Assembly: GCF_003382685.1 (NCBI RefSeq)
Contig: NZ_QLVG01000038.1
Location: 1-64,000 of the forward strand
Reading direction: 5' to 3'
DNA: 64,000 nt
Source: Halorussus litoreus
GTDB lineage: Archaea > Halobacteriota > Halobacteria > Halobacteriales > Haladaptataceae
Below, piece by piece: positions 1-64,000 of the stretch (positions are counted from its first letter, which is position 1; every line of letters begins with the position of its first letter). The translations under genes were made by a program, and so were the position numbers. The notes beneath the pieces were generated by a model that saw nothing but the letters and a program-made list of their open reading frames with translations, searched no databases and had not been told where the DNA came from.

Positions 1-101
1 CTCTCTCTGATACCTTGTTCCCGAAATTTTAGCCTGTTACCGGTCGTTCCCGAGGGAAAAGTAGTTTTCCGACAACAGTGTGTTTCCCGTGGGGATTGGG
101 A

Positions 102-1034
102 ATGGGACACAATCGAACACGCGTATCTGACAGTGTACCGGACGTCGACGAGCGCGACAGGCGAAACTTCCTGAAGGTGCTCGGCGTGACTGGGGGCGTC
201 GGGGCAGCGAGCGAACTCTCGCTCTCGGATATCCGCGGCGCGGTCAGCGCGGAGTCGACCGCCGAGTTCGCGACGATGGGCGAGGCCATCCGGGCCGACC
301 TCGCAGGTGGGCTCGACGCCGGACAGCTCTCGGCCGCGGTGTCGGGCATCGAATCGGCCGTCGCCGAACTGCCGGCGCTCCGCGCGGCGGGGTTTCCGGA
401 CGAGCCGGGGACCGCGTATCAGGAGCTGACCGAACCGGTGTGGGCGGCCTACGACCACCTCGCGGAGGTGGGGCTGTTCGCGTCGGCCGAGCGCAATCTG
501 CCGGAGTTCACGCCCGAGCACGTGCGCTCGACCGCGGCACAGCTCGTCCGCGCCGAACCCGCCATCACGGCGCTGGCCGAACTCGGGTTCACCGAGGAGG
601 AACGCACCGCGGTGGTCGTCGACGCGGTCACCGAGAACCACCGGCTCGCCCAGTGGGTGTCGACGGCCAGCCTGCCGGCCGATCCGGAGGGGTTCGACCC
701 GTCGAACGTGGCACCACTTCACCAGCGCGCACTGGGCGGCGGGCTGCTCTGGATCGACGAACTCGACCAGCACCTCTGGCAGCGCGAGGCCATCCTGACC
801 GAGGAGCTGCTCGACCGGGGTATCTGGGACGTCAAGCGCATCCTCGGCGGGGCTCACCTGTTCGCCACCGCGGCCCACGACCTCGCCGGACCGGAGGAAC
901 TGACCGACAGCGAACTCTCGGCCGCGCTCGCGGGCGGGTCGGCTATCGCCATCCGCGGTCAGGAGGCGCTCGCCGAGGACCTGTTCCGCGTTTCGGACGC
1001 CGACCGCGCGCCGATGGGAGGTGAGACCGCATGA
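102..1034 (+). CDS. Tat-signal helical protein, putative partner of PQQ dehydrogenase
   Basis: A 310-residue protein of no family I recognise. A twin-arginine motif (DRRNFLKVLG, arginines near 20-21) followed by a small-residue stretch suggests Tat export; the rest is acidic and looks mostly helical, with no catalytic motif. I chose the ATG at 102; an in-frame GTG at 78 would add eight residues before the long N-region. The stop overlaps the start of the downstream PQQ dehydrogenase by ATGA, so the two are translationally coupled. Because the dehydrogenase has no leader, this protein may carry it across the membrane or act as its small subunit. That role is inference from context. Confidence 0.75.
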   Translation: MGHNRTRVSDSVPDVDERDRRNFLKVLGVTGGVGAASELSLSDIRGAVSAESTAEFATMGEAIRADLAGGLDAGQLSAAVSGIESAVAELPALRAAGFPDEPGTAYQELTEPVWAAYDHLAEVGLFASAERNLPEFTPEHVRSTAAQLVRAEPAITALAELGFTEEERTAVVVDAVTENHRLAQWVSTASLPADPEGFDPSNVAPLHQRALGGGLLWIDELDQHLWQREAILTEELLDRGIWDVKRILGGAHLFATAAHDLAGPEELTDSELSAALAGGSAIAIRGQEALAEDLFRVSDADRAPMGGETA

Positions 1035-2734
1035 GTACCGACAGACCGCACGCCGAAGTCACGCGCACCGAGGACGGGATGATGGTCGAATATCTCGCCG
1101 ACGGGCCGACGACCGTCAGGCAGAGCCAACAGCAGATTCCGGAGTTCGACGTGACCGAAGGGATGTTGCTCGACGCCGGGGACGACCCCGAGAGCTGGCT
1201 CATGTACGGCCACGGCTACAGCCAGCAGCGGTTCACGACCGCCGACGTGATCGGTCCGGACAACGTCGGGGACCTCTCGCTGGAGTACACGGTCGAGACC
1301 GAGGGAACCGGCCAGTTGGAGGGGACGCCGGTCGTCGTGCCGTCGGACCCGCCGATCATGTACCAGACGAACGGACCGGGTGTGCTGCGCGCGATCAACG
1401 CCCGGTCGGGTGAGGTCATCTGGACCTACCGGTACGCGCCCGACGAGAACAATCCCGACCAGCGCGCGGCCATCTACTGCTGCGGGTCGAACAATCGCGG
1501 TGTCGCCGTACTCGGCGACACGCTCTACATGACGACACTCGACGCCAGCATCGTTGCCATCGACCGGTACACCGGCGAGCAGCGGTGGTGGTACGACTCC
1601 GCGCCGACCGGGCAGGGCTACTCCGCGACGTGGGCACCCGTCGTCTACCGGGGCAGCATCCTCAACGGGAGCGCGGGCGGCGAGTACGGCGTCCGCGGGT
1701 TCATCGAGTCGGTCGACGCCGAGTCGGGCGAGCGCGAGTGGCGGACGTGGATGACCCCGCGAAGCGAGTGGATCGGCGACTCGTGGCAGAACGGCGCGGC
1801 CACCAACTGGATGACGATCACGGTCGACCCGGACGCCGACGCCCTGTACGCCAACGTCGGCAACCCCGGTCCGGACGTGAACGGCGCGGTCCGGCCCGGG
1901 CCGAACGTCTATTCGGACTCCGTGGTGGCGCTCGACACCGACTCCGGCGAGGTCGAGTGGTACTTCCAGGAGGTGCCCCACGACTGGTGGGACTGGGACG
2001 CCTCGACGCCCCCAATCCTGTTCGAGGACGAGGTCGACGGCGAGCAGCGCAAACTCGTCACCCATCCGGGCAAGACCGGCTGGAACTACCTGCTCGACGC
2101 CGGGGACGGCAAGCTGTACGAGCGCAGTCGGGAGTTCTGCCAGCACCTCAATATGTGGGCGCTCCCGCAGGAGACCTACGAGGGCACGCCGTGGATCATG
2201 CCGTCGGCAGACGGCGGGTCGGAGTGGAATCCGATGTCGTACAGCCGCGTGACGGGTAACGTCCACGTGAAGGCGATGAACTACCCGAGCCTGTTCCAGT
2301 GGGACGAGGTCGACGACTGGGAGTACCCCTCGCAGTACCTCGGCGGGAACTTCACCGTCTATCCGGCGATGGACGACCCCGGCCCGGCACCCGACGGCTG
2401 GGACGGCCAGCCCGCGTACTTCTCGGCGGTCGACCCCGTGAGCGGCGAAGTGGTCTGGCAGGACACGTGGGACAGCCTCTCGATGGGCGGGTCGATGAGC
2501 ACGGCGACGGGGCTCACCTTCACCGGCAACGGTGCCGGTGAGTTCATCGCCTACGACTCGGAGACGGGCGAGCGGCTGTGGCAACACCAGTTCGACGCCT
2601 CTGTGAACGCCTCGCCGATGAGTTGGTACGACCCGGTCGTGGGCAAGCAGTACGTCGCGGTGCAGGCCGGCGGCGGCGGACTCCGGAGTCCGCGGGCCGG
2701 CAACACGGTCGGCGTGTTCTCGATGGAGGAGTAG
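1031..2734 (+). CDS. PQQ-dependent alcohol dehydrogenase-like beta-propeller protein
   Basis: A 567-residue member of the quinoprotein methanol/ethanol dehydrogenase superfamily, which oxidises alcohols outside the membrane using pyrroloquinoline quinone. Family signatures are in the expected order: vicinal cysteines 150-151 (YCCGSNNRG), metal-ligand Glu218 (GGEYGVRG), Asn278 (GNPGP), catalytic Asp321 in WDWD, then repeated propeller strands of the type VDPVSGEVVW. Asp323, two residues after the catalytic Asp, matches the lanthanide-binding signature of XoxF-type enzymes rather than the Ala/Ser of calcium enzymes. No signal peptide or cytochrome domain is present. It overlaps the upstream Tat protein by 4 nt. 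Substrate and true metal are unknown; no pqq biosynthesis gene is in the window. Confidence 0.85.
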   Translation: MSTDRPHAEVTRTEDGMMVEYLADGPTTVRQSQQQIPEFDVTEGMLLDAGDDPESWLMYGHGYSQQRFTTADVIGPDNVGDLSLEYTVETEGTGQLEGTPVVVPSDPPIMYQTNGPGVLRAINARSGEVIWTYRYAPDENNPDQRAAIYCCGSNNRGVAVLGDTLYMTTLDASIVAIDRYTGEQRWWYDSAPTGQGYSATWAPVVYRGSILNGSAGGEYGVRGFIESVDAESGEREWRTWMTPRSEWIGDSWQNGAATNWMTITVDPDADALYANVGNPGPDVNGAVRPGPNVYSDSVVALDTDSGEVEWYFQEVPHDWWDWDASTPPILFEDEVDGEQRKLVTHPGKTGWNYLLDAGDGKLYERSREFCQHLNMWALPQETYEGTPWIMPSADGGSEWNPMSYSRVTGNVHVKAMNYPSLFQWDEVDDWEYPSQYLGGNFTVYPAMDDPGPAPDGWDGQPAYFSAVDPVSGEVVWQDTWDSLSMGGSMSTATGLTFTGNGAGEFIAYDSETGERLWQHQFDASVNASPMSWYDPVVGKQYVAVQAGGGGLRSPRAGNTVGVFSMEE

Positions 2735-2740
2735 TCGCCT

Positions 2741-2816
2741 CGACTTCGCCGGTCGTCGCCTTCCGTTTCGCTGGCCGTCGCCGTTCGCTTCGCCGTTCGG
2801 TTCGCCGGTCGTCGCC
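2741..2816. repeat. short degenerate GC repeats after PQQ gene
   Basis: The 288 bp between the PQQ gene and rps12 begin with degenerate direct repeats; the 16-mer TTCGCCGGTCGTCGCC occurs at 2745-2760 and again at 2801-2816, with related copies between. No gene is seen here. This may be simple slippage-prone sequence. Confidence 0.5.
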
Positions 2817-2988
2817 GGGCGTCGCGTCTTCTATCTCGCGGTCCCCGTGCCGTCCTGCCGCGACGAGCGGTTCTGCCGACCGAACCGACCCTAAGCGGCG
2901 CGCACAGTGGTTCTCCCGAGACGCGCTCAGATTCCGTAATCGGGTGCTATCGCGGTATCTGCGGCCGTCTCGCGCCACGAAAGAGGGA

Positions 2989-3001
2989 GGCTTAAGTAGC
3001 T
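2989..3001 (+). promoter_or_regulatory. rps12 promoter TATA-like element
   Basis: GGCTTAAGTAG lies about 25-33 bp before the rps12 ATG, the distance expected for a haloarchaeal TATA box driving a nearly leaderless transcript. It implies the str genes have their own promoter downstream of the PQQ gene pair. Confidence 0.5.
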
Positions 3002-3022
3002 CCGACGGGTAGCCCACGCCAC

Positions 3023-3451
3023 ATGGCGAACGGTAAGTACGCGGCTCGGAAACTGAAGAAGGACCGCCAGACCCATCGGTGGTCCGACTCCGATTACGCC
3101 CGACGCGAGCGCGGTCTCGGGGAGAAGTCCGACCCCCTCGAAGGCGCGCCCCAGGGTCGAGGTATCGTCCTCGAGAAGGTAGGTATCGAGGCCAAACAGC
3201 CCAACTCGGCCATCCGGAAGTGCGTCCGAGTGCAGCTCATCAAGAACGGCAAGCAGGTCACCGCCTTCCTGCCGGGCGACGGTGCCATCTCGTTCATCGA
3301 CGAGCACGACGAGGTCACCATCGCGGGCATCGGCGGCGCGAAGGGTCGCGCGATGGGCGACCTCTCCGCGGTCAACTACAAGGTCGAGAAAGTCAACGGC
3401 GTAAGCCTCGAGGAACTGGTCCGCGGGAACGCCGAGAAACCGGTGCGATAA
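3023..3451 (+). CDS. rps12: 30S ribosomal protein uS12
   Basis: The 142-residue archaeal uS12, part of the decoding centre of the small subunit. It has the universal [20 protein letters not shown] segment around residues 56-75 and ends EKPVR. Length is normal for archaea. It starts the str cluster: rps7 follows two bases after its stop, so the pair is almost certainly co-transcribed. In many haloarchaea the preceding gene is nusA; here it is the PQQ dehydrogenase. Confidence 0.98.
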
Positions 3452-3453
3452 TC

Positions 3454-4071
3454 ATGGCGGCAGAAGACCAGCCCGAACCCGACCGACCCGCGGGCACCGA
3501 CGACGACGAGACGGCCGTCGCGAAGCTGTTCGGCGAGTACGAGGTCACCGACATCGAGTACGCCGACCCCTCGACCGAGCGCTACATCACGGTCACGCCG
3601 GTCGCCCACACGATGGGCCGCCACGCCAACAAGCAGTTCCAGAAGAGCGAGGTGTCCATCGTCGAGCGGCTCATCAACCGGCTGATGCAGACCGAGGAGA
3701 ACACCGGCAAGAAACAGCAGGCGATGCAGATCACCCGCGAGGCGTTCGAGCAGATCCACGACCGCACCGACGAGAACCCGGTTCAGGTGCTCGTCACCGC
3801 GGTCGAGAACGCCGCACCGCGCGAGGAGACCGTCCGCCTGAAGTACGGCGGCATCTCGGTCCCCAAGGCGGTCGACGTGGCTCCCCAGCGCCGGGTCGAT
3901 CAGGCGCTGAAGTTCCTCGCGGAGGGCGTCCACAGCTCGTCGTTCAAGACGACGACCGACGCCAGCGAGGCGCTTGCCGACCAGCTCGCCGGCGCGGCCA
4001 ACTACGACGTCCAGACGTACGCCATCAACCAGAAGGAAGAGAAAGAGCGCGTCGCGGCCGCGGCTCGCTGA
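3454..4071 (+). CDS. rps7: 30S ribosomal protein uS7
   Basis: A 205-residue archaeal uS7, which organises the 3' major domain of 16S rRNA and contacts E-site tRNA. Recognisable segments are YITVTPVAHTMGRHANKQF and VERLINRLMQTEENTGKKQ, and the C-terminal NYDVQTYAINQKEEKERVAAAAR region is typical. The start at 3454 is two bases after the rps12 stop; an upstream extension in the same frame only overlaps rps12. It carries a haloarchaeal acidic N-terminal extension. fusA, its usual neighbour, is displaced about 5.7 kb downstream. Confidence 0.98.
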   Translation: MAAEDQPEPDRPAGTDDDETAVAKLFGEYEVTDIEYADPSTERYITVTPVAHTMGRHANKQFQKSEVSIVERLINRLMQTEENTGKKQQAMQITREAFEQIHDRTDENPVQVLVTAVENAAPREETVRLKYGGISVPKAVDVAPQRRVDQALKFLAEGVHSSSFKTTTDASEALADQLAGAANYDVQTYAINQKEEKERVAAAAR

Positions 4072-4147
4072 ACTCTCGACGTATTCTTCTCCCGTTCTCG
4101 CGGATTCAGATCCCACAGTCACGGCTGTGACCCGGACAGAGTGGCCC

Positions 4148-4191
4148 GGCTGCGAATCGGCTGTCGCGCTCGCGACAGCCGATTCGCAGCC
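4148..4191. repeat. perfect 21-bp-arm palindrome between convergent genes
   Basis: Arms 4148-4168 and 4171-4191 are perfect reverse complements with a 2-nt loop. It lies in the convergent gap between rps7 and the ABC permease gene, so it would form a very stable hairpin at the 3' end of either transcript. No T-tract follows. Function (termination, RNA stability or mobile-element footprint) is not shown. Confidence 0.85.
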
Positions 4192-4273
4192 GAAACGCCG
4201 GGTACCGAGAGATGCCGAGTACCAAGCGTTTCGAGAAGGGAAAATCAGCGCAACGAAGGGGATACGGAGGTCG

Positions 4274-5470
4274 TCACTCCGCCCGCGGGTCGGTCACGTC
4301 CCGGAGCGCGTCGCCGAGCACCTGCACCGAGACGACCACCAGCCCGAGGAAGGCGGCCGGGTAGAGCACGGCCCACCAGTTGGTCGTCGGGTACGCGCCG
4401 CCCATGTTAGTCTTCATCACGTACCCCCAGGTCTGGTAGTCGGCGGGGAAGAACCCGAGGTATGCGAGGGTGGCTTCGAGCAGGATGAGCCAGCCGATCT
4501 GGACGGTGACCGCGGTCAGCACCGCGGGCAACGCGTTCGGCACGACGTGGGTCCGGACGACGTCGAACCGGCTCGCGCCCGCGCTCTTGGCCGCGCGGAC
4601 GTAGTCGCGCTGGGTGATCTCGAGGGCTTCGGCCCGGACGATGCGGGCGACTCCGCCCCAACTCATCAGGCCGAACACGACTACGATGAGCAGGAGGCTG
4701 CCGCCCCAACCCTGAGTGACGTAGCTGATGGCCTCCTGCGAGAGGATGATGACGAAGAAGGCGGGAATCGACTGCTGGACGTCGACGTACCGCATCAGGA
4801 ACTCGTCGACCTTCCCGCCGTAGGTCGCCGCGATGGTTCCCACGACCGTCGCCAGCGGGACGATGATGGCGACCGTGATCGTGGCGATCTGGAACGCGAC
4901 TCTGGCTCCGATGGCGGTCATCGCCATCACGTCCTCGCCGGCCATGCTCGTCCCGAACGGGTAGTGCCACGTGCCGTGACACCGACCGTTGGCCATCCGG
5001 CCGGCACAGTCGTGGACGGCGGTCTCGACCACGCTGAACCCGATGGGGGGCTGACCGATCATCACGCCGCCCCTGCCGGGCGAGCCGTACAGGGGCTCGC
5101 CGGGGTCGAGCACCTCCGGGCCGACGATGGCGAACAGGAGCCACACGACGAGTACGCCGACGCTCGCGGTCGCCCAGCGGCTCTCGCGGATCTGTCGCCA
5201 GTAGCCCAGCGCTCGCTCCCGGTCGGCGGCCAGCGGGGCGACGACGTAGAACGCGACCACCGCGAGCGCGTACAGGAACAGCCAGTCGAGGCCCCTGAGC
5301 TGACTGTCGAGGAGGTGGGCGTCGGCCTGATACACGCCGAACCAGTCGACCGCGAAGACGGCGGCCAGCGCGGCCAGGACGGCGAGGAAGATCCGATCGC
5401 GGGTCGCGAACCCGACTCGCCGCCCGTCGCGGTCGGCCAGTTCGTCGGCCGTCGGTCCGATCCCGCTCAT
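4274..5470 (-). CDS. ABC transporter permease, DppC/OppC type
   Basis: A 398-residue inner permease of the peptide/nickel uptake ABC family. It has about eight or nine hydrophobic segments, including two N-terminal ones beyond the usual DppC core, and an extracytoplasmic loop with two cysteines (DCAGRMANGRCHGTWHYPFG). The EAA loop (EALEITQRDYVRAAKSAGAS) that docks on the ATPase is intact. It overlaps the upstream DppB-type gene by ATGA. No binding protein or ATPase gene is adjacent, so the complete transporter must use components encoded elsewhere. The substrate cannot be inferred. Confidence 0.9.
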   Translation of the reverse strand: MSGIGPTADELADRDGRRVGFATRDRIFLAVLAALAAVFAVDWFGVYQADAHLLDSQLRGLDWLFLYALAVVAFYVVAPLAADRERALGYWRQIRESRWATASVGVLVVWLLFAIVGPEVLDPGEPLYGSPGRGGVMIGQPPIGFSVVETAVHDCAGRMANGRCHGTWHYPFGTSMAGEDVMAMTAIGARVAFQIATITVAIIVPLATVVGTIAATYGGKVDEFLMRYVDVQQSIPAFFVIILSQEAISYVTQGWGGSLLLIVVVFGLMSWGGVARIVRAEALEITQRDYVRAAKSAGASRFDVVRTHVVPNALPAVLTAVTVQIGWLILLEATLAYLGFFPADYQTWGYVMKTNMGGAYPTTNWWAVLYPAAFLGLVVVSVQVLGDALRDVTDPRAE

Positions 5471-6402
5471 TCTGCCTCCACCCGCGGGTCGATGATCGCG
5501 TGGGCGACGTCCTGTATCAGGTTCCCCACCATCACGAGCACGATGGGGAGCACGGTCGTTCCGAGGATGAGACCGATGTCGCGCTCGTGGATGGCGTCGT
5601 ACAACAGCGTGCCGAACCCGGGCACGCCGAAGATGACCTCGATGACGACGAGCACGACGAACACCACGCCGACGAGTTCCGAGACGAACAGCGCCATCAG
5701 CGACGACGCGACGTTCCTGAGCACGTGTCTGACCAGCGTGAGGGTGCCGGCCCCACTCGCGCGGAGCGTGCGCACGAAGTCCTCCTGGAGCACCTCGGTC
5801 GACTCGGTCCGGGCGTAGCGCAATTGGACCGCGAGCACGTTCACCGTGAGGACGATGGCGGGCAGGAGCAGCGCCTGTAGGTTACGGATCGTGTACAGCC
5901 CCACCTCCGAGTCGTACTGGACGCCGAACACCTGCAGGTGCTCCTGGGCGAAGAAGAACATCGCGTCGGCCGCGATGAACGTCGGGATGGCGAACCCGAC
6001 GTACGAGATGCCCTTGACGAGTCGCGTGGCCTTCCCGTCGGGATCGACCGCGCCGAGGAGTCCGGCACCCACGCCGACCGTCACGCCGAGGACGACCGAG
6101 GGCACGGCGTAGGTCAGCGTCACCTTCGCCGCGCTGGCGAGTTCGGCGGACACCGAGTTGCCGTAGATGGTCGTCCCGAGGTCGAGCGTGAGGAAGCCCA
6201 CCATCCAGCTCAGGTATCGCTGGAGCAGCGGCTGGTCGTAGCCCCGCATCTCGCGGTACTGTTCGGCCGACATCCCGTTGAAGATGTTGTACTGGCCGGG
6301 GTCGGGGACGAGATCGAACACGATGAAGATGAGCGTGAGCACGGCCCACGCGCCCACCGCAGTCCACGCGAGCCGATACGCCACGTACCGTTTCCGGCTC
6401 AT
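5467..6402 (-). CDS. ABC transporter permease, DppB/OppB type
   Basis: A 311-residue permease with the N-terminal membrane anchor, large external loop (DPGQYNIFNGMSAEQYREMRG) and five following membrane spans of the DppB family. The EAA-type loop is STEVLQEDFVRTLRASGAG. It is first of a two-gene operon with the DppC-type gene (4-nt overlap). Like its partner it is an orphan: the gene upstream is a cupin separated by 180 bp containing two hairpins. Confidence 0.9.
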   Translation of the reverse strand: MSRKRYVAYRLAWTAVGAWAVLTLIFIVFDLVPDPGQYNIFNGMSAEQYREMRGYDQPLLQRYLSWMVGFLTLDLGTTIYGNSVSAELASAAKVTLTYAVPSVVLGVTVGVGAGLLGAVDPDGKATRLVKGISYVGFAIPTFIAADAMFFFAQEHLQVFGVQYDSEVGLYTIRNLQALLLPAIVLTVNVLAVQLRYARTESTEVLQEDFVRTLRASGAGTLTLVRHVLRNVASSLMALFVSELVGVVFVVLVVIEVIFGVPGFGTLLYDAIHERDIGLILGTTVLPIVLVMVGNLIQDVAHAIIDPRVEAE

Positions 6403-6497
6403 GGCTCCTCCGTGAGATAACTGTTAGTTAGTGCCATGTTGTCGGTTACTTTCCGTCGCCCGACATAAAATTTCCGCCATCCGGCGTCCTCGATTTG

Positions 6498-6531
6498 GAG
6501 TCGAGTCGCCGACGCCTCGGCGACTCGACTC
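6498..6531. repeat. 15-bp-arm hairpin upstream of ABC permeases
   Basis: Arms 6498-6512 and 6517-6531 are perfect reverse complements around a 4-nt loop. The hairpin sits between the cupin 3' end and the start of the permease operon on the minus strand, so it lies in the intercistronic or 5' region of the permease transcript. Confidence 0.8.
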
Positions 6532-6537
6532 GCCAGC

Positions 6538-6575
6538 AACTCCGGGCGAAGGTCGGCCGACCTTCGCCCGGAGTT
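6538..6575. repeat. loopless 19-bp-arm palindrome at cupin gene end
   Basis: Arms 6538-6556 and 6557-6575 are perfect reverse complements with no spacer, ending 7 bp beyond the stop of the minus-strand cupin gene. It is one of several long perfect palindromes at gene ends in this window. Confidence 0.85.
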
Positions 6576-6582
6576 GGTCGGA

Positions 6583-6909
6583 TTACTCGCCGGACGCGCC
6601 GACGAGTACGAAGGTGCTCTCCGCGTCGCCGTTGTGGATTTGGCGGGTCGCGTCTGCCGGAATCCGGAGCGCGTCGCCGGTCGACAGTTCCACGTCCTCG
6701 CCCTCGACCGTCACGGTGGCCGCCCCGTCGACCAGGACGTACACCTCCTCCTGGCCGTCCTCGGCGTGGTCGTGCTCCATCCCGGTCCAGCCCGGGTCGG
6801 CCTCCAGCACGGAGACGCCGACGTTCTCGCAGTCGAGCTGGTCTCGGAGGAAGTGCAGTCCGTCGCCGACCGGTTCCACGTCTTCGTAGTCGACCTTGGT
6901 GTACGACAT
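6583..6909 (-). CDS. small single-domain cupin protein
   Basis: A 108-residue cupin of the double-stranded beta-helix fold. The first metal motif is visible as EHDHAEDGQEEVYVLVDG and the second as LRIPADATRQIHNGD, so a bound divalent metal is likely. Such stand-alone cupins have varied roles (isomerase, dioxygenase, sensing) and none can be assigned here. I chose the ATG at 6909 (MSYTKVDYEDV); a longer in-frame start at 6936 adds nine residues with no support. It is monocistronic and followed by a perfect palindrome. Confidence 0.85.
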   Translation of the reverse strand: MSYTKVDYEDVEPVGDGLHFLRDQLDCENVGVSVLEADPGWTGMEHDHAEDGQEEVYVLVDGAATVTVEGEDVELSTGDALRIPADATRQIHNGDAESTFVLVGASGE

Positions 6910-7016
6910 ACCGGACCGAACGGTCGCCGGCTCCAAATAACTCGGGCCTCTGTCCCGTGATTCCGGTATCGAATCGAACCGACACGTCGCGTTCGCGGCT
7001 CGGCGTGAACCAGCAG

Positions 7017-7036
7017 CTTTTAGGTATGCCTAAAAG
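7017..7036. promoter_or_regulatory. DtxR/IdeR-like operator over the sugar dehydrogenase promoter
   Basis: A 20-bp near-perfect palindrome (18 of 20 positions symmetric) with TTTTAGG and CCTAAAA half-sites. It matches the general form of binding sites for DtxR-family iron/manganese regulators (SirR, IdeR, Idr). It covers -30 to -11 relative to the ATG at 7047, exactly where a haloarchaeal TATA box would be, so bound repressor would block initiation. It also overlaps an alternative ATG at 7026, which argues for the 7047 start. Confidence 0.7.
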
Positions 7037-7046
7037 AAACCCGGCC

Positions 7047-8417
7047 ATGGACGAGTCCCCGACGACGCGTCGAGTCTTCCTCGCGAGTGCGGTCGCGGGC
7101 GCGACCGGCCTCGCGGGCTGCGCCGCGTCCCGACTCGACGAGCAGCCGACGGAGACGGTGACCGAGACGACCCGGACGCCCGAGTACGAGCACGACCTGA
7201 CCCACGACGAGACGGCGTGGGACGGGTACGACCCCGACTGGCAGGGGCCGACCGACCCGCCGCTCCCTGCCGAGGTGGAGGTCGAGGTGCTCGTCGAAAA
7301 TCTCGAGATCCCGTGGGACCTCGCGTTCGCGTCCACCGGCGAGCTGTTCCTGACCGAGCGGACCGGCCGCGTCCTCCGGTTCGAGTCGGGCGAGGTGCGC
7401 GAGGTGACCGCGCCCGAGGGCGTGCTCGACGCCGAGGCAATGCCGCCCGGCACCGACGAGCGGTCGTGGTTCATCGAGGGGGGCGAGGGCGGGATGCTCG
7501 GCGTGGCGGTCCACCCGGGCTACCCCCTCGTGCCGTACGTGTACGCCTACTACACCACTCAGCCCGACGGCGAGCCAAAGAGCAACCGCGTCGTCCGGTT
7601 CGACGTGACCGCCGACGACCCTACCGCGACCGAGCAGGTGCTGCTCGACGGGATTCCCGGCGACGCCATCCACAACGGGGGCCGGATCGCGTTCGGCCCG
7701 GCGAACTACCTCTGGGTGACGGTCGGCGACGCGGGCGAGAAGGAACTCGCGCAGGACCCGAACGCACTCCCGGGGAGCGTTCTCCGGCTCACGCCGGACG
7801 GCGAGCCCGCGCCGGGCAACCCCACGGAGGGCGATCCCAGAGTCTTCACGTACGGCCACCGGAACCCGCAGGGCCTCACGTGGCTGCCCGACGCCCGCAC
7901 CCTGATCACCGAGCACGGGCCGGACGGCTACGACGAGGTGAACCTGCTCCGGGCTGGCGAGAACTACGGCTGGCCAGACGTGCGCTATCGCGACGAGTAC
8001 TCCGAGGACGACGGGTACGCCCACCCGCTGGTCAACACCGGCGAGGAGTCGTGGGGCATCTGTGGCTGCGTCTTCTACACCGGCGACGCGGTACCGCGGT
8101 GGCAGAACCGCCTCGTCGTCGGGACGCTCATCGGCCAGCACGTCAACCTCGTGACGCTGAACCGCGAGGGCGAGGAACTTCCCCGCAGCAGCGGCGAGGG
8201 CGCTGAGTCGTTCGACGCTCCGTGGTACGACGACGCGCTCGCGGCGACCTCCCACCGGACGTTGCAGGACGTTCTCGGCCGCGTTCGCCACGTCGAGCAG
8301 GGCCCGGACGGCGATCTTTACGCCATCACGTCGAACCGGGACGGCCGACCGAAGTCCGACTCGCCGTTCCCGAGGGAGCGCGACGACGTGCTGGTCCGGC
8401 TGACGCTCGCGGAGTAG
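7047..8417 (+). CDS. PQQ-dependent aldose/sugar dehydrogenase, Tat lipoprotein
   Basis: A 456-residue soluble quinoprotein sugar dehydrogenase (s-GDH/Asd/YliI family), a six-bladed propeller that oxidises aldose sugars using PQQ. Evidence: IPWDLAFASTGELFLTERTG near residues 85-105, the conserved catalytic-region AIHNGGRIAFGP, YGHRNPQGL, TEHGPDGYDEVN and GENYGWP. The N-terminus TTRRVFLASAVAGATGLAGC has a twin arginine and a lipobox ending at Cys, so the protein is probably a Tat-exported lipoprotein facing outward. The preceding palindrome suggests metal-responsive control. It is monocistronic and convergent with the DUF5781-type gene. Confidence 0.92.
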   Translation: MDESPTTRRVFLASAVAGATGLAGCAASRLDEQPTETVTETTRTPEYEHDLTHDETAWDGYDPDWQGPTDPPLPAEVEVEVLVENLEIPWDLAFASTGELFLTERTGRVLRFESGEVREVTAPEGVLDAEAMPPGTDERSWFIEGGEGGMLGVAVHPGYPLVPYVYAYYTTQPDGEPKSNRVVRFDVTADDPTATEQVLLDGIPGDAIHNGGRIAFGPANYLWVTVGDAGEKELAQDPNALPGSVLRLTPDGEPAPGNPTEGDPRVFTYGHRNPQGLTWLPDARTLITEHGPDGYDEVNLLRAGENYGWPDVRYRDEYSEDDGYAHPLVNTGEESWGICGCVFYTGDAVPRWQNRLVVGTLIGQHVNLVTLNREGEELPRSSGEGAESFDAPWYDDALAATSHRTLQDVLGRVRHVEQGPDGDLYAITSNRDGRPKSDSPFPRERDDVLVRLTLAE

Positions 8418-8500
8418 GTCATCCTTCGTCGTTCGACGAGTGTGACATTCCGATTGCAGTTCCGAGAAGCGCAACTGGCCCAGAGCGCACCAGCGGTTGT

Positions 8501-8553
8501 ACCGCGAGCGAACGAACGTGAGCGAGCGGCCCAAGGAACCCTCGACCGAGCGC
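8501..8553. repeat. dispersed REP-like repeat, copy 1
   Basis: A 53-bp segment (starting ACCGCGAGCGAACG, ending CCGAGCGC) that recurs nearly unchanged at 32173-32225. Both copies lie in gaps between convergent genes and both continue into GCAGCAAAAGGTCGT. In this copy that tail is displaced to 8673-8687 by about 120 bp holding two hairpins and a T6 tract. Confidence 0.8.
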
Positions 8554-8668
8554 TGGAGATGCGCCTCGCGCATCTCCAAGCGAGGGACGGGGTGACGCCG
8601 TGGTTTTTTGGTCGAGCTTTTGCCAGGGAGCAGTGCGCCGGTGTCGAGAATCGACACCGGCGCACTGC
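8554..8668. repeat. two hairpins and T-tract between convergent genes
   Basis: Two inverted repeats lie here: 8554-8563/8569-8578 (10-bp arms, 5-nt loop) and 8630-8647/8651-8668 (18-bp perfect arms, 3-nt loop). A T6 run at 8604-8609 between them could terminate the sugar dehydrogenase transcript. Downstream, 8679-8718 carries three tandem, progressively diverged copies of AAGGTCGTGCTTAA-like units. Confidence 0.8.
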
Positions 8669-8717
8669 GACCGCAGCAAAAGGTCGTGCTTAAAAGGTCG
8701 TGCTTAAACGGTCGTAT

Positions 8718-9488
8718 TTAATCCGCGGCCTGCTCCCCGCCGCCGACCGCGTACTCGCGGGTCGCGTCGACCAGCGCGCGGCGGTACTCGCTCTCCTCCG
8801 GATCGGGACCGAGCGAGGCGAACCGGTGTTTGAACCCCGCGAGGCTGACCTCGCTCGCGTCGTCCGCGGCCGCGTGCGCGAGGTCGTACAGTCTGTGGTC
8901 CGAGTCCACGAGGTCGTGGCGCTCGACCAGCGCGAGCGCGAACGCGGCGTTGACCGCGGTCATCTCTGGGTCGGCGGTCCCGGTGAGCCGCAGGCCGTCG
9001 CGTCTCCACGCGGTCTCGGCTCCGCCCTGCGGCGGCTGATCGGCGACCGCGGTCGCCAGTTCGGATTCGAGGAAGGCGACGAGCTTGTCGGTCGGGCCGA
9101 CCCGGAGGGTGATGTCGTCGGCGTAGATGTCCTTCATGTGGTTGGCGATCTGATAGCAGTGGGTCACCCGGCTGCGCTCGACCGACTTGCCCGACAGCGC
9201 GAGAAAGAGGACCTCCTCGATGGACTGGGTGTGGGAGGGATGGGACTCCTCGTGGCGGGCCATGTGGGCGAACTCGTGGAGCGTGAGTTCGCGGGCCATC
9301 GCGCTGGTCGCGACCTGCCGGGAGATGTTCAGGACGTGGTCGTCGGGGTGGGCGGTCCACGTGCGCTCGTCGGGATTCTCCCGGACGCGGACGCGGACTG
9401 GCGAGTCGAGGTCGTACTCGGTCTCGAAGAGGTCGCGGGCGCGGAGAAACGGCGCGGCCGGACCGGGACCGTGGACGTGAACCTCCAT
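8718..9488 (-). CDS. haloarchaeal metallopeptidase-like protein (DUF5781-type)
   Basis: A 256-residue protein I recall as the haloarchaeal DUF5781 family. It contains a zinc-peptidase-like helix, LTLHEFAHMARHEESHPSH, with an HExxH-class variant (HEFAH) around residue 75, so a metalloprotease or former protease role is plausible but unproven. A second conserved segment is THCYQIANHMKDIYADD. No signal peptide or membrane span. I chose the ATG at 9488 (MEVHVHGPGP) over a GTG three codons upstream. It is divergent from fusA, sharing a 250-bp intergenic region. Confidence 0.8.
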   Translation of the reverse strand: MEVHVHGPGPAAPFLRARDLFETEYDLDSPVRVRVRENPDERTWTAHPDDHVLNISRQVATSAMARELTLHEFAHMARHEESHPSHTQSIEEVLFLALSGKSVERSRVTHCYQIANHMKDIYADDITLRVGPTDKLVAFLESELATAVADQPPQGGAETAWRRDGLRLTGTADPEMTAVNAAFALALVERHDLVDSDHRLYDLAHAAADDASEVSLAGFKHRFASLGPDPEESEYRRALVDATREYAVGGGEQAAD

Positions 9489-9705
9489 GCGTACCACTAA
9501 CAGACCTCTGAGGGTATGACTCTTGCGCCGGGCAGGATTCTCGCCGGGGATTCTGCACTACGTAGCGATCTTTTACCGCCCTCAAATCGGGCGAAAGCAA
9601 CACGGGCCGCTCGGCGCGCGTCCACGACGACGACCGGCTGAGCCCTCGTTCCGGACGTAATCCACCTCGTCATTCGCTCACACGGTCTCTCGCGGCGAAA
9701 CACTA

Positions 9706-9716
9706 CGCTTTTCAAC
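9706..9716 (+). promoter_or_regulatory. fusA promoter TATA-like element
   Basis: CGCTTTTCAAC lies 25-34 bp before the fusA ATG, consistent with a leaderless or very short-leader transcript. It shows that fusA is transcribed independently of rps12-rps7 here. Confidence 0.4.
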
Positions 9717-9739
9717 TTCCTTCGGGTAGAAGACCCATA

Positions 9740-11926
9740 ATGGGTAGACGAAAGAAGATCGTCGAACAGTGCGAGCGATTGATGGACGAACCGGAGCACA
9801 TCCGGAACATCGCTATCGCCGCACACGTCGACCACGGCAAGACGACGCTGACGGACAACCTTCTCGCTGGCGCGGGCATGATCGCCGACCAGGGAGAAGC
9901 GACGCAGCTGATGATGGACACCGAGGAGGACGAGCAGGAGCGCGGTATCACCATCGACGCCGCGAACGTCTCGATGACCCACGAGTACGAGGACACCGAC
10001 CACCTCATCAACCTCATCGACACGCCGGGCCACGTCGACTTCGGCGGCGACGTGACCCGCGCGATGCGCGCCGTCGACGGCGCGCTCGTGGTCGTCGACG
10101 CGGTCGAGGGCGCGATGCCCCAGACCGAGACGGTGCTCCGGCAGGCGCTCCGCGAGGGCGTCAAGCCCGCGCTGTTCATCAACAAGGTCGACCGCCTCAT
10201 CTCGGAGCTCCAGGAGGGCCCCGAGGAGATGCAGCGCCGGCTGCTCAACGTCATCGACGACGTGAACGAGCTCATCCGGGGCATGACCGAGGACATGGAC
10301 GACATCGACGACTGGACCGTCTCCGTCGAGGACGGCACGGTCGCGTTCGGGTCGGCCCTCTACAAGTGGGGCGTCTCGATGCCGTCGATGCAGCGCACCG
10401 GGATGGACTTCGGCGACATCATGGACCTCGAGCGCGCCGACAAGCGCCTCGAACTCCACGAGCGCACGCCCCTCTCGGACGTGGTGCTCGACATGGTCTG
10501 TGACCACTTCCCGAACCCGGTCGCCGCCCAGCCCCGACGTATCCCGCGCATCTGGCGCGGTGACGACGAGTCGGACCTCGCCGAGGAGATGCGCCTCGTC
10601 GACGAGGACGGCGAGGTCGTCCTGATGGTGACCGACATCGGCATCGACCCCCACGCGGGCGAGATCGCCGCGGGCCGCGTCTTCTCGGGCACGCTCGAGA
10701 AGGGCCAGGAACTCTACGTCTCCGGTACTGCGGGGAAGAACCGCGTCCAGAGCGTCGGCATCTACATGGGCGGCGAGCGCGAGGAGGTCGACCGCGTGCC
10801 AGCGGGTAACATCGCCGCGGTCACCGGCCTCAAAGACGCCATCGCGGGTTCGACGGTGTCCAGCATGGAGATGACCCCGTTCGAGTCCATCGAGCACATC
10901 TCCGAGCCGGTCATCACCAAGTCCGTCGAGGCCAAGAACATGGACGACCTGCCGAAGCTCATCGAGACGCTTCGCCAGCAGTCCAAGGAGGACCCCACGA
11001 TCCAGATCGAGATCAACGAGGACACCGGCGAGCACCTCATCTCCGGACAGGGTGAGCTCCACCTCGAGGTCATCACCCAGCGCATCGAGCGCAACCAGGG
11101 CATCCCGGTCAACACCGGCGAACCCATCGTCGTCTACCGCGAGGCCATCCAAGAGGCGACCGAAACCATCGAGGGCATCTCTCCGAACCGCCACAACCGG
11201 TTCTACATCCAGGCCGAGCCCCTCGACCAGGAGATCGTCGACAAGCTGGCGCTCGGCGAAGTTAGCATGGACATGCCCGAGCAGGAGCGCCGCGAGGCGC
11301 TCCAGGAGGCTGGCATGGACAAAGACACCAGCCAGAACGTCGAGCACATCCACGGCCGGAACATCCTCATCGACGACACGAAGGGTATCCAGCACCTCAA
11401 CGAGACGATGGAGCTCGTCGTCGAGGGTCTTCAGGAGGCGCTCAACGACGGTCCGCTCGCCGCCGAGCCGGTGCAGGGCGTCCTGCTCCGACTCGAAGAC
11501 GCGCGGCTCCACGAGGACACCATCCACCGCGGTCCGGCCCAGGTAATCCCCGCGGTCCGGAACGCGGTCCACAACTCGCTCATCATGGGCAGGATCCGCC
11601 TGATGGAGCCGATGCAGAACGTCCGCATCGACGTGCCCAACGACCACATGGGCGCGGCGTCCGGCGAGATCCAGGGTCGTCGTGGCCGCGTGGACGACAT
11701 GTACCAGGAGGGAGACCTGATGGTCGTCGAAGGCATCGCGCCGGTCGACGAGATGATCGGCTTCTCGTCGGACATCCGGAGCGCGACCGAGGGTCGCGCG
11801 TCGTGGAACACGGAGAACGCCGGCTTCGAGTTCATGGCCGACAACCTCCAGCGCGACAAGATCATGGAGATCCGCGAGCGCAAGGGCATGAAGCTCGAAC
11901 TGGCCGAGGCCATCGACTACTTCTGA
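9740..11926 (+). CDS. fusA: translation elongation factor 2 (aEF-2)
   Basis: A 728-residue archaeal EF-2, the GTPase that translocates the ribosome. The P-loop AHVDHGKT is at residues 28-35, followed by [16 protein letters not shown] and NKVDR. The C-terminal domain has the [18 protein letters not shown] segment; the histidine after IHRG-type context is the diphthamide site in archaeal EF-2. Length is normal. It is normally adjacent to rps7; here about 5.7 kb with unrelated genes lies between them. Confidence 0.98.
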
Positions 11927-12058
11927 GCGACGGGACCGTCCCGCTCGCGCCGCCGCGGTTTTCCCATTATTTTCGGTGTCCCCGAGCCGTCGGCATCTCG
12001 GGCAGGCGTAGGCTGCGCATAATCAAGGCGTGCGCCACCGTCCCCGCATTCCCGAGCC

Positions 12059-12286
12059 GTGTCCCCGCTCGTGCTCGCCCTCTTGCTCGCGCTCATCGTC
12101 GTCCTCTGGGTCGGCCTCGTCGCGGGCGTCCGGGCGCTCGTGTCCGCCAGCGACGGGTCCGCGCCCGAGTCCGGAAGTCGCCGCGGAGGAGTGACTCGTC
12201 ACCCCGGGGAAGTGATCGATGGACGCGGAGGATTCTCAGCTTCGGACGTCGCCCAGCGTCTCCGAGACCGGCCGGTAGAACAGTGA
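12059..12286 (+). CDS. possible small membrane protein
   Basis: A 75-residue frame starting at GTG, with one strong hydrophobic span (VLALLLALIVVLWVGLVAGVRAL) and a charged tail. An AT-containing stretch (GCGCATAATCAAGG) lies about 35-45 bp upstream and could be its promoter. Its last 51 nt overlap the 3' end of the minus-strand gene at 12236, which lowers confidence. No family recognised. Confidence 0.35.
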   Translation: MSPLVLALLLALIVVLWVGLVAGVRALVSASDGSAPESGSRRGGVTRHPGEVIDGRGGFSASDVAQRLRDRPVEQ

Positions 12287-12538
12287 CAGGACGATGCCTG
12301 TCCAGAGGACGAAGAGAACGAGCGCGCCCACGTTCTGGCCGAAGACGCTCGTCCCGCCGGCCGGCGTCGGCGCGAACCAGTAGGCTCTCGACTGCGTCGA
12401 TTGGAGTGCGTCGACGAGGACGTACAGCCAGTACAGTCCAGGACCGTTCAGGACGACGAGACCGAGCAGCCACGCGAGGAGGTCCCGTTGCGGGGCCCAC
12501 GCCGACTCCCCGTCGTCTCGGAGGATGTGGAAAGACAT
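12236..12538 (-). CDS. small two-span membrane protein
   Basis: A 100-residue hypothetical membrane protein starting MSFHILRDDGESAW. It has two hydrophobic segments (LLAWLLGLVVLNGPGLYWLYVLV and VGALVLFVLWTGIVLSLF) joined by a polar loop. The start is the ATG at 12538; the frame extends to 12850 but that part overlaps the next gene antisense and lacks hydrophobic or conserved character. It is divergent from the ACT-domain gene. Function unknown. Confidence 0.65.
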   Translation of the reverse strand: MSFHILRDDGESAWAPQRDLLAWLLGLVVLNGPGLYWLYVLVDALQSTQSRAYWFAPTPAGGTSVFGQNVGALVLFVLWTGIVLSLFYRPVSETLGDVRS

Positions 12539-12688
12539 GCTGTCCGGTCCTGGACGTGTATCTCTCAAAACTGTTCGGTTTTCCATCAACTGTTGGGGCG
12601 AGTTGGCTTCCTGACCCCTCGCCGGTTCGTCGGCCAGTATTGCGACCGTCTGAAACCTTTTACGCGACCGGGCGCGAGGGGAACAGCA

Positions 12689-13228
12689 ATGAGCGACGAC
12701 GCCAGCACCACTCCCCGGGCCTACACGGTCCGACTCGAACTGGTGGACGAACCGGGCGAGCTCCTGCGGGCGCTCGAACCGATCGCGGACAACGGCGGCA
12801 ATCTGCTCTCGATCCTCCACGAGCGGGGTTCGCTGACGCCGCGGGGCCACATCCCCGTCGAGGTCGACCTCGAATGCCCGCCCGGCCGGTTCGACACCAT
12901 CGTGTCCGCGCTCCGGGACGCGGGCGTCAACGTGATCCAGGCCGGGGCCGAGCGCTACGGCGAGTCGGTGACGCTACTGCTCGTGGGCCACGTCGTCGAG
13001 ACCGACCTCTCGGAGACGCTGTCGGCCATCGAGTCCGAATCGGACGCGCAGGTGACCGACCTGTCGCTGTCCGCGCCCGGCGGCACCAGCGACGTGTCGA
13101 GCGCGCGGCTCCGGCTGGACGCCGAGACCGGCAAGACCGCCGAGGTCGTCGCGGCGGTTCGCGAGGTGGCCGAGCGCAAGCAGCTGAAGGTAGTCGAACC
13201 GCTGACGGAACTGGAGGGTGCCGCGTGA
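12689..13228 (+). CDS. ACT-domain amino-acid-binding protein upstream of hom
   Basis: A 179-residue protein with an N-terminal ACT fold (YTVRLELVDEPGELLRALEP ... NLLSILHERG, residues about 12-80) and a second half that resembles another ligand-binding repeat. ACT domains bind amino acids and regulate biosynthetic enzymes. Its stop overlaps the GTG start of homoserine dehydrogenase, which itself lacks an ACT domain, so this is probably the detached regulatory subunit sensing threonine or methionine. That ligand is inference. A TATA-like AACCTTTTACG is about 30 bp upstream. Confidence 0.85.
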   Translation: MSDDASTTPRAYTVRLELVDEPGELLRALEPIADNGGNLLSILHERGSLTPRGHIPVEVDLECPPGRFDTIVSALRDAGVNVIQAGAERYGESVTLLLVGHVVETDLSETLSAIESESDAQVTDLSLSAPGGTSDVSSARLRLDAETGKTAEVVAAVREVAERKQLKVVEPLTELEGAA

Positions 13229-14169
13229 AGCTCGCCATCCTCGGTGCCGGCGCGGTCGGCCGGTCGGTCGCCGACCTCGCGGGCGAGTACGACCACGCGG
13301 TCACGGCGCTTGCGGACTCGACCAGCGCCGCGGTCGACCCCGACGGAATCGACGTGGCCGACGCGCTCGCCCGCAAGGACGAGTCCGGGCGCGTGGGAGC
13401 AGATGCGCCCGCGGACGCGCTCGACGCCGAGTACGACGCACTCGTCGAGGCGACGCCGACCACGCTCGACGACGCCCAACCCGGCTTCGGCCACGTTCGG
13501 ACCGCGCTGGAGCGCGACCGCCACGTCGTGCTGGCGAACAAGGGGCCGGTGGCCGAGCGGTACGACGAGCTACGCGACCTCGAACGCGACAGCGAGGGGT
13601 CGGTCCGGTTCGAGGCCACCGTCGGCGGCGCGATCCCGGTGCTCTCGACCATCGACGACTACGGCCCCGGGAAGATCACCGCCGCGCGTGGCGTTCTCAA
13701 CGGGACCGCGAACTTCGTCCTCTCGCGGATGGCCGCCGAGGGACTGGGGTACGAGCACGTCCTCGCGGAGGCCCAGGACCTTGGCGTCGCGGAGGCCGAC
13801 CCCTCGTTCGACGTGAACGGGACCGACGCGGCGCTCAAGTGCGCCATCCTCGCGAACGTCCTGAACGACGGCGGTTACTCGCTGGCCGACGCCGAGGTCG
13901 AGGGCATCGCGGACCTACCCGGCAACGCGCTCGAACTCGCCGCCGAGGACGGCCGGACCGTGCGGCTCATCGGCGAGGCGACCCCGGACGGCGTCCGTGT
14001 CGGACCGCGACTCGTCCCCCAGAACGGGACGCTGGCGGTGACGGGCACGCGCAACATCGTCCAGCTGGAGACCGACCACGCCGGCCGACTCAACCTCAGC
14101 GGTCGGGGCGCTGGCGGACCCGAGACCGCGACCGCCGTCCTCGCGGACGTGAACCGGCTCTCCAAGTGA
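13225..14169 (+). CDS. hom: homoserine dehydrogenase
   Basis: A 314-residue NAD(P)-dependent homoserine dehydrogenase that reduces aspartate semialdehyde to homoserine for threonine and methionine synthesis. The Rossmann motif GAGAVGRS is at residues 7-14; catalytic-domain segments NKGPVAERYDELRDL, EATVGGAIPVLSTI, LNGTANFVLSRMAAEG and DLGVAEADPSFDVNGTDAALK are all family hallmarks. The GTG start at 13225 overlaps the ACT gene stop. It ends without the C-terminal ACT domain of longer bacterial forms, fitting a two-subunit arrangement. Confidence 0.95.
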   Translation: MKLAILGAGAVGRSVADLAGEYDHAVTALADSTSAAVDPDGIDVADALARKDESGRVGADAPADALDAEYDALVEATPTTLDDAQPGFGHVRTALERDRHVVLANKGPVAERYDELRDLERDSEGSVRFEATVGGAIPVLSTIDDYGPGKITAARGVLNGTANFVLSRMAAEGLGYEHVLAEAQDLGVAEADPSFDVNGTDAALKCAILANVLNDGGYSLADAEVEGIADLPGNALELAAEDGRTVRLIGEATPDGVRVGPRLVPQNGTLAVTGTRNIVQLETDHAGRLNLSGRGAGGPETATAVLADVNRLSK

Positions 14170-14295
14170 GTCCCGGCTGATCTGCTGAGTCGCCGATTGG
14201 GCAGCTTCGAGGGGCCGCCTCTCGCGACCGAATCGTGGCACGGTGTACCAACAACCGCAAGAGGGCGTCGAGGTGGTTGGCGCACCGTATCGAAA

Positions 14296-14305
14296 TGGTT
14301 TTAAC
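14296..14305 (+). promoter_or_regulatory. tuf promoter TATA-like element
   Basis: GGTTTTAACC lies about 50 bp before the EF-1A ATG, predicting transcription start near 14328 and a short leader of about 25-30 nt, unlike the leaderless promoters elsewhere in the window. Confidence 0.5.
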
Positions 14306-14354
14306 CGTTTCTGCCAAAAGATACCGACACAGCGCGTCTGCGCGTGAGATACAA

Positions 14355-15620
14355 ATGAGCGACGAACAACACCAGAATCTGGCCATCATCGGCCACGTCG
14401 ACCACGGAAAGAGCACGCTGGTCGGGCGACTCCTCTACGAGACGGGGAGCGTACCCGAGCACGTCATCGAACAGCACAAAGAAGAGGCCGAGGAGAAGGG
14501 CAAGGGCGGCTTCGAGTTCGCCTACGTCATGGACAACCTCGCCGAGGAGCGTGAGCGCGGTGTCACCATCGACATCGCCCACCAGGAGTTCAGCACGGAC
14601 GCCTACGACTTCACTATCGTGGACTGTCCCGGCCACCGTGACTTCGTGAAGAACATGATCACGGGCGCGTCCCAGGCCGACAACGCCGTCCTCGTCGTCG
14701 CAGCAGACGACGGCGTCGCGCCCCAGACCCAAGAGCACGTGTTCCTCGCGCGGACGCTCGGCATCGACGAACTCATCGTCGGCGTCAACAAGATGGACCT
14801 CGTCGACTACGAGGAAGCCAAGTACAAGGAGGTCGTCTCCGAGGTCGAGGACCTGCTCAAGCAGGTTCAATTCAACACCGAGGACGCTGGCTTCATCCCG
14901 ATCTCGGCGTTCGAGGGCGACAACATCGCAGAAGCGTCCGACAACACGTCGTGGTACAAGGGCGAGACCCTGCTGGAGGCCCTCAACAACCTCAAAGCCC
15001 CCGAGCCGCCGACCGACGCCGATCTCCGCATGCCCATCCAGGACGTGTACACGATTTCGGGCATCGGGACCGTGGCCGTCGGCCGTGTCGAAACCGGTCT
15101 GCTGAAGTCCGGCGACAACGTCAGCTTCCAGCCCAGCGACGTGAGCGGCGAGGTCAAGTCCGTCGAGATGCACCACGAGGAGATCCCGCAGGCCGAACCC
15201 GGCGACAACGTCGGTACCAACGTCCGCGGTGTCGGCAAGGACGACATCCGTCGTGGCGACGTCTGTGGTCCCGCCGACGACCCGCCGAGCGTCGCCGAGA
15301 CGTTCTCGGCCCAGATCGTCGTGATGCAGCACCCGTCGGTCATCACCGACGGCTACACCCCGGTGTTCCACGCCCACACCGCACAGGTGGCGTGTACCAT
15401 CGAGTCCATCGACGCGAAGATCGACCCCTCGTCCGGTGAAGTCGCCGAGGAGGATCCGGACTTCATCCAGTCGGGCGACGCCGCGAAGGTGACCGTCCGA
15501 CCGCAAAAGCCCCTCTCCATCGAGCCGGCCTCGGAGATTCCGGAGCTGGGCAGCTTCGCCATCCGCGACATGGGCCAGACCATCGCGGCCGGTCAGGTCC
15601 TCAGCGTCAACGAGCGATAA
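14355..15620 (+). CDS. tuf: translation elongation factor 1-alpha
   Basis: A 421-residue archaeal EF-1A that delivers aminoacyl-tRNA to the ribosome. The P-loop GHVDHGKS is at residues 13-20, then [32 protein letters not shown] and NKMD. Domains 2 and 3 are complete, ending [18 protein letters not shown]. The start is the ATG at 14355; upstream in-frame sequence is non-coding leader. It is followed after 3 nt by rps10, the conserved archaeal tuf-rps10 pair. Confidence 0.98.
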
Positions 15621-15623
15621 CGC

Positions 15624-15932
15624 ATGCAGCAAGCACGCGTCCGACTGGCGGGAACCAGTCCCGAGGACTTAGACGACATCTGCGACGACGTCCGCGAGAT
15701 CGCGAACAAGACGGGCGTCTCGCTGTCCGGGCCCATCCCGCTCCCGACCAAGACGCTGGAGGTACCCACCCGAAAGTCCCCCGACGGCGAGGGGACCGCG
15801 ACGTGGGAGCACTGGGAGATGCGCGTCCACAAGCGTCTCATCGACATCGACGCCGACGAACGCGCGCTCCGTCAGCTCATGCGCATCCAGGTCCCGAACG
15901 ACGTCTCCATCGAGATCGTCCTCGAGGACTGA
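15624..15932 (+). CDS. rps10: 30S ribosomal protein uS10
   Basis: A 102-residue uS10, a small-subunit head protein. Typical features are [43 protein letters not shown] and the C-terminal [12 protein letters not shown]. It is co-transcribed with tuf (3-nt gap). A T5 tract at 16009-16013, about 75 bp after the stop, may end the operon. Confidence 0.98.
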
Positions 15933-16008
15933 ACCGCTCGGACCTGCCGAGCGAGTCGTCTTTCTCCGTTTCTTCGCTCCGAGCAGCCACGCGTTTACTG
16001 CCGGGGTC

Positions 16009-16013
16009 TTTTT
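16009..16013 (+). terminator. T5 tract after tuf-rps10
   Basis: A short T-run 77 bp after the rps10 stop, the type of U-rich signal used for archaeal intrinsic termination. Weak on its own because it is only five bases. Confidence 0.35.
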
Positions 16014-16105
16014 GCCCGTCCCGTCCGAACTGACGTGCGTGCGCCAGTCGAGGAACAGGACCACGCGCCGGAGAGCGGTGACGCCCCGAGGAGGACGGTG
16101 ACGCG

Positions 16106-16732
16106 ATGGCTCCAGCCCAGCCGATGCAGGCCGACCTCCCGCGTGAGGAGAACGCGGGCGGTGGTCGGAGCCCCACCCTAGAGACGCTGGTACTGATCGT
16201 CGTCGTGTTCGTCGCCCAGCAGCTGGTGGGGATGATCTCGCAGGCACTTGCCGCCGGACTGTTCGTTCTCGGGCCGCCGATTTCCGCACGGCCGTGGACG
16301 CTGCTCGCGAGCGTCTACGCCCACGCGAGCGTCCCTCACCTCGTCTCGAACGCCATCGTCCTCGTGGTCGTGGGCTTCGCGGTCGAGAGCGTGACGACCA
16401 AGTGGCGGTTCCACGCGTTCTTCGTGACGGTCGGCATGCTGGCCGGCCTCGCGCAGGTCGTCGTCTCGGGACTGGTCGGCCCCGGCAGCGCGGTTCTCGG
16501 CGCGAGCGGCGCTGTGTTCGGACTGGTGGGCTACCTGCTCGCGGGCAACCCCCTGACCGAGGCGGTGCTGGGCTGGCTTCCCCTCGGGAGCCGTGCGAAG
16601 GTCGCCATCTTGCTCGCGTTCGCCGTCGCGGTGACGATGGCGACCGCCGCGCCGGGCGTCGCGCTGGTCGCACATTTCACGGGCTTCGTGCTCGGCTCGG
16701 TCGCCGGCCGGGCGAAGCTATTGGACGTGTAA
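16106..16732 (+). CDS. rhomboid family intramembrane serine protease
   Basis: A 208-residue membrane protein with six hydrophobic spans. Rhomboid hallmarks are present: HxxxN (His78, Asn82), the nucleophile motif GASGAVFGLVGYLLAGN with Ser134, and a late-span His190 (LVAHFTGFVLG) that completes the Ser-His dyad. These enzymes cut substrates within the membrane. Substrate unknown. It is a single gene between rps10 and tRNA-Ala. A second rhomboid is encoded at 49231. Confidence 0.85.
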   Translation: MAPAQPMQADLPREENAGGGRSPTLETLVLIVVVFVAQQLVGMISQALAAGLFVLGPPISARPWTLLASVYAHASVPHLVSNAIVLVVVGFAVESVTTKWRFHAFFVTVGMLAGLAQVVVSGLVGPGSAVLGASGAVFGLVGYLLAGNPLTEAVLGWLPLGSRAKVAILLAFAVAVTMATAAPGVALVAHFTGFVLGSVAGRAKLLDV

Positions 16733-16775
16733 GACCGCGTGGTGACGCAGGTCAGAAGTCGGCCCGAAACATAAC

Positions 16776-16787
16776 CTTCTAATAAGT
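16776..16787 (+). promoter_or_regulatory. tRNA-Ala promoter TATA-like element
   Basis: CTTCTAATAAGT lies about 30-40 bp before the mature tRNA start and is the only AT-rich block in this gap, so it is the likely TATA box. Confidence 0.5.
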
Positions 16788-16814
16788 GCGGGCGCTACGG
16801 CTTATTGCGTTCGC

Positions 16815-16886
16815 GGGCTCGTAGATCAGCGGTAGATCGCTTCCTTCGCAAGGAAGAGGCCCTGGGTTCAAATCCCAGCGAGTCCA
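16815..16886 (+). tRNA. tRNA-Ala (anticodon CGC)
   Basis: A complete 72-nt cloverleaf. The acceptor stem GGGCTCG/CGAGTCC includes the G3-U70 pair that marks alanine tRNAs, with discriminator A. The D arm is GATC...GATC, the anticodon stem CTTCC/GGAAG encloses loop TTCGCAA (anticodon CGC), and the T arm is CTGGG-TTCAAAT-CCCAG. No intron and no encoded CCA. Confidence 0.97.
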
Positions 16887-17150
16887 CTACGACCTTTTAC
16901 CGCACTCGAAACCGCAGAGCCAGCGGCTCTCCGGTTTCTCGCTCGTAAAAGCTCGCCCAAAAACACCGTCAGACCTTCGGTCTGACGAGCTGTTGCGAAT
17001 CGAAGATTCGCCACATCCCGAAAATCGGACATTTTCGAGGACCTCGGTCGCTTCGCTCACGAGGACACGACGCTCACCCGACAGCACCGCGACCGCGACA
17101 GCACTGCTCCGGAACCGGTCGAAGTTCTTAGTAATCGAGAAGTCCTCGAC
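16887..17150. repeat. cluster of small hairpins downstream of tRNA-Ala
   Basis: The 471-bp gap after the tRNA holds no gene I can support. Its first part is a run of adjacent inverted repeats: an interrupted GAAACCG...CGGTTTC arm pair near 16908-16941, GTCAGACC-TTCG-GGTCTGAC-type near 16968-16986, GCGAATC-GAA-GATTCGC near 16995-17011, and CGAAAATC...GATTTTCG-like near 17018-17040. The same kind of modules occur inside the large palindromic elements (for example 54708-54750), so this may be a degenerate relative. Beyond 17150 I see nothing recognisable. Confidence 0.55.
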
Positions 17151-17357
17151 TTTCGCCAGCCTATTAGTGACGTATCGAACCGTCGTCGCCGATGCTGGGA
17201 TAGCTTCGTCCTATCATCTCGTTCTCAAGCCCGCAGTAGTAACAAAACTCCTACCGTACCCTCGCCGCTACTCGCACCGCTCCAGCCAACCGCCGTCAGA
17301 CGCCCGTCGTACGGCGAAACACAGGCTTTACCACCCCTGAACGTAAGACAAAGCACG

Positions 17358-18458
17358 ATGAGTCTCAGGTGCTCGCTCCTCGGCCACAGCTACGGGGAGG
17401 CAGAAATCGAACGCGAACGCGAGGAGCAGGGAAGCGAGGTCGTCGTCACGGTCCGCGAGTTCGAGGAGTGCGAGCGGTGCGGCGACCAGAACGTCCTCAG
17501 CGAGAACAAGGAGGTCACCGCCCTCGAGTCGCCCGCACCCGACCTCGAGTCGGCGGAGACCGACCCCGACGTGGGCACAGTCCCGGATGCGGACACCGCT
17601 TCCGACGCGAACGCCGGCGGGGCGACTGGAGCCACCGGCTCCGCCGACACCGGCGTGAGCGGTTCGACCGATCCCGACGTGACCGTCGAGGACGACGGGG
17701 CCGAGATCATGACCGACTCGTCGGACGGAGCGGGGTCGTCCGGCTCCGCCGAGGTGAGCGAGACCACCGCGACGCAGGCCTCGGCCGACTCCGGAGCCGA
17801 GGGTGCGACCGGCTCCACCGACAGCGGTTCCGCGGGAGGTGCCTCTGCCGGTGGCGCTTCCGCCAGCGGGGCTTCCGACAGCGGAGCGTCCGCTGACGGC
17901 GTTTCTCTGGAAGACGGGGATGGGGAGCGAGACGGCGACGCCCCATCCGCCGCGGACGACGACGGCGTGATCCTCGACGACGAATCGGACGGGAGCGACG
18001 GCGACGACCGCCAGCCCGGCGAGTGGCCCGACGCCGAGACGACCCACCTGGCCGACGCCGAGGAGGGCGGGCACGCCGACTGGCCCGAGGTGGGCCAGGA
18101 GGACGAGGGGTACGACGCCGAGCCCGGCGGCGCGAGCACCGACGTGGAGTTCGGCGGCGGGCTCACCCCCGAGTCGGCGTCGGCGGTCGACGAGTCGGAG
18201 GCCGAGGAGGTCGAGTTCGTCAACTCCGAGGGCGACGCGCTGCGCTCGCAGGACGCAGGCGGCGGCTCGCCCGAACTCTCTTCGGGCATCTCGGCTGGCG
18301 CGGAGGCACCCAGCCTCTCGGGCCCGGCCGACGACCCCGACGTTGACGCGGAGTTCGTCTGCCCGGAGTGTGACTACCGCGAGGCCGTCTCCGGATCGTC
18401 GCTCCGAGCGGGCGACATCTGCCCCGAGTGCGCTCGGGGCTACCTCGCGACGGAGTGA
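17358..18458 (+). CDS. zinc-ribbon protein with long acidic low-complexity middle
   Basis: A 366-residue haloarchaeal hypothetical protein. The N-terminus has Cys5, His10 and a CERC pair (Cys38, Cys41) that could bind zinc. Residues about 60-320 are Ser/Gly/Ala/Asp/Glu-rich and probably disordered. The C-terminus is a clear zinc ribbon: CPEC...(about 18 residues)...CPEC. The two folded ends joined by a flexible acidic linker suggest an adaptor or nucleic-acid/protein-binding role, but no function can be assigned. Monocistronic, with a start near an AT-containing promoter. Confidence 0.8.
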   Translation: MSLRCSLLGHSYGEAEIEREREEQGSEVVVTVREFEECERCGDQNVLSENKEVTALESPAPDLESAETDPDVGTVPDADTASDANAGGATGATGSADTGVSGSTDPDVTVEDDGAEIMTDSSDGAGSSGSAEVSETTATQASADSGAEGATGSTDSGSAGGASAGGASASGASDSGASADGVSLEDGDGERDGDAPSAADDDGVILDDESDGSDGDDRQPGEWPDAETTHLADAEEGGHADWPEVGQEDEGYDAEPGGASTDVEFGGGLTPESASAVDESEAEEVEFVNSEGDALRSQDAGGGSPELSSGISAGAEAPSLSGPADDPDVDAEFVCPECDYREAVSGSSLRAGDICPECARGYLATE

Positions 18459-18576
18459 GGAATGTCGTCTTCCCGGACCGATTTCTGCCGTCGGATTCGA
18501 GCGACGAAATCGTCGGATACAAGAGTGAGACCGACGCGAAAAGGGTTTATCACACCCTGTCCAAACGGGGAGTAGT

Positions 18577-18972
18577 ATGAAGGAGTACAAGATGCGACGC
18601 GGCGAGCATCTGGACGAGCGCATCCCCGACATGAAGGCCAAGATCGAGGAGTACTTCGGCGAGGTCACCGGGACCGAAGAGCACAACGGCCACGAACTCT
18701 ACGTGGTCGGTGACCCCGACAACCCCGTCTTCGACCAGATCCTCGCCGGCACCGCCGAGTACAGCGGCAAGAAGGACAAGCTCGCGGTCCACTTCGAGGA
18801 GCGCCCCGCCGAGGAGGTCATCGCCGAGGGCCACGCCGACGCCGCGGCCGACGCGGTCGACAAGAAGAACGACTTCCTGCTCGAAGCCACCGGCCGGGAC
18901 GCCAAGGCCCGACGGGATTCGCTGAAGCGGAAGGTCGAGGACGACGCCGACAAGCCCGACGGCGTCTCGTAA
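18577..18972 (+). CDS. DUF5611-type conserved archaeal protein
   Basis: A 131-residue acidic cytosolic protein starting MKEYKMRRGEHLDERIPDMK. I recall this as the haloarchaeal DUF5611 family; its biochemical role is unknown. It is predicted alpha/beta with a charged C-terminal helix and no cysteines, membrane spans or catalytic motif. A TATA-like AAGGGTTTATC lies about 30 bp before the ATG, suggesting an independent leaderless transcript. Confidence 0.8.
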   Translation: MKEYKMRRGEHLDERIPDMKAKIEEYFGEVTGTEEHNGHELYVVGDPDNPVFDQILAGTAEYSGKKDKLAVHFEERPAEEVIAEGHADAAADAVDKKNDFLLEATGRDAKARRDSLKRKVEDDADKPDGVS

Positions 18973-19085
18973 CCCTCACGTTTCGTCACTTCGCGGCGTC
19001 GCGCGACGCTGGCGGTCGTCGATTTCGCTCGATTCCCGGACTTCGATCTCTCCCGTTTTCGGCTCTTCTCAGGATTCGGTCGGAT

Positions 19086-19448
19086 TCAGAAGAAGTCGCC
19101 CGTCGGCGAGCCTTCGCCGCGGCCGCCCCGGCCGCCCTCGTTGCGGTCGATGCCCATCACGCTCTCGGGCTGGTCGACGTCCCAGTCGCCGGTGCCGTCG
19201 TCGGCGACCCGGACGGTCACGTCCTCGACCGCCTCGAAGTCCTTCGCGAGGTCGAGCTTGATATTCTGTGCGGTGCGCGGGCTGATAGCACACCCCGAGC
19301 ACGCGCCGCCGAGTTCCACGACGACCTCGCCGGTGTCGGGGTCGGCCTTCTGGACCGCACTCTCGCCCCCGTGCATGCTGATGATGGGCATCTGGCCGGC
19401 CAGCCAGCGCTCCACGCGGGCCTTCAGCGAGTCGTCGTCTTCGGTCAT
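19086..19448 (-). CDS. NifU-like Fe-S scaffold domain protein
   Basis: A 120-residue protein corresponding to the C-terminal NifU (Nfu) domain, which carries Fe-S clusters to apo-proteins. The key motif is GGACSGCAISPRT, with the CxxC that binds the cluster between two subunits. The start is the ATG at 19448 (MTEDDDSLKARVERWL); a longer frame to 19508 has no support. It has an unusual C-terminal tail rich in Gly/Arg (GGRGGRGEG) after the folded domain. Single gene, convergent with the DUF5611-type gene. Confidence 0.88.
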   Translation of the reverse strand: MTEDDDSLKARVERWLAGQMPIISMHGGESAVQKADPDTGEVVVELGGACSGCAISPRTAQNIKLDLAKDFEAVEDVTVRVADDGTGDWDVDQPESVMGIDRNEGGRGGRGEGSPTGDFF

Positions 19449-19627
19449 TGGCCGAGGGTAGGAACCGCAGGAGGGTAGGACTTTGGGTTCCTGGCGTGCG
19501 AAATCCAACCATTTGGCGCGCGAAATCCGAATCTCTCGTGCGCGACCTCAGCGAGATATCGCTCGCTCAGCGCGCAAAATCCTCCGTGGCCGCACATGCT
19601 TAATATCAGGAGCGTGAACGCGTCTCC

Positions 19628-20077
19628 ATGGCATTTGATACCATCCTGCTCGCCATCGGGCCGGGCGACGCCGAGCGCACGGAGCGACTGGCCGAAGCGG
19701 TCGCCGAGGTCGCGGGGCCGACGGGCGCGTCCGTGGTGCTGGCCCACGTGTTCACCGACGAGGAGTACGAGGACGTGATCGCCCAGCTCGACTACGACAC
19801 GATGGGCGATATCACCCCCGACGAAGTGGCCACCCGCCACGCGACCGTCCGGGAACTCGGTCGGGAGCTCGACGATGCCGGCGTCACCTACACCGTGCGA
19901 GGTCGGGTCGGTCCCCACGGCGACAGCATCGTGAAACTGGCCAACGAGGTCGACGCGGACAGGGTGGTCGTCGGCGGGCGCAAGCGCTCGCCCACCGGCA
20001 AGGCGGTGTTCGGGAGCACGGCACAGGAGGTCATGCTCAACTCGCCGAGTCCGGTCACGTTCGTCCGCTCGGAGTGA
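19628..20077 (+). CDS. universal stress protein (UspA family)
   Basis: A 149-residue Usp-fold protein starting MAFDTILLAIGPGDAERTERLAEAV. The nucleotide-binding glycine motif appears as VVVGGRKRSPTGKAVFGSTAQEVM, a G-2x-G-9x-G-S/T pattern, so ATP binding is likely. Role in stress signalling is only a family inference. It faces a second Usp gene on the other strand, and the two are separated by a perfect 46-bp hairpin. Confidence 0.92.
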   Translation: MAFDTILLAIGPGDAERTERLAEAVAEVAGPTGASVVLAHVFTDEEYEDVIAQLDYDTMGDITPDEVATRHATVRELGRELDDAGVTYTVRGRVGPHGDSIVKLANEVDADRVVVGGRKRSPTGKAVFGSTAQEVMLNSPSPVTFVRSE

Positions 20078-20096
20078 GCGCAGTCCACGACACACG

Positions 20097-20142
20097 ACCG
20101 GGGGCTCGGGCGGCGCGAGTTCGCGCCGCCCGAGCCCCCGGT
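20097..20142. repeat. perfect 22-bp-arm palindrome between two Usp genes
   Basis: Arms 20097-20118 and 20121-20142 are perfect reverse complements with a 2-nt loop, sitting exactly between the stops of the convergent Usp genes (20077 and 20160). It could act as a bidirectional 3'-end structure. There is no T-run. Confidence 0.88.
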
Positions 20143-20159
20143 CGGCAGATGGACGTCAC

Positions 20160-20579
20160 CTACCGAACGACGACCACGGGAACCGGGGACTGGCGGAACA
20201 CCTTCTGGGCGACGTTCCCGACGAACAGTCGGTCGCGCACCGAGCCACTGTGGCTCCCGATCACGACCGCGTCGAAGTCGTCGGCCCGGTTCAGGATCGC
20301 CCGGGGTGGATTGCCGAGCTGAACGTCCGTGGTGATCTCGACGTCGTGTTCGGCGGCGAGTTCCCGAGCGCGGTCGAACACCTCCGTCGCGCGCTCCTCG
20401 GCCGCCGCTTCGGGGTCGTCCGCGAGCGCGAGTCCCGTGGCTGCGCCGCCCATCGCCGACGCTCCCCCGACGACGTGCAAGACGGTGATCTCCGCGTCCG
20501 GATGGTTCTCGAGGGCGTACTCGAGCGCTCGCTGGGCCATCTCCGAGTCGTTCATCGGAACGAGGATTCGTGATATCAC
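20160..20579 (-). CDS. universal stress protein (UspA family)
   Basis: A 139-residue Usp-fold protein starting with GTG (MISRILVPMNDSEMAQRALEYAL). Its binding loop VVIGSHSGSVRDRLFVGNVAQKVF matches the ATP-binding Usp signature, and it ends PVPVVVVR as most family members do. It is convergent with the other Usp gene but not closely similar to it, so the pair is not a recent duplication. Shares a 167-bp divergent region with the ROK kinase gene. Confidence 0.92.
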   Translation of the reverse strand: MISRILVPMNDSEMAQRALEYALENHPDAEITVLHVVGGASAMGGAATGLALADDPEAAAEERATEVFDRARELAAEHDVEITTDVQLGNPPRAILNRADDFDAVVIGSHSGSVRDRLFVGNVAQKVFRQSPVPVVVVR

Positions 20580-20746
20580 GCCCTAGCTACGGTCAGAGTG
20601 TGGATAAAGTGGCGGGTCGCTCGCGTCGGGCCGTCCGACCCCTCGGCTACCTGTTCGAGCGCGCATTCGCAGGGAGCCCCCGCCCCGTACTCGCTGCCGA
20701 GTAAATGCCTGTAGTTAAGTGCGGCCGGCCCGTCGTTCCCGGGTGA

Positions 20747-21724
20747 ATGGCGTACTACGCGGGCGTCGATCTCGGCGCGACGAACGTCAGGGCGGCGGTG
20801 GCCGACGACGAGGGGGACGTGGTGAGTGTGTATCGCCGCGACACGCCGGGCGGGCCGACCGGGATCGCGGTCACGGAGGCCGTCTTGGAGTGCATCCGCG
20901 AGGCCTGCGCGGCCGCCGACGTGGCTCCCGAGCGCATCCGCGCGGCGGGTATCGGCTCCATCGGCCCGCTCGACCTCGCGGAGGGCGCGGTCGACAACCC
21001 GGCCAACCTGCCCGACACCATCGACCGCATCCCGCTGACGGGGCCGGTCGGCCAACTCGTCGACAGCGACCGGGTGTACCTCCACAACGACACCGTCGCG
21101 GGCGTCATCGGCGAGCGGTTCTACAGCGACCGCAACCCCGACGACATGGTGTACCTGACCATCTCGACCGGCATCGGCGCGGGCGTCTGCGTCGACGGTG
21201 ATGTGCTCACCGGTTGGGACGGCAACGCTGGCGAGGTGGGCCACATGGTCGTGGACCCCCGCGGCAGGCGCACCTGCGGCTGTGGCCGCGAGGGCCACTG
21301 GGAGGCGTACTGCTCGGGCGAGAACGTCCCGGAGTACGCCCGCCTGCTCGCCGAGGACGCCGGGGACCTCGACACCGACCTCCCGCTAGAGGCCCCCGAC
21401 TTCTCGGCGGCCGACGTGTTCGAGGCCGCGGGCGAGGACGCGTTCGCCGACCACGTGGTTGAGCAGGTGGCCCACTGGAACGCGCTCGGCGTGACCAACG
21501 TCGCGCAGGCGTACGCTCCGTTGGTGGTCTACGTCGGCGGCGCGGTCGCGCTGAAGAACGAAGAACTCGTGGTCGATCCCATCCGCGAGCGACTCGACGG
21601 ACTGGTGTTCAACAACGTCCCGGACGTGCAACTGACGAACCTCGGTGACGACGTGGTGCTGAAGGGAGCTATCGCGAGCGCGCTGACGGGCGGGACTGGT
21701 GACCGGACGGCGTCCGTGGTGTAG
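20747..21724 (+). CDS. ROK family sugar kinase (probable glucokinase)
   Basis: A 325-residue ROK kinase that phosphorylates a hexose, most likely glucose. The ATP phosphate-binding motif is DLGATNVRAAVAD (residues 8-20); the sugar/catalytic region is LHNDTVAGVIGERF with the catalytic Asp; the ROK zinc motif appears as GHMVVDP...CGCGREGHWEAYCSG with His and Cys ligands. The C-terminal VVYVGGAVALKN is also typical. A TAGTTAAG element is about 30 bp upstream. Bacterial-style ROK kinases are common in haloarchaea. Confidence 0.9.
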   Translation: MAYYAGVDLGATNVRAAVADDEGDVVSVYRRDTPGGPTGIAVTEAVLECIREACAAADVAPERIRAAGIGSIGPLDLAEGAVDNPANLPDTIDRIPLTGPVGQLVDSDRVYLHNDTVAGVIGERFYSDRNPDDMVYLTISTGIGAGVCVDGDVLTGWDGNAGEVGHMVVDPRGRRTCGCGREGHWEAYCSGENVPEYARLLAEDAGDLDTDLPLEAPDFSAADVFEAAGEDAFADHVVEQVAHWNALGVTNVAQAYAPLVVYVGGAVALKNEELVVDPIRERLDGLVFNNVPDVQLTNLGDDVVLKGAIASALTGGTGDRTASVV

Positions 21725-21823
21725 CGACTACAGCGGTTGTTCTGGTGGGCGGTCACTGCTTTTCTCGACTGGCGTGAGCTATTCTGATCTCCCAGCTGAC
21801 GTAAACCGGTTTTAATTTCCCGA

Positions 21824-22256
21824 CCGGCGCGCGCTGGCGCGACCTCGTGTCGCGCCAAACCGTGCGAGGGACGAGTAGCGCAGGCCGGAGCGAAGCGGAG
21901 TCCTCGGAAGCGTAGCGACCGAGGGCTCGTCGGAGCTTGCTCCGACGGTGGCCGAGCAACGAAGGAGGCTGGGGAGGACCGAGGCGCGGTCGCGGTGCTG
22001 TGCGGTCTCTCATATGCCTCGGCAGTAGCTAGCTTCGTGTTCTCTTCAACTGCCGATTGGGGCGCATTCGAGCTAGCTACTGCTTGAGCCTCGGCGTGAC
22101 CGCAACCGCACCGCGACCGCACCGGCAGAGCAGAGCTCTGCCGAGCCTGCGCTCACATCCGTTCGCGCAGACACCGCAGCCTCGAACCTCCCCAGCCTCG
22201 TCACTCCCTCACTTCGTTCGGTCGTTCCTCCCTCGCGCGCGTTGCTCGCGCGCCGG
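21824..22256 (+). repeat. large nested palindromic element, copy A
   Basis: A 433-bp gene-free element bounded by CCGGCGCGC...GCGCGCCGG. Left hairpin TGGCGCGAC-CTCGT-GTCGCGCCA at 21835-21857; inner arm GAGGCTGGGGAGG 21965-21977 pairs with its complement at 22187-22199; central AGCTAGCT blocks at 22027-22034 and 22071-22078 enclose 36 nt of unconserved sequence. Right end has a CGCGCG-TTGCT-CGCGCG hairpin and a tail ATAAATCAGTAGTCG. I do not recognise the family. Lies between the ROK kinase and LVIVD genes. Confidence 0.8.
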
Positions 22257-22389
22257 GTGGATAAATCAGTAGTCGCGAAACGATGCTGGTGAGAAGTCGC
22301 TACGATTCGGTCTCCCGCGTCCCGATACGCCAATTCCGCGTTCCGAGCTCGCCCGCCCTTTTATGCGCCTCGGGACCGTGATTTCCGCC

Positions 22390-23865
22390 ATGCAACGGCG
22401 CGAGTTTCTGCGGGGGGTCGCTGGGACCGCCGGAATTGGGGCGGTTGGAACGGGAGCAGTGGCGGGGTCGACGACGGCCGGGGCGCATCCCGGGCCGTAC
22501 AGTCCGTTTGCGAGCGTGGCGATCGAGGAGGCCAAGGAGGCCGTGGTCGGTCCGGACGGCGAGTACGCGTACGTCGCGGCGACCGACGGCTTCGCCGTCG
22601 TGGACGTGCGGGTGTATCAGGATCCCCAAGTCGCCTACGAGGAGCGCGACCTGCTGGCCGACCGCGAGAACGGCCCGCTCCGGCTGATCCAGGACGTGAA
22701 GGTCGAGGACGACCGGCTGTTGGTTGCGGGGCCGGCCGACCCCATCCGGGCCGACGTGCTCCAGGGCGTGCTGGTGTACGACGTGAGCGACCCCGAGAAC
22801 CCCGAGCGCGTCGCGTTCCACGAGACCGACTACCCCATCCACAACTGCTATCTCCACGAGGGCGTCGCCTACCTCACCGCGAACTACCCCGACCGGAACG
22901 CACTCGCCGTGGTGGACGTGAGCGGTGACTCTCCCGAGGAGATCGCGCGCTGGTCGCTGACGGACCGCGACGAGCAGTGGGGGGAGATACCGACGGGTCT
23001 CTGGACCGTCCACGACGTGTGGGTCCGCGACGGCCGGGCGTACCTCTCCCACTGGGACGCGGGGCTCGTAATCCTCGACGTGAGCGACCCCACGAGTCCG
23101 TCGTTCGTCTCGCGATTTGCGGGCCGGTCGCTCGACGACCTCGAATCGGTCGAGCGCAAGCGGTCCCGCGCTCACGTCATCCGACTGCCGGGCAACGTCC
23201 ACTACGCGATGACCGACGACTCGGGCGACCTGCTCGCGCTGAACCGCGAGGCGTGGGCCGTCGACGGCGAGGGCGGCCCCGGCGGAGTGGAGCTGTGGAA
23301 TATCTCGGACGCGACCAGTCCCGAACGACTGGCGACCATCGACGCGCCGCCGTCGCCGAACCCGGCCCAGAACGGGACGTGGACCACCTCGCACAACCTC
23401 GACCTCGTGGACGGCCGGCTGTTCACCTCGTGGTACCAGGGCGGCGTGAAGATCCACGACGTGAGCGATCCGGCGAACCCCGACGAGATGGCGTGGTGGC
23501 GCATGCCCGGCGAGACCGCGTTCTGGACAGCCAAGCGCGCGAGCCAGCGCTTCTTCGTCGCCAGCAGCATCGGCGACTACCTCGGCGGCGTGGAGGGCGA
23601 GGCCGGGCTCTACACCTTCCCCATCGAGCGCGACCAGCAGAAGAGCCCGCCCAGTCTGACGACTACGGATGGAGATGAGGGAGAGACCGGCAGTGCTGAC
23701 GGGGGGACTACGACTCCGACCACCACCGAGCAGGCGGCGCTCGAAGAGGACACTGCGACGACAGCAGGGGACGCCGGTTCCAGTGGAAGCGCGCCGGGCT
23801 TCGGCGTCGGCGCGGGGATTGCGGGCCTGCTCGGCGCTGGCGCGTGGACGGCGTACCGCGATTGA
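22390..23865 (+). CDS. secreted LVIVD-repeat protein with PGF-CTERM-like anchor
   Basis: A 491-residue extracellular protein. The N-terminus MQRREFLRGVAGTAGIGAVG is a Tat signal; the body consists of repeated beta-propeller-type strands (VVDVSGD, VLVYDVSDPENPERVAF, VILDVSDPTSPSFVSRF, KIHDVSDPANPDEMAWW) characteristic of LVIVD repeats. After a Thr/Ser/Glu-rich stalk the C-terminus has APGFGVGAGIAGLLGAGAWTAYRD, a PGF-CTERM-like signal for archaeosortase processing and lipid attachment. Function on the cell surface is unknown. Start chosen at 22390 because it places RR directly in the signal; a frame start at 22363 adds nine residues. Confidence 0.88.
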   Translation: MQRREFLRGVAGTAGIGAVGTGAVAGSTTAGAHPGPYSPFASVAIEEAKEAVVGPDGEYAYVAATDGFAVVDVRVYQDPQVAYEERDLLADRENGPLRLIQDVKVEDDRLLVAGPADPIRADVLQGVLVYDVSDPENPERVAFHETDYPIHNCYLHEGVAYLTANYPDRNALAVVDVSGDSPEEIARWSLTDRDEQWGEIPTGLWTVHDVWVRDGRAYLSHWDAGLVILDVSDPTSPSFVSRFAGRSLDDLESVERKRSRAHVIRLPGNVHYAMTDDSGDLLALNREAWAVDGEGGPGGVELWNISDATSPERLATIDAPPSPNPAQNGTWTTSHNLDLVDGRLFTSWYQGGVKIHDVSDPANPDEMAWWRMPGETAFWTAKRASQRFFVASSIGDYLGGVEGEAGLYTFPIERDQQKSPPSLTTTDGDEGETGSADGGTTTPTTTEQAALEEDTATTAGDAGSSGSAPGFGVGAGIAGLLGAGAWTAYRD

Positions 23866-23976
23866 GAATTAGCCGGTCTTGCCTCGAATTTCAAACCGAG
23901 CGTTGTTTTCGATGCTAGCCCGAACTCGACTCGTACCGATTGTTCTCACTTGGCCTAAGCTAACTCGTCCAGACGC

Positions 23977-24137
23977 CCGGCGCGTGCGGGTGCGGCTTCA
24001 CGCCGGGCCAAATCGCGGAGGCCTGCGTAATGCAGGCCGGAGGACGAGGCTTGCGAGACGCGACGCGTCTCGCAAGCCTCGGTCGCTACGCTCCACTGCG
24101 CTACTAGGCCCTCGCGCGCGGTGCTCGCGCGCGCCGG
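23977..24137 (+). repeat. core-less palindromic element, copy E
   Basis: A 161-bp relative of copies A-D that keeps only the ends. Left part starts CCGGCGCGTG; the middle is a single GCGAGACG-CGA-CGCGTCTCGC-type hairpin flanked by CGAGGCTT/AAGCCTCGG; the right end has the CTCGCGCGCG...GCTCGCGCGC hairpin and the same tail as copy A (AAAAATCAGTAGCCG). The AGCTAGCT core and the GGGGAGG arms are absent, as expected for an internal deletion derivative. The remaining 300 bp of this gap show nothing else. Confidence 0.7.
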
Positions 24138-24327
24138 GATCAAAAATCAGTAGCCGAGAATTCGCAACCGGAGAGGGGTAGTCGAGAGCCACCACCGACC
24201 CACTGGACAGTACTCTACGTTCCAAAAGCGGTATCCGAATCGCTACACCGAAGGGTCCGCCGCGCCACGACTCCCGTATGAACACCGAGCGCGCCCGCCG
24301 ACCACTCCTCCTCCATCACGCTCACCC

Positions 24328-25773
24328 ATGACCAACGTCCGAATCCGCGGCATCTACACCACCGCGCTGACCGAGCGCTTCCGCGAGTCGTTCGACGTGG
24401 TGCAGGCCTCCCCGCCCATTCGGCGGCGGTTCGACGCCGAGTTCCCGACTACGGAGTACGACGCGGCCGTCTCGACCACCGACGACCGGCAGGGCGTCGG
24501 CATCTCGGGAACCCCGACCGCCGTCGAAGCAGTCGCCGACGACCTCGCGGGGACTGGCATCGACGCCTTCCGGTGGCCCGACCCCGCGCCGCGAGGGGCC
24601 ATCTTCGACGGCGTCGTGGCCGACGAACTCGGCGGCGGCGCGGTCGTGGCCCTCGGCGAGCGGGAGGGCTACCTGCCGTACGGCCGGATCGACCGGCGGA
24701 TCCACGAGGGCGACCGCGTGCGCGTGCAGGTCCACGAGCCTGCGCCCCCGTGGGCCGACCACCGGCCGCGACTCGGCAGCGAGCGGCAGGTGTTCGGCGG
24801 CGTCGTCAGCCTCTCGCGGGGCGTCGACAGCGTGACCGCGTCGGGCGACGAGGCGACCCGGACCGAACTCGCCCGCACGACCGAGATGCTACCGACCGAC
24901 GTGCCCGACGACTGGGGCGTCCGCTGGGAGTACGCCGCCGGCGACGCCGGACTCGACGCGATGGACGACGCGCTTTCGCTGGCGGCCGAGCGGGCCGAGA
25001 GCCTCGACGACGAACTCGCGGACGCGCCGGACTCGCCCGAGAATGTGGACCGTGGCGAGTTGCCCCAGCAACTCGCCGACCCCGAAGCGACCACGTGGTG
25101 CTGGTTCGGCCGCGAGTCACGGTTCGGCCTCGACGCCGACCGGCGCGGCGCGACCACCACGATGCCGGGCCACCATCGCGTGAAGGCCGCCCACGAGTCC
25201 GCCAGCGCGGCGGTCGACTTCGTCGAGGACCTCCAAGCCGGGTTCGGCGGGCTCGGCGACTCGGACGACGAGTTCCCCACTGGCGCGGCGCTCCGGCAGT
25301 TCGGGCCGAGCGAGGGCGAGCGGATCGAGATCAGCCACGGCAAGCCCGACGGCCGGTGCTTCTCGCTCGGCCGCGGCGAGGTGACCGCCTGCACCCCCGA
25401 CGAGGGGAAGGTCACCGTCGAGCGGCCGATGTCCGGCGGCGGAACCTACGACGCGCTGGGGGTCGACCGCGAAGCGGGCGACGTCGCGGTCACCAAGTTC
25501 CGCGAGGGACGGTGGTGGTACCCCACGGCGTACCGGAGCGACGCGGGCGAAACCAAGGGCACCTACGTCAACGTCTGCACGCCGGTCGAGCTGTTCCCAG
25601 ACGCCGCGCGGTACGTCGACCTCCACGTGGACGTGGTGAAGTTCCCCGACGGCCGTGTCGAGCGCGTGGACGACGACGAACTCGACGAGGCCGTCGCGGC
25701 GGGGCATATCTCCGAGGAGTTAGCGGAGAAAGCGCGGAGCGTGGCTGGCGGTGTCACGCGGGCGCTGGAGTAG
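24328..25773 (+). CDS. FAU-1-type RNA-binding protein / ribonuclease (DUF402)
   Basis: A 481-residue archaeal FAU-1 homologue. FAU-1 binds AU-rich RNA and is related to RNase E/G. The N-terminal half contains an S1-like segment (REGYLPYGRIDRRIHEGDRVRVQV) and the C-terminal DUF402 domain shows WWYPTAYRSDAGETKGTYVNVCTPVELFPD, YVDLHVDVVKFPDG and a closing helical DELDEAVAAGHISEELAEKA. Normal length for the family. It is a single gene, convergent with sepF. Probable role is rRNA/mRNA processing, by homology. Confidence 0.88.
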   Translation: MTNVRIRGIYTTALTERFRESFDVVQASPPIRRRFDAEFPTTEYDAAVSTTDDRQGVGISGTPTAVEAVADDLAGTGIDAFRWPDPAPRGAIFDGVVADELGGGAVVALGEREGYLPYGRIDRRIHEGDRVRVQVHEPAPPWADHRPRLGSERQVFGGVVSLSRGVDSVTASGDEATRTELARTTEMLPTDVPDDWGVRWEYAAGDAGLDAMDDALSLAAERAESLDDELADAPDSPENVDRGELPQQLADPEATTWCWFGRESRFGLDADRRGATTTMPGHHRVKAAHESASAAVDFVEDLQAGFGGLGDSDDEFPTGAALRQFGPSEGERIEISHGKPDGRCFSLGRGEVTACTPDEGKVTVERPMSGGGTYDALGVDREAGDVAVTKFREGRWWYPTAYRSDAGETKGTYVNVCTPVELFPDAARYVDLHVDVVKFPDGRVERVDDDELDEAVAAGHISEELAEKARSVAGGVTRALE

Positions 25774-25791
25774 AAGAGCCGTCGGTCGCGC

Positions 25792-26148
25792 TCAGCGCGT
25801 CAGTTTCTCGCGGCTGACCTTCACGCCGGTCGGCGTGACGAGGATCTGGTCGTCGCCCTTCTGGACGATGTCGCCGTCGACCTCGCGGGCGACCTGCTGG
25901 AGTTCGTTCGTGATGCGGTCGACGGTGGTGTCCTCGGTGCGGAGCCGGGTGATGTCCGCGACCACGAGGTCGCCGTCGTACACCGCGTCCTTGATGGCGA
26001 TCACGTCCTGTTGGCCCTGAATCTCGGCGATGTGGACGTTCATCGCGGCGTCACCCGACGCGGTGTCGAAGTCGTCGAGGTTGAGTTCGACGTAGTCCTC
26101 GGCGGTCGTGGCGTCCCGGTCGCCGAGAATCGTACTCATGAGTCCCAT
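25792..26148 (-). CDS. sepF: cell division protein SepF
   Basis: A 118-residue SepF homologue, which in archaea anchors FtsZ to the membrane during division. The conserved core is visible: DYVELNLDDFD, AEIQGQQDVIAIKDAVYDGDLVVADITRL, and the C-terminal GDDQILVTPTGVKVSREKL. The N-terminus MGLMSTILG is a short amphipathic start that could insert in the membrane, which supports the ATG at 26148 over the longer frame to 26361. Divergent from the first protease gene. Confidence 0.92.
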   Translation of the reverse strand: MGLMSTILGDRDATTAEDYVELNLDDFDTASGDAAMNVHIAEIQGQQDVIAIKDAVYDGDLVVADITRLRTEDTTVDRITNELQQVAREVDGDIVQKGDDQILVTPTGVKVSREKLTR

Positions 26149-26310
26149 ACGGACATGGGCCGAGCGAGAGAGTATAGTTCTTACGTCAGACGCGACGACC
26201 GACCGCCGATTCCGGGTCGTCAGCGCGACCTCCCGGCGCCGACTCCTGACTGCTCGACTAAACGACTCCTGGCCGCCCGATCGAACTTTCATTCTCGTTC
26301 TAATCGAGCT

Positions 26311-26350
26311 ATTTTCAACCATATAATAACAATGAAAATAATTAAATGCA
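26311..26350 (+). promoter_or_regulatory. AT-rich promoter of protease 1
   Basis: A locally AT-rich block in a GC-rich genome, with ATATAATAAC at 26321-26330 and AATTAAAT around 26339-26346, the latter about 28 bp before the ATG. It fits a strong leaderless promoter. Confidence 0.55.
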
Positions 26351-26372
26351 AGCGGACTCATGACTAATTTGG

Positions 26373-28106
26373 ATGTCAGACGATAGTAACGGAATTTCGA
26401 GGCGGAACGTGCTGAAGATGGCCGGGAGCTCGGCCGCGGCAGCCGGACTCGCGGGACTCGCGACTGCGTCGGGACAGGTCGAGGTCAACGTCGGCTTCTC
26501 GTCCGATCACGGGCGCGTGGCGGCCAAAGAGAAGGCCGACGAGGTCGTCCGGGACTTCGACTCGCTGGACATCGTGACGGCGAAGATGCCCGCGGCGTCG
26601 GCGAAGGGGCTCCGGAACAACCCCCACGTTCGCTACGTCGAGGAGAACGGCGAGGTGCACGCACTCGCCCAGACGCTACCGTGGGGCGTCGACCGGGTCG
26701 ACGCCGACGTGGCGCACGACAACGGTAACACGGGCAGCGGTGCCGACATCGCTATCCTCGACACGGGTATCGATTCGGACCACCCCGACCTGCAGGCCAA
26801 CATCGGCACCGGCAAGGACTTCAGCGGCAAGGGTTCGTGGGAGGACGGTGCCGGCCACGGCACTCACTGCGCTGGCATCGCCAACGCGGTCGACAACAGC
26901 CAGGGCGTCGTGGGCGTCTCGACCGAGGCGACGCTCCACGCCGGCAAGGTGCTGGGCGACGACGGCAGCGGCTCGTTCGCCGACGTGGCGGCCGGCATCG
27001 AGTGGGCCGCGGATCAGGGCTACGACGTCGCGAGCCTGAGCCTCGGCGCTAGTTCCGGCTCTACGGCCCTGCAGGACGCCGTCGACTACGCGTACAACAA
27101 CGGCGTGCTCGTCGTCTCCTCGGCGGGCAACTCCGGCCCCTGTACCGACTGCGTGGGCTACCCTGCGGCGTACAGCAACGCGCTGGCCGTCTCCTCGACC
27201 GACGAGGACGACTCGCTGTCGAGCTTCTCCTCGACCGGTTCGGAGATCGAACTCGCCGCGCCGGGCGGCAGCGTCTACTCGACGTACACGGGCGGCGGCT
27301 ACGACACGCTCTCGGGCACCTCGATGTCGTGCCCCCACGTCTCTGGCGCGGGTGCCCAGCTGATGGCCAACGGTGCCTCGAACACCGAGGCCCGCCAGGC
27401 GCTCAAGGACAGCGCGGAGGACATCGGCCTCGGGAGCAACGAGCAGGGCGCGGGCCTGCTCGACGTGGAGGCCGCGCTCGGCGGCGGTGGCGGCGACCCC
27501 GCCCTCGCGGTCTCGACCGGCAGCGCCTCGAACGTGACCGAGACCGAGGCCACGCTCGGCGGCAGCCTCGACGACCTCGGTGGCGCGTCCTCGGCCGACG
27601 TCTACTTCGAGTACGGCGAGAGCGGCACCACGCTCGACAACACGACGGCCACCCAGACCCTCTCGGCGACGGGGAGCTTCAGCGACACCGTCTCCGGGCT
27701 GAACGCCGGTACGGACTACGACTTCCGCGCGGTCGCGAACGCCAGCGACGGCGACTCCGCCACCGGCACTGCGGGCACCTTCACGACGAGTAGCTCGGGC
27801 GGTGGCGGCGACACCGCGCCGACCATCGACACGTTCAGCATCAACAACCGGAGCAACGGCGGCTGGGCTCGCTTCGAGGTCAGCTGGGGCGTCTCGGACG
27901 CCGACGGCGACCTCGCTTCGGTCGACCTCACGCTGGCCCAGTCGGGCTCGACCGCCGACTCGGCGAGCTTCTCGGTCGGCGGCTCCAGCGCCTCGGGTTC
28001 GCAGCGGCTTCAGGACAAGAAAGGCAGCGGCAGCTACGACGTGACGGTCACCGTCACGGACGCGAACGGCAACACCGCGACTCAGACCACGACGGTCACG
28101 GCCTGA
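26373..28106 (+). CDS. secreted subtilisin-like protease (halolysin type) 1
   Basis: A 577-residue S8 serine protease exported by Tat (SRRNVLKMAGSSAAAAGLAGL). An inhibitor-like propeptide covers about 36-100; the catalytic domain has Asp130 (AILDTGID), His162 (GHGTHCAG), Asn253 (SSAGNSG) and Ser317 (GTSMSCPH). After a Gly linker at about 373, two beta domains follow: an Fn3-like repeat (VYFEYGESG...YDFRAVANASDGDSATG) and a domain ending VTVTVTDANGNTATQTTTV. A near-duplicate lies directly downstream but has a different C-terminal domain. Extracellular protein degradation is expected. Confidence 0.95.
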   Translation: MSDDSNGISRRNVLKMAGSSAAAAGLAGLATASGQVEVNVGFSSDHGRVAAKEKADEVVRDFDSLDIVTAKMPAASAKGLRNNPHVRYVEENGEVHALAQTLPWGVDRVDADVAHDNGNTGSGADIAILDTGIDSDHPDLQANIGTGKDFSGKGSWEDGAGHGTHCAGIANAVDNSQGVVGVSTEATLHAGKVLGDDGSGSFADVAAGIEWAADQGYDVASLSLGASSGSTALQDAVDYAYNNGVLVVSSAGNSGPCTDCVGYPAAYSNALAVSSTDEDDSLSSFSSTGSEIELAAPGGSVYSTYTGGGYDTLSGTSMSCPHVSGAGAQLMANGASNTEARQALKDSAEDIGLGSNEQGAGLLDVEAALGGGGGDPALAVSTGSASNVTETEATLGGSLDDLGGASSADVYFEYGESGTTLDNTTATQTLSATGSFSDTVSGLNAGTDYDFRAVANASDGDSATGTAGTFTTSSSGGGGDTAPTIDTFSINNRSNGGWARFEVSWGVSDADGDLASVDLTLAQSGSTADSASFSVGGSSASGSQRLQDKKGSGSYDVTVTVTDANGNTATQTTTVTA

Positions 28107-28162
28107 CGACCGGAATCCCGATTCGACGGCCGGGACGGACTCGGTTCGGACGACCGCGACTC

Positions 28163-28168
28163 TTTTTT
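28163..28168 (+). terminator. T6 tract after protease 1
   Basis: A T6 run 57 bp after the protease 1 stop. U-rich tracts are sufficient for archaeal intrinsic termination. The remaining ~300 bp before protease 2 contain no gene I can support. Confidence 0.45.
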
Positions 28169-28416
28169 GTTGGGCGTGCTGTCGAGAGCTTCAGTCGGCA
28201 CCGCGAGCCCAGTAGCGTCCGCATCCGCGAGCGGAGCATCGATTTCCACGGAACTTGTCGCCGACCATCGCAGGGGTGTCGTCGCTGGTTGCGGGGCCGC
28301 CTCCGCTCGTACGGAGTTCGTCGCCGACCGTCTCAGAGCCGTCGCGGGCAACCTGCGACGAGCCACGACGGCACCGCGACGAGCTGTTCCAGAGATTCAG
28401 CCCCTAATAGACATAA

Positions 28417-28443
28417 TTTCTAGAGAAAATATTAAGTAATATT
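28417..28443 (+). promoter_or_regulatory. AT-rich promoter with palindromes for protease 2
   Basis: Contains TTTCTAGAGAAA (28417-28428, CTAG-centred near-palindrome) directly followed by AATATTAAGTAATATT (28428-28443, arms AATATT). The second element is 20-35 bp before the ATG, at the TATA position, so a regulator bound to either could control protease 2. Confidence 0.55.
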
Positions 28444-28462
28444 CACTGTATGATTTTCATGC

Positions 28463-30037
28463 ATGTCCGACGATAGCAACCGCGTTTCGAGGCGTAACGT
28501 ACTGAAGGTTGCCGGCGGGTCGGTCGCGGCAACCGGCGTGGCCGGACTCGCGAACGCTCGCGGACCGGTCGAACTCAACGTCGGGTTCCGCGGCGACCCC
28601 GCACGGCAGGCCGTGCAAAACGCGGCCAGCGACGTGGTCCGCGAACTCGACTCGCTCGGCGTCATGACCATTCGAGCGTCGCCCAACGCCGCGCGCGGGC
28701 TCCAGAACCGCGGCAACGTCGAGTTCGTGGAGCGCAACGGCACGGTCGAGGCTCACGCCGAGACGCTGCCGTGGGGCGTCGACCGGGTCGACGCCGACGT
28801 GGTCCACGCGAACGGCGAGACGGGCGACGGTGCGGACATCGCCATCCTCGACACGGGAATCGACGCCGACCATCCCGACCTGCAGGCCAACGTGGGCACT
28901 GGCAAGGACTTCACGGGCACCGGCTCGTGGGACGACGACAACGGCCACGGCACCCACTGTGCGGGCATCGCGGACGCAGTCGACAACAGCCAGGGCGTCG
29001 TGGGCGTCTCGACCGAGGCGACGCTCCACGCCGGCAAGGTGCTCGACAGCAACGGGAGCGGCTCCTACTCGGACATCGCGGCCGGCCTCCAGTGGGTCGC
29101 CAACCAGGGGTACGACGTCGCGAGCCTCAGCCTCGGCGGGAGTTCGGGCTCCTCGACGATCAAGAGCGCGGTCAGCTACGCCCACAGCAACGGCGTGTTC
29201 GTCGTCTCCTCGGCGGGCAACTCCGGGCCGTGTTCGAACTGCGTGGGCTACCCCGCGGCGTACAGCGACGCCGTCGCGGTGAGTTCGACCGAGAGCGACG
29301 ACTCGCTGTCGAGTTTCTCCTCGACGGGGCCGCAGGTCGAACTCGCCGCGCCGGGCAGTAGCATCGAATCCACCTACGTGGGCGGCGGCTACGACGTACT
29401 CTCGGGCACCTCGATGGCCTGCCCGCACGTCGCTGGTGCCGCCGGCCAGTTGATGGCCAACGGTGCCACGAACGTTCAGGCCCGCCAGACGCTCCAGAAC
29501 ACCGCCGAGAACATCGGCCTCGCGAGCAACGAGTCGGGCCACGGCCTGCTCGACGTGGAGGGCGCGCTCGGCGGCGGTGGCGGCGGTGGCGGCTGTCTCG
29601 ACGCCACCCTGTGGCCCACGGGAACGGGGCGGAGCGGGTCGGAGAACGTCGACGTCGTGGACCTCGACGGCCAGGTCGTCGAGCGGTCGGGCGACAACGC
29701 GTACGAGGACTTCACCTGCTCGGGCCCGCTCGCAGTCAGTCAGGGCGGCTCGTTCCAGATTTCGCTCGACTACTCCGACGGCGGGTTCGACAGCCACTAC
29801 GCAAACGTCTACGTCGACTGGGACGGCAACGAGGACTGGTCGACCGCGACCGAGACCCGCATCTTCGCCGACGAGAGCGACGACACGCAGACGTACACGG
29901 CGACAGTCGGCGTTCCCAGCGCCGCGGCGACGGGCCAGACCCTCGTTCGGGTCCGCCTGAGCTGGAACGGTTTCGAGGCTCCCGACGCCACCGGCGCGTA
30001 CGGTGAGGTCAACGACTTCGCGGTCGAGGTGCAGTAG
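28463..30037 (+). CDS. secreted subtilisin-like protease (halolysin type) 2
   Basis: A 524-residue S8 protease that aligns without gaps to protease 1 through the whole propeptide and catalytic domain (Asp130, His162, Ser317 at identical positions), so the two are a tandem duplication. The Tat signal is SRRNVLKVAGGSVAATGVAG. After the Gly linker (about 373-385) the C-terminus is unrelated to that of protease 1: it resembles a GEVED domain (YVDWDGNEDW..., closing GAYGEVNDFAVEVQ). The swapped tail suggests different substrate or surface targeting. Confidence 0.95.
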   Translation: MSDDSNRVSRRNVLKVAGGSVAATGVAGLANARGPVELNVGFRGDPARQAVQNAASDVVRELDSLGVMTIRASPNAARGLQNRGNVEFVERNGTVEAHAETLPWGVDRVDADVVHANGETGDGADIAILDTGIDADHPDLQANVGTGKDFTGTGSWDDDNGHGTHCAGIADAVDNSQGVVGVSTEATLHAGKVLDSNGSGSYSDIAAGLQWVANQGYDVASLSLGGSSGSSTIKSAVSYAHSNGVFVVSSAGNSGPCSNCVGYPAAYSDAVAVSSTESDDSLSSFSSTGPQVELAAPGSSIESTYVGGGYDVLSGTSMACPHVAGAAGQLMANGATNVQARQTLQNTAENIGLASNESGHGLLDVEGALGGGGGGGGCLDATLWPTGTGRSGSENVDVVDLDGQVVERSGDNAYEDFTCSGPLAVSQGGSFQISLDYSDGGFDSHYANVYVDWDGNEDWSTATETRIFADESDDTQTYTATVGVPSAAATGQTLVRVRLSWNGFEAPDATGAYGEVNDFAVEVQ

Positions 30038-30141
30038 CGCGATCCCAGTGCAGTGGCCGACGCAGACTCGTCGCGTCGCGCATCGACGACCCGTCCGACC
30101 GCCCACCCGCCCAGACCGCCCACGATTCGAGGCCGGAGCAC

Positions 30142-30184
30142 CTAGAATCAGATTAATTCTAGTATCTAGAAGAAAAATTTAAAC
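30142..30184 (+). promoter_or_regulatory. CTAG inverted repeat and TATA box of Tat/poly-Gly gene
   Basis: CTAGAAT (30142-30148) and ATTCTAG (30156-30162) form a perfect 7-bp inverted repeat with 7-nt spacer, followed by TCTAGA at 30165-30170 and the TATA-like AAAAATTTAAAC at about 30174-30185. The ATG at 30210 fits a leaderless transcript. The arrangement looks like a regulator site immediately upstream of the TATA box. Confidence 0.6.
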
Positions 30185-30209
30185 TTATCTGTGAACATCT
30201 AGAGTTCGC

Positions 30210-30680
30210 ATGACGGACAAAGACCACGACAGGCGAAGCGTGCTACGTATGTCCGGTTCGGCGCTCGCGGCGGCGAGTGGCCTCTCGTTGCTCGGGAATA
30301 CCGGAGCGGCCTCGAAAGACTGCCCCGATTGCGGCGGTGGCGGCGGAGGCGGTGGTGGCGGTGGCACCGGAAGCCCGCCGTCGGTCGGTCGCATCTTCGG
30401 GCCGACGGTCAGCGGCAGTCACGTGAACGTGTCCTCGTACCTCTCGTCGATGGGCGACGACGACAGCGTGAGCGCGTGGTTCAACTGGGGTCCGGAGGGC
30501 GAGGGCCTCCCGAACTACACGCGCCACCTCTCCCTCGACAGTACCGGGACGTTCTGTGACGGCTACAACTGTAGCTACGACTCGTTCGGGTCGCTCGACC
30601 CCGGCACGTACGAGGTCGAAGCCTACGTCAGCAACAGCTACGGTTCGGACACGAGCCCCGTCGAGACGTTCACCATCTGA
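30210..30680 (+). CDS. Tat-exported poly-Gly/beta-domain protein without protease domain
   Basis: A 156-residue protein: Tat signal (HDRRSVLRMSGSALAAASGLS), a CPDC pair, a stretch of eleven glycines, then a single beta domain of about 95 residues (VSAWFNWGPEGEG... YEVEAYVSNSYGSDTSPVETF). The domain resembles the Fn3-like tail of protease 1 in spacing and ending. The order signal-polyGly-beta domain equals a protease of this locus with its catalytic part missing. It may be a partner or competitor of the proteases, or a decayed duplicate kept under its own promoter. Function unknown. Confidence 0.75.
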   Translation: MTDKDHDRRSVLRMSGSALAAASGLSLLGNTGAASKDCPDCGGGGGGGGGGGTGSPPSVGRIFGPTVSGSHVNVSSYLSSMGDDDSVSAWFNWGPEGEGLPNYTRHLSLDSTGTFCDGYNCSYDSFGSLDPGTYEVEAYVSNSYGSDTSPVETFTI

Positions 30681-30789
30681 ACCGGACCGGAGACGCCGCT
30701 CCGTCCGACGGCCCGGCTTCGACGCGGCCGGGCCGACGATTCTGGTTCGACACGGCCGTCTCGGCGTCCCGAGTCGCCGGGAAACGGAC

Positions 30790-30795
30790 TTTTTT
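30790..30795 (+). terminator. T6 tract
   Basis: A T6 run 110 bp after the Tat/poly-Gly gene and 26 bp before the DUF1028 gene; a plausible U-tract terminator for the protease locus. Confidence 0.4.
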
Positions 30796-30820
30796 GCCCC
30801 GTCGCCGCGTGTGTCCGCCG

Positions 30821-31576
30821 ATGACCTTCAGCATCTGCGTTCGCGAGGAGTACGAGGACGAGGCGGGCGACGAGCAGTCCAGATTCGGCGTTGCGGTGAC
30901 GACCCGCTTGCCGGGCGTGGGCACTCTCTGTCCGTTCGCCAGCGAGAACGGCGCGGTGGCGACCCAGAGTCTGGTCAACGTCGAACTCGGCCAGAAGGGC
31001 GTCGAGTACCTCGACGACGGGCTCGCAATTGGCGACGCGCTCGACGCCCTGCTGAACGCCGACGAGGGGTCGGCCCAGCGCCAACTCCACGGCGTCGATT
31101 CGGAAGGAACCTTCGCGTTCTCCGGCGAGGAGTGCAAGGACTGGTACGGTCACTGCGAGGGCGACGGCTACACCGTGGCCGGGAACCTGCTGACCGGCGA
31201 AGCCGTCGTCGACGCCGTCGCGGAAGCGTACGAGTCGACCCGCGACGGCGACGCACCGCTCGCCGAGCGACTGATCGACGCGCTCGACGCCGGCCACGCC
31301 GAGGGCGGGGACAAGCGCGAGGAGCTTCACGTTCAAAGCGCGGCGCTGCTGGTCGAGACCACCGAGGACCGGGAGATGGAGCCCTACTACGACGACCTCC
31401 GCGTGGACGCCACCGAAACGCCGGTCGCCGACCTGCGCGAGACGTACGAGCTGGCCGGGGAAGGGTTCGAGATGGCACGCGAGCGCTACGAGGAGGCGTA
31501 CGAGGACGACGAGATGGACGAGGTCGAGGACGACGGGATTCAGGACGCTGCGGACGAAAGCGACGGCGCGGAGTAG
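30821..31576 (+). CDS. DUF1028 family protein
   Basis: A 251-residue member of DUF1028 (Ntn-hydrolase-like fold by family knowledge). Typical features are MTFSICVREE at the start, FGVAVTTRLPGVGTLCPFA, GAVATQSLVN, and GYTVAGNLLTGEAVVDAVAEAYE. The start is the ATG at 30821; a longer frame adds only upstream sequence. The tail is strongly acidic. The enzyme activity of this family is not established. A membrane protein gene follows after 4 nt, so they are probably co-transcribed. Confidence 0.88.
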   Translation: MTFSICVREEYEDEAGDEQSRFGVAVTTRLPGVGTLCPFASENGAVATQSLVNVELGQKGVEYLDDGLAIGDALDALLNADEGSAQRQLHGVDSEGTFAFSGEECKDWYGHCEGDGYTVAGNLLTGEAVVDAVAEAYESTRDGDAPLAERLIDALDAGHAEGGDKREELHVQSAALLVETTEDREMEPYYDDLRVDATETPVADLRETYELAGEGFEMARERYEEAYEDDEMDEVEDDGIQDAADESDGAE

Positions 31577-31580
31577 GGCC

Positions 31581-32171
31581 GTGCCAGACAATCGCCCCGA
31601 ATCGGCGACCAACCGCGTTGCAATCGCTACTCTCGCTGGGGCCGCCGGAATCGCGGGCGGCCTCGCGTGGGCGGTGCTCCCGCTCCTCTGGTTCGCGGCC
31701 GACGGCGGGACGTCCGTCCTCGGTTACGGAGTGCTCGACCTGCTCACGCTCGCGGCATTCCCGCTCGCGCTCGCGGGCGTGGCGGCCTACCGCGCTCGGA
31801 CCGCCGACGCGTGGGGTCGACTGGCGACCGCGGGGTTCGCGCTCCTCGCGGCCGGACTCACCACCGGGTTCTCGGGCTCGCTGGCCTACGTCCTCGCTGG
31901 ACTCCTCGCCGGGTGGACGCTCGCGGTGTGGGGGTCGCTGGCCGCGCTGGTCGGTGCGACCGTCCTCGGCGCGGGACTGCTGGTCGACGGCGTCGAGCCC
32001 CGGGTCGGGGCCGTCCTGCTCACGAGCACGCTTCCCGTGGGCGTTCCGGTGTCGCTCGCGCTCGCCGTCAGCGGCATCGTGCCGACGGAGGCGGTGGTCT
32101 CGGTCGGACCGGGACTGCTGTTCGGCGGGGGCGTGGCGGCGCTTGGGGTGTGGGTGTGGCGCGAGAAGTAG
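31581..32171 (+). CDS. multi-span hypothetical membrane protein
   Basis: A 196-residue protein with about six hydrophobic segments and short charged loops, starting at GTG 31581 four bases after the DUF1028 stop. No motif recognised. Its close spacing suggests co-transcription with DUF1028. The gene ends at a REP-like repeat. Confidence 0.75.
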   Translation: MPDNRPESATNRVAIATLAGAAGIAGGLAWAVLPLLWFAADGGTSVLGYGVLDLLTLAAFPLALAGVAAYRARTADAWGRLATAGFALLAAGLTTGFSGSLAYVLAGLLAGWTLAVWGSLAALVGATVLGAGLLVDGVEPRVGAVLLTSTLPVGVPVSLALAVSGIVPTEAVVSVGPGLLFGGGVAALGVWVWREK

Positions 32172-32172
32172 C

Positions 32173-32236
32173 ACCGTGAGCGAACGGACGTGAGCGAGCG
32201 GCCCAAGCAACCCTCGACCGAGCGCAGCAAAAGGTC
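32173..32236. repeat. dispersed REP-like repeat, copy 2
   Basis: Compact second copy of the repeat at 8501-8553, here continuing without interruption into GCAGCAAAAGGTCGT. It fills the 70-bp gap between two convergent stops. Confidence 0.8.
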
Positions 32237-32241
32237 GTAGT

Positions 32242-32769
32242 TTAGATATTGAACTCGTACAGGTCGTCGCCGACGTGGTGGATCGACTCGACGACCTTCC
32301 CCTCGTCGCCGACCATGTCTCCCCCGCCGGTCTTCGCCCGGCCGACCGCCAGCACCTTGCCGTGGGACTCCTCGGCGATTGCGACCAGATCGCCCGCCGC
32401 GATGGCGTCGTCGGCCTCGACGATGCCGGGCCGCATCACGTCTGCGCCGTCGCTGACGAACGACACCGCGCCCGCGTCGACCGTGACCACGCGGGTCTTC
32501 GGCGGGTAGTCGTTCGCGCCGCGGACCGTCAGAAACGGCTCGCGGTCCCGCGATTCGTCACCGTTCGACTCCTCCGAGGCGTTCGCCTCGCTTTCGTAAT
32601 AGAGCACCGCGGGCTCGCCGTCCACGAGCACGACGTCGAACGCCGAACCGTCGAGCTCTACGAGTTCGTAGGTGTCGGCGTCGAGGTCGACCCCGAGCTG
32701 GTCGGCGAGCCGGTCCTCCACGTCGGCCACCTCGTCGCTCCGGAGGTGGTGGCGGGACTTGACTTCCAT
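32242..32769 (-). CDS. PUA-domain RNA-binding protein
   Basis: A 175-residue archaeal PUA protein. The N-terminal half is a pre-PUA-like alpha/beta region (SRHHLRSDEVADVEDRLADQLG); the C-terminal PUA domain includes VSFVSDGADVMRPGIVEADDAIAAGDLVAIAEESHGKVLAVGRA, the RNA-binding signature of arcTGT/MCT-1-like proteins. An acidic insertion (SEANASEESNGDESRD) separates the two. Likely tRNA/rRNA binding; exact target unknown. Convergent with the membrane-protein gene. Confidence 0.9.
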   Translation of the reverse strand: MEVKSRHHLRSDEVADVEDRLADQLGVDLDADTYELVELDGSAFDVVLVDGEPAVLYYESEANASEESNGDESRDREPFLTVRGANDYPPKTRVVTVDAGAVSFVSDGADVMRPGIVEADDAIAAGDLVAIAEESHGKVLAVGRAKTGGGDMVGDEGKVVESIHHVGDDLYEFNI

Positions 32770-32913
32770 ACGGGACCGTGCGTCGCTTCGGGGCGTAAGG
32801 CTTCCGCCTTCGCGCCGGAATCGGAGTCGTCCGGGTGGCGACCCGGAGTTAATTCGACAGTTGCGGCGGGCGTATCAGATAAAGGTAAAACCCCGCCGGT
32901 CGTACGACGACGT

Positions 32914-33213
32914 ATGAAGGCCAAGCGTGAGTACCGGGACCGCGAGGCGGTGGAGGTTGCGGTACTCGACGCGCTCGTCGACCGGAACGACGACGGGATG
33001 ACGGTGTTCGAACTCCGCTCGCAGGTCGAGGCCGACATCGACGAACTCGAAACCGCGCTGGGCAACCTCAAGGAGGACGGCCTCATCCACGCCACGACCA
33101 GCGACCAGCGGACCCTCATCACGCCCGACGACCGCGTGGTGCCGGACGCCGACGAGCGCGACGAGGACGACCCCACGTTCGTCGACCGCATCATCGAACG
33201 CCTGCCGCTGTAG
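32914..33213 (+). CDS. small winged-helix protein (DUF6432-type)
   Basis: A 99-residue protein starting MKAKREYRDREAVEVAVLDALVDR. The pattern helix - TVFELRSQVEADIDELETALGNLKEDGLIH - strand fits a winged helix-turn-helix, so DNA binding is likely. I recall this as a haloarchaeal DUF6432-type protein. Target unknown. The start at 32914 follows a GGTAAAACC-type element about 30 bp upstream. Confidence 0.8.
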   Translation: MKAKREYRDREAVEVAVLDALVDRNDDGMTVFELRSQVEADIDELETALGNLKEDGLIHATTSDQRTLITPDDRVVPDADERDEDDPTFVDRIIERLPL

Positions 33214-33335
33214 GAGGTTTCGTTCAGGTCGACTCTCGTGGCGATTGTTTCACTGGCGCGTTCTCTGTTGGAGATTCTGCCAGTCTATTCGTCGGTGGAT
33301 GGTTCACTGGGCGTGCGCTCGTTTTCCTTTCCACG

Positions 33336-33775
33336 CGGCGCGCGCAGGCGCGACCTCGTGTCGCGCCATCTCGTGCGAGGGCTGCGTAGCGCAGTGGAGC
33401 GAAGCGACCGAGGCCTGCGAGACGCCGCAGGCGTCTCGCTGCTCTGCGAACGCAGTTCACAGACAACGCAAGCGGTTGGGGAGGACGAGGTGCGGTGCTG
33501 TGCTGTGCGGTTGCGGTCAATCATGTGCCTCGGCAGTAGCTAGCTTTGTAGTATCTACTCTGTTACGGCGAGTACAGTCGAGCTAGCTATTGCTTGAGCA
33601 TAGCCGTGACCGCAACCGCACAGCACTGCAGCCTCAGACCTTCCCAGCCTCCTGCGTTGTCTGCGAACTGCGTTCGCAGATCAGCGAGACGCCGCAGGCG
33701 TCTCGCAAGCCTCGGTCTCCGCTTCGCTCCGACCTGCGCTACTCGTCCCTCGCGCGCGTTGCTCGCGCGCGCCGG
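33336..33775 (+). repeat. large nested palindromic element, copy B
   Basis: A 440-bp element in the same orientation as copy A. Left hairpin GGCGCGAC-CTCGT-GTCGCGCC at 33347-33367; a GCGAGACGCC-GCA-GGCGTCTCGC-type hairpin occurs in both halves (near 33416-33439 and 33684-33707). Core AGCTAGCT blocks are at 33538-33545 and 33581-33588 with a 35-nt spacer. Right end CGCGCG-TTGCT-CGCGCG. No gene is supported in the 741-bp gap (33214-33954). Confidence 0.8.
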
Positions 33776-33846
33776 TCTGAAGATTTAACATCGAGCGCCG
33801 GACTGAAGGCTCAACGTCGAGCGCCGGGCTGAAAGATCAGAATCGA
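33769..33846 (+). repeat. three tandem 26-bp units at the end of copy B
   Basis: Units 33769-33794, 33795-33820 and 33821-33846 all begin GCGCCGG and end TCGA, with CTGAA in the middle. They correspond to the tail that follows the right end of copies A and E, here amplified three times. Confidence 0.8.
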
Positions 33847-33954
33847 TTCGCAGAACTAACTCTCGATAGTAGCGAGAGCAGTCGTGAAGAAGTACCTCCA
33901 TTCCCTGCTTGATTCCCACCCTTTAATCCCGCCGAGAACCGAATTCCACGCAGA

Positions 33955-35070
33955 ATGACAGTCATCGAGGGCCAGCAGACCGACCTCGGAGCAGAGTGGA
34001 CCACGGTCGGCGAACGGCGCATCCCCGACCACTATGGGCGGCCCGAGCGCGCCCATCGCGCGGTCCGCAACGTCGTCGGCGTCACCGAGATGCCGTACGG
34101 CGTAGTGGTCGTTCGGGGCGACGACCGGGTGGAGTACGTCGACAACGTGGTGTCGAACCGGGTGCCGACCGACGACGGCGAGGGAGCCTACGCGCTGCTG
34201 CTCGACCCGCAGGGCGGCGTCGAGTTGGACCTCTACGTCTACAACGCGGGCGAGCAGCTCCTCCTGTTCGTCCCGCCGGGCGAGGCCGGGGCGCTCGCCG
34301 ACGAGTGGCGCGAGAAGGTGTTCATCCAGGACGTGGAGATCGAGGTCGCCACCGACGGGTTCGGAGTGTTCGGCGTCCACGGCCCGAAGGCGACCGAGAA
34401 GATCGCCAGCGTGCTCAACGGCGCATCGACGCCCGAGGGCCACCTCTCGTTCGTCCGCGGACGGATGGCCGAGGTCGGCGTCACCGTGATCCGGACCGAC
34501 GCGCTCACCGGCGAGGAGGGGTTCGAGGTGGTCTGTGCGACCGGGACGACCGTCAACGAGACCGGTGAGGAGCGAGCGAACGCCGAACTGGTGTACGACA
34601 CGCTGCTGACCCACGGGCTGAACGCCGCGCCGTTCGGCCGCTCGACGTGGAACACGCTCACCCTCGAAGCCGGAACGCCACTGTTCGAGACCGAACTCGA
34701 TGGCACCATTCCGAACGTCCTCGGCCTCCGGAACGCCGTGGACTTCGAGAAGGGCTGTTTCGTCGGTCAGGAGGTCGTTTCGCGCGTGGAGAACCGCGGT
34801 CAGCCCAGTCAGCGACTCGTGGGGCTTTGCCCCGATGCTGTCCCCGACTCGGGCGCGGCCGTGTTCGCGGGCGACGAGGCGGTCGGCGAGGTGACGCGGG
34901 CCGCCGAGAGCCCGACCGAAGGCGAACCCCTCGCGCTCGCGGTGGTGGACTACGGAATCGAGGACACCGAGTTGACTGTCAGGGTCGCGGGCGAGGAGGT
35001 CCCGGCCGAGCGTGCGGCGCTCCCGTTCGTCGAGGGGAGCGACCGCTCGGCGCGGATTCCGGAGTACTAG
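33955..35070 (+). CDS. ygfZ: YgfZ/GcvT-like folate-binding protein
   Basis: A 371-residue member of the GcvT/YgfZ family. The YgfZ/CAF17 signature KGCFVGQEVVSR is present at about residues 264-275, preceded by LGLRNAVDFE. These proteins bind tetrahydrofolate and assist Fe-S enzyme maturation rather than glycine cleavage; the cysteine of the motif supports YgfZ over true aminomethyltransferase. Complete length. Start at the ATG at 33955, after an AT-rich stretch (CCCTTTAATCCC). Faces the AI-2E permease gene convergently. Confidence 0.85.
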   Translation: MTVIEGQQTDLGAEWTTVGERRIPDHYGRPERAHRAVRNVVGVTEMPYGVVVVRGDDRVEYVDNVVSNRVPTDDGEGAYALLLDPQGGVELDLYVYNAGEQLLLFVPPGEAGALADEWREKVFIQDVEIEVATDGFGVFGVHGPKATEKIASVLNGASTPEGHLSFVRGRMAEVGVTVIRTDALTGEEGFEVVCATGTTVNETGEERANAELVYDTLLTHGLNAAPFGRSTWNTLTLEAGTPLFETELDGTIPNVLGLRNAVDFEKGCFVGQEVVSRVENRGQPSQRLVGLCPDAVPDSGAAVFAGDEAVGEVTRAAESPTEGEPLALAVVDYGIEDTELTVRVAGEEVPAERAALPFVEGSDRSARIPEY

Positions 35071-35086
35071 ATTCGAGATTACTTTC

Positions 35087-36100
35087 TCACGCGTACTCGC
35101 GCGCGACCACCCGAACGAGTGCACGTGTGAACCCCAGCACGATGGGGCCGACGAAGATGCCCATGAAGCCGAACACGAGCAGGCCGCCGAACATCCCGAG
35201 CACGAGGATGGCCGGATTCAACTTCGCGCTCCGGCCGCCGACAACCGGCCGGAGGTAGTTGTCGGTGAGGTTCACCACGCCGAAGCCGTAGACGAGCAGG
35301 GCCGCTCCGCGGAAGATTCGCCCGGTGGCGACGAGGAACAGCGCGGCCGGAATCCAGATGAACATCGAGCCGACCAGCGGGAGGATGCCGAACACGACCG
35401 CGAGCACCGTCCAGAACAGCACGTTCGAGAAGCCGAGCGCGAACAGCGCGAGCCCGGTGAGTACGGCCTGCACCACCGCGATGACCAGCGTGGTGATGAG
35501 CACCGCGTAGGTGAGCCGGTCGAGTTCCGCGATCAGTTCGTCCTGCACGGCCTGTGGGAGTGGGGTCACCCTGCGGACCCACGCCACGGCCGACCGGCCG
35601 TCCACGAGCAGGTAGTACAGCACGAACCCGAATATCGTGAGCCCGAGTGTGACCTTCGAGAGGCCGCCGAGCCAGCCTGACGCCTCCCCGACGACGCGCC
35701 CGAGCCCCGACTGGACGATTCCGGCCACCTCCTGTAACGCCTGATCGACGTACTCCAGCGGGTCGACCCCGGCCAACTCGATGGACAGTTGGCGCAGGGA
35801 TTCGAGCTCCGCGCCGAGGTCCGCGCGCTGGAAGCTCTCTATCGCGGCGACCGCCTGCTGGACCACGACCCGGAGCAACAGCACGAGCGGGAGCGCGAAC
35901 AGCACCGTAGACGCCAGCATCAGCACGACTGCAGACTTTCGGGGGCCGATGCGGGGCGCGAGCTGGCGCTGGAGCGGGAACAGGGTGTACGCCAGCAGCA
36001 CCGCGAGCGCGACGTAGGTGAAGAAGGGCCACACCACGAGCAGCGAGGCGTACAGCCCTACCGCCAGCAGGAGGAGGGCAAACGCCTTCTCGGCATCCAT
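35087..36100 (-). CDS. AI-2E family membrane permease
   Basis: A 337-residue AI-2E/PerM family permease with about eight hydrophobic segments, including the paired N-terminal spans (AFALLLLAVGLYASLLVVWPFFTYVALAVLLAY) and the family-conserved LLVYGFGVVNLTDNYLRPVVGGRSAKLNPAI near the C-terminus. Members export or exchange diverse small molecules (some act as Na+/H+ antiporters); autoinducer transport is not implied. Start chosen at 36100 (MDAEKAFALL); the upstream in-frame part to 36361 is antisense to nothing but low complexity and lacks support. Confidence 0.88.
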   Translation of the reverse strand: MDAEKAFALLLLAVGLYASLLVVWPFFTYVALAVLLAYTLFPLQRQLAPRIGPRKSAVVLMLASTVLFALPLVLLLRVVVQQAVAAIESFQRADLGAELESLRQLSIELAGVDPLEYVDQALQEVAGIVQSGLGRVVGEASGWLGGLSKVTLGLTIFGFVLYYLLVDGRSAVAWVRRVTPLPQAVQDELIAELDRLTYAVLITTLVIAVVQAVLTGLALFALGFSNVLFWTVLAVVFGILPLVGSMFIWIPAALFLVATGRIFRGAALLVYGFGVVNLTDNYLRPVVGGRSAKLNPAILVLGMFGGLLVFGFMGIFVGPIVLGFTRALVRVVAREYA

Positions 36101-36155
36101 ACCGCCAGTACGTGAGCCGCGTGGAAAAAGGCCAGTGACGTTCTCGCGTCGCTGT

Positions 36156-37109
36156 TCAGTAGATGATGCCGAGCAGCCCGTTCGACGAGCCGAAGTCCGA
36201 GCCGTTGTACACGTCCTGATTCTCGGTGAAGTAGACGCCGAGCGACTCCCACGCGTCGAGGAACTCGCGGCGCGAGTCGGCGAACTGCCAGTCAGGGTCC
36301 GTGATGTGGCCGTGGTCCCACGGGTCGTGGTGGGCACCGCAGACGACCGCGTAGTCGTCATCGTCGGCCGACGGAACGTCGTAGAGCCGGCCGTGCCACT
36401 GGGCGGTCACGCCGGTCGACTTCTTGACGTGCTTGTCCTGCTTCTTGGAGACGTAGCTGCTCCCGTCGTAGTAGAGGATGTACCGGTCGCTCGACGGCAC
36501 GAAGTTGCCCCAGTCGCCGTCCTCGACCATCTTCGAGCGGACCTCGCTGGCCGACAGGCCGAGGTAGCGACGCCACGCCACGTTGATCGGCGCAGTCCGC
36601 TCGTCGACGCTCCCGGACCGGTAGTTGTACAGCGGGCCGTAATAGTACGGCGAGTGGCTGTCGGCCTCGGGACCGCTCTCCTCGCGCTCGGCTTTCAACT
36701 GACTCCGGAGCTGCTGTTCGGCGGCGGCGTGCTGTTCGAAGGTGCCGAAGACTCCGGTGTCGCGGTACTGAATCACGCTGGCTCCGCGGGACTCCCGCAC
36801 GTCCTCGGGGACGCGCTCGCTGGCGACCGTAATCGGGTCGTACTCGACGGTCGCACGCCCGAAGTGAGGTCGGAGGTCCTGGCTCACGAACCGCTCGTGG
36901 TGGACGTACTCGTCGCCGTCGGGCTCGAACCGGTGGATTCGCTTGCCGGTTGCGGTGATCGGTCCCTCGCTCTTGCCCGGCGAACTACCGCCTCCGGACT
37001 CGCTCGCGGCCGCGGTTCCAGTGGGAACCGCCGCCGCGAACAGGCCGGCGGCCGCACCGCGGAGGAGTCGTCGGCGTCCGATGCTGTCGGAGTCGTCGTC
37101 TCGAACCAT
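36156..37109 (-). CDS. Tat-exported hypothetical protein
   Basis: A 317-residue secreted protein of unknown function. The Tat signal is IGRRRLLRGAAAGLFAAAVPTG (residues about 10-31), followed by a Ser/Gly linker. The mature part is rich in Tyr, Trp and His (SPYYYGPLYNYRSGS, CGAHHDPWDHGHITDPDWQF) but matches no family I know. The ATG at 37109 places the twin arginines correctly; the frame extends upstream to 37259 across the divergent uvrA promoter region and should be ignored. Confidence 0.78.
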   Translation of the reverse strand: MVRDDDSDSIGRRRLLRGAAAGLFAAAVPTGTAAASESGGGSSPGKSEGPITATGKRIHRFEPDGDEYVHHERFVSQDLRPHFGRATVEYDPITVASERVPEDVRESRGASVIQYRDTGVFGTFEQHAAAEQQLRSQLKAEREESGPEADSHSPYYYGPLYNYRSGSVDERTAPINVAWRRYLGLSASEVRSKMVEDGDWGNFVPSSDRYILYYDGSSYVSKKQDKHVKKSTGVTAQWHGRLYDVPSADDDDYAVVCGAHHDPWDHGHITDPDWQFADSRREFLDAWESLGVYFTENQDVYNGSDFGSSNGLLGIIY

Positions 37110-37136
37110 CGTGAAGGGGACAATTCGCGCTTGATT

Positions 37137-37182
37137 CAAATTTCTTTCGCAAGTATAGATATTTATTTTATATACTCTCGGA
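37137..37182. promoter_or_regulatory. AT-rich divergent promoter region (Tat protein / uvrA)
   Basis: An AT-rich block (AAATTTCTTTCG ... TATAGATATTTATTTTATATAC) between the divergent Tat-protein gene and uvrA. TATA-like elements exist for the minus strand; it is 70-115 bp upstream of uvrA, so uvrA may have a leader or another start site. Confidence 0.45.
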
Positions 37183-37251
37183 GGCTGCGTATCGGGCGAG
37201 TTCGACCCGAACCGACAGCGTTTCAGCCCCCACGTTCCTACCTGTGTCCAG

Positions 37252-40203
<2,952 letters not shown>

Positions 40204-40206
40204 AGC

Positions 40207-40262
40207 TCGACGAACGAGCGCGCCCGCTCCGGCGCGCCGGAGCGGGCGCGCTCGTTCGTCGA
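40207..40262. repeat. perfect 56-bp palindrome after uvrA
   Basis: Arms 40207-40234 and 40235-40262 are exact reverse complements with no loop (28 bp each), starting 4 bp after the uvrA stop. It is the longest perfect palindrome in the window. No T-run is adjacent. It could form an extruded cruciform or a transcript-end hairpin. Confidence 0.9.
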
Positions 40263-40470
40263 ATCTGAGAGTTCCACGCCACCTTCCATCCGTGTATCGT
40301 CGGATTAACGCCGGGAATTCCCGAGTTACCCACGAAACGTTATCGGTGTTTGATATTCCTGCTCGGCTAAGTACTGGATAACAAAGTGTGCACCCGGAGA
40401 AATCCACGCACCGTGTTACGATGGGTGGCAGTGGCATTGGCGCAACAAGGGATTGAGCGGTTTCGGTAGC

Positions 40471-41022
40471 ATGAGCTCGGCAGAAAATTCACCGGAAGGG
40501 GAGACGCTGTCGGAGGACCTGATCTTCGACGTCCTCAAGAACCGGCGACGGCGGTACACGCTTCATTACCTCAAACAGCAGGATCGCCCGGTCGAACTGA
40601 GCGAACTCGCCGAGCAGGTGGCGGCGTGGGAGAACGACACGACCGTCGAGGGGCTGTCGGCCAACGAGCGCAAGTCGGTCTACACCTCGCTGTACCAGAC
40701 GCATCTCCCGAAGCTGGCGGACGCGGGCATCGTGGATTACAACCAGAACCGCGGTGTGGTTGAGCTGTCGGGCAACGCGGCCCAGCTGGAGGGGTATCTT
40801 CAGCCGCAGGACGAGTTCCCGTGGATCCGCTACTACCTCGGGCTCGCGCTGGTGAGCGCGGTCCTCGTGGTGGGCGACCTCCTCGGGATTCCGCCGTTCG
40901 AGGCCATCCCCGACCAGATCTGGGGCGTCCTCATCGTCGCGGCGTTCGCACTCTCGGCGGCGACCCACTACCTGCGCCAGCGACGACTCGGTAGCTCGGA
41001 GGGGCCGCCGACCGACGAGTGA
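40471..41022 (+). CDS. winged-helix protein with two membrane spans (DUF7344-type)
   Basis: A 183-residue protein with an N-terminal winged helix (LIFDVLKNRRRRYTLHYLKQ, LSELAEQVAAWE, VYTSLYQTHLPKLADAGIVDY) and two C-terminal hydrophobic spans (LGLALVSAVLVVGDLLGI and IWGVLIVAAFALSAATHYL). This is the common haloarchaeal membrane-tethered regulator form I recall as DUF7344. I chose the ATG at 40471; a TTG six codons upstream is possible. Target genes unknown. Confidence 0.85.
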   Translation: MSSAENSPEGETLSEDLIFDVLKNRRRRYTLHYLKQQDRPVELSELAEQVAAWENDTTVEGLSANERKSVYTSLYQTHLPKLADAGIVDYNQNRGVVELSGNAAQLEGYLQPQDEFPWIRYYLGLALVSAVLVVGDLLGIPPFEAIPDQIWGVLIVAAFALSAATHYLRQRRLGSSEGPPTDE

Positions 41023-41093
41023 GCGGCGTCGAACGAAGTGGAGTTCGCGCCGGAGCGGAGAATACTTGGGCGGTAGCGACGTAACCCGTACCG

Positions 41094-42182
41094 ATGTACG
41101 ACTTCGTGGTGGTCGGGGCCGGACCGGCGGGCTCGCGTTTCGCCCGCCGAGTGGCCGAACGGGGGGCGGACGTGCTGGTGCTCGAACGCGGCGAGGTCGG
41201 CGAACCGCTCGCCTGCTCGGGCCACGTCAGCACCGACATCTGGGAGTTCACGCCCGACGGCGCGCGCGAGGAACTGCTCCAGAACGAGGTGTACGGCGCG
41301 CGGTTCCACGTCGGCGGGCCCGACAGCGACGACTACCCCTTCTACAAGCACGAGGTCGTCTCGAACGTCATCGACCGCGTGGGCCTCGACAGGCTGCTCG
41401 CCGAAGCTGCCAGCGAGGCCGGCGCGGACCTCCGGGAGAACCACAGCGTCTCGGCCGTCGAAGAGCATGCCGACCGGGTCGAAGTCACCGCCAGCACGCC
41501 CGACGGCACCGAGACGTTCGAGGCCCGGATGGTCGCGGGCTGCGACGGCCCCGTCTCGCGAGTGCGTGACGAACTCGGCCTGTCCGACCCCGGCGAGAAG
41601 CTCCAGGGCGTGCTGGCCTTCAGCGACGAGGACGACCCCGGCGACTACGTGGACGTTCACCTCACGGCCCCGCGATTCTTCGCGTGGCGAATCCCTCGCG
41701 GCGACGCGGGCGTCGAGTACGGCCTCGCGGCCCCGCCGGGTTCGGACCCGAGCGCGAACGACCTCTTCTCCGAGTTCACCGAGGAGTACGACGTGGAGAC
41801 GGTGAACTTCTGCGCCGGGATGATCCCGGTCGGTCCCGCCGACTCGGTGACGAGCCGGCGCGGGTTCCTGATCGGCGACGCCGCCGCCCAGACCAAGCCG
41901 TTCACCGGGGGCGGGATCCTGTACGGCATGACCGCTGCGGACCACGCCGCGCGGGAGATCGACCCCGAGCGACCCGCGACCCTGCAGCACTACGAAGCGG
42001 CGTGGCGCGACGACCTGAGCACCGAAATCAGACTGGGCCACTGGATTCGGAAGTGCTACTCGCTGCCGGAGAGGGTTCAGCACGCGGGGCTGTCGGCGTT
42101 CTCGGGCGAGATCGGGGTCCACATGGACGAGCCGAGTTCGTTCTTCTCGAAGGAGCACCTGTCGAAGCTGCTGTCGGGGTAA
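41094..42182 (+). CDS. geranylgeranyl reductase family FAD protein
   Basis: A 362-residue flavoprotein of the geranylgeranyl reductase family, which saturates isoprenoid chains of archaeal lipids or quinones. The FAD-binding motif VVVGAGPAGSRFARRVAERG is at residues 5-24; the second FAD motif GFLIGDAAAQTKPFTGGGILYGM is near 262-284. Cysteine at CSGHVS is in the position of the family PxxYxWxFP/CG region. Which isoprenoid it reduces cannot be told. A short TATA-like element is not obvious; single gene downstream of the DUF7344-type regulator. Confidence 0.88.
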   Translation: MYDFVVVGAGPAGSRFARRVAERGADVLVLERGEVGEPLACSGHVSTDIWEFTPDGAREELLQNEVYGARFHVGGPDSDDYPFYKHEVVSNVIDRVGLDRLLAEAASEAGADLRENHSVSAVEEHADRVEVTASTPDGTETFEARMVAGCDGPVSRVRDELGLSDPGEKLQGVLAFSDEDDPGDYVDVHLTAPRFFAWRIPRGDAGVEYGLAAPPGSDPSANDLFSEFTEEYDVETVNFCAGMIPVGPADSVTSRRGFLIGDAAAQTKPFTGGGILYGMTAADHAAREIDPERPATLQHYEAAWRDDLSTEIRLGHWIRKCYSLPERVQHAGLSAFSGEIGVHMDEPSSFFSKEHLSKLLSG

Positions 42183-42456
42183 GTCTGCTTCGACCTCCTG
42201 ATTCATTGCCCCAGCCCGCTAACCCACCCACGATACTCCCGATAGCCGACGCCTTCGAGCACGAGTACCGCGGTTACGCCCTCGTCTTCCGAGCCTTGGC
42301 TCGCGTCACTCGCCAAGATGCCGAGCACCCCTGCCCTTTCAGTTCGCCAGGAGCGTGGATTGAGTCACTGCTCGAAACAAGGAGTTAGCTGCGCGTATCT
42401 GAACACCGCCTCCCGGTGACCCAAACAAAGTTGTGTCCCACGCGCCACGGTCGAGT

Positions 42457-42900
42457 ATGCTCGTTCGAGACGCCATGACGACCGACGTGGTGACGGTTCC
42501 CGCGGGCGCGTCGCTCCGGCAGGCCGTCGGTCGGATGCTCCGCGACGGCGTCGGGAGTGTGGTGCTCACTCGCGAGGGCACCCCGTCCGGTATCGTCACC
42601 GAGTCCGACGCGCTGAAGGCGGGCTATCGCTTCGAGCGCCCGCTCGCCGAGATCCCGGTCACGAAGGCGGCGAGCGACTCGCTGACGACGATCACCGAGC
42701 GCGCGACGATCCGCAAGGCGGTCCGGCAGATGCGCCGCCACGACGTAAAGAAACTCCCCGTGGTGAACGGGATGGAACTGGTCGGCATCCTCACGATGAC
42801 CGACGTGGTGGTGCGTCACGAGTCGCTCATCGACGAGGCCATCGCGCTGGAAGAGGGCCGAGACGGGTGGTCGCCGGAGCACGACACCGAGGACCGCTGA
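42457..42900 (+). CDS. tandem CBS-domain protein
   Basis: A 147-residue protein made of two CBS domains: LVRDAMTTDVVTVPAGASLRQAVGRMLRDGVGSVVLTREG..GIVTESDAL and a second repeat ending VKKLPVVNGMELVGILTMTDVV. CBS pairs bind adenosyl nucleotides and act as energy or redox sensors. No effector domain is fused. The ATG at 42457 begins the first CBS; an in-frame start eight codons upstream is less likely. Convergent with the SDR gene. Confidence 0.92.
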   Translation: MLVRDAMTTDVVTVPAGASLRQAVGRMLRDGVGSVVLTREGTPSGIVTESDALKAGYRFERPLAEIPVTKAASDSLTTITERATIRKAVRQMRRHDVKKLPVVNGMELVGILTMTDVVVRHESLIDEAIALEEGRDGWSPEHDTEDR

Positions 42901-42935
42901 CGCGCGTACCTGACTCACGCGGTCTCGACTCGGAT

Positions 42936-43676
42936 TCACACCTCTTCGGGCAACCACCCGCCGTCGACTTCGACGTTCTCGCCGCTGATGTAGTCGCTGT
43001 CCTCCTCGAGGAAGAAGAGGACGGCTTGCGCCACGTCCTCGAAGCCGGCCGGTCGGCCGCGGGGCAGTTCCTCGGGGAACTCGTCGGAGTTCTCGACCAC
43101 GTAGGGCGACACCGCGTTCGCAGTGATGCCGTCGTGCTGGGTGTCGTTGGCGAGCATCCGGGTGAACATCAGCACACCCTGCTTGGCGATGAAGTACGGC
43201 GCGTTCTTCGGACTCATCAGGCCCTTCTCGGCACTGGCGTAGCCGACGTTCACGATGCGGCCCCACGATTGGTCGCGCATTCCCGGTAGGGCGCGCCTGC
43301 AGCAGAGATAGGTTCCGTTGACGTTCGCCTGCAGGACGGTGTTCCACTGCTCGAAGGAAATCGACTCCCAGTGGTCGGGCGCGAACGGGCCGACGTTGTT
43401 CACCAGCACGTCCACCGTGCCGAGGGAGTCCTCGACCGCGTCGAACATCGCGTCCACGTCGTCGGGGTCCATTACGTCGCCCTGCACGGTCGTCGCTCGG
43501 GGCGCACCGCGCTCGCGAGCCTCGGCGGCCACCTCCTCGGCGGCGTCGGCGCTGGACCGGTAGTGGACCGCAACCGACGCGCCCTGCTCGGCGATAGCGT
43601 ACAGCAGTTCGCGACCGGCGCCCCCGGCGCTCCCGGTGACGAGCGCGATCCGGTCGGTCAGGTCTGGTCGTATCAC
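42936..43676 (-). CDS. short-chain dehydrogenase/reductase
   Basis: A 246-residue classical SDR. The cofactor motif is TGSAGGAG (14-21), the structural NNVG is at 93-96, and the catalytic Tyr161/Lys165 pair appears in YFIAK after a serine-containing strand (IVNVGYASAEKG). Fold and length suit a 3-oxoacyl or sugar reductase; the substrate is unknown. A GTG start at 43676 gives the standard N-terminus (VIRPDLTDRIALVTG); the frame up to 43778 adds non-conserved sequence. Confidence 0.88.
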   Translation of the reverse strand: MIRPDLTDRIALVTGSAGGAGRELLYAIAEQGASVAVHYRSSADAAEEVAAEARERGAPRATTVQGDVMDPDDVDAMFDAVEDSLGTVDVLVNNVGPFAPDHWESISFEQWNTVLQANVNGTYLCCRRALPGMRDQSWGRIVNVGYASAEKGLMSPKNAPYFIAKQGVLMFTRMLANDTQHDGITANAVSPYVVENSDEFPEELPRGRPAGFEDVAQAVLFFLEEDSDYISGENVEVDGGWLPEEV

Positions 43677-43972
43677 GCTCCGGAGTTGGGACTCGGGCCA
43701 TATCGTTGTTGAGGCTGTAGCATAGCCGTGTTCGGACGAGCGCGACCATCTGACTGGTTTCGGTCGACGGAACAACAACCACCCTGGCGGACTGAAAGGG
43801 CGAGGGCGCTCGACCCGGCCCGGACGATGTAAGTACTGGACCGAACGACCGCAGGGAGCGAGGGAAGCGCACAGCGAGTCCCGGCCGGTCGAGCGACCGA
43901 GGGCTTTCGAAACTCTCTATGACACTCCTCCTACTGGTATCGCGGAGAAACCGATCACGTCGAACCCAAAAC

Positions 43973-44308
43973 TCAGTCGAACGCGAAGTAGCGCTCGTAG
44001 TGGTCCGCACAGCCAGGGTTGAACGCCGCCCCGCAGTCCGGACATTCGTGATCCCCATTCACGAACTCCCGCGGCGTCAGCTCCGCACCGCACGCACCGC
44101 ACAGCACCGCGGACGCCGAACTCTCCACCGACAGTCGCTCCGGGTCGTGGTCTTCGACGGCCTCGTGACACCGGAAGCAGGGGTAGTAGGCGTCACAGCA
44201 GGCGAATTTGAGCGCTACCACGTCGCGCTCGGTGTCGTAGTGGGCACAGCGCGTCTCGGCGTCCACCTCGACGCCGCGAACCTGCACACCTCCGATCTCG
44301 CGCTCCAT
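43973..44308 (-). CDS. CHY zinc-finger protein
   Basis: A 111-residue protein with the CHY-type zinc finger: RCAHYDTERDVVALKFACCDAYYPCFRCHEA, then a second cluster (LCGACGAEL...HECPDCGAAFNPGC) giving about nine Cys/His ligands for three zincs. Bacterial and archaeal single-domain CHY proteins have no settled function. It is directly downstream of the aminopeptidase gene (6-nt gap, same strand), so the pair is an operon. Confidence 0.92.
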   Translation of the reverse strand: MEREIGGVQVRGVEVDAETRCAHYDTERDVVALKFACCDAYYPCFRCHEAVEDHDPERLSVESSASAVLCGACGAELTPREFVNGDHECPDCGAAFNPGCADHYERYFAFD

Positions 44309-44314
44309 CGTCGT

Positions 44315-45259
44315 TCAGGGCTCGGGCAGCGTGACTTCTTCACCATCGGCGTAGACTGTGGGCTCCCGGAGGATGCCGTCGAAGTGGATGGGTGCCTCGG
44401 TGTCGCCGCCAATGCTGGCGTCGTCGCCCAGCGCGATGTGGACCGTCCCGCCGGCCTTCTCGTCGAGCAGGACCGAGCCGACGAGTTCCGTGACCGCGAC
44501 GTTGGTGCCGATGCCGAGTTCCGCGAGGTTGTACGCCGCGTCGCCGACCTCCTCGGCGGCCTCCTCGACCAGTGAGCGGATCTCGTCGTCGGAGATGCGG
44601 GTGACCTGCCCGTCCTCTACGTCGAATTCGAGGGTCTGGCCGTCGTCGAGCAGGCCGTGGGGCATCATGGTTCCGTCGACGACGTAGGTGCCGTTCGCGT
44701 CCTCGGGGCTGACGAACACCTCGCCAGCGGGGAGGTTCGAGAACTCGCCCGGCTCGTGGACGATACCGGTGTCGAGGTGCCACTCGCGGTCGCCGGGCGC
44801 GAAGGTGATGTCGGTTCCCTGCGGCGAGGTGACCCGGACCTCGTCGGCGTCCTCGACCTGCGCGAGCACGTCGTCGCAGTGGGCGGCGATGGACTCGTAG
44901 TCGGCGTCCAGCCCCGTGGTGAACACCTCCTCGGTGATGCCGGGCAGGGTCGCGCCGCGCGCCCCGGCGTCGTTGGCGTCGCTCCGAGCGCGGGTGTGGC
45001 TCAGGCTCTTGGTCGTCGGTGCGAGGAACACGTCACTGGCGGCCATCGCGGCGCTGACTGGCTCCGGCGGCTCTGCGCCGTGGCTCGCGCCCGGCGGGAA
45101 CCGCACGATACTGGCGTCGTCGGTGACGTCGCTGGCGACCTCGTAGAGCGCCTCGCCAATCGGCTGGCGCTTGTCGTCGGTGACGATGCAGCACGACTCC
45201 TCGGAATCGAGCGCGAGACACTGCTCGATGGCGGTTTCGGCCGCGTCGCTGAGACTCAT
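44315..45259 (-). CDS. M29-like aminopeptidase
   Basis: A 314-residue protein of the archaeal branch of the M29 (AmpS/AmpT) aminopeptidase group. Likely metal-ligand segments are [24 protein letters not shown] and IHFDGIL, matching the Glu-His-His-x-Asp pattern of the family. The N-terminal domain has conserved [12 protein letters not shown]. It would remove N-terminal residues from peptides in the cytosol. No signal peptide. First gene of an operon with the CHY finger protein; divergent from gap. Confidence 0.82.
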
Positions 45260-45427
45260 GGTCGAGTGGTGGACCGGGTCGGGGTTAGGCTTTCCCTTCG
45301 CGGAACGGACGAATCTCGCCGGTCGGCCGAGCCACCCGTGACCTCGAACGACTTACTCGAACGAGAGTTAGTTCCCGTCGCGCGCCCCCGAAACCATTAT
45401 GCGCGTCGGCATCGGAAATCCAGCCAC

Positions 45428-46441
45428 ATGATACGGGTCGGAATCAACGGGTACGGGACCATCGGCAAGCGCGTCGCGGACGCCGTGCGCGCCCAACCGG
45501 ACATGGAGGTCGCGGGGGTCGCCAAGACGCGACCCAACTTCGAGGCCGAGCAGGCCGTCGAGAAGGGCTTCCCGCTGTACGCCGCCATCGAAGACCGCGT
45601 GGAGCTGTTCGACGACGCGGGCATCGAACTCGCCGGGATGGTCGAGGAACTGGTCGAGGCCAGCGACGTAGTGGTCGATGCCTGTCCCTCGGGCGTCGGT
45701 GAGCAGAACTCCGAGATGTACGAGGCGTACGACACGCCCGCGCTGTATCAGGGCGGCGAGTCCGCCGACTTCGTCGACACCAGCTTCAACGCCCGGTCGA
45801 ACTTCTCGGACGCCAACGGCGCGGACCACGTGCGCGTCGTCTCCTGTAACACGACGGGCCTTTCGCGGCTCATCGCGCCACTCCGCGAGGAGTACGGCGT
45901 CGAGAAGGTCCGGACGACGCTGGTCCGCCGGGGCGGCGACCCGGCCCAGACGGATCGCGGGCCGATCAACGACATCCTGCCGAATCCGATCACGCTACCC
46001 TCCCATCACGGACCGGACGTGAACACCATCTTCCCCGACCTCGACATCGACACGCTCGGGCTGAAGGTGCCCGCGACGCTGATGCACGTCCACAGCGTCA
46101 ACGTCACCCTCGACGAGGCGCCCGACGCCGACGAGGTCCGGGACCTGCTCGAAGGCGAGTCGCGCATCTTCGTCATCCCCGAGCGCTTCGACATCGACGG
46201 CGCGGGCAAGCTCAAGGAGTACGCGCAGGACGTGGGCCGCCCGCGCGGGGACATCTGGGAGAACTGCCTCTGGGGCGAGTCCGTGACCGTAGAGGACGAC
46301 GACCTCTACCTGTTCCAGGCCATCCACCAGGAGAGCGACGTGGTGCCCGAGAACGTCGACGCCATCCGGGCGGTCACGAACGCGGCCGACGCGGCCGAGA
46401 GCATCGCGACGACGAACGAATCGCTCGGGATGGGCATCTGA
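45428..46441 (+). CDS. gap: type II glyceraldehyde-3-phosphate dehydrogenase
   Basis: A 337-residue archaeal-type GAPDH. The NAD(P)-binding start is [20 protein letters not shown], and the catalytic cysteine is Cys140 in [12 protein letters not shown]. Later hallmarks are [19 protein letters not shown] and MHVHSVNV. Type II enzymes in haloarchaea act mainly in gluconeogenesis, beside a bacterial-type enzyme in some species. The ATG at 45428 is clear; upstream in-frame sequence is antisense to the aminopeptidase. A T6 tract follows. Confidence 0.96.
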
Positions 46442-46459
46442 GCGACGGTGGAGGACTGC

Positions 46460-46465
46460 TTTTTT
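46460..46465 (+). terminator. T6 tract after gap
   Basis: A T6 run 18 bp past the gap stop, a good position for a U-tract terminator separating gap from hsp20. Confidence 0.5.
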
Positions 46466-46597
46466 GGAATCGACGCGACGCTCGTGCATCAGGCGACGCG
46501 TCGCACTCGAACCGGTCTCACGGCTGGCCGTCTTGGGCGTCCGGCAACGACCCCCGACTGCCAAAGGCTTTTGCCGGCTTGCACCCTACCTCCGTTC

Positions 46598-47005
46598 ATG
46601 CGACGAGACGACCGCGACGACCCCTTCGACGACCTCTTCCGCGAGATCGAGCGCATGATGAACGAGATGATGGGCGACGACTTCGACATGCGCGTCGAAC
46701 GCGACGCGAATCCTGCTGGCGGCCCAACCGGATTCGGCTCGGAGACCCACGTGGACGTTCACCAGACCGACGACGTGGTGCGGGTCGTCGCCGACCTTCC
46801 CGGGGTCGTGAAGGAGGACATCGACCTCAAGTGCGACGGCGAGGTCCTGACCATCGGCGCGGCCAGCGACCACCGCGAGTACGACGAGCGGGTCCGCCTG
46901 CCGGCGCAGGTCGACGAGCACTCCGCGACCGCGACGTACAACAACGGCGTGCTCGAAGTGACGTTCGAGCAGTCCGACGAGTCGGCCGACATCGACGTGC
47001 AGTAA
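46598..47005 (+). CDS. hsp20: Hsp20/alpha-crystallin small heat-shock protein
   Basis: A 135-residue sHSP. The N-terminal helix has FREIERMMNEMMGDDFD; the alpha-crystallin domain runs from HVDVHQTDDVVRVVADLPGV to YNNGVLEVTFEQ, containing the signature GVLEVTF. It lacks a clear C-terminal IxI motif (it ends ADIDVQ), which may affect oligomer assembly. The ATG at 46598 is close to a CAAAGGCTTTTG element about 30 bp upstream. Confidence 0.92.
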   Translation: MRRDDRDDPFDDLFREIERMMNEMMGDDFDMRVERDANPAGGPTGFGSETHVDVHQTDDVVRVVADLPGVVKEDIDLKCDGEVLTIGAASDHREYDERVRLPAQVDEHSATATYNNGVLEVTFEQSDESADIDVQ

Positions 47006-47133
47006 CTCGGCGGAACCGGGGTCGGTTTCTACAGGGTGGCTCTGTTTTCGGTCTTTTTCGGCCAAAATCTGAGTCTTCGGCTCGACTTCTACTTCGGCCT
47101 CCCGTCCTCGGCACAATTCCCAATTTTCAGGGT

Positions 47134-47504
47134 CGGCGCGCGCGAGCAACGCGCGTGAGGGAGGAGCGAACGCAGTGAGCGACGAGGCTGGGGAGGCGTG
47201 AGGCTCGCGGTTGCGGTGTCCCCTAGGCCGCGGCAGTAGCTAGCTTCACGTGTCTCAAATTGGACGTGATCAGGAACACGAAGCTAGCTACTGCCGAGGC
47301 ACATGAGTGACCGCACAGCACCGCGACCGTACCTCGTCCTCCCCAACCGCTTGCGGTCCTCGCTGCGCTGCGGTCCTCAGCCACCGGCAGACGGTCCTGC
47401 TCGCCTTCGGCTGCGCGGGCTGCGACTGCCGAGCCTGCACTCGCTTCGCTCGTGCAGACCTCGCGCGATTTGGCGCGACACGAGGTCGCGCCACCGCGCG
47501 CCGG
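47134..47504 (-). repeat. large nested palindromic element, copy C (inverted)
   Basis: A 371-bp element inserted in the opposite orientation to A, B and D: its right end carries the TGGCGCGAC-ACGAG-GTCGCGCCA hairpin (47471-47493) that is the left hairpin in A and B, and its left end has the CGCGCG...CGCGCG hairpin. Core AGCTAGCT blocks lie at 47238-47245 and 47282-47289 with a 36-nt spacer, framed by GGCAGT and ACTGCC. Fills most of the 565-bp convergent gap between hsp20 and the RimK-like gene. Confidence 0.8.
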
Positions 47505-47570
47505 AGGTAAGTGTGGCATCAAGTGCGACCGTTCCGAAGACCACAGTCGAGCTACCCCGTAGTGACTACC

Positions 47571-48440
47571 TCACCTGCGCTCCGCCACCGCCCGAATCAG
47601 GTCCGCCAGCCCGTCGTAGAATCCGTCGTCGTACTTCGTCTCGGCGTCGACCGTCGGCCGGGCGTTGGTCTCGTTGACCACCGCGCGGTCCCCGGAGACC
47701 AGCAGATCCACGCCGAGGAAGTCGATATCGAGCGCGTCGGCCGTCCGCTCGGCGAGGTCGCGCAGGTCTGCCGGGAGGTCCACGCCGGTCGCGACCGCGC
47801 CGCGGTGGACGTTGTGCTTCCAGCGATTCTCACTCGCGTCGCTCGAAATCCTGCGCTCGACGCCGCCGACGCACTCGCCGTCGACGACCATCGCGCGGTA
47901 GTCGGTGGCCTCGGGCACGAACTCCTGGACCAGAAACGACTTGTCGCCGGTCGCGCGGTAGTCGTGGACCAGATCGAGGTAGTCGGTCACGCCGAGGAAC
48001 GAGTCCGCGTCGCCGACCTTCGCCACGCCGACGCCCCGGGTCGTGGAGTTGGGCTTGACCACCACCGGCGAACCGAAGCGGTCGAAGGCGTCGAGCAGGT
48101 CGGCCTCCTCGGCGGGGTTCGAGACGAGGACGGTTTCTGGAACGGGGATTCCCGCTCGCTCCAGCGTGGCGATGACCCCGGCCTTGTTCCGCGACCGGAG
48201 GACCGCCTCGCGGTCGTTGACCCACGGCACGTCGAGCAGCGCGTCGAGCACGCCGCCCTCCATCGCTCGCGAGGGGTAGACGAACCCCGCGTCGAACTCG
48301 TCGCCAGTCCACGGCGGGTCCGCGAGCGAGACGGTTCGGCCCTCGCTCGGGACGTGGTGGACCGCGATGCCCCGCTCGGCGAGGGGGTCGCGGATGCGCT
48401 CGAACGTCTCCTCTCGGTAGGCGACCGCGAGGTCCAGCAT
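47571..48440 (-). CDS. RimK-like ATP-grasp ligase
   Basis: A 289-residue ATP-grasp enzyme of the RimK/LysX type, which ligates an amino acid (often glutamate) to a carboxylate. Segments seen: RSRNKAGVIATLERAGIPVPETVLV, VVVKPNSTTRGVGVAKV (ATP-grasp phosphate loop), SFLVQEFVPEATDYRAMVVDGE, WKHNVHRGAVATGVD, and the metal-binding FLGVDLLVSGDRAVVNETNARP. Substrate unknown. Single gene. Confidence 0.88.
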   Translation of the reverse strand: MLDLAVAYREETFERIRDPLAERGIAVHHVPSEGRTVSLADPPWTGDEFDAGFVYPSRAMEGGVLDALLDVPWVNDREAVLRSRNKAGVIATLERAGIPVPETVLVSNPAEEADLLDAFDRFGSPVVVKPNSTTRGVGVAKVGDADSFLGVTDYLDLVHDYRATGDKSFLVQEFVPEATDYRAMVVDGECVGGVERRISSDASENRWKHNVHRGAVATGVDLPADLRDLAERTADALDIDFLGVDLLVSGDRAVVNETNARPTVDAETKYDDGFYDGLADLIRAVAERR

Positions 48441-48597
48441 AGGTGCTTGGTGGGAGCGTGCGAGTAAAAAGGTGCGTCTTGGGCGGCCCGACCACCGCCA
48501 GCGTACCGGCTGCTATCGACCTACAGAACGCTACGTTAACGAGGTGTTGGTCCATCGACGACGACCGGCTGAACGAATCGAAAGAAAATTCGACTGG

Positions 48598-49128
48598 TTA
48601 CGAGACGAGCAGTTCCTCACCGCGCTCGACCTTGATGCGGCAGGGCGGCGAGATCTTGTTGTACGAACGGCGGAGCGCGTCCTTGACGACGGGCGCCTCC
48701 TCGGGCTGGCACCACGCGGTGAAGATGCGCTCGCCCGCGCCGATTCGGGCGGCCGTGCCGACGACCTTGCCGAACGCCTGTCGCATTCCGTCGGAGACGC
48801 GGTCCGCGCCCGCGCCGGTCGCCTGCTTGTTCTCCCGGATGACGTGGTGGGGGAACTTCCGGAGGATCATCTTGTAGTTGCCCTCGCCGAGCTCCTTGAT
48901 GAGGTGGCGGTTGGCCGACAGCCGGGAGGCCTCGAGCGCGCCGTGGCGGATCTGGACCTCTTCCTCGGTGACGAGGCTGATCTGAACCGGGTAGTCGTCT
49001 CCGTCGGCTTCGAGGTTCCCCATGCTGTGCTGTGCGATCTTCGAGCCGGGGATGCCGGTGATGTACTCTCGGCGAGTGTACGCGGGCTTGCTGATCTCCC
49101 GGTACATCGAGGCGGGTTTCTCGGACAT
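48598..49128 (-). CDS. rpl10e: 50S ribosomal protein uL16 (L10e)
   Basis: A 176-residue archaeal uL16, a peptidyl-transferase-centre protein. Characteristic sequence: [78 protein letters not shown]. Full length. It stands alone rather than in an operon with other ribosomal genes, as is usual in haloarchaea. Confidence 0.98.
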
Positions 49129-49230
49129 GGTTATTACCGGAATCTGAGGGTCACGCGGCGGATAAACCCTTCGATGCGCGGTAAGGCGGGGTTCCGGAGC
49201 TTCGCGCCATCTACTCTACGACGGTGCCCG

Positions 49231-50088
49231 TTACTCCACGACCACGTACGTCAGCGCCGCGAGCAGGCCGCCCTCGACGAACCCCGCGCCGTGCGCGAAG
49301 ACGTTCGTGAACGTCCCCTGCGAGACGGGGTCGGCCGGGAACAGTCCGTACACCAGCCAGACGAGCAGCGCGAGGACCAGCCCCACGTACAGCAGGTCCT
49401 GCCCCACCTGTCGGTAGTGGGCGTCACCGTAGGCGGTCCGGCGGCCGCGCGAGACGATGCCCGACACCGTCAGCGCGAGCCCGACCGCGACCGCGCCGCC
49501 CTCCACGAGTCCGATCTGCGGCGCGTATATCCAGAGGAGTTCGCCGAGCAACAGCAGGACCGCGAACTGGCCGACGAAGAACACCGTCTCGCGCGAGTAG
49601 GTCGCCCGGAGGTGGACCGCCACCGCCACGAGCAGGAAGCCGCCGAAGCCCGCGACCACGCCCGAGAATCCCCGAGAGACCGGCGACGAGTCCGGGAACC
49701 GGGCGGCCAACACCGCGTAGCTCGTGAGGTTGACCGCGACCGGCAGCACCACGAGGAACAGCGGGACCGTCCGGCGGAACCACGACCGGCGGTCGGCGTT
49801 GAGACAGACCAGATACGTCACGGCCGCCAGCGAGACGTAGCCGCCGAGGTTGCTGAACAGGTGGTCGGTCCCCGCGTGGACGTACGCCGACGTGAGCAGG
49901 GTCGCGGGCGCGAACGCCGCGTGGTCGAACGCCATGCTGTCGTGGACCGTCCCGGGCAGGAGGAACTGTATCGCGAGCAAGAGGCCCCCGACCGCGGCGA
50001 CGCCCGCGAGGTCGCCGAGCACCGCAGACCGGGGGTAGCCGAGCACGCGGGGGTTCTGGGCGGCCGCCGGGGGCCTCGGGTCGCTCAT
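49231..50088 (-). CDS. rhomboid family intramembrane protease
   Basis: A 285-residue membrane protein with about eight hydrophobic segments. Rhomboid motifs are intact: HxxxN (His76, Asn80), RGFSGVVAGFGG with nucleophile Ser142, and His266 in FAHGAGFVEG. It differs from the rhomboid at 16106 in length and in an inserted loop, so the two are distinct paralogues. Substrate unknown. Confidence 0.88.
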   Translation of the reverse strand: MSDPRPPAAAQNPRVLGYPRSAVLGDLAGVAAVGGLLLAIQFLLPGTVHDSMAFDHAAFAPATLLTSAYVHAGTDHLFSNLGGYVSLAAVTYLVCLNADRRSWFRRTVPLFLVVLPVAVNLTSYAVLAARFPDSSPVSRGFSGVVAGFGGFLLVAVAVHLRATYSRETVFFVGQFAVLLLLGELLWIYAPQIGLVEGGAVAVGLALTVSGIVSRGRRTAYGDAHYRQVGQDLLYVGLVLALLVWLVYGLFPADPVSQGTFTNVFAHGAGFVEGGLLAALTYVVVE

Positions 50089-50215
50089 TCGGACGGACGT
50101 TCGACCGCGAGGGCCAAAAGCGTCGCCCCGATGGGTGAGTTACCAATGGCGATGATGCGTTTGTGAGGCCCGGTGTCGCCGGAACGACTATTGGGGTCCG
50201 CGAGACACCAACGGC

Positions 50216-51064
50216 ATGGTCGAAGTCAACGAAAACGAGAGCGGCACGTTCGACATCGGCGGTGAACTCACGGTGAACCGACTCGGCTACGGCGCGATGC
50301 GGCTCACCGGGGAGAACATCGTCGGCAGGCCCGACGACCCCGAGGAGGCCCGCGAGGTGCTCCGGCGCGCGGTCGAACTGGGCGTCGACTTCGTCGACAC
50401 CGCCGACTCGTACGGCCCGGGCGTGAGCGAGCGCATCATCGGCGAGGTGCTCGACCCTGACGACGCGGTGGTGGCGACGAAGGCCGGACTCCTCCGGAAC
50501 CGCGGGGGCGAGTGGATACCCCACGGCGGGCCGGACTTCTTCCGGAATCAGGTACTCTGCAGCCTCGACCGCCTCGGGGTCGACAGCATCGACCTCTACC
50601 AGCTTCACTCCCCGAACGTCGACGCCGACTTCGAGGAGGCCGTGACCACTTTCGGCGAGTTGCAAGACGATGGGCTGGTCGACCACGTGGGCATCAGCAA
50701 CGTGGACGTCGAGCAGTTCGAGACCGCCCGCGACCACGTCGAGGTGGCGACCGTCCAGAACGAGTACAACGTCGGCAACCGCGAGCACGAGGACGTGCTC
50801 GAGGCCTGCGAGGACGCCGGCGTAGGCTTCATCCCGTACTTCCCCATCGGCGGCGGCGACCTCGGGGAGACGGGCGAGGCGTTGGCGTCTGTGGCCGACG
50901 ACCACGGCGCGACCCCGCGACAGGTCGCCCTGGCGTGGCTCCTCGAGCGCTCGCCCGTGACGCTCCCGATTCCGGGCACGTCGAGCGTCGACCATCTGGA
51001 GGAGAACGTGGCGGCGTCCGGGCTCGACCTCTCGGACGAGGACGTGAAGCGACTCGACGCGTGA
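50216..51064 (+). CDS. aldo/keto reductase
   Basis: A 282-residue AKR with the (beta/alpha)8 fold, reducing carbonyls with NADPH. The catalytic tetrad is visible as Asp61 and Tyr66 (VDTADSYG), Lys89 (VATKAG) and His131 (YQLHSPN). NADPH-site features include LPIPGTSSVDHLEENVAA. Substrate unknown. It is 200 bp upstream of the ABC operon on the same strand and may be unrelated to it. Confidence 0.92.
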   Translation: MVEVNENESGTFDIGGELTVNRLGYGAMRLTGENIVGRPDDPEEAREVLRRAVELGVDFVDTADSYGPGVSERIIGEVLDPDDAVVATKAGLLRNRGGEWIPHGGPDFFRNQVLCSLDRLGVDSIDLYQLHSPNVDADFEEAVTTFGELQDDGLVDHVGISNVDVEQFETARDHVEVATVQNEYNVGNREHEDVLEACEDAGVGFIPYFPIGGGDLGETGEALASVADDHGATPRQVALAWLLERSPVTLPIPGTSSVDHLEENVAASGLDLSDEDVKRLDA

Positions 51065-51208
51065 GGCGGCTCGGCGAGCGTGGTGGCCGCTCGCTCGTCG
51101 ACTGAATCCCCCGCCCGAATCAGCGAATAGAGAACAGAAAACCGAGTAAATAGCTCGCTCTGGGCGGCTACGAGGCTTGTTTGCGGCTTGACAACGGCTG
51201 GAAGGTCG

Positions 51209-51244
51209 TTTACCACTGCTCTATGGTGAAGAACTCCTATATAG
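51209..51244 (+). promoter_or_regulatory. ABC operon promoter with TTTACCA...TGGTGAA operator
   Basis: TTTACCA (51209-51215) and TGGTGAA (51224-51230) form a 6-of-7 inverted repeat with 8-nt spacer, ending six bases before the TATA box CTATATAG (51237-51244). The ATG at 51266 fits a leaderless start. A similar TTTAC...GTGAA pair precedes the TATA box of the nitrilase gene, so both may bind the TrmB regulator encoded at 58206. Confidence 0.55.
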
Positions 51245-51265
51245 CATATTCAGTGAGAAACTGTC

Positions 51266-52699
51266 ATGGCTGGCGATACCAAACAGTCAACGAGCGGGAG
51301 TAGTTCGACCAATAGAACACGCCGTCGCTTCCTGGAGGCGACGGGTGCGGGGACCGTCGTCGCACTCGCGGGATGTCTCGGCGGTGGCGGTGACGGCGAT
51401 GGCGGCGATGGCGGCGACGGCGGTGGCGGCAGCGGCGAGACAACGGGCAACGGGAACGCCACGACAGGCAGTAGCGGCACGAAGACCATCCGCGTCATCA
51501 ACTCGGCGTACGAGCCGGTCCAGAAGGTCTTCGAGGAGATCTTCAGCGAGTTCGAGGAACAAGAGGGCAACGTCGAAGTCGAGTACAACCGCGTCGACTT
51601 CGCCGACGCGCCCCAGCAGGCCGCGCAGGCTCAGGCCGCCGGCGAGCCGTGGGACGTGATGAATCTCGCGTCGCCCGGTAACAACGTGACCGCGGCCCAG
51701 GAAGGGCTGCTCCAGCCGATCAACGACGTGGTCGACGACCGCGGGGTCGACTACTGGAACGAGAAGGCCATGTTCAAACTCGACGGTGACCACTACTTCG
51801 CCCCGCACTACGGCTCGGTCATCAAGCTGAACTACCGGGTCGACATGTTCGAGGAGGCGGGCGCGCCGATGCCCCCGTTCGACAACTGGGAGCAGTACAT
51901 GACCGCGGCCGAGAAGCTGACCAACACCAGCAAGAACCAGTACGGCCATCCCGTCTTCCTCGGGAGCAACCACTTCCACGGCGTCTGGCCGATGATGCTC
52001 ACCATGATGAACGGCGGTGGCGTCGTCAACCCCGACGGCGACATCGTGTTCGACTCCCAGGAGACCGCCGAGGCGCTCCAGTTCGTCAAGGACATGGACC
52101 AGTACAGTCCGACGAGCGCGCACAACTCCTCGATCCCGGACATGCGCCCGCCGCTGTACCAGGGCCAGTACGCGATGACGTGGTACTCCACCAATCAGGT
52201 GGCCGCCGACATCGAGAGCTACAACCCCGACCTGAAGGGCGACGTGCAGGTCACCCACGTTCCGGCTCCGAAGGGCAACGAGCCGGTCGCACGGATGACC
52301 GGGACCGGGTACGGCGTCAGCAGCGAGACCGAGCATCCCAAAGTTGCAAAGCGGCTGGTCAAGTACATCACCGAGCGCGAGAACGTCACTCGCATGCTGA
52401 CCGCGAACCCCACCGCCAAGATTCCGATGGTCAAGGGCGTCCTCGAGGAGGACGCGATGTGGGAGAACGACACCATGCAGGAGTACGAGGACCTCTACCG
52501 GGACCTCGTCGGCATCGCGGAGGACTACGGCCGCATCATCGCGGTCAACGAGAACCCCGAAACGGTCAACCCGATCACCGGTCGCGCGCTGAGCGAGACC
52601 ATGGTCGTCGGCGCGGCACAGGACGCGGTGCTCGAAGACATGGACCCGATGGACGCTGCGACCAAGTGGGCCGACCGCATGCGCGAGGAATACAAGTAA
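51266..52699 (+). CDS. ABC sugar-type extracellular solute-binding lipoprotein
   Basis: A 477-residue binding protein of the carbohydrate uptake family 1. The N-terminus RTRRRFLEATGAGTVVALAGC combines a Tat motif with a lipobox (Cys37), followed by a Gly/Asp-rich linker that tethers it to the membrane. The mature part has TIRVINSAYEPVQKVFEEIFSEFEEQ and MNGGGVVNPDGDIVFDSQETAEALQFVKDM, typical of this family. First gene of an operon with two permeases. The ligand is not known; a sugar or glycerol-phosphate-like compound is the family expectation. Confidence 0.93.
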   Translation: MAGDTKQSTSGSSSTNRTRRRFLEATGAGTVVALAGCLGGGGDGDGGDGGDGGGGSGETTGNGNATTGSSGTKTIRVINSAYEPVQKVFEEIFSEFEEQEGNVEVEYNRVDFADAPQQAAQAQAAGEPWDVMNLASPGNNVTAAQEGLLQPINDVVDDRGVDYWNEKAMFKLDGDHYFAPHYGSVIKLNYRVDMFEEAGAPMPPFDNWEQYMTAAEKLTNTSKNQYGHPVFLGSNHFHGVWPMMLTMMNGGGVVNPDGDIVFDSQETAEALQFVKDMDQYSPTSAHNSSIPDMRPPLYQGQYAMTWYSTNQVAADIESYNPDLKGDVQVTHVPAPKGNEPVARMTGTGYGVSSETEHPKVAKRLVKYITERENVTRMLTANPTAKIPMVKGVLEEDAMWENDTMQEYEDLYRDLVGIAEDYGRIIAVNENPETVNPITGRALSETMVVGAAQDAVLEDMDPMDAATKWADRMREEYK

Positions 52700-52703
52700 T
52701 CAC

Positions 52704-53645
52704 ATGTCAGAGGTCAGCGAGCAAACGTCGGCGACGTCGACTGGCGCGTTAGCGCAGGCCAAGAACAAGCTCGACAATCTCAGCGAGAACCAGATGGGGC
52801 TCCTGCTGGTCCTGCCCCTCGCAGTGCTGCTGATGGTGCTGTACCTGTACCCCATCCTCCGCGGGTTCGTGTTCAGCCTCCAAGAAGTCAGCCTGTTCGC
52901 GACGGATCCGGTCTGGGCCGGCGCGCAGCAGTACGTCGACACGCTAAACTCCGATCGGTTCTGGGGCGCGCTGGAGAACGGCATCGTCTACACCGTCGGT
53001 TCGGTCGCCGTGACCGTGGTCGTCGGCGTGGGCACCGCGCTCGTGCTCAACCGTTCGTTCTTCGGCGAGCGGTTCGTGACGGGGCTCGTCCTCTCGCCGT
53101 ACATGATCCCCATCGTGGGGATCGTACTGGTGTTCCGGTGGCTGTTCAACGGACTGAACGGCGCGGCCAACTACGTGTTCATCGAACTCGGCCTCGTCAA
53201 CCAACCCATCGCGTGGTTCAGCAGTTCCACGTACGCGATGCCGATGCTCATCCTCATCAGCGGGTGGGCGCTGTATCCGTTCGTCTGCATGTTGGTGCTG
53301 GCGAAGCTCCAGACGATTCCCGACGAGTACTACGAGGCCGCCGACCTGATGGGGGCCTCGCGCACCCGTCAGTTCGTCTCGATCACGCTCCCACAGCTCA
53401 AGAGCGTGCTGTTCGTCGCCATCCTGCTCCGGATGCTGTGGACGTTCAACCTGTTCGACATCATCTGGCTCGGGACCCAGGGCGGACCGGGCAACGCGAC
53501 CGAGACGCTCCCGATCATGGCCTACCGCATCGCGTTCGACGGGCTCCGCCTCGGTGAGGGCACCGCGGTCGCCTTCCTCACCTTCGTGGTGCTCGCGGCC
53601 GGAACCACCATCTACTTCCGTTCGTTCGGGGAGGCGAGCGCATAA
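52704..53645 (+). CDS. ABC sugar-type permease (MalF-like)
   Basis: A 313-residue permease with six spans (first: LLLVLPLAVLLMVLYLYPILRGFVF) and the EAA loop EYYEAADLMGASRTRQFVSITLPQL that contacts the ATPase. It begins 4 nt after the binding-protein gene and its stop overlaps the next start (TAATG). Partner of the MalG-like subunit. Confidence 0.94.
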   Translation: MSEVSEQTSATSTGALAQAKNKLDNLSENQMGLLLVLPLAVLLMVLYLYPILRGFVFSLQEVSLFATDPVWAGAQQYVDTLNSDRFWGALENGIVYTVGSVAVTVVVGVGTALVLNRSFFGERFVTGLVLSPYMIPIVGIVLVFRWLFNGLNGAANYVFIELGLVNQPIAWFSSSTYAMPMLILISGWALYPFVCMLVLAKLQTIPDEYYEAADLMGASRTRQFVSITLPQLKSVLFVAILLRMLWTFNLFDIIWLGTQGGPGNATETLPIMAYRIAFDGLRLGEGTAVAFLTFVVLAAGTTIYFRSFGEASA

Positions 53646-54487
53646 TGTTCGACCTCACTCTCCGCCAGCGACACTACCTCGAACGCGTGACGACCTACGG
53701 GCTGGTCATCGGCATGACGGTCCTGCTGATGATTCCGATGGTATGGGGCGTGCTGTCGTCGGTCCGACCGTCCCAAGAGCTGTTCTCGTGGCCGCCCCAG
53801 CTCATCCCGTCGAACATCACGCTCGACAACTACCGGCTGCTGCTGGAGACGACCGAGTTCACCCAGTACTTCGTCAACAGCCTCGTGGTGGCCGTGCTCG
53901 CGATGGTGTTCACGCTGAGCATCGCCACGCCCGCCGCGTACGCGGTCACGCGCTACGAGTTCAAGGGCAGGCAGTACGTCACCAACCTCAGCACCATCAT
54001 CTACATGTTCCCGCTCGTGCTGCTGGGCATCCCGCTGTTCGTCATCTTCTCGCAGCTCGGGCTCACCAACTCCCGGCTCGGACTCGCGCTGACGCACACG
54101 GCGTTCGCGCTCCCGTTCGCGCTGATGTTGCTCCGGGTGTTCTTCAACGACATCTCGCCCGCCATCGTCGAGTCGGCGCGACTCGTCGGCGCTGGCAGGA
54201 TCACCATCATCCGGAAGATCATCCTGCCGCTGTCGCTGCCGGGCATCGTCGCGACCGTCATCTTCGTGATGGCGCTGTCGTGGAAGGAGTACTTCTTCGC
54301 GCTCCTGCTGATGAACAAGAACGCACTCTCGACGCTCCCCATCGGCATCGCCAGCCTCATCGGTATGTCGACGACCAACTGGGGGCTCATCCTCGGCGGC
54401 GTGATGATCATGAGCCTCCCGCCGATGGTGCTCATCTTCTTCCTCTACGACTACCTGCTGGAGGGCTTCGCCGTCAGCACGCTGTAG
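53645..54487 (+). CDS. ABC sugar-type permease (MalG-like)
   Basis: A 280-residue permease, second transmembrane subunit of the uptake system. Six spans; EAA loop AIVESARLVGAGRITIIRKIILPLS. The ATG overlaps the stop of the MalF-like gene by one base. The operon ends here, and its ATPase is encoded on the opposite strand beyond a 1-kb palindromic element. Confidence 0.94.
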   Translation: MFDLTLRQRHYLERVTTYGLVIGMTVLLMIPMVWGVLSSVRPSQELFSWPPQLIPSNITLDNYRLLLETTEFTQYFVNSLVVAVLAMVFTLSIATPAAYAVTRYEFKGRQYVTNLSTIIYMFPLVLLGIPLFVIFSQLGLTNSRLGLALTHTAFALPFALMLLRVFFNDISPAIVESARLVGAGRITIIRKIILPLSLPGIVATVIFVMALSWKEYFFALLLMNKNALSTLPIGIASLIGMSTTNWGLILGGVMIMSLPPMVLIFFLYDYLLEGFAVSTL

Positions 54488-54633
54488 TCGTCGGGGACTC
54501 TCTCGGTTTTCTCACGCTTCTCGCGTCCGATACTCCGGAGTGGATTCGCCGAGCGAACGCTGATTCTCACGCTTGCCTTGATGCAGCTGATGTGGCCTTC
54601 TGAATCGGCGTACGCCCAGTTTTGCTCTCCACT

Positions 54634-55260
54634 CCGGCGCGTGCTGTCGCGGCCTCTCGTGGCCGCGCCCAAGCGCGCGAGGTCTGCAGGAGCGAAGTCG
54701 TTCGAAAATCGGAGATTTTCGTGATCACGAGAGAGCGAAGCTCTCTCGGACGACGACTGCAGGCTCGGCGGACGCGGTTTGTCCGCCGGTGGACGAGCAT
54801 CGCAGCCCGGAACCGAGTGGAGGGCGAGAAGCGCAAGAGGCTGGGGAGGTGTGAGGGCCGCGGTTGCGGTGCTGTGCGGATACGGTCGCGGTTGCGGTGC
54901 TGTGCGGTCACGCCTCGGCTCAAGCGATAGCTAGCTCCGACTCGTCGAGAAAAGAGTAGATGAAATCGTGAAGCTAGCTTCAGCTTGAGCATAGCCGCAA
55001 CCGCACCGCAACAGCACCGCAGCCTCGAACCTCCCCAGCCGTCTGCGTTGTCCGCGAACGCAGTTCGCAGAGCAGCGAGACGCCTGCGGCGTCTCGCAAG
55101 CCTCGGCCTCCGCTTCGCTCCGTTGTCTCCAGCAATCGGAGATTGCTGGGATCGGACGGGAGCGGCGCTCCCGTCGACCTCGCGGGCCGCCGTCCCGCGC
55201 AGTGACGAACACCTCCGATTTCGGACCACGCTTACTCGTCCCCCGCGCGCGTTACCCGTC
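54634..55260 (+). repeat. large nested palindromic element, copy D
   Basis: The largest copy (627 bp), same orientation as A. Left end CCGGCGCGTG with a GTCGCGGCC-TCTCGT-GGCCGCG hairpin. Extra hairpins are nested in the left half (GAAAATC-GGA-GATTTTC near 54704-54720; GAGAGAGC-GAA-GCTCTCTC near 54730-54748). Core AGCTAGCT blocks are at 54929-54936 and 54972-54979 with a 35-nt spacer, flanked by GCGGTTGCGGTGC and its complement. Occupies the convergent gap between the MalG-like and MalK-like genes; the rest of the 1,012-bp gap (to 55499) shows direct GAGAAGC-type repeats but no gene. Confidence 0.78.
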
Positions 55261-55499
55261 GCACCGACCGCAGCGCCGAGAGAGAAGCGATTCGAGAGTG
55301 CCGAGGGAGAAGCAGATCGAGAGTGCCGGGGGAACTGCTTCAAGAGAAGTTCCGGGAGAGAAGCGTTCACGAGAAGTTACTGAATGCGTAGCTCCGCGAG
55401 AACATCCAGCGATAGCTCACAGCCGAGAACTCGAAACCACCCGCGAAAACCACTCGCGAGCACGAGAAAACGCGCGCGAGCCGCAGTACGGCGACTACC

Positions 55500-56582
55500 T
55501 CAGTAGATGCACTCGCCGGAGTCCGCGTCGAACAGGAGGACCTGCTCGGAGCGGACCGTGACGTTCCGGGACTCGTCGTCGCCGATGCTCACGTCGCCGG
55601 GCACGATGGCCTTGAACGCCTCGTCGCCCACGTCGAGGTGGACGATCTTGTCCTTGCCCGTCGGCTCGACGAACTTCACGTACGCCTCGAAGCCCTCGGG
55701 GTCGTCGTCTACGAGGTCGAGATGCTCAGGGCGGATGCCGAGTCGGAGCGTCTCGCCCGCCGACAGGGAGCGGTCGGCTTCGCTCGGGTCGATGGGGACC
55801 TCCGCGAAGCCGAGGTCGGCCCGGAGGTCCTCGCCCTCGCCGACGAGCTCCACGTCGAAGAAGTTCATCGACGGCGTGCCGATGAAGTGGCCGACGAATT
55901 CGTTGTTCGGGTCGTTGTACACCTCCTCTGGCGGTGCGAACTGCTGGATCTCGCCGTCGTTCATCACGACGATGCGGTCGCTCATCGTCATCGCCTGCTC
56001 CTGATCGTGGGTGACGTACACCGTCGTCACGCCGATCTGGCGGTGGAGCTCCTGAAGTTCCTCGCGGATCTCGACCCGGAGCTTCGCGTCGAGGCTGGCG
56101 AGCGGTTCGTCGAGCAGGAACACGTCGGGGTCGAGCACGGTGGTCCGGCCGATGGCGACGCGCTGCTGCTGCCCGCCCGAGAGTTCGCCCGGGTTCCGGT
56201 CGAGCAGCTCCGCGATGTCGAGCATCTCAGCGGCGTCGACCACGCGGTCGGTTCGCTCCTCTTCGGAAATGCCGTTGATCTTCAGCCCGAACTCCATGTT
56301 GTTCCGGACCGACATATGCGGGTAGAGCGCGAGGTTCTGGAACACCATCCCCACGTTGCGCTTGTTCGGCGGCTCGTCGGTCACGTCGTCGTTGCCGAAC
56401 ATGATCTTCCCGCTGGTCGCCTCTTCGAGACCGGCGATGATGCGAAGCGTCGTGGTCTTGCCACACCCGCTCGGGCCGACGATGCTGATGAACTCGCCGT
56501 TCTGGATGTCGGCGTCGATGTCGTCGACTGCCTGTACGTCGCCGAAGCGCTTGCCGATGGCGTCGAGGCTGATCGACGTCAT
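55500..56582 (-). CDS. ABC sugar-type ATPase (MalK/UgpC-like)
   Basis: A 360-residue ATPase energising carbohydrate uptake. Walker A GPSGCGKTT at 36-44, Q-loop FQNLALYPHMSVRNN, signature LSGGQQQRVAIGRT, Walker B VFLLDEPLASLDAKLR and switch His in VYVTHDQEQAMTMSD. A C-terminal MalK-type regulatory OB-fold region (about 235-360) is present. The start is the ATG at 56582, two bases after the RraA-like gene stop on the same strand. It is the obvious partner of the permeases encoded at 52704-54487. Confidence 0.95.
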   Translation of the reverse strand: MTSISLDAIGKRFGDVQAVDDIDADIQNGEFISIVGPSGCGKTTTLRIIAGLEEATSGKIMFGNDDVTDEPPNKRNVGMVFQNLALYPHMSVRNNMEFGLKINGISEEERTDRVVDAAEMLDIAELLDRNPGELSGGQQQRVAIGRTTVLDPDVFLLDEPLASLDAKLRVEIREELQELHRQIGVTTVYVTHDQEQAMTMSDRIVVMNDGEIQQFAPPEEVYNDPNNEFVGHFIGTPSMNFFDVELVGEGEDLRADLGFAEVPIDPSEADRSLSAGETLRLGIRPEHLDLVDDDPEGFEAYVKFVEPTGKDKIVHLDVGDEAFKAIVPGDVSIGDDESRNVTVRSEQVLLFDADSGECIY

Positions 56583-56584
56583 CC

Positions 56585-57256
56585 TCAGTCGTCCTCCATC
56601 TCCTCGACGAGGTCGTTCGCGGCCGAGATGTCGGCGACCGACTCGCCGTTCTCGATGCGCTCGATCGTCTCGGACTCGCTGTCGAGCGCTTCGAGGCCGT
56701 GTTCGAGCGCGCGCTCGGCCTCCTCGGGCGGGACGAACAGGACGCCGTCCTCGTTCATCAGCGCGACGTCGCCGGGTTCGACCACGGTACCGCCGACCTG
56801 CACGGGGACGTTGATGTCGCCGCCGCGGCCGTGGAGTCGCGTCGTCCGCGCCGAGCGCCCGCGTGCGAACACCGGGAAGTTCAGCTCGTCGATGTCCCGC
56901 GAGTCGGTGATAGAGCCGTCGATGACCGCAGCGGCGGCCCCGCTGGCCATCGCCCCGCGCGTGGTCATCTCGCCCCACGGCGCGTGTTCGGTGTGGCCCT
57001 GCATGTCTACCACGATGACGTCGCCCTCCTCGGCGACTTCGGTGGCCTTGTGGACCATCGTGGAGTCCTCCGGCGGGATGCGGACCGTCACCGCGGGACC
57101 GGCGACCTTCAGCGGGCCCGACGGGCCGGTGTCCATGTACGAGAGTTCGGCCGACGGGAAGCCGAAGTGGAGGTGGTGGCCCACGTCGTTCGGCGATATC
57201 GATTCGAGTCGTTCGAGGAGTTCCTCGTCCGGGCGCTCGAGGTCGTTGATGACCAT
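56585..57256 (-). CDS. RraA-like / HMG-CHA aldolase family protein
   Basis: A 223-residue protein of the RraA/4-hydroxy-4-methyl-2-oxoglutarate aldolase fold. The defining motif is VIDGSITDSRDIDELNFPVFARG, with the Arg-Asp pair that binds metal and pyruvate-type substrate in the aldolases; MVHKATEVAEEGDVIVVDMQGHTEHAPWGEMTT is also conserved. Its operon with the ABC ATPase suggests it degrades an imported organic acid or sugar acid rather than regulating RNase E (which archaea lack). Start at ATG 57256. Confidence 0.85.
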   Translation of the reverse strand: MVINDLERPDEELLERLESISPNDVGHHLHFGFPSAELSYMDTGPSGPLKVAGPAVTVRIPPEDSTMVHKATEVAEEGDVIVVDMQGHTEHAPWGEMTTRGAMASGAAAAVIDGSITDSRDIDELNFPVFARGRSARTTRLHGRGGDINVPVQVGGTVVEPGDVALMNEDGVLFVPPEEAERALEHGLEALDSESETIERIENGESVADISAANDLVEEMEDD

Positions 57257-57288
57257 GTCATGGCAAGGCAATTCACGACACAAGACCG

Positions 57289-57326
57289 TTTACGACCACT
57301 CCTCGGTAGTGAATTACGTATTTTAT
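57289..57326. promoter_or_regulatory. divergent RraA/nitrilase control region
   Basis: TTTAC (57289-57293) and GTGAA (57309-57313) lie just before the nitrilase TATA box TATTTTAT (57319-57326), which is 23-30 bp before the ATG at 57349. The TTTAC half also overlaps the position expected for the TATA box of the minus-strand RraA gene. AATTCAC at 57270-57276 is the inverse of GTGAATT at 57309-57315. Confidence 0.5.
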
Positions 57327-57348
57327 GTGGAGATTGGTATCACACCCT

Positions 57349-58170
57349 ATGGCCAAGCCAAGAGTCGCGGTCTGCCAGATGGATTCGAAAAACGATAAAG
57401 GGGCCAACGTCGAGTCGGCGCTGTCGCTGCTCGACGAGGCCGCCGAGGCGGGCGCAGACATGGCCGCGCTGCCCGAGATGTTCACCTTCATGGGCGACAA
57501 GGACGAGTACCGCGGAGCCGCCGAGGAGATCCCCGGGCCAGTGACCGAGAAGCTCTCCGAGAAGGCGAGCGAACACGACATGTGGGTCCACGGCGGGAGC
57601 ATGTTCGAGGTCGCCGACGAAGACGACAAAGTTCACAACACGACCGTGGTGTTCGGGCCGGACGGCGAGCAGGAGGCCCAGTATCGGAAGATTCACCTCT
57701 TCGACGTGGAGATCGGCGACGACGTGGTCACCCAGGAGTCCGCGCGCGTGGTCCCCGGCGAGGATGTCGTCACGGTCGACACCGACTTCGCGACGGTCGG
57801 ACTGGGCATCTGTTACGACCTCCGGTTCCCCGAACTGTTCAGCAGCCTCGCCAACCGCGGAGCCGACGTCATCGTCCTTCCAGCCGCGTTCACGAAGCAC
57901 ACGGGCAAGGACCACTGGCAGTCGCTGCTCCGCGCCCGGGCCATCGAGACTCAGTCGTACGTGGTCGCGCCCGGACAGATCGGCGACAAGCCCAACGGCG
58001 TCCCGAGCTTCGGCCGGTCGCTCGTCGCCGACCCGTGGGGGAACGTGGTCGCGAAGGCCAGCGACACGGTCGGCGTAATTACCGCCGACCTCGACTTCGA
58101 CTATCAGGACACTGTTCGGAGAGAGTTGCCTTCTCTAGAACACAAGCGGCCTGAAATATACGATATTTAG
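57349..58170 (+). CDS. carbon-nitrogen hydrolase (nitrilase/omega-amidase type)
   Basis: A 273-residue nitrilase-superfamily enzyme with the full catalytic triad: Glu43 (LPEMF), Lys114 (YRKIHLFDVE) and Cys155 (GICYDLRFPE). The last motif is characteristic of Nit2/omega-amidase-like members, which hydrolyse amides of dicarboxylic acids, so an amidase is more likely than a nitrilase. Divergent from the RraA-ATPase operon and followed after 35 nt by trmB, which links it to the ABC system. Confidence 0.9.
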   Translation: MAKPRVAVCQMDSKNDKGANVESALSLLDEAAEAGADMAALPEMFTFMGDKDEYRGAAEEIPGPVTEKLSEKASEHDMWVHGGSMFEVADEDDKVHNTTVVFGPDGEQEAQYRKIHLFDVEIGDDVVTQESARVVPGEDVVTVDTDFATVGLGICYDLRFPELFSSLANRGADVIVLPAAFTKHTGKDHWQSLLRARAIETQSYVVAPGQIGDKPNGVPSFGRSLVADPWGNVVAKASDTVGVITADLDFDYQDTVRRELPSLEHKRPEIYDI

Positions 58171-58205
58171 GAAAACAGTCGAAATACCTATAAAGGGATA
58201 AACGA

Positions 58206-59003
58206 ATGACCATCCAAGAGATGGGGACGTCACTCGCCGACGACTTCGCGATCTACCTCCACGAGATGGGATTGTCGGAATACGAGGCCAGAGCCTACCT
58301 CGGCGTGCTCCAGAGCGGGATGACCACCGCAAAGGAGATCTCCGAGGCGGTCGACATCCCGCAGTCGCGGGTGTACGACGTGCTGGAGTCGCTCGAATCG
58401 AAGGGGTTCGTCACTGTTCAGCCCGGTCGTCCGAAGAAGTTCGGTCCGATAGAGCCGGAACTCGCCATCAACCAGTACGTCCAGCACAAGCGATCGAACC
58501 TCGAGGAAGAACTCGATCAGAGTCGGAAGATCGGCGAAGAGTTTCTCGACGAACTGGAGGGCGAGCAGTTCCAGTACCGCCAGACCGACGAGATAGACGT
58601 GTTCTGGTCGTACAAGGGTCGGAACTACATCCTCAAGCAGTTCGGTCAGTACTGTGCAGCCTCCAACGACGAGATCCGGATGATCACCAAGGGCGGTAGC
58701 TTCGACCGAATCGTAAGCAACCACAAGGAGGTTCTCAGGGACCGCAACGAGCACGGCGTCGACATCCGCATGATCACACCCATCGACGGGGTCAGTGACG
58801 TGGTGCTCGAGACCGCACAAGAGTGGGCCGACGTCCGCCACGCCGAGGACATCGAAGGGCGAATTTACCTCTTCGACGACCAGCGCGTACTCATCGCGTG
58901 GCTCAGCGAACAGGAGGAACGGTGGGTGGCGATGGCGACCCAGAGTTCGCAGTTACGGACGACGTTCGGTCAGTTGTTCGAACTCTTCTGGGAGAACGCG
59001 TAA
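58206..59003 (+). CDS. TrmB family transcriptional regulator
   Basis: A 265-residue TrmB-type regulator. The winged helix (MGLSEYEARAYLGVLQSGMTTAKEISEAVDIPQSRVYDVLESLESKGFV) is at about 20-68, followed by a coiled region (KRSNLEEELDQSRKIGEEFLDELE) and a C-terminal effector-binding domain (ILKQFGQYCAASNDEIRMITKGG...). Family members sense sugars and control sugar transport and metabolism. It closes the cluster and probably regulates the ABC, RraA and nitrilase genes, by context. Confidence 0.9.
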   Translation: MTIQEMGTSLADDFAIYLHEMGLSEYEARAYLGVLQSGMTTAKEISEAVDIPQSRVYDVLESLESKGFVTVQPGRPKKFGPIEPELAINQYVQHKRSNLEEELDQSRKIGEEFLDELEGEQFQYRQTDEIDVFWSYKGRNYILKQFGQYCAASNDEIRMITKGGSFDRIVSNHKEVLRDRNEHGVDIRMITPIDGVSDVVLETAQEWADVRHAEDIEGRIYLFDDQRVLIAWLSEQEERWVAMATQSSQLRTTFGQLFELFWENA

Positions 59004-59141
59004 CCGTCTCGGACGTTCCCGGTGTACTGCAGGTATCGGCGTCCAGTCATGCTAGGGGCTCGTTTCCAGCTATCCGGGGCGCTCGACCGATGCCGTCGCT
59101 AGTCGCTCGAAATAAATAAGTTAGTTAGTTGGAAGCTCGAC

Positions 59142-59336
59142 TTAGAGTCGGGTGACGTTGGTCGCCCGCGGACCCTTGTCCGCCTGCTCGATGTCGAACT
59201 CGACTTCCTGTCCCTCTTCGAGGTCCGGGCCGCCAACGTCTTCCATGTGGAAGAAAACGTCCTCGTCCTCGTCCTCAGTGTCGATGAAACCGTAGCCGCC
59301 CGTGTCGTTGAAGAAATCAACCGTACCTTTCGCCAT
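59142..59336 (-). CDS. cspA: cold-shock domain protein
   Basis: A 64-residue single cold-shock domain protein that binds single-stranded nucleic acid. The RNP motifs are GGYGFID (RNP1-like) and DVFFHM (RNP2-like), starting MAKGTVDFFNDTG. The acidic stretch DTEDEDEDV is a halophilic feature. Monocistronic; shares a 124-bp divergent region with the membrane protein at 59461. Confidence 0.95.
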   Translation of the reverse strand: MAKGTVDFFNDTGGYGFIDTEDEDEDVFFHMEDVGGPDLEEGQEVEFDIEQADKGPRATNVTRL

Positions 59337-59430
59337 TGCAGTCGTATCGAGTAGCGCCGCAGGGATAAGGCTTCCGAGTCAAACGTTATCATGAGCCATC
59401 ACCTGACAGATCCGAGTGAGTACCAAAATT

Positions 59431-59446
59431 ATTAACAGTCGTTAAT
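59431..59446. promoter_or_regulatory. ATTAAC-N4-GTTAAT inverted repeat at a promoter
   Basis: A perfect 6-bp-arm inverted repeat with AGTC spacer, 15-30 bp before the ATG at 59461, so it overlaps the expected TATA position of the membrane-protein gene. A candidate operator. Confidence 0.45.
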
Positions 59447-59460
59447 CGGTGCCTACTACC

Positions 59461-59877
59461 ATGTCACGCGTCCTCAAAACGTCCGGCTTCCTCGGTCTCG
59501 CCACCATGATGGTCGTGGGAATGTACCAGAACGTCCTCGTCGCGTCCGGTGACGCCGTACCGGCCTGGATGGTCGGCGGCCACGCCCACCTTGGCGTGCT
59601 GTCAATCCTCGCGATCGTGATGGGGTTCGCGGTCGACTCGCTCGCGGTCGAGGGGCGGCTCCGGTCGGCGGTTACCGGACTCTACGTCGTGGGACAGTGG
59701 TGTCTCCCGCTCACGGTGTGGCTCGCGGCCGGGTTCGAACTCACCTTCCTCCACCCGACCGCGTTCCTCTGGGGCCTCTGTCTCATCGTCGCGATGCTCC
59801 TGATGGCGTACCACACCGCCACGTCGCCGGCCGACGACGCGCAGCGTCCGGCGACCGGGTCGCTCGCGGACGACTGA
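59461..59877 (+). CDS. four-span hypothetical membrane protein
   Basis: A 138-residue membrane protein with four hydrophobic spans and an acidic tail. The first external loop is followed by GGHAHLGVLSIL, and a later LHPTAF adds another His, so heme or metal binding is conceivable, but I recognise no family. The ATG at 59461 (MSRVLKTSGFLGL) is preferred to an in-frame start four codons earlier because it fits the promoter spacing. Confidence 0.75.
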   Translation: MSRVLKTSGFLGLATMMVVGMYQNVLVASGDAVPAWMVGGHAHLGVLSILAIVMGFAVDSLAVEGRLRSAVTGLYVVGQWCLPLTVWLAAGFELTFLHPTAFLWGLCLIVAMLLMAYHTATSPADDAQRPATGSLADD

Positions 59878-59995
59878 GTTAGGGGAGTCCAACACTCGGG
59901 AGTCAGCGAGAAAAGACGGCCGTCGACTCGTTTCGACCGACTCTCGCCTAGTGACGGTCCACTCGGGCAATGATGCTCCATGCGGAACCGTTCCG

Positions 59996-60664
59996 TCACT
60001 CCGCGTGGGGGACGACTTCTTCGAGCAGATACTGGAGGTACTCCTCGGAGTCGAACGTGCTCGGCCGATAGATCTCGACGTAGCCGCTCTCGGACGCGGT
60101 CAGTTTCACGTCGTGGTCGCCGTACGTGCAGTCGAGACCGAGCTGGTTGAGCTGTGCATCGTCCAGCATCGCGCCGACCTCGGGGTCGTCGAGCAGGTCC
60201 GTGCCGTGGAGCACGCCGTTCTCGCAGTTGCCGTCGTTGCCGTAGAAGCCCGCGCGCCACGGCTCGGCGTCGTCCTGCTCGTCGAGGAAAGCGTCGAGGT
60301 CGAGGCTCGCGCGCTCGATGTCGGCCCCGGTGTCGTGGGTCACCAGATCGAACGCGAACGTGCCCTTGCCGCTCCCGGCGACGACGAACTCGCCGGGGAC
60401 GCCGCCGATCTCCGTCACGCGCGTCTCGGTCGCCGACCCCTCCTCGACGCGGACCTCGCCGAAGTCGAGTTCCGTGGTGGTGCTGTCGACCACGCGCTCG
60501 ACCGCGGCGCGACCCTCGAACGCGACGTGGCCGGTCGGCAGCGAGAAGACCCTGCGCACGTCGAGCACGCGTTCGAGTTCGTGACCGTCGCTCTCGACCG
60601 TGTCCGAGAAGGAGTCCACGACCTCGAAGTCGTCGCGGACGATCCCGAGTACCCCTGCTTTCAT
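59996..60664 (-). CDS. hypothetical haloarchaeal protein
   Basis: A 222-residue acidic cytosolic protein starting MKAGVLGIVRDDFEVVDSF. It looks mostly beta in its first two-thirds (VFSLPTGHVAFEG, TELDFGEVRVEEGSATETRVTEIGGVPGEFVVAG) with a closing helix. Two cysteines (NCENG, DCTYG). No family or motif recognised. The start at 60664 excludes an upstream extension to 60814 over a region with no conserved features. Single gene. Confidence 0.72.
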   Translation of the reverse strand: MKAGVLGIVRDDFEVVDSFSDTVESDGHELERVLDVRRVFSLPTGHVAFEGRAAVERVVDSTTTELDFGEVRVEEGSATETRVTEIGGVPGEFVVAGSGKGTFAFDLVTHDTGADIERASLDLDAFLDEQDDAEPWRAGFYGNDGNCENGVLHGTDLLDDPEVGAMLDDAQLNQLGLDCTYGDHDVKLTASESGYVEIYRPSTFDSEEYLQYLLEEVVPHAE

Positions 60665-60829
60665 GACACTTCCGTTCAGACAGAGGGTAGTTAACTGGTT
60701 CGACTTCGCGCGAGTGGGGCCGAGATGCGGTTCGAGTTCGAACAGAATGGCCGAACTAGACGGGCCGTAGATTCCGTCGCGGACTCGCTGTAACTCCTCG
60801 TGGCGGCCGCGCACGTCCTCGACCTGACT

Positions 60830-61648
60830 TCAATCGTCGGCGTACCGGTGCTCGAACGGGTCCGGCGGCAACAGCAACTCCTCCAGGTCCGGCATGTGCT
60901 TGACGTTGAACAGCACCTTCAGCTCGCGCGTGATGGGGATTCCGTTGCAGGACAGCCGGATACCCTCGGCCATCAGGCCGTCCGGAAGGACGTGACTGGC
61001 CGGCATCGACAGCTCGCCGTCGACGAGCTTGATCGCGCAGTTGGCACACGCCCCGCCGCGGCAGGCGAACGGCCACGCGAAGCCGTAATCCTCGGCCGCT
61101 TCGAGGAGCGACTCGCCGGGCTGGACCTCGAACCGGCCGTAGTCCTCCTGGTCGAGGTCCGCGCTGGCCGCCTTCTCGAAGAGGTCCTCGTCGTCGGCCT
61201 CCCACCCGAAGTCCGCGAGCACGTCGTAGTCGAGGTACGTGACTTCGGAGGTGATCCGCTGGCTCGCGGGGTCGGACTGCTCGCGCTCGCGTTCGCGGTT
61301 GCGCGCCCGCCCGCGGTTCTGCGCCCGCTCGTGCGCCCCGGCGCGCGCTGTCCCGCTCTCGTTCTGGCCGGGTGCGGTGTCGTTCGTCCTCCCCGGCGTC
61401 GCGTCGGCGCTCTTCGACGCGCCAGTTGCCCCGCTCGCTGTTTCGCCCCTCGCACTCGGCTCCACCTCCGCCCCGTTCTCCTGATCGCCGGCTTCGATGC
61501 GCTCGTAGGCTCGCCGGACCGCACGGAACTCCTCGACCGAGCCGCCCTGGTCGGGATGGGCTTCCTTCACCCGCTCCCTGTAGGCTTGCTCGACCGCCTC
61601 GTCGTCGGCGTCGGGGTCGACCGAGAGGACTTCGAACGGGGACTCCAT
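60830..61648 (-). CDS. J-domain/[2Fe-2S] ferredoxin fusion protein
   Basis: A 272-residue two-domain protein. Residues 3-55 are a J-domain (SPFEVLSVDPDADDEAVEQAY...AHPDQGG) with the HPD tripeptide at 31-33, which normally stimulates DnaK. A disordered Arg/Glu/Gln-rich linker (about 58-135) leads to a plant-type ferredoxin with Cys196-x4-Cys201-x2-Cys204 and Cys234 (ACRGGACANC, LSCNG). The ferredoxin part is the halophilic type. The ATG at 61648 is preceded by a GTG one codon upstream. Function of the fusion is unknown. Confidence 0.92.
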   Translation of the reverse strand: MESPFEVLSVDPDADDEAVEQAYRERVKEAHPDQGGSVEEFRAVRRAYERIEAGDQENGAEVEPSARGETASGATGASKSADATPGRTNDTAPGQNESGTARAGAHERAQNRGRARNREREREQSDPASQRITSEVTYLDYDVLADFGWEADDEDLFEKAASADLDQEDYGRFEVQPGESLLEAAEDYGFAWPFACRGGACANCAIKLVDGELSMPASHVLPDGLMAEGIRLSCNGIPITRELKVLFNVKHMPDLEELLLPPDPFEHRYADD

Positions 61649-61889
61649 CACCTCTTCCTAGCGAAATCCGAGGTAAAAATCTTCGCCGTCCGGCCGGACG
61701 AACCGCTTTCGTCGCGTTCGTTTTCTCGCTACCCTGTCGAGACGCCCCGATCCGGAGATCGCTACTGTTCGTTTCGTTGTTCGATTTCGGTGGTGCTACG
61801 CATCGAGTGCGAATCCGGCCGACACCGTTGATTGTCCCCGACGGATACAATCCCTACCCTGTTATAATCCGCACCGTATAATTTCTATT

Positions 61890-61915
61890 CCTAGAAGATA
61901 AAATTATATTCTAGG
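61890..61915 (+). promoter_or_regulatory. CTAG inverted repeat enclosing the TATA box of a Tat-protein gene
   Basis: CCTAGAA (61890-61896) and TTCTAGG (61909-61915) are a perfect 7-bp inverted repeat with a 12-nt AT-only-like spacer (GATAAAATTATA) that is the best TATA candidate for the ATG at 61937. A protein bound to both arms would straddle the TATA box. Confidence 0.6.
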
Positions 61916-61936
61916 GGGAAGAATAACGAGTGCAAC

Positions 61937-62704
61937 ATGCAACAGTCACGACGTTCGCTCCTTCGAACGCTCGGCGTATCGACGGCCGGCCTCGGAGTCG
62001 TCGGCGGTTTCGGTGGGGTCGCGTCAGCCACCAGAGACCCGACCGACTGGGACACCTACACAGAGGCTGCCGAAATCGACGACGGGGAACTCGGAGGTAT
62101 GGTCTCGACGGTCACCGGGTTCGACTCGTTCCAGAGCGCCGTGGACGAGCCCCGGTTCAGCGCGAGCGCCTCGTTCCCGCTGTCGTCGACCGAGAACGGC
62201 ATGATAACCGTACTCGAAGACGTCTCTGTCGAAGTCACACCGGTTCTCGTTCCCGACGAAGACTACGCGCCGGAGTTCCGTCGTTACGACGGGATCCATC
62301 CGTACCGGACGGGCGACGACCACACGCGCGAGGAGGGTAGTTCCGACGTACTCGAGTACGGCCTCGACCTCGTGTGGTCGAACCTGATGGACCGGTTCAG
62401 CCCGATCAGCGTTCCGAGTCCGTTCGGCGTGTCGCCGGACAGCGGTCCGTCGATCTCACAGAACTCGTGGAAGGGGAACAAGAACGCCGCCTTCACGGCC
62501 GCGTGGAACGGCGAACTCGAAACCCACCCCGACACCGCGAACTTCGCCGTCGACTTCTATCCGAAGTTCCCGCGCGCCGGTGACGACGGCGGCGCACCCG
62601 ACGGCATGTACATCTACGACGTCGACTTCAAGGCCGAGATCAACAACAACCTCGGGTCGGACGACCTCTGGAACCGACACACCATCTCGTTCACGGTCGG
62701 GTAG
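61937..62704 (+). CDS. Tat-exported hypothetical protein
   Basis: A 255-residue secreted protein. Signal: SRRSLLRTLGVSTAGLGVVGG with twin arginines at 5-6, and a likely signal-peptidase site after ASA. The mature protein is predicted beta-rich (ASASFPLSSTENGMITVLEDVSVEVTPVLV; GMYIYDVDFKAEINNN) with no cysteines. No family recognised. Its promoter carries a CTAG inverted repeat like that of the Tat/poly-Gly gene at 30210. A T6 tract at 62749 follows. Confidence 0.8.
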   Translation: MQQSRRSLLRTLGVSTAGLGVVGGFGGVASATRDPTDWDTYTEAAEIDDGELGGMVSTVTGFDSFQSAVDEPRFSASASFPLSSTENGMITVLEDVSVEVTPVLVPDEDYAPEFRRYDGIHPYRTGDDHTREEGSSDVLEYGLDLVWSNLMDRFSPISVPSPFGVSPDSGPSISQNSWKGNKNAAFTAAWNGELETHPDTANFAVDFYPKFPRAGDDGGAPDGMYIYDVDFKAEINNNLGSDDLWNRHTISFTVG

Positions 62705-62748
62705 CGCGTCACGGGGCCGCTCTCCACCCCGCCGCAGAAGCACGGTCG

Positions 62749-62754
62749 TTTTTT
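62749..62754 (+). terminator. T6 tract after Tat-protein gene
   Basis: A T6 run 45 bp after the stop, suitable as a U-tract terminator. Confidence 0.45.
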
Positions 62755-62856
62755 CGCGTCAGGAAATCTCGGGAGTACCCACGGGGAGTCGACCACCGCA
62801 CACCCAGACGTATCGCGAGGGATGAACTACAAGAGTCCGGAGCGTCATGCTGTAGT

Positions 62857-63168
62857 ATGGACCTCGCCGAGAACCGCGATGGCCGCGATTCGCTCGTCCG
62901 CACCGTCCTCGCAGTCGCGCTGGCGCTCGTCGCGTTCGCCTCGCTCCGGAAGGGCAAGCGACTCCGGGGCGCGCTTGCGGGCGTCGGCGCGCTCGCGCTC
63001 GGGTACGCCGCGACTGGGGAGTCGACCGAATTGGCGGGCTCGCTCGATATCGAGACGACCCACGAGGAGGCGGAACTGCGCTGTGCGGTCTGCGGCGACC
63101 CCATTCGGCCGGGCCAGTCGCGCGGCCCGAACGAGAACAACGAGATCGTTCACGACGACTGTCGGTGA
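62857..63168 (+). CDS. small membrane protein with C-terminal zinc-binding motif
   Basis: A 103-residue protein with two adjacent hydrophobic spans (VRTVLAVALALVAFASL and LAGVGALALGYAATG) and a soluble C-terminus containing CAVCGDPIRPGQS...IVHDDC, a CxxC...HxxxC treble-clef-like site. No function known. Single gene. Confidence 0.7.
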   Translation: MDLAENRDGRDSLVRTVLAVALALVAFASLRKGKRLRGALAGVGALALGYAATGESTELAGSLDIETTHEEAELRCAVCGDPIRPGQSRGPNENNEIVHDDCR

Positions 63169-63567
63169 TTCTGACGACGGAAGGAGCGTGACAGGAAAAT
63201 GCCCCCGGACCGGGACCCTCGGCCAAGATGGTCCGGGTATGTGGCTCGCTCTGTTCGGTGCGGTTGACTTCCCGGGGCTCAGATTCGCTCGGACCGCACA
63301 GTACACAACTGGCGCTCGTTTCGGTCGTCAGCAGAAGGATACTGTCGATAATATAGTCCCCAGCATCCGGACGTTCGCGATGCTGCTGGCTATCGACACC
63401 TGGTTTCTACGTCCGTCGAAGGGCCAGGGAGTACGGTCGAATGTGGAAGTCTGATGCTAAAACACTCTCCGTCATCCGTAACACGGGGTGTGCAGCAGTC
63501 ACCACTGTCCCAGCGACGCTAATCACGTAGTCTCGTATTTTAACAGTGGCTTCTTCGACTTCCCTCC
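63169..63567. other. 399-bp gap with no recognised feature
   Basis: I see no gene, RNA or clear repeat here. GC content is lower than in flanking genes toward the end (GTCTCGTATTTTAACAG precedes the next gene and may be its promoter). A weak CAGCATC...GATGCTG arm pair lies near 63361-63384. Confidence 0.5.
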
Positions 63568-64000
63568 ATGGCTAATCGAACGATAGATCGGCGACGGGCA
63601 CTCCAACTCATGGCGACGACGGGATTCGCGTCCCTCGCCGGCTGTTCGGGTGACAGTGACACAGCTGATTCAGAGGACGACGGCGGCGACACGGAGACCG
63701 ATGACAGCGACGTCACGACCGCTGACGACGCCACTGGTGGTACGACTAGCGAAGGTACGGACGAGGACTCTCCCCCGTCCGGATTCGAGACACTCTGGGA
63801 GACGGAGTTGCTGGAGGACTCCCCGAGTGCGGACCAGTACACAACTGCGACTGGCGCTGACTTTCTGGCCGTCGCGGTCGAGAACGTCCTGTACGGAATC
63901 GACACGGAAGAGGGCACGCTCAGTTGGGAGTTCTCCGACGGTGGTGACATCGACGCACTGGCGGTCAGCGACACCCACGTCTTTCTCCATCACTCGGCAA
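63568..64000 (+). CDS. Tat lipoprotein with PQQ-like propeller start (partial)
   Basis: The first 144 codons of a protein cut by the window edge. N-terminus: IDRRRALQLMATTGFASLAGC, a Tat signal with a lipobox, then an Asp/Glu/Thr-rich linker (about 27-75). The visible start of the mature domain (TLWETEL..., LYGIDTEEGTLSWEFSDG) looks like a PQQ-type beta-propeller repeat used for structural or binding roles. Function cannot be assigned from this fragment. Confidence 0.8.
   Translation, partial: MANRTIDRRRALQLMATTGFASLAGCSGDSDTADSEDDGGDTETDDSDVTTADDATGGTTSEGTDEDSPPSGFETLWETELLEDSPSADQYTTATGADFLAVAVENVLYGIDTEEGTLSWEFSDGGDIDALAVSDTHVFLHHSA

Follow-up and report, generated by a model that had tools for sequence, protein, structure and literature searches.

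Paired repeat elements in the window

The window, the whole 64,000-nucleotide stretch of Halorussus litoreus DNA that was analysed, contains four elements built on one symmetric plan. Each has hairpins at its ends, GAGGCTGGGGAGG-type arms, GCGGT-rich arms and a centre with two AGCTAGCT blocks. This plan was recognised in a preliminary description of the DNA, and the coordinates given there for the four elements proved exact or off by a few bases. The copy designated "E" in that description most probably corresponds to the segment at 23977-24138, a derivative reduced to its ends that lacks both the arms and the centre. The features are listed below; the hairpin and inner ends of element A are assigned from sequence.

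21824..22256, plus strand: element A, full head-to-head unit pair; absent in 11 relatives, with H. halobius occupied at the same site
21836..21856, plus strand: left-end hairpin of A (GGCGCGACCTCGTGTCGCGCC); the same end is found at most copies
22022..22034, plus strand: inner end of the left unit of A (GCAGTAGCTAGCT)
22035..22070, no strand: variable core of A, 36 nt, flanked by the two inner ends
22071..22083, minus strand: inner end of the right unit of A (GCAGTAGCTAGCT on the minus strand)
23977..24138, plus strand: element E, a left and a right end enclosing a short hairpin, lacking arms and AGCTAGCT centre
33336..33775, plus strand: element B, full head-to-head pair
33546..33580, no strand: variable core of B, 35 nt
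47134..47504, minus strand: element C, complete head-to-head pair that lies inverted in the window; its H. halobius orthologue has an inverted centre
47246..47281, no strand: variable core of C, 36 nt
54634..55266, plus strand: element D, complete head-to-head pair whose arms contain additional hairpin modules
54937..54971, no strand: variable core of D, 35 nt

The blocks of the four window copies are separated by 36, 35, 36 and 35 nt, as had been noted. A separation of "always 35-36 nt" does not extend to the genome, however. Over 62 copies, the core measures 27-41 nt, with a mode of 36 and one copy of 51 nt.

Architecture of units and pairs

The building block of the family is a unit of ~140-240 bp that runs from an outer hairpin end (GGCGCGYGCTGG...) to the inner end GCARTAGCTAGCT. 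In a pair, the outer left hairpin end is followed by a GAGGGACGAG-type stretch, variable hairpin modules, a G-rich GGCTGGGGAGG arm and GCGGT repeats, which lead to a half-site of ~25 nt. The centre consists of AGCTAGCT, the core and the second AGCTAGCT block, beyond which the mirror image continues out to the right end. Some pairs have left-type ends at both sides, and both orientations of the centre relative to the ends are found among the copies. Pairs bear GGCGCG-type inverted ends; the ends of single units are unlike each other. Left ends adjoin diverged tandem repeats of ~27 bp (GGCGYGYGCTGGYTTYYCTTTCCACCC) that resemble the left end itself (for example at L063, L081 and L130), and several right ends adjoin locus-specific tandem repeats.

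Both flanks of the core are conserved, as previously described, but they are mosaics in which the half-site types differ between the sides. Three types of half-site occur, and the same type is present on both sides in 9 cases, compared with 17.5 expected (P=0.004).

The H. litoreus genome contains at least ~200 half-sites with one mismatch or fewer, against 10 in the control. We took 40 exact half-sites outside the 45 exact pairs described below and scored the sequence inward of them with a half-site profile; the totals from this set are minimum values. Degraded partners with scores of 12 to 43 were found at a distance of 27-51 nt for 17 half-sites. The other 23 gave background-level scores (mean of the control, -13.9), with a bimodal distribution overall; two of these do have a partner, at the unusual distances of 15 and 68 nt. 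This clean split indicates genuine single units as opposed to pairs in slow decay. Similarity ends at AGCTAGCT, and the 15 single units with a located outer end are 137-242 bp long.

Most of the few loci examined in other Halorussus species are also single units ending at AGCTAGCT. We infer that the single unit is the older form, with pairs amplified in H. litoreus and H. halobius. One locus, L358, has two overlapping AGCTAGCT blocks (AGCTAGCTAGCT) and is possibly the insertion point of a single unit.

Distribution in the genome and genus

A genome scan with the pattern AGCTAGCT, 25-50 nt, AGCTAGCT detected 45 block pairs in H. litoreus, spaced 27-37 nt apart, while the reversed control pattern gave none, which excludes chance. 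Approximately 17 further copies have one degraded block, and the family occupies at least 60 places between genes. Copy A produced 129 blastn matches to its own genome, many of them partial.

Exact block pairs are present in 10 of 18 Halorussus genomes, H. litoreus counted, and in none of 41 genomes of other genera. The half-site is more widespread in the genus (17 of the 18 genomes), but exact pairs are abundant only in H. litoreus and H. halobius. The other species carry few, several of them with gaps of 9-26 nt. A stricter pattern run against ~85,000 species genomes matched only H. halobius and one MAG. Related units are also carried on plasmids of named Halorussus species. A half-site scan of viral sequences returned no match; AGCTAGCT pairs in the viral collection were uninformative, since the pattern is so short that chance matches are expected at that collection size.

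Other arrangements of related sequence were observed. One genome contains a tandem array of the AGCTAGCT block plus 25 nt with a 33-bp period and six pattern matches (G005:C1:589247-589452), and another contains the block plus 19 nt with a 27-bp period and three matches (G015:C6:85830-85918). Neither type of array was seen in the H. litoreus genome. The Haloarcula rara plasmid CP119786.1 carries a related left end at 13965-14037 (L328), followed by GGTTGGGGAG and GCGGTGCTGT stretches and no AGCTAGCT. Given this left end, the unit's outer half may predate the genus Halorussus.

Insertion sites and gene context

All 45 exact pairs are intergenic according to gene calls made with a simple open-frame and third-position GC rule. 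Their neighbouring genes are convergent in 14 cases, tandem in 22 and divergent in 9, with no clear orientation bias among the 45.

The genes flanking element A are 665 bp apart in H. litoreus and 629 bp apart in H. halobius, compared with 27-123 bp in 11 relatives, six of which have 48-49 bp. Ten of these relatives were assessed from the sequence of the intergenic stretch and one from the search alignment. The empty site in the relatives, set against the occupied site in the two species, indicates that the element DNA was inserted. At locus C, the corresponding distance is 8 and 40 bp in two relatives and 79-264 bp, again without the element, in three more. Two relatives have one-sided remnants at this locus, and both H. 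litoreus and H. halobius have elements. Among the loci examined, nine insertions are shared with H. halobius on the basis of matching flanks, locus C counted. Target-site duplications are frequent but not invariable in MITEs; none above the shuffled expectation was detected in 15 single units.

Inward-facing units enclosing genes were considered as candidate autonomous versions of the element and rejected. At L161 (G000:C29:7647-10271), two such units lie 1.2 kb apart and flank an AT-rich universal stress protein family gene (1006-1716) that looks horizontally acquired, with no transposase between the units. At L142 (G000:C6:115399-117488) and L340 (G000:C11, near tnpB), inward-facing single units flank ordinary host genes, again with no transposase between them. 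The initial notion of gene cassettes bounded by the inner blocks was likewise dropped.

The central core

A leave-one-out core consensus, calculated after removal of similar cores, gave interior z-scores of 1.43 +/- 0.21 for H. litoreus and 1.52 +/- 0.27 for H. halobius. The positive values indicate that the cores are distantly related to one another. At orthologous sites, the cores score as unrelated pairs in eight of nine cases; the exception is locus C, where the core matches the reverse complement of its orthologue. The mean identity is 0.60 for orthologous cores (seven pairs), 0.59 for paralogous cores and 0.55 for shuffled sequence. Searches of the cores against phage and plasmid records, as well as against other DNA around the elements, gave no match. 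On these results the core is not guide-like but an ordinary spacer, unconserved in sequence and moderately constrained in length. The family is a warning that a variable centre of near-fixed length within a conserved scaffold can arise without a guide function.

Mosaic arms and an inverted centre

The arms are no closer between orthologues of H. litoreus and H. halobius (identity 0.68) than between paralogues (0.67), which fits homogenisation of the arms within each genome. Direct support comes from copies of the same genome, such as L078 and L096, that share a nearly identical arm or module (up to 98-100% over ~100 bp) but have strongly diverged centres. The mosaicism could in part be an artefact of assembly, as the genome is in 75 contigs. 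Gene order that is conserved across several elements speaks against this as the main cause.

At locus C, the centre is inverted relative to the ends between H. litoreus and H. halobius. The inverted part includes the half-sites that lie outside the blocks.

CTAG sites and conservation of the blocks

The tetranucleotide CTAG, a rare site that is usually methylated, occurs in the window at 15% of the zero-order expectation. In the DNA stretches around the elements, from which the background densities were taken, it is found 0.22 times per kb compared with 2.99 expected (7%). Within 100 bp of the element centres, the density reaches 11.9 per kb, approximately 50 times higher, or 2.05 per kb when the two selected blocks are excluded. 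The corresponding values for H. halobius are 12.0 per kb near the centres and 0.15 around the elements. A rough extrapolation suggests that 10% or more of the genome's CTAG sites may lie in the repeats.

The AGCTAGCT blocks are much better preserved than the sequence around them: the ratio of 45 exact-exact to 17 exact-degraded pairs gives ~80-84% intact blocks. Such preservation hints at a role that depends on the sequence. In the degraded blocks, the outer AG and CT are lost about as often as CTAG, which argues against selection on CTAG alone. The genome also encodes a DNA methylase of the N6/N4 family with a TSPPYPM motif (L344, G000:C31, 1264-2301, minus strand), a candidate for the orphan CTAG methylase. 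Such an orphan enzyme is reported to be widely conserved in Halobacteria, and the papers treat as open questions why the motif is scarce and what its methylation does (PMC6471742; PMC5867850).

Origin of the elements and alternative readings

The repeats probably constitute a non-coding, non-autonomous dispersed family of Halorussus, with units that are single or, mostly so in H. litoreus and H. halobius, paired head to head, and a core that is the loop of the pair. The mobile-element reading, one of three offered in the preliminary description, is supported by sites that are occupied or empty depending on the species, by the intergenic location of the copies, by the absence of an encoded protein and by ends-only and one-armed derivatives. 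The units would have been spread by a trans-acting enzyme that has since been lost or goes unrecognised. Transposition is an indirect conclusion, because neither a target-site duplication nor a transposase with matching ends was found (the Y1 and TnpB families were searched in the H. litoreus genome). Recombination and gene conversion between copies would maintain the similarity of the arms and occasionally invert the centre. The core would be a loop between two inner ends, of distant common descent and with a sequence that is not kept; its moderately variable length would reflect the descent of pairs from one with a core of ~36 nt. A spacer may be needed between long inverted arms, which would limit the range of lengths. 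Descent does not fully explain an unconserved spacer sequence with a narrow length range.

The other two readings fared less well: the recombination site is only partly supported, and the structured RNA and the guide-like loop are not supported. If the elements were such an RNA, their arms would form the scaffold and the core a variable guide. Every copy tested does fold into strong hairpins (z -4.8 to -8.2), but these values follow from the inverted repeat itself, and the search for compensatory pairing was negative: the half-sites of one element are less complementary to each other than halves from different elements (z -2.4), and the core edges gave -1.3. The central asymmetry is the opposite of a selected stem and may reflect the instability of perfect long palindromes. 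Rfam, at gathering as well as permissive thresholds, gave nothing above threshold and only chance miRNA matches. With a consensus shared among cores that look unconserved at orthologous sites and match no phage, plasmid or DNA around the elements, and with no bias in gene orientation, a guide RNA is exceedingly improbable. Inversion at a site-specific recombination site, with AGCTAGCT as the crossover repeats, would account for the flipped centre of locus C and for the two centre orientations found relative to the ends. Since the half-sites outside the blocks are inverted as well, the crossover falls within the arms, and homologous recombination of the ordinary kind between inverted sequences suffices there; inversions of this kind are described for insertion sequences (PMC3004938). 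We consider a dedicated inversion site very improbable.

A different possibility concerns the blocks themselves. The paired AGCTAGCT could be a functional site for a putative sequence-specific protein that reads CTAG or its N4-cytosine methylation. The spacer, about four turns of DNA, would set the distance between half-sites, and the repeats would form a dispersed network of CTAG islands. The depletion of CTAG around the elements and its density at the centres in both H. litoreus and H. halobius speak for such a site, as do the conserved blocks and narrow spacer length in the two species, the encoded N6/N4-family methylase and the question about haloarchaeal CTAG methylation raised in PMC6471742. 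It is opposed by the degraded blocks, in which CTAG is not favoured over the flanking AG and CT, by single units, which lack the second block, by the few and often closely spaced pairs of other species (several with 9-26 nt gaps) and by the absence of a gene-orientation bias. On balance we regard this as unlikely, and the fuller proposal, in which the pairs are a dispersed, spacing-dependent protein site and the repeats are the places where CTAG methylation matters, as more doubtful again. CTAG-rich repeats in a CTAG-poor genome nevertheless offer a concrete place to seek the role of the conserved CTAG methylation.

Comparison with known repeat families

The elements share several properties with the PATEs of Haloquadratum walsbyi. 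As described (PMC3119063), PATEs are non-coding, multicopy sequences with near-terminal palindromes, heterogeneous edges and terminal-only derivatives; they produce no target duplication and are too short for a transposase. These likenesses would allow the Halorussus repeats to be PATE-type elements, derived from IS605-type transposons that lost their transposase. However, no IS200-type (Y1) transposase and no IS605-type relative with the ends of the repeats were found in the H. litoreus genome. Only one of four TnpB loci is near units, but those units flank neighbouring genes and not tnpB. The Halorussus unit differs further in having a second, AGCTAGCT end, often paired head to head, a pairing that is not described for PATEs in the part of PMC3119063 available. 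PATEs are without terminal inverted repeats; Halorussus pairs have inverted ends, and single units have unlike ends. A PATE-type origin is rather unlikely. We read the family as old and non-autonomous, foldback-like or MITE-type in its working, and nearest, as described, to the haloarchaeal PATEs and SMRs, neither of whose definitions it matches fully.

The SMRs of Haloquadratum have inverted ends unrelated to known transposons, no target duplication and no transposase (PMC3119063). The Halorussus pairs have inverted ends too, for which no matching transposase was found among the Y1 and TnpB families, and single units gave no target duplication. SMR-A is, however, homogeneous and ~110 bp long, while the Halorussus pairs are ~260-630 bp, modular and diverged. 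Among bacterial repeats, Correia/NEMIS, ERIC and CIR elements are likewise small, dispersed and intergenic, with long stems and in some cases DNA-motif sites (PMC2229807). The Caulobacter intergenic repeats have been linked to methylation sites in a study cited in that paper. Most bacterial MITE-like repeats, in contrast, have short terminal repeats and TA-type target duplications, and none of those in PMC2229807 has a paired-unit plan.

A similar plan is known from another domain of life, with no evolutionary link implied. Eukaryotic foldback elements have long inverted arms of short repeats around a loop, the same inverted-arm-and-loop plan as in the pairs described here. We found no published description of the Halorussus family in the open-access literature searched. 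The repeats would add a paired-unit type to the known haloarchaeal MITE, PATE and SMR classes.
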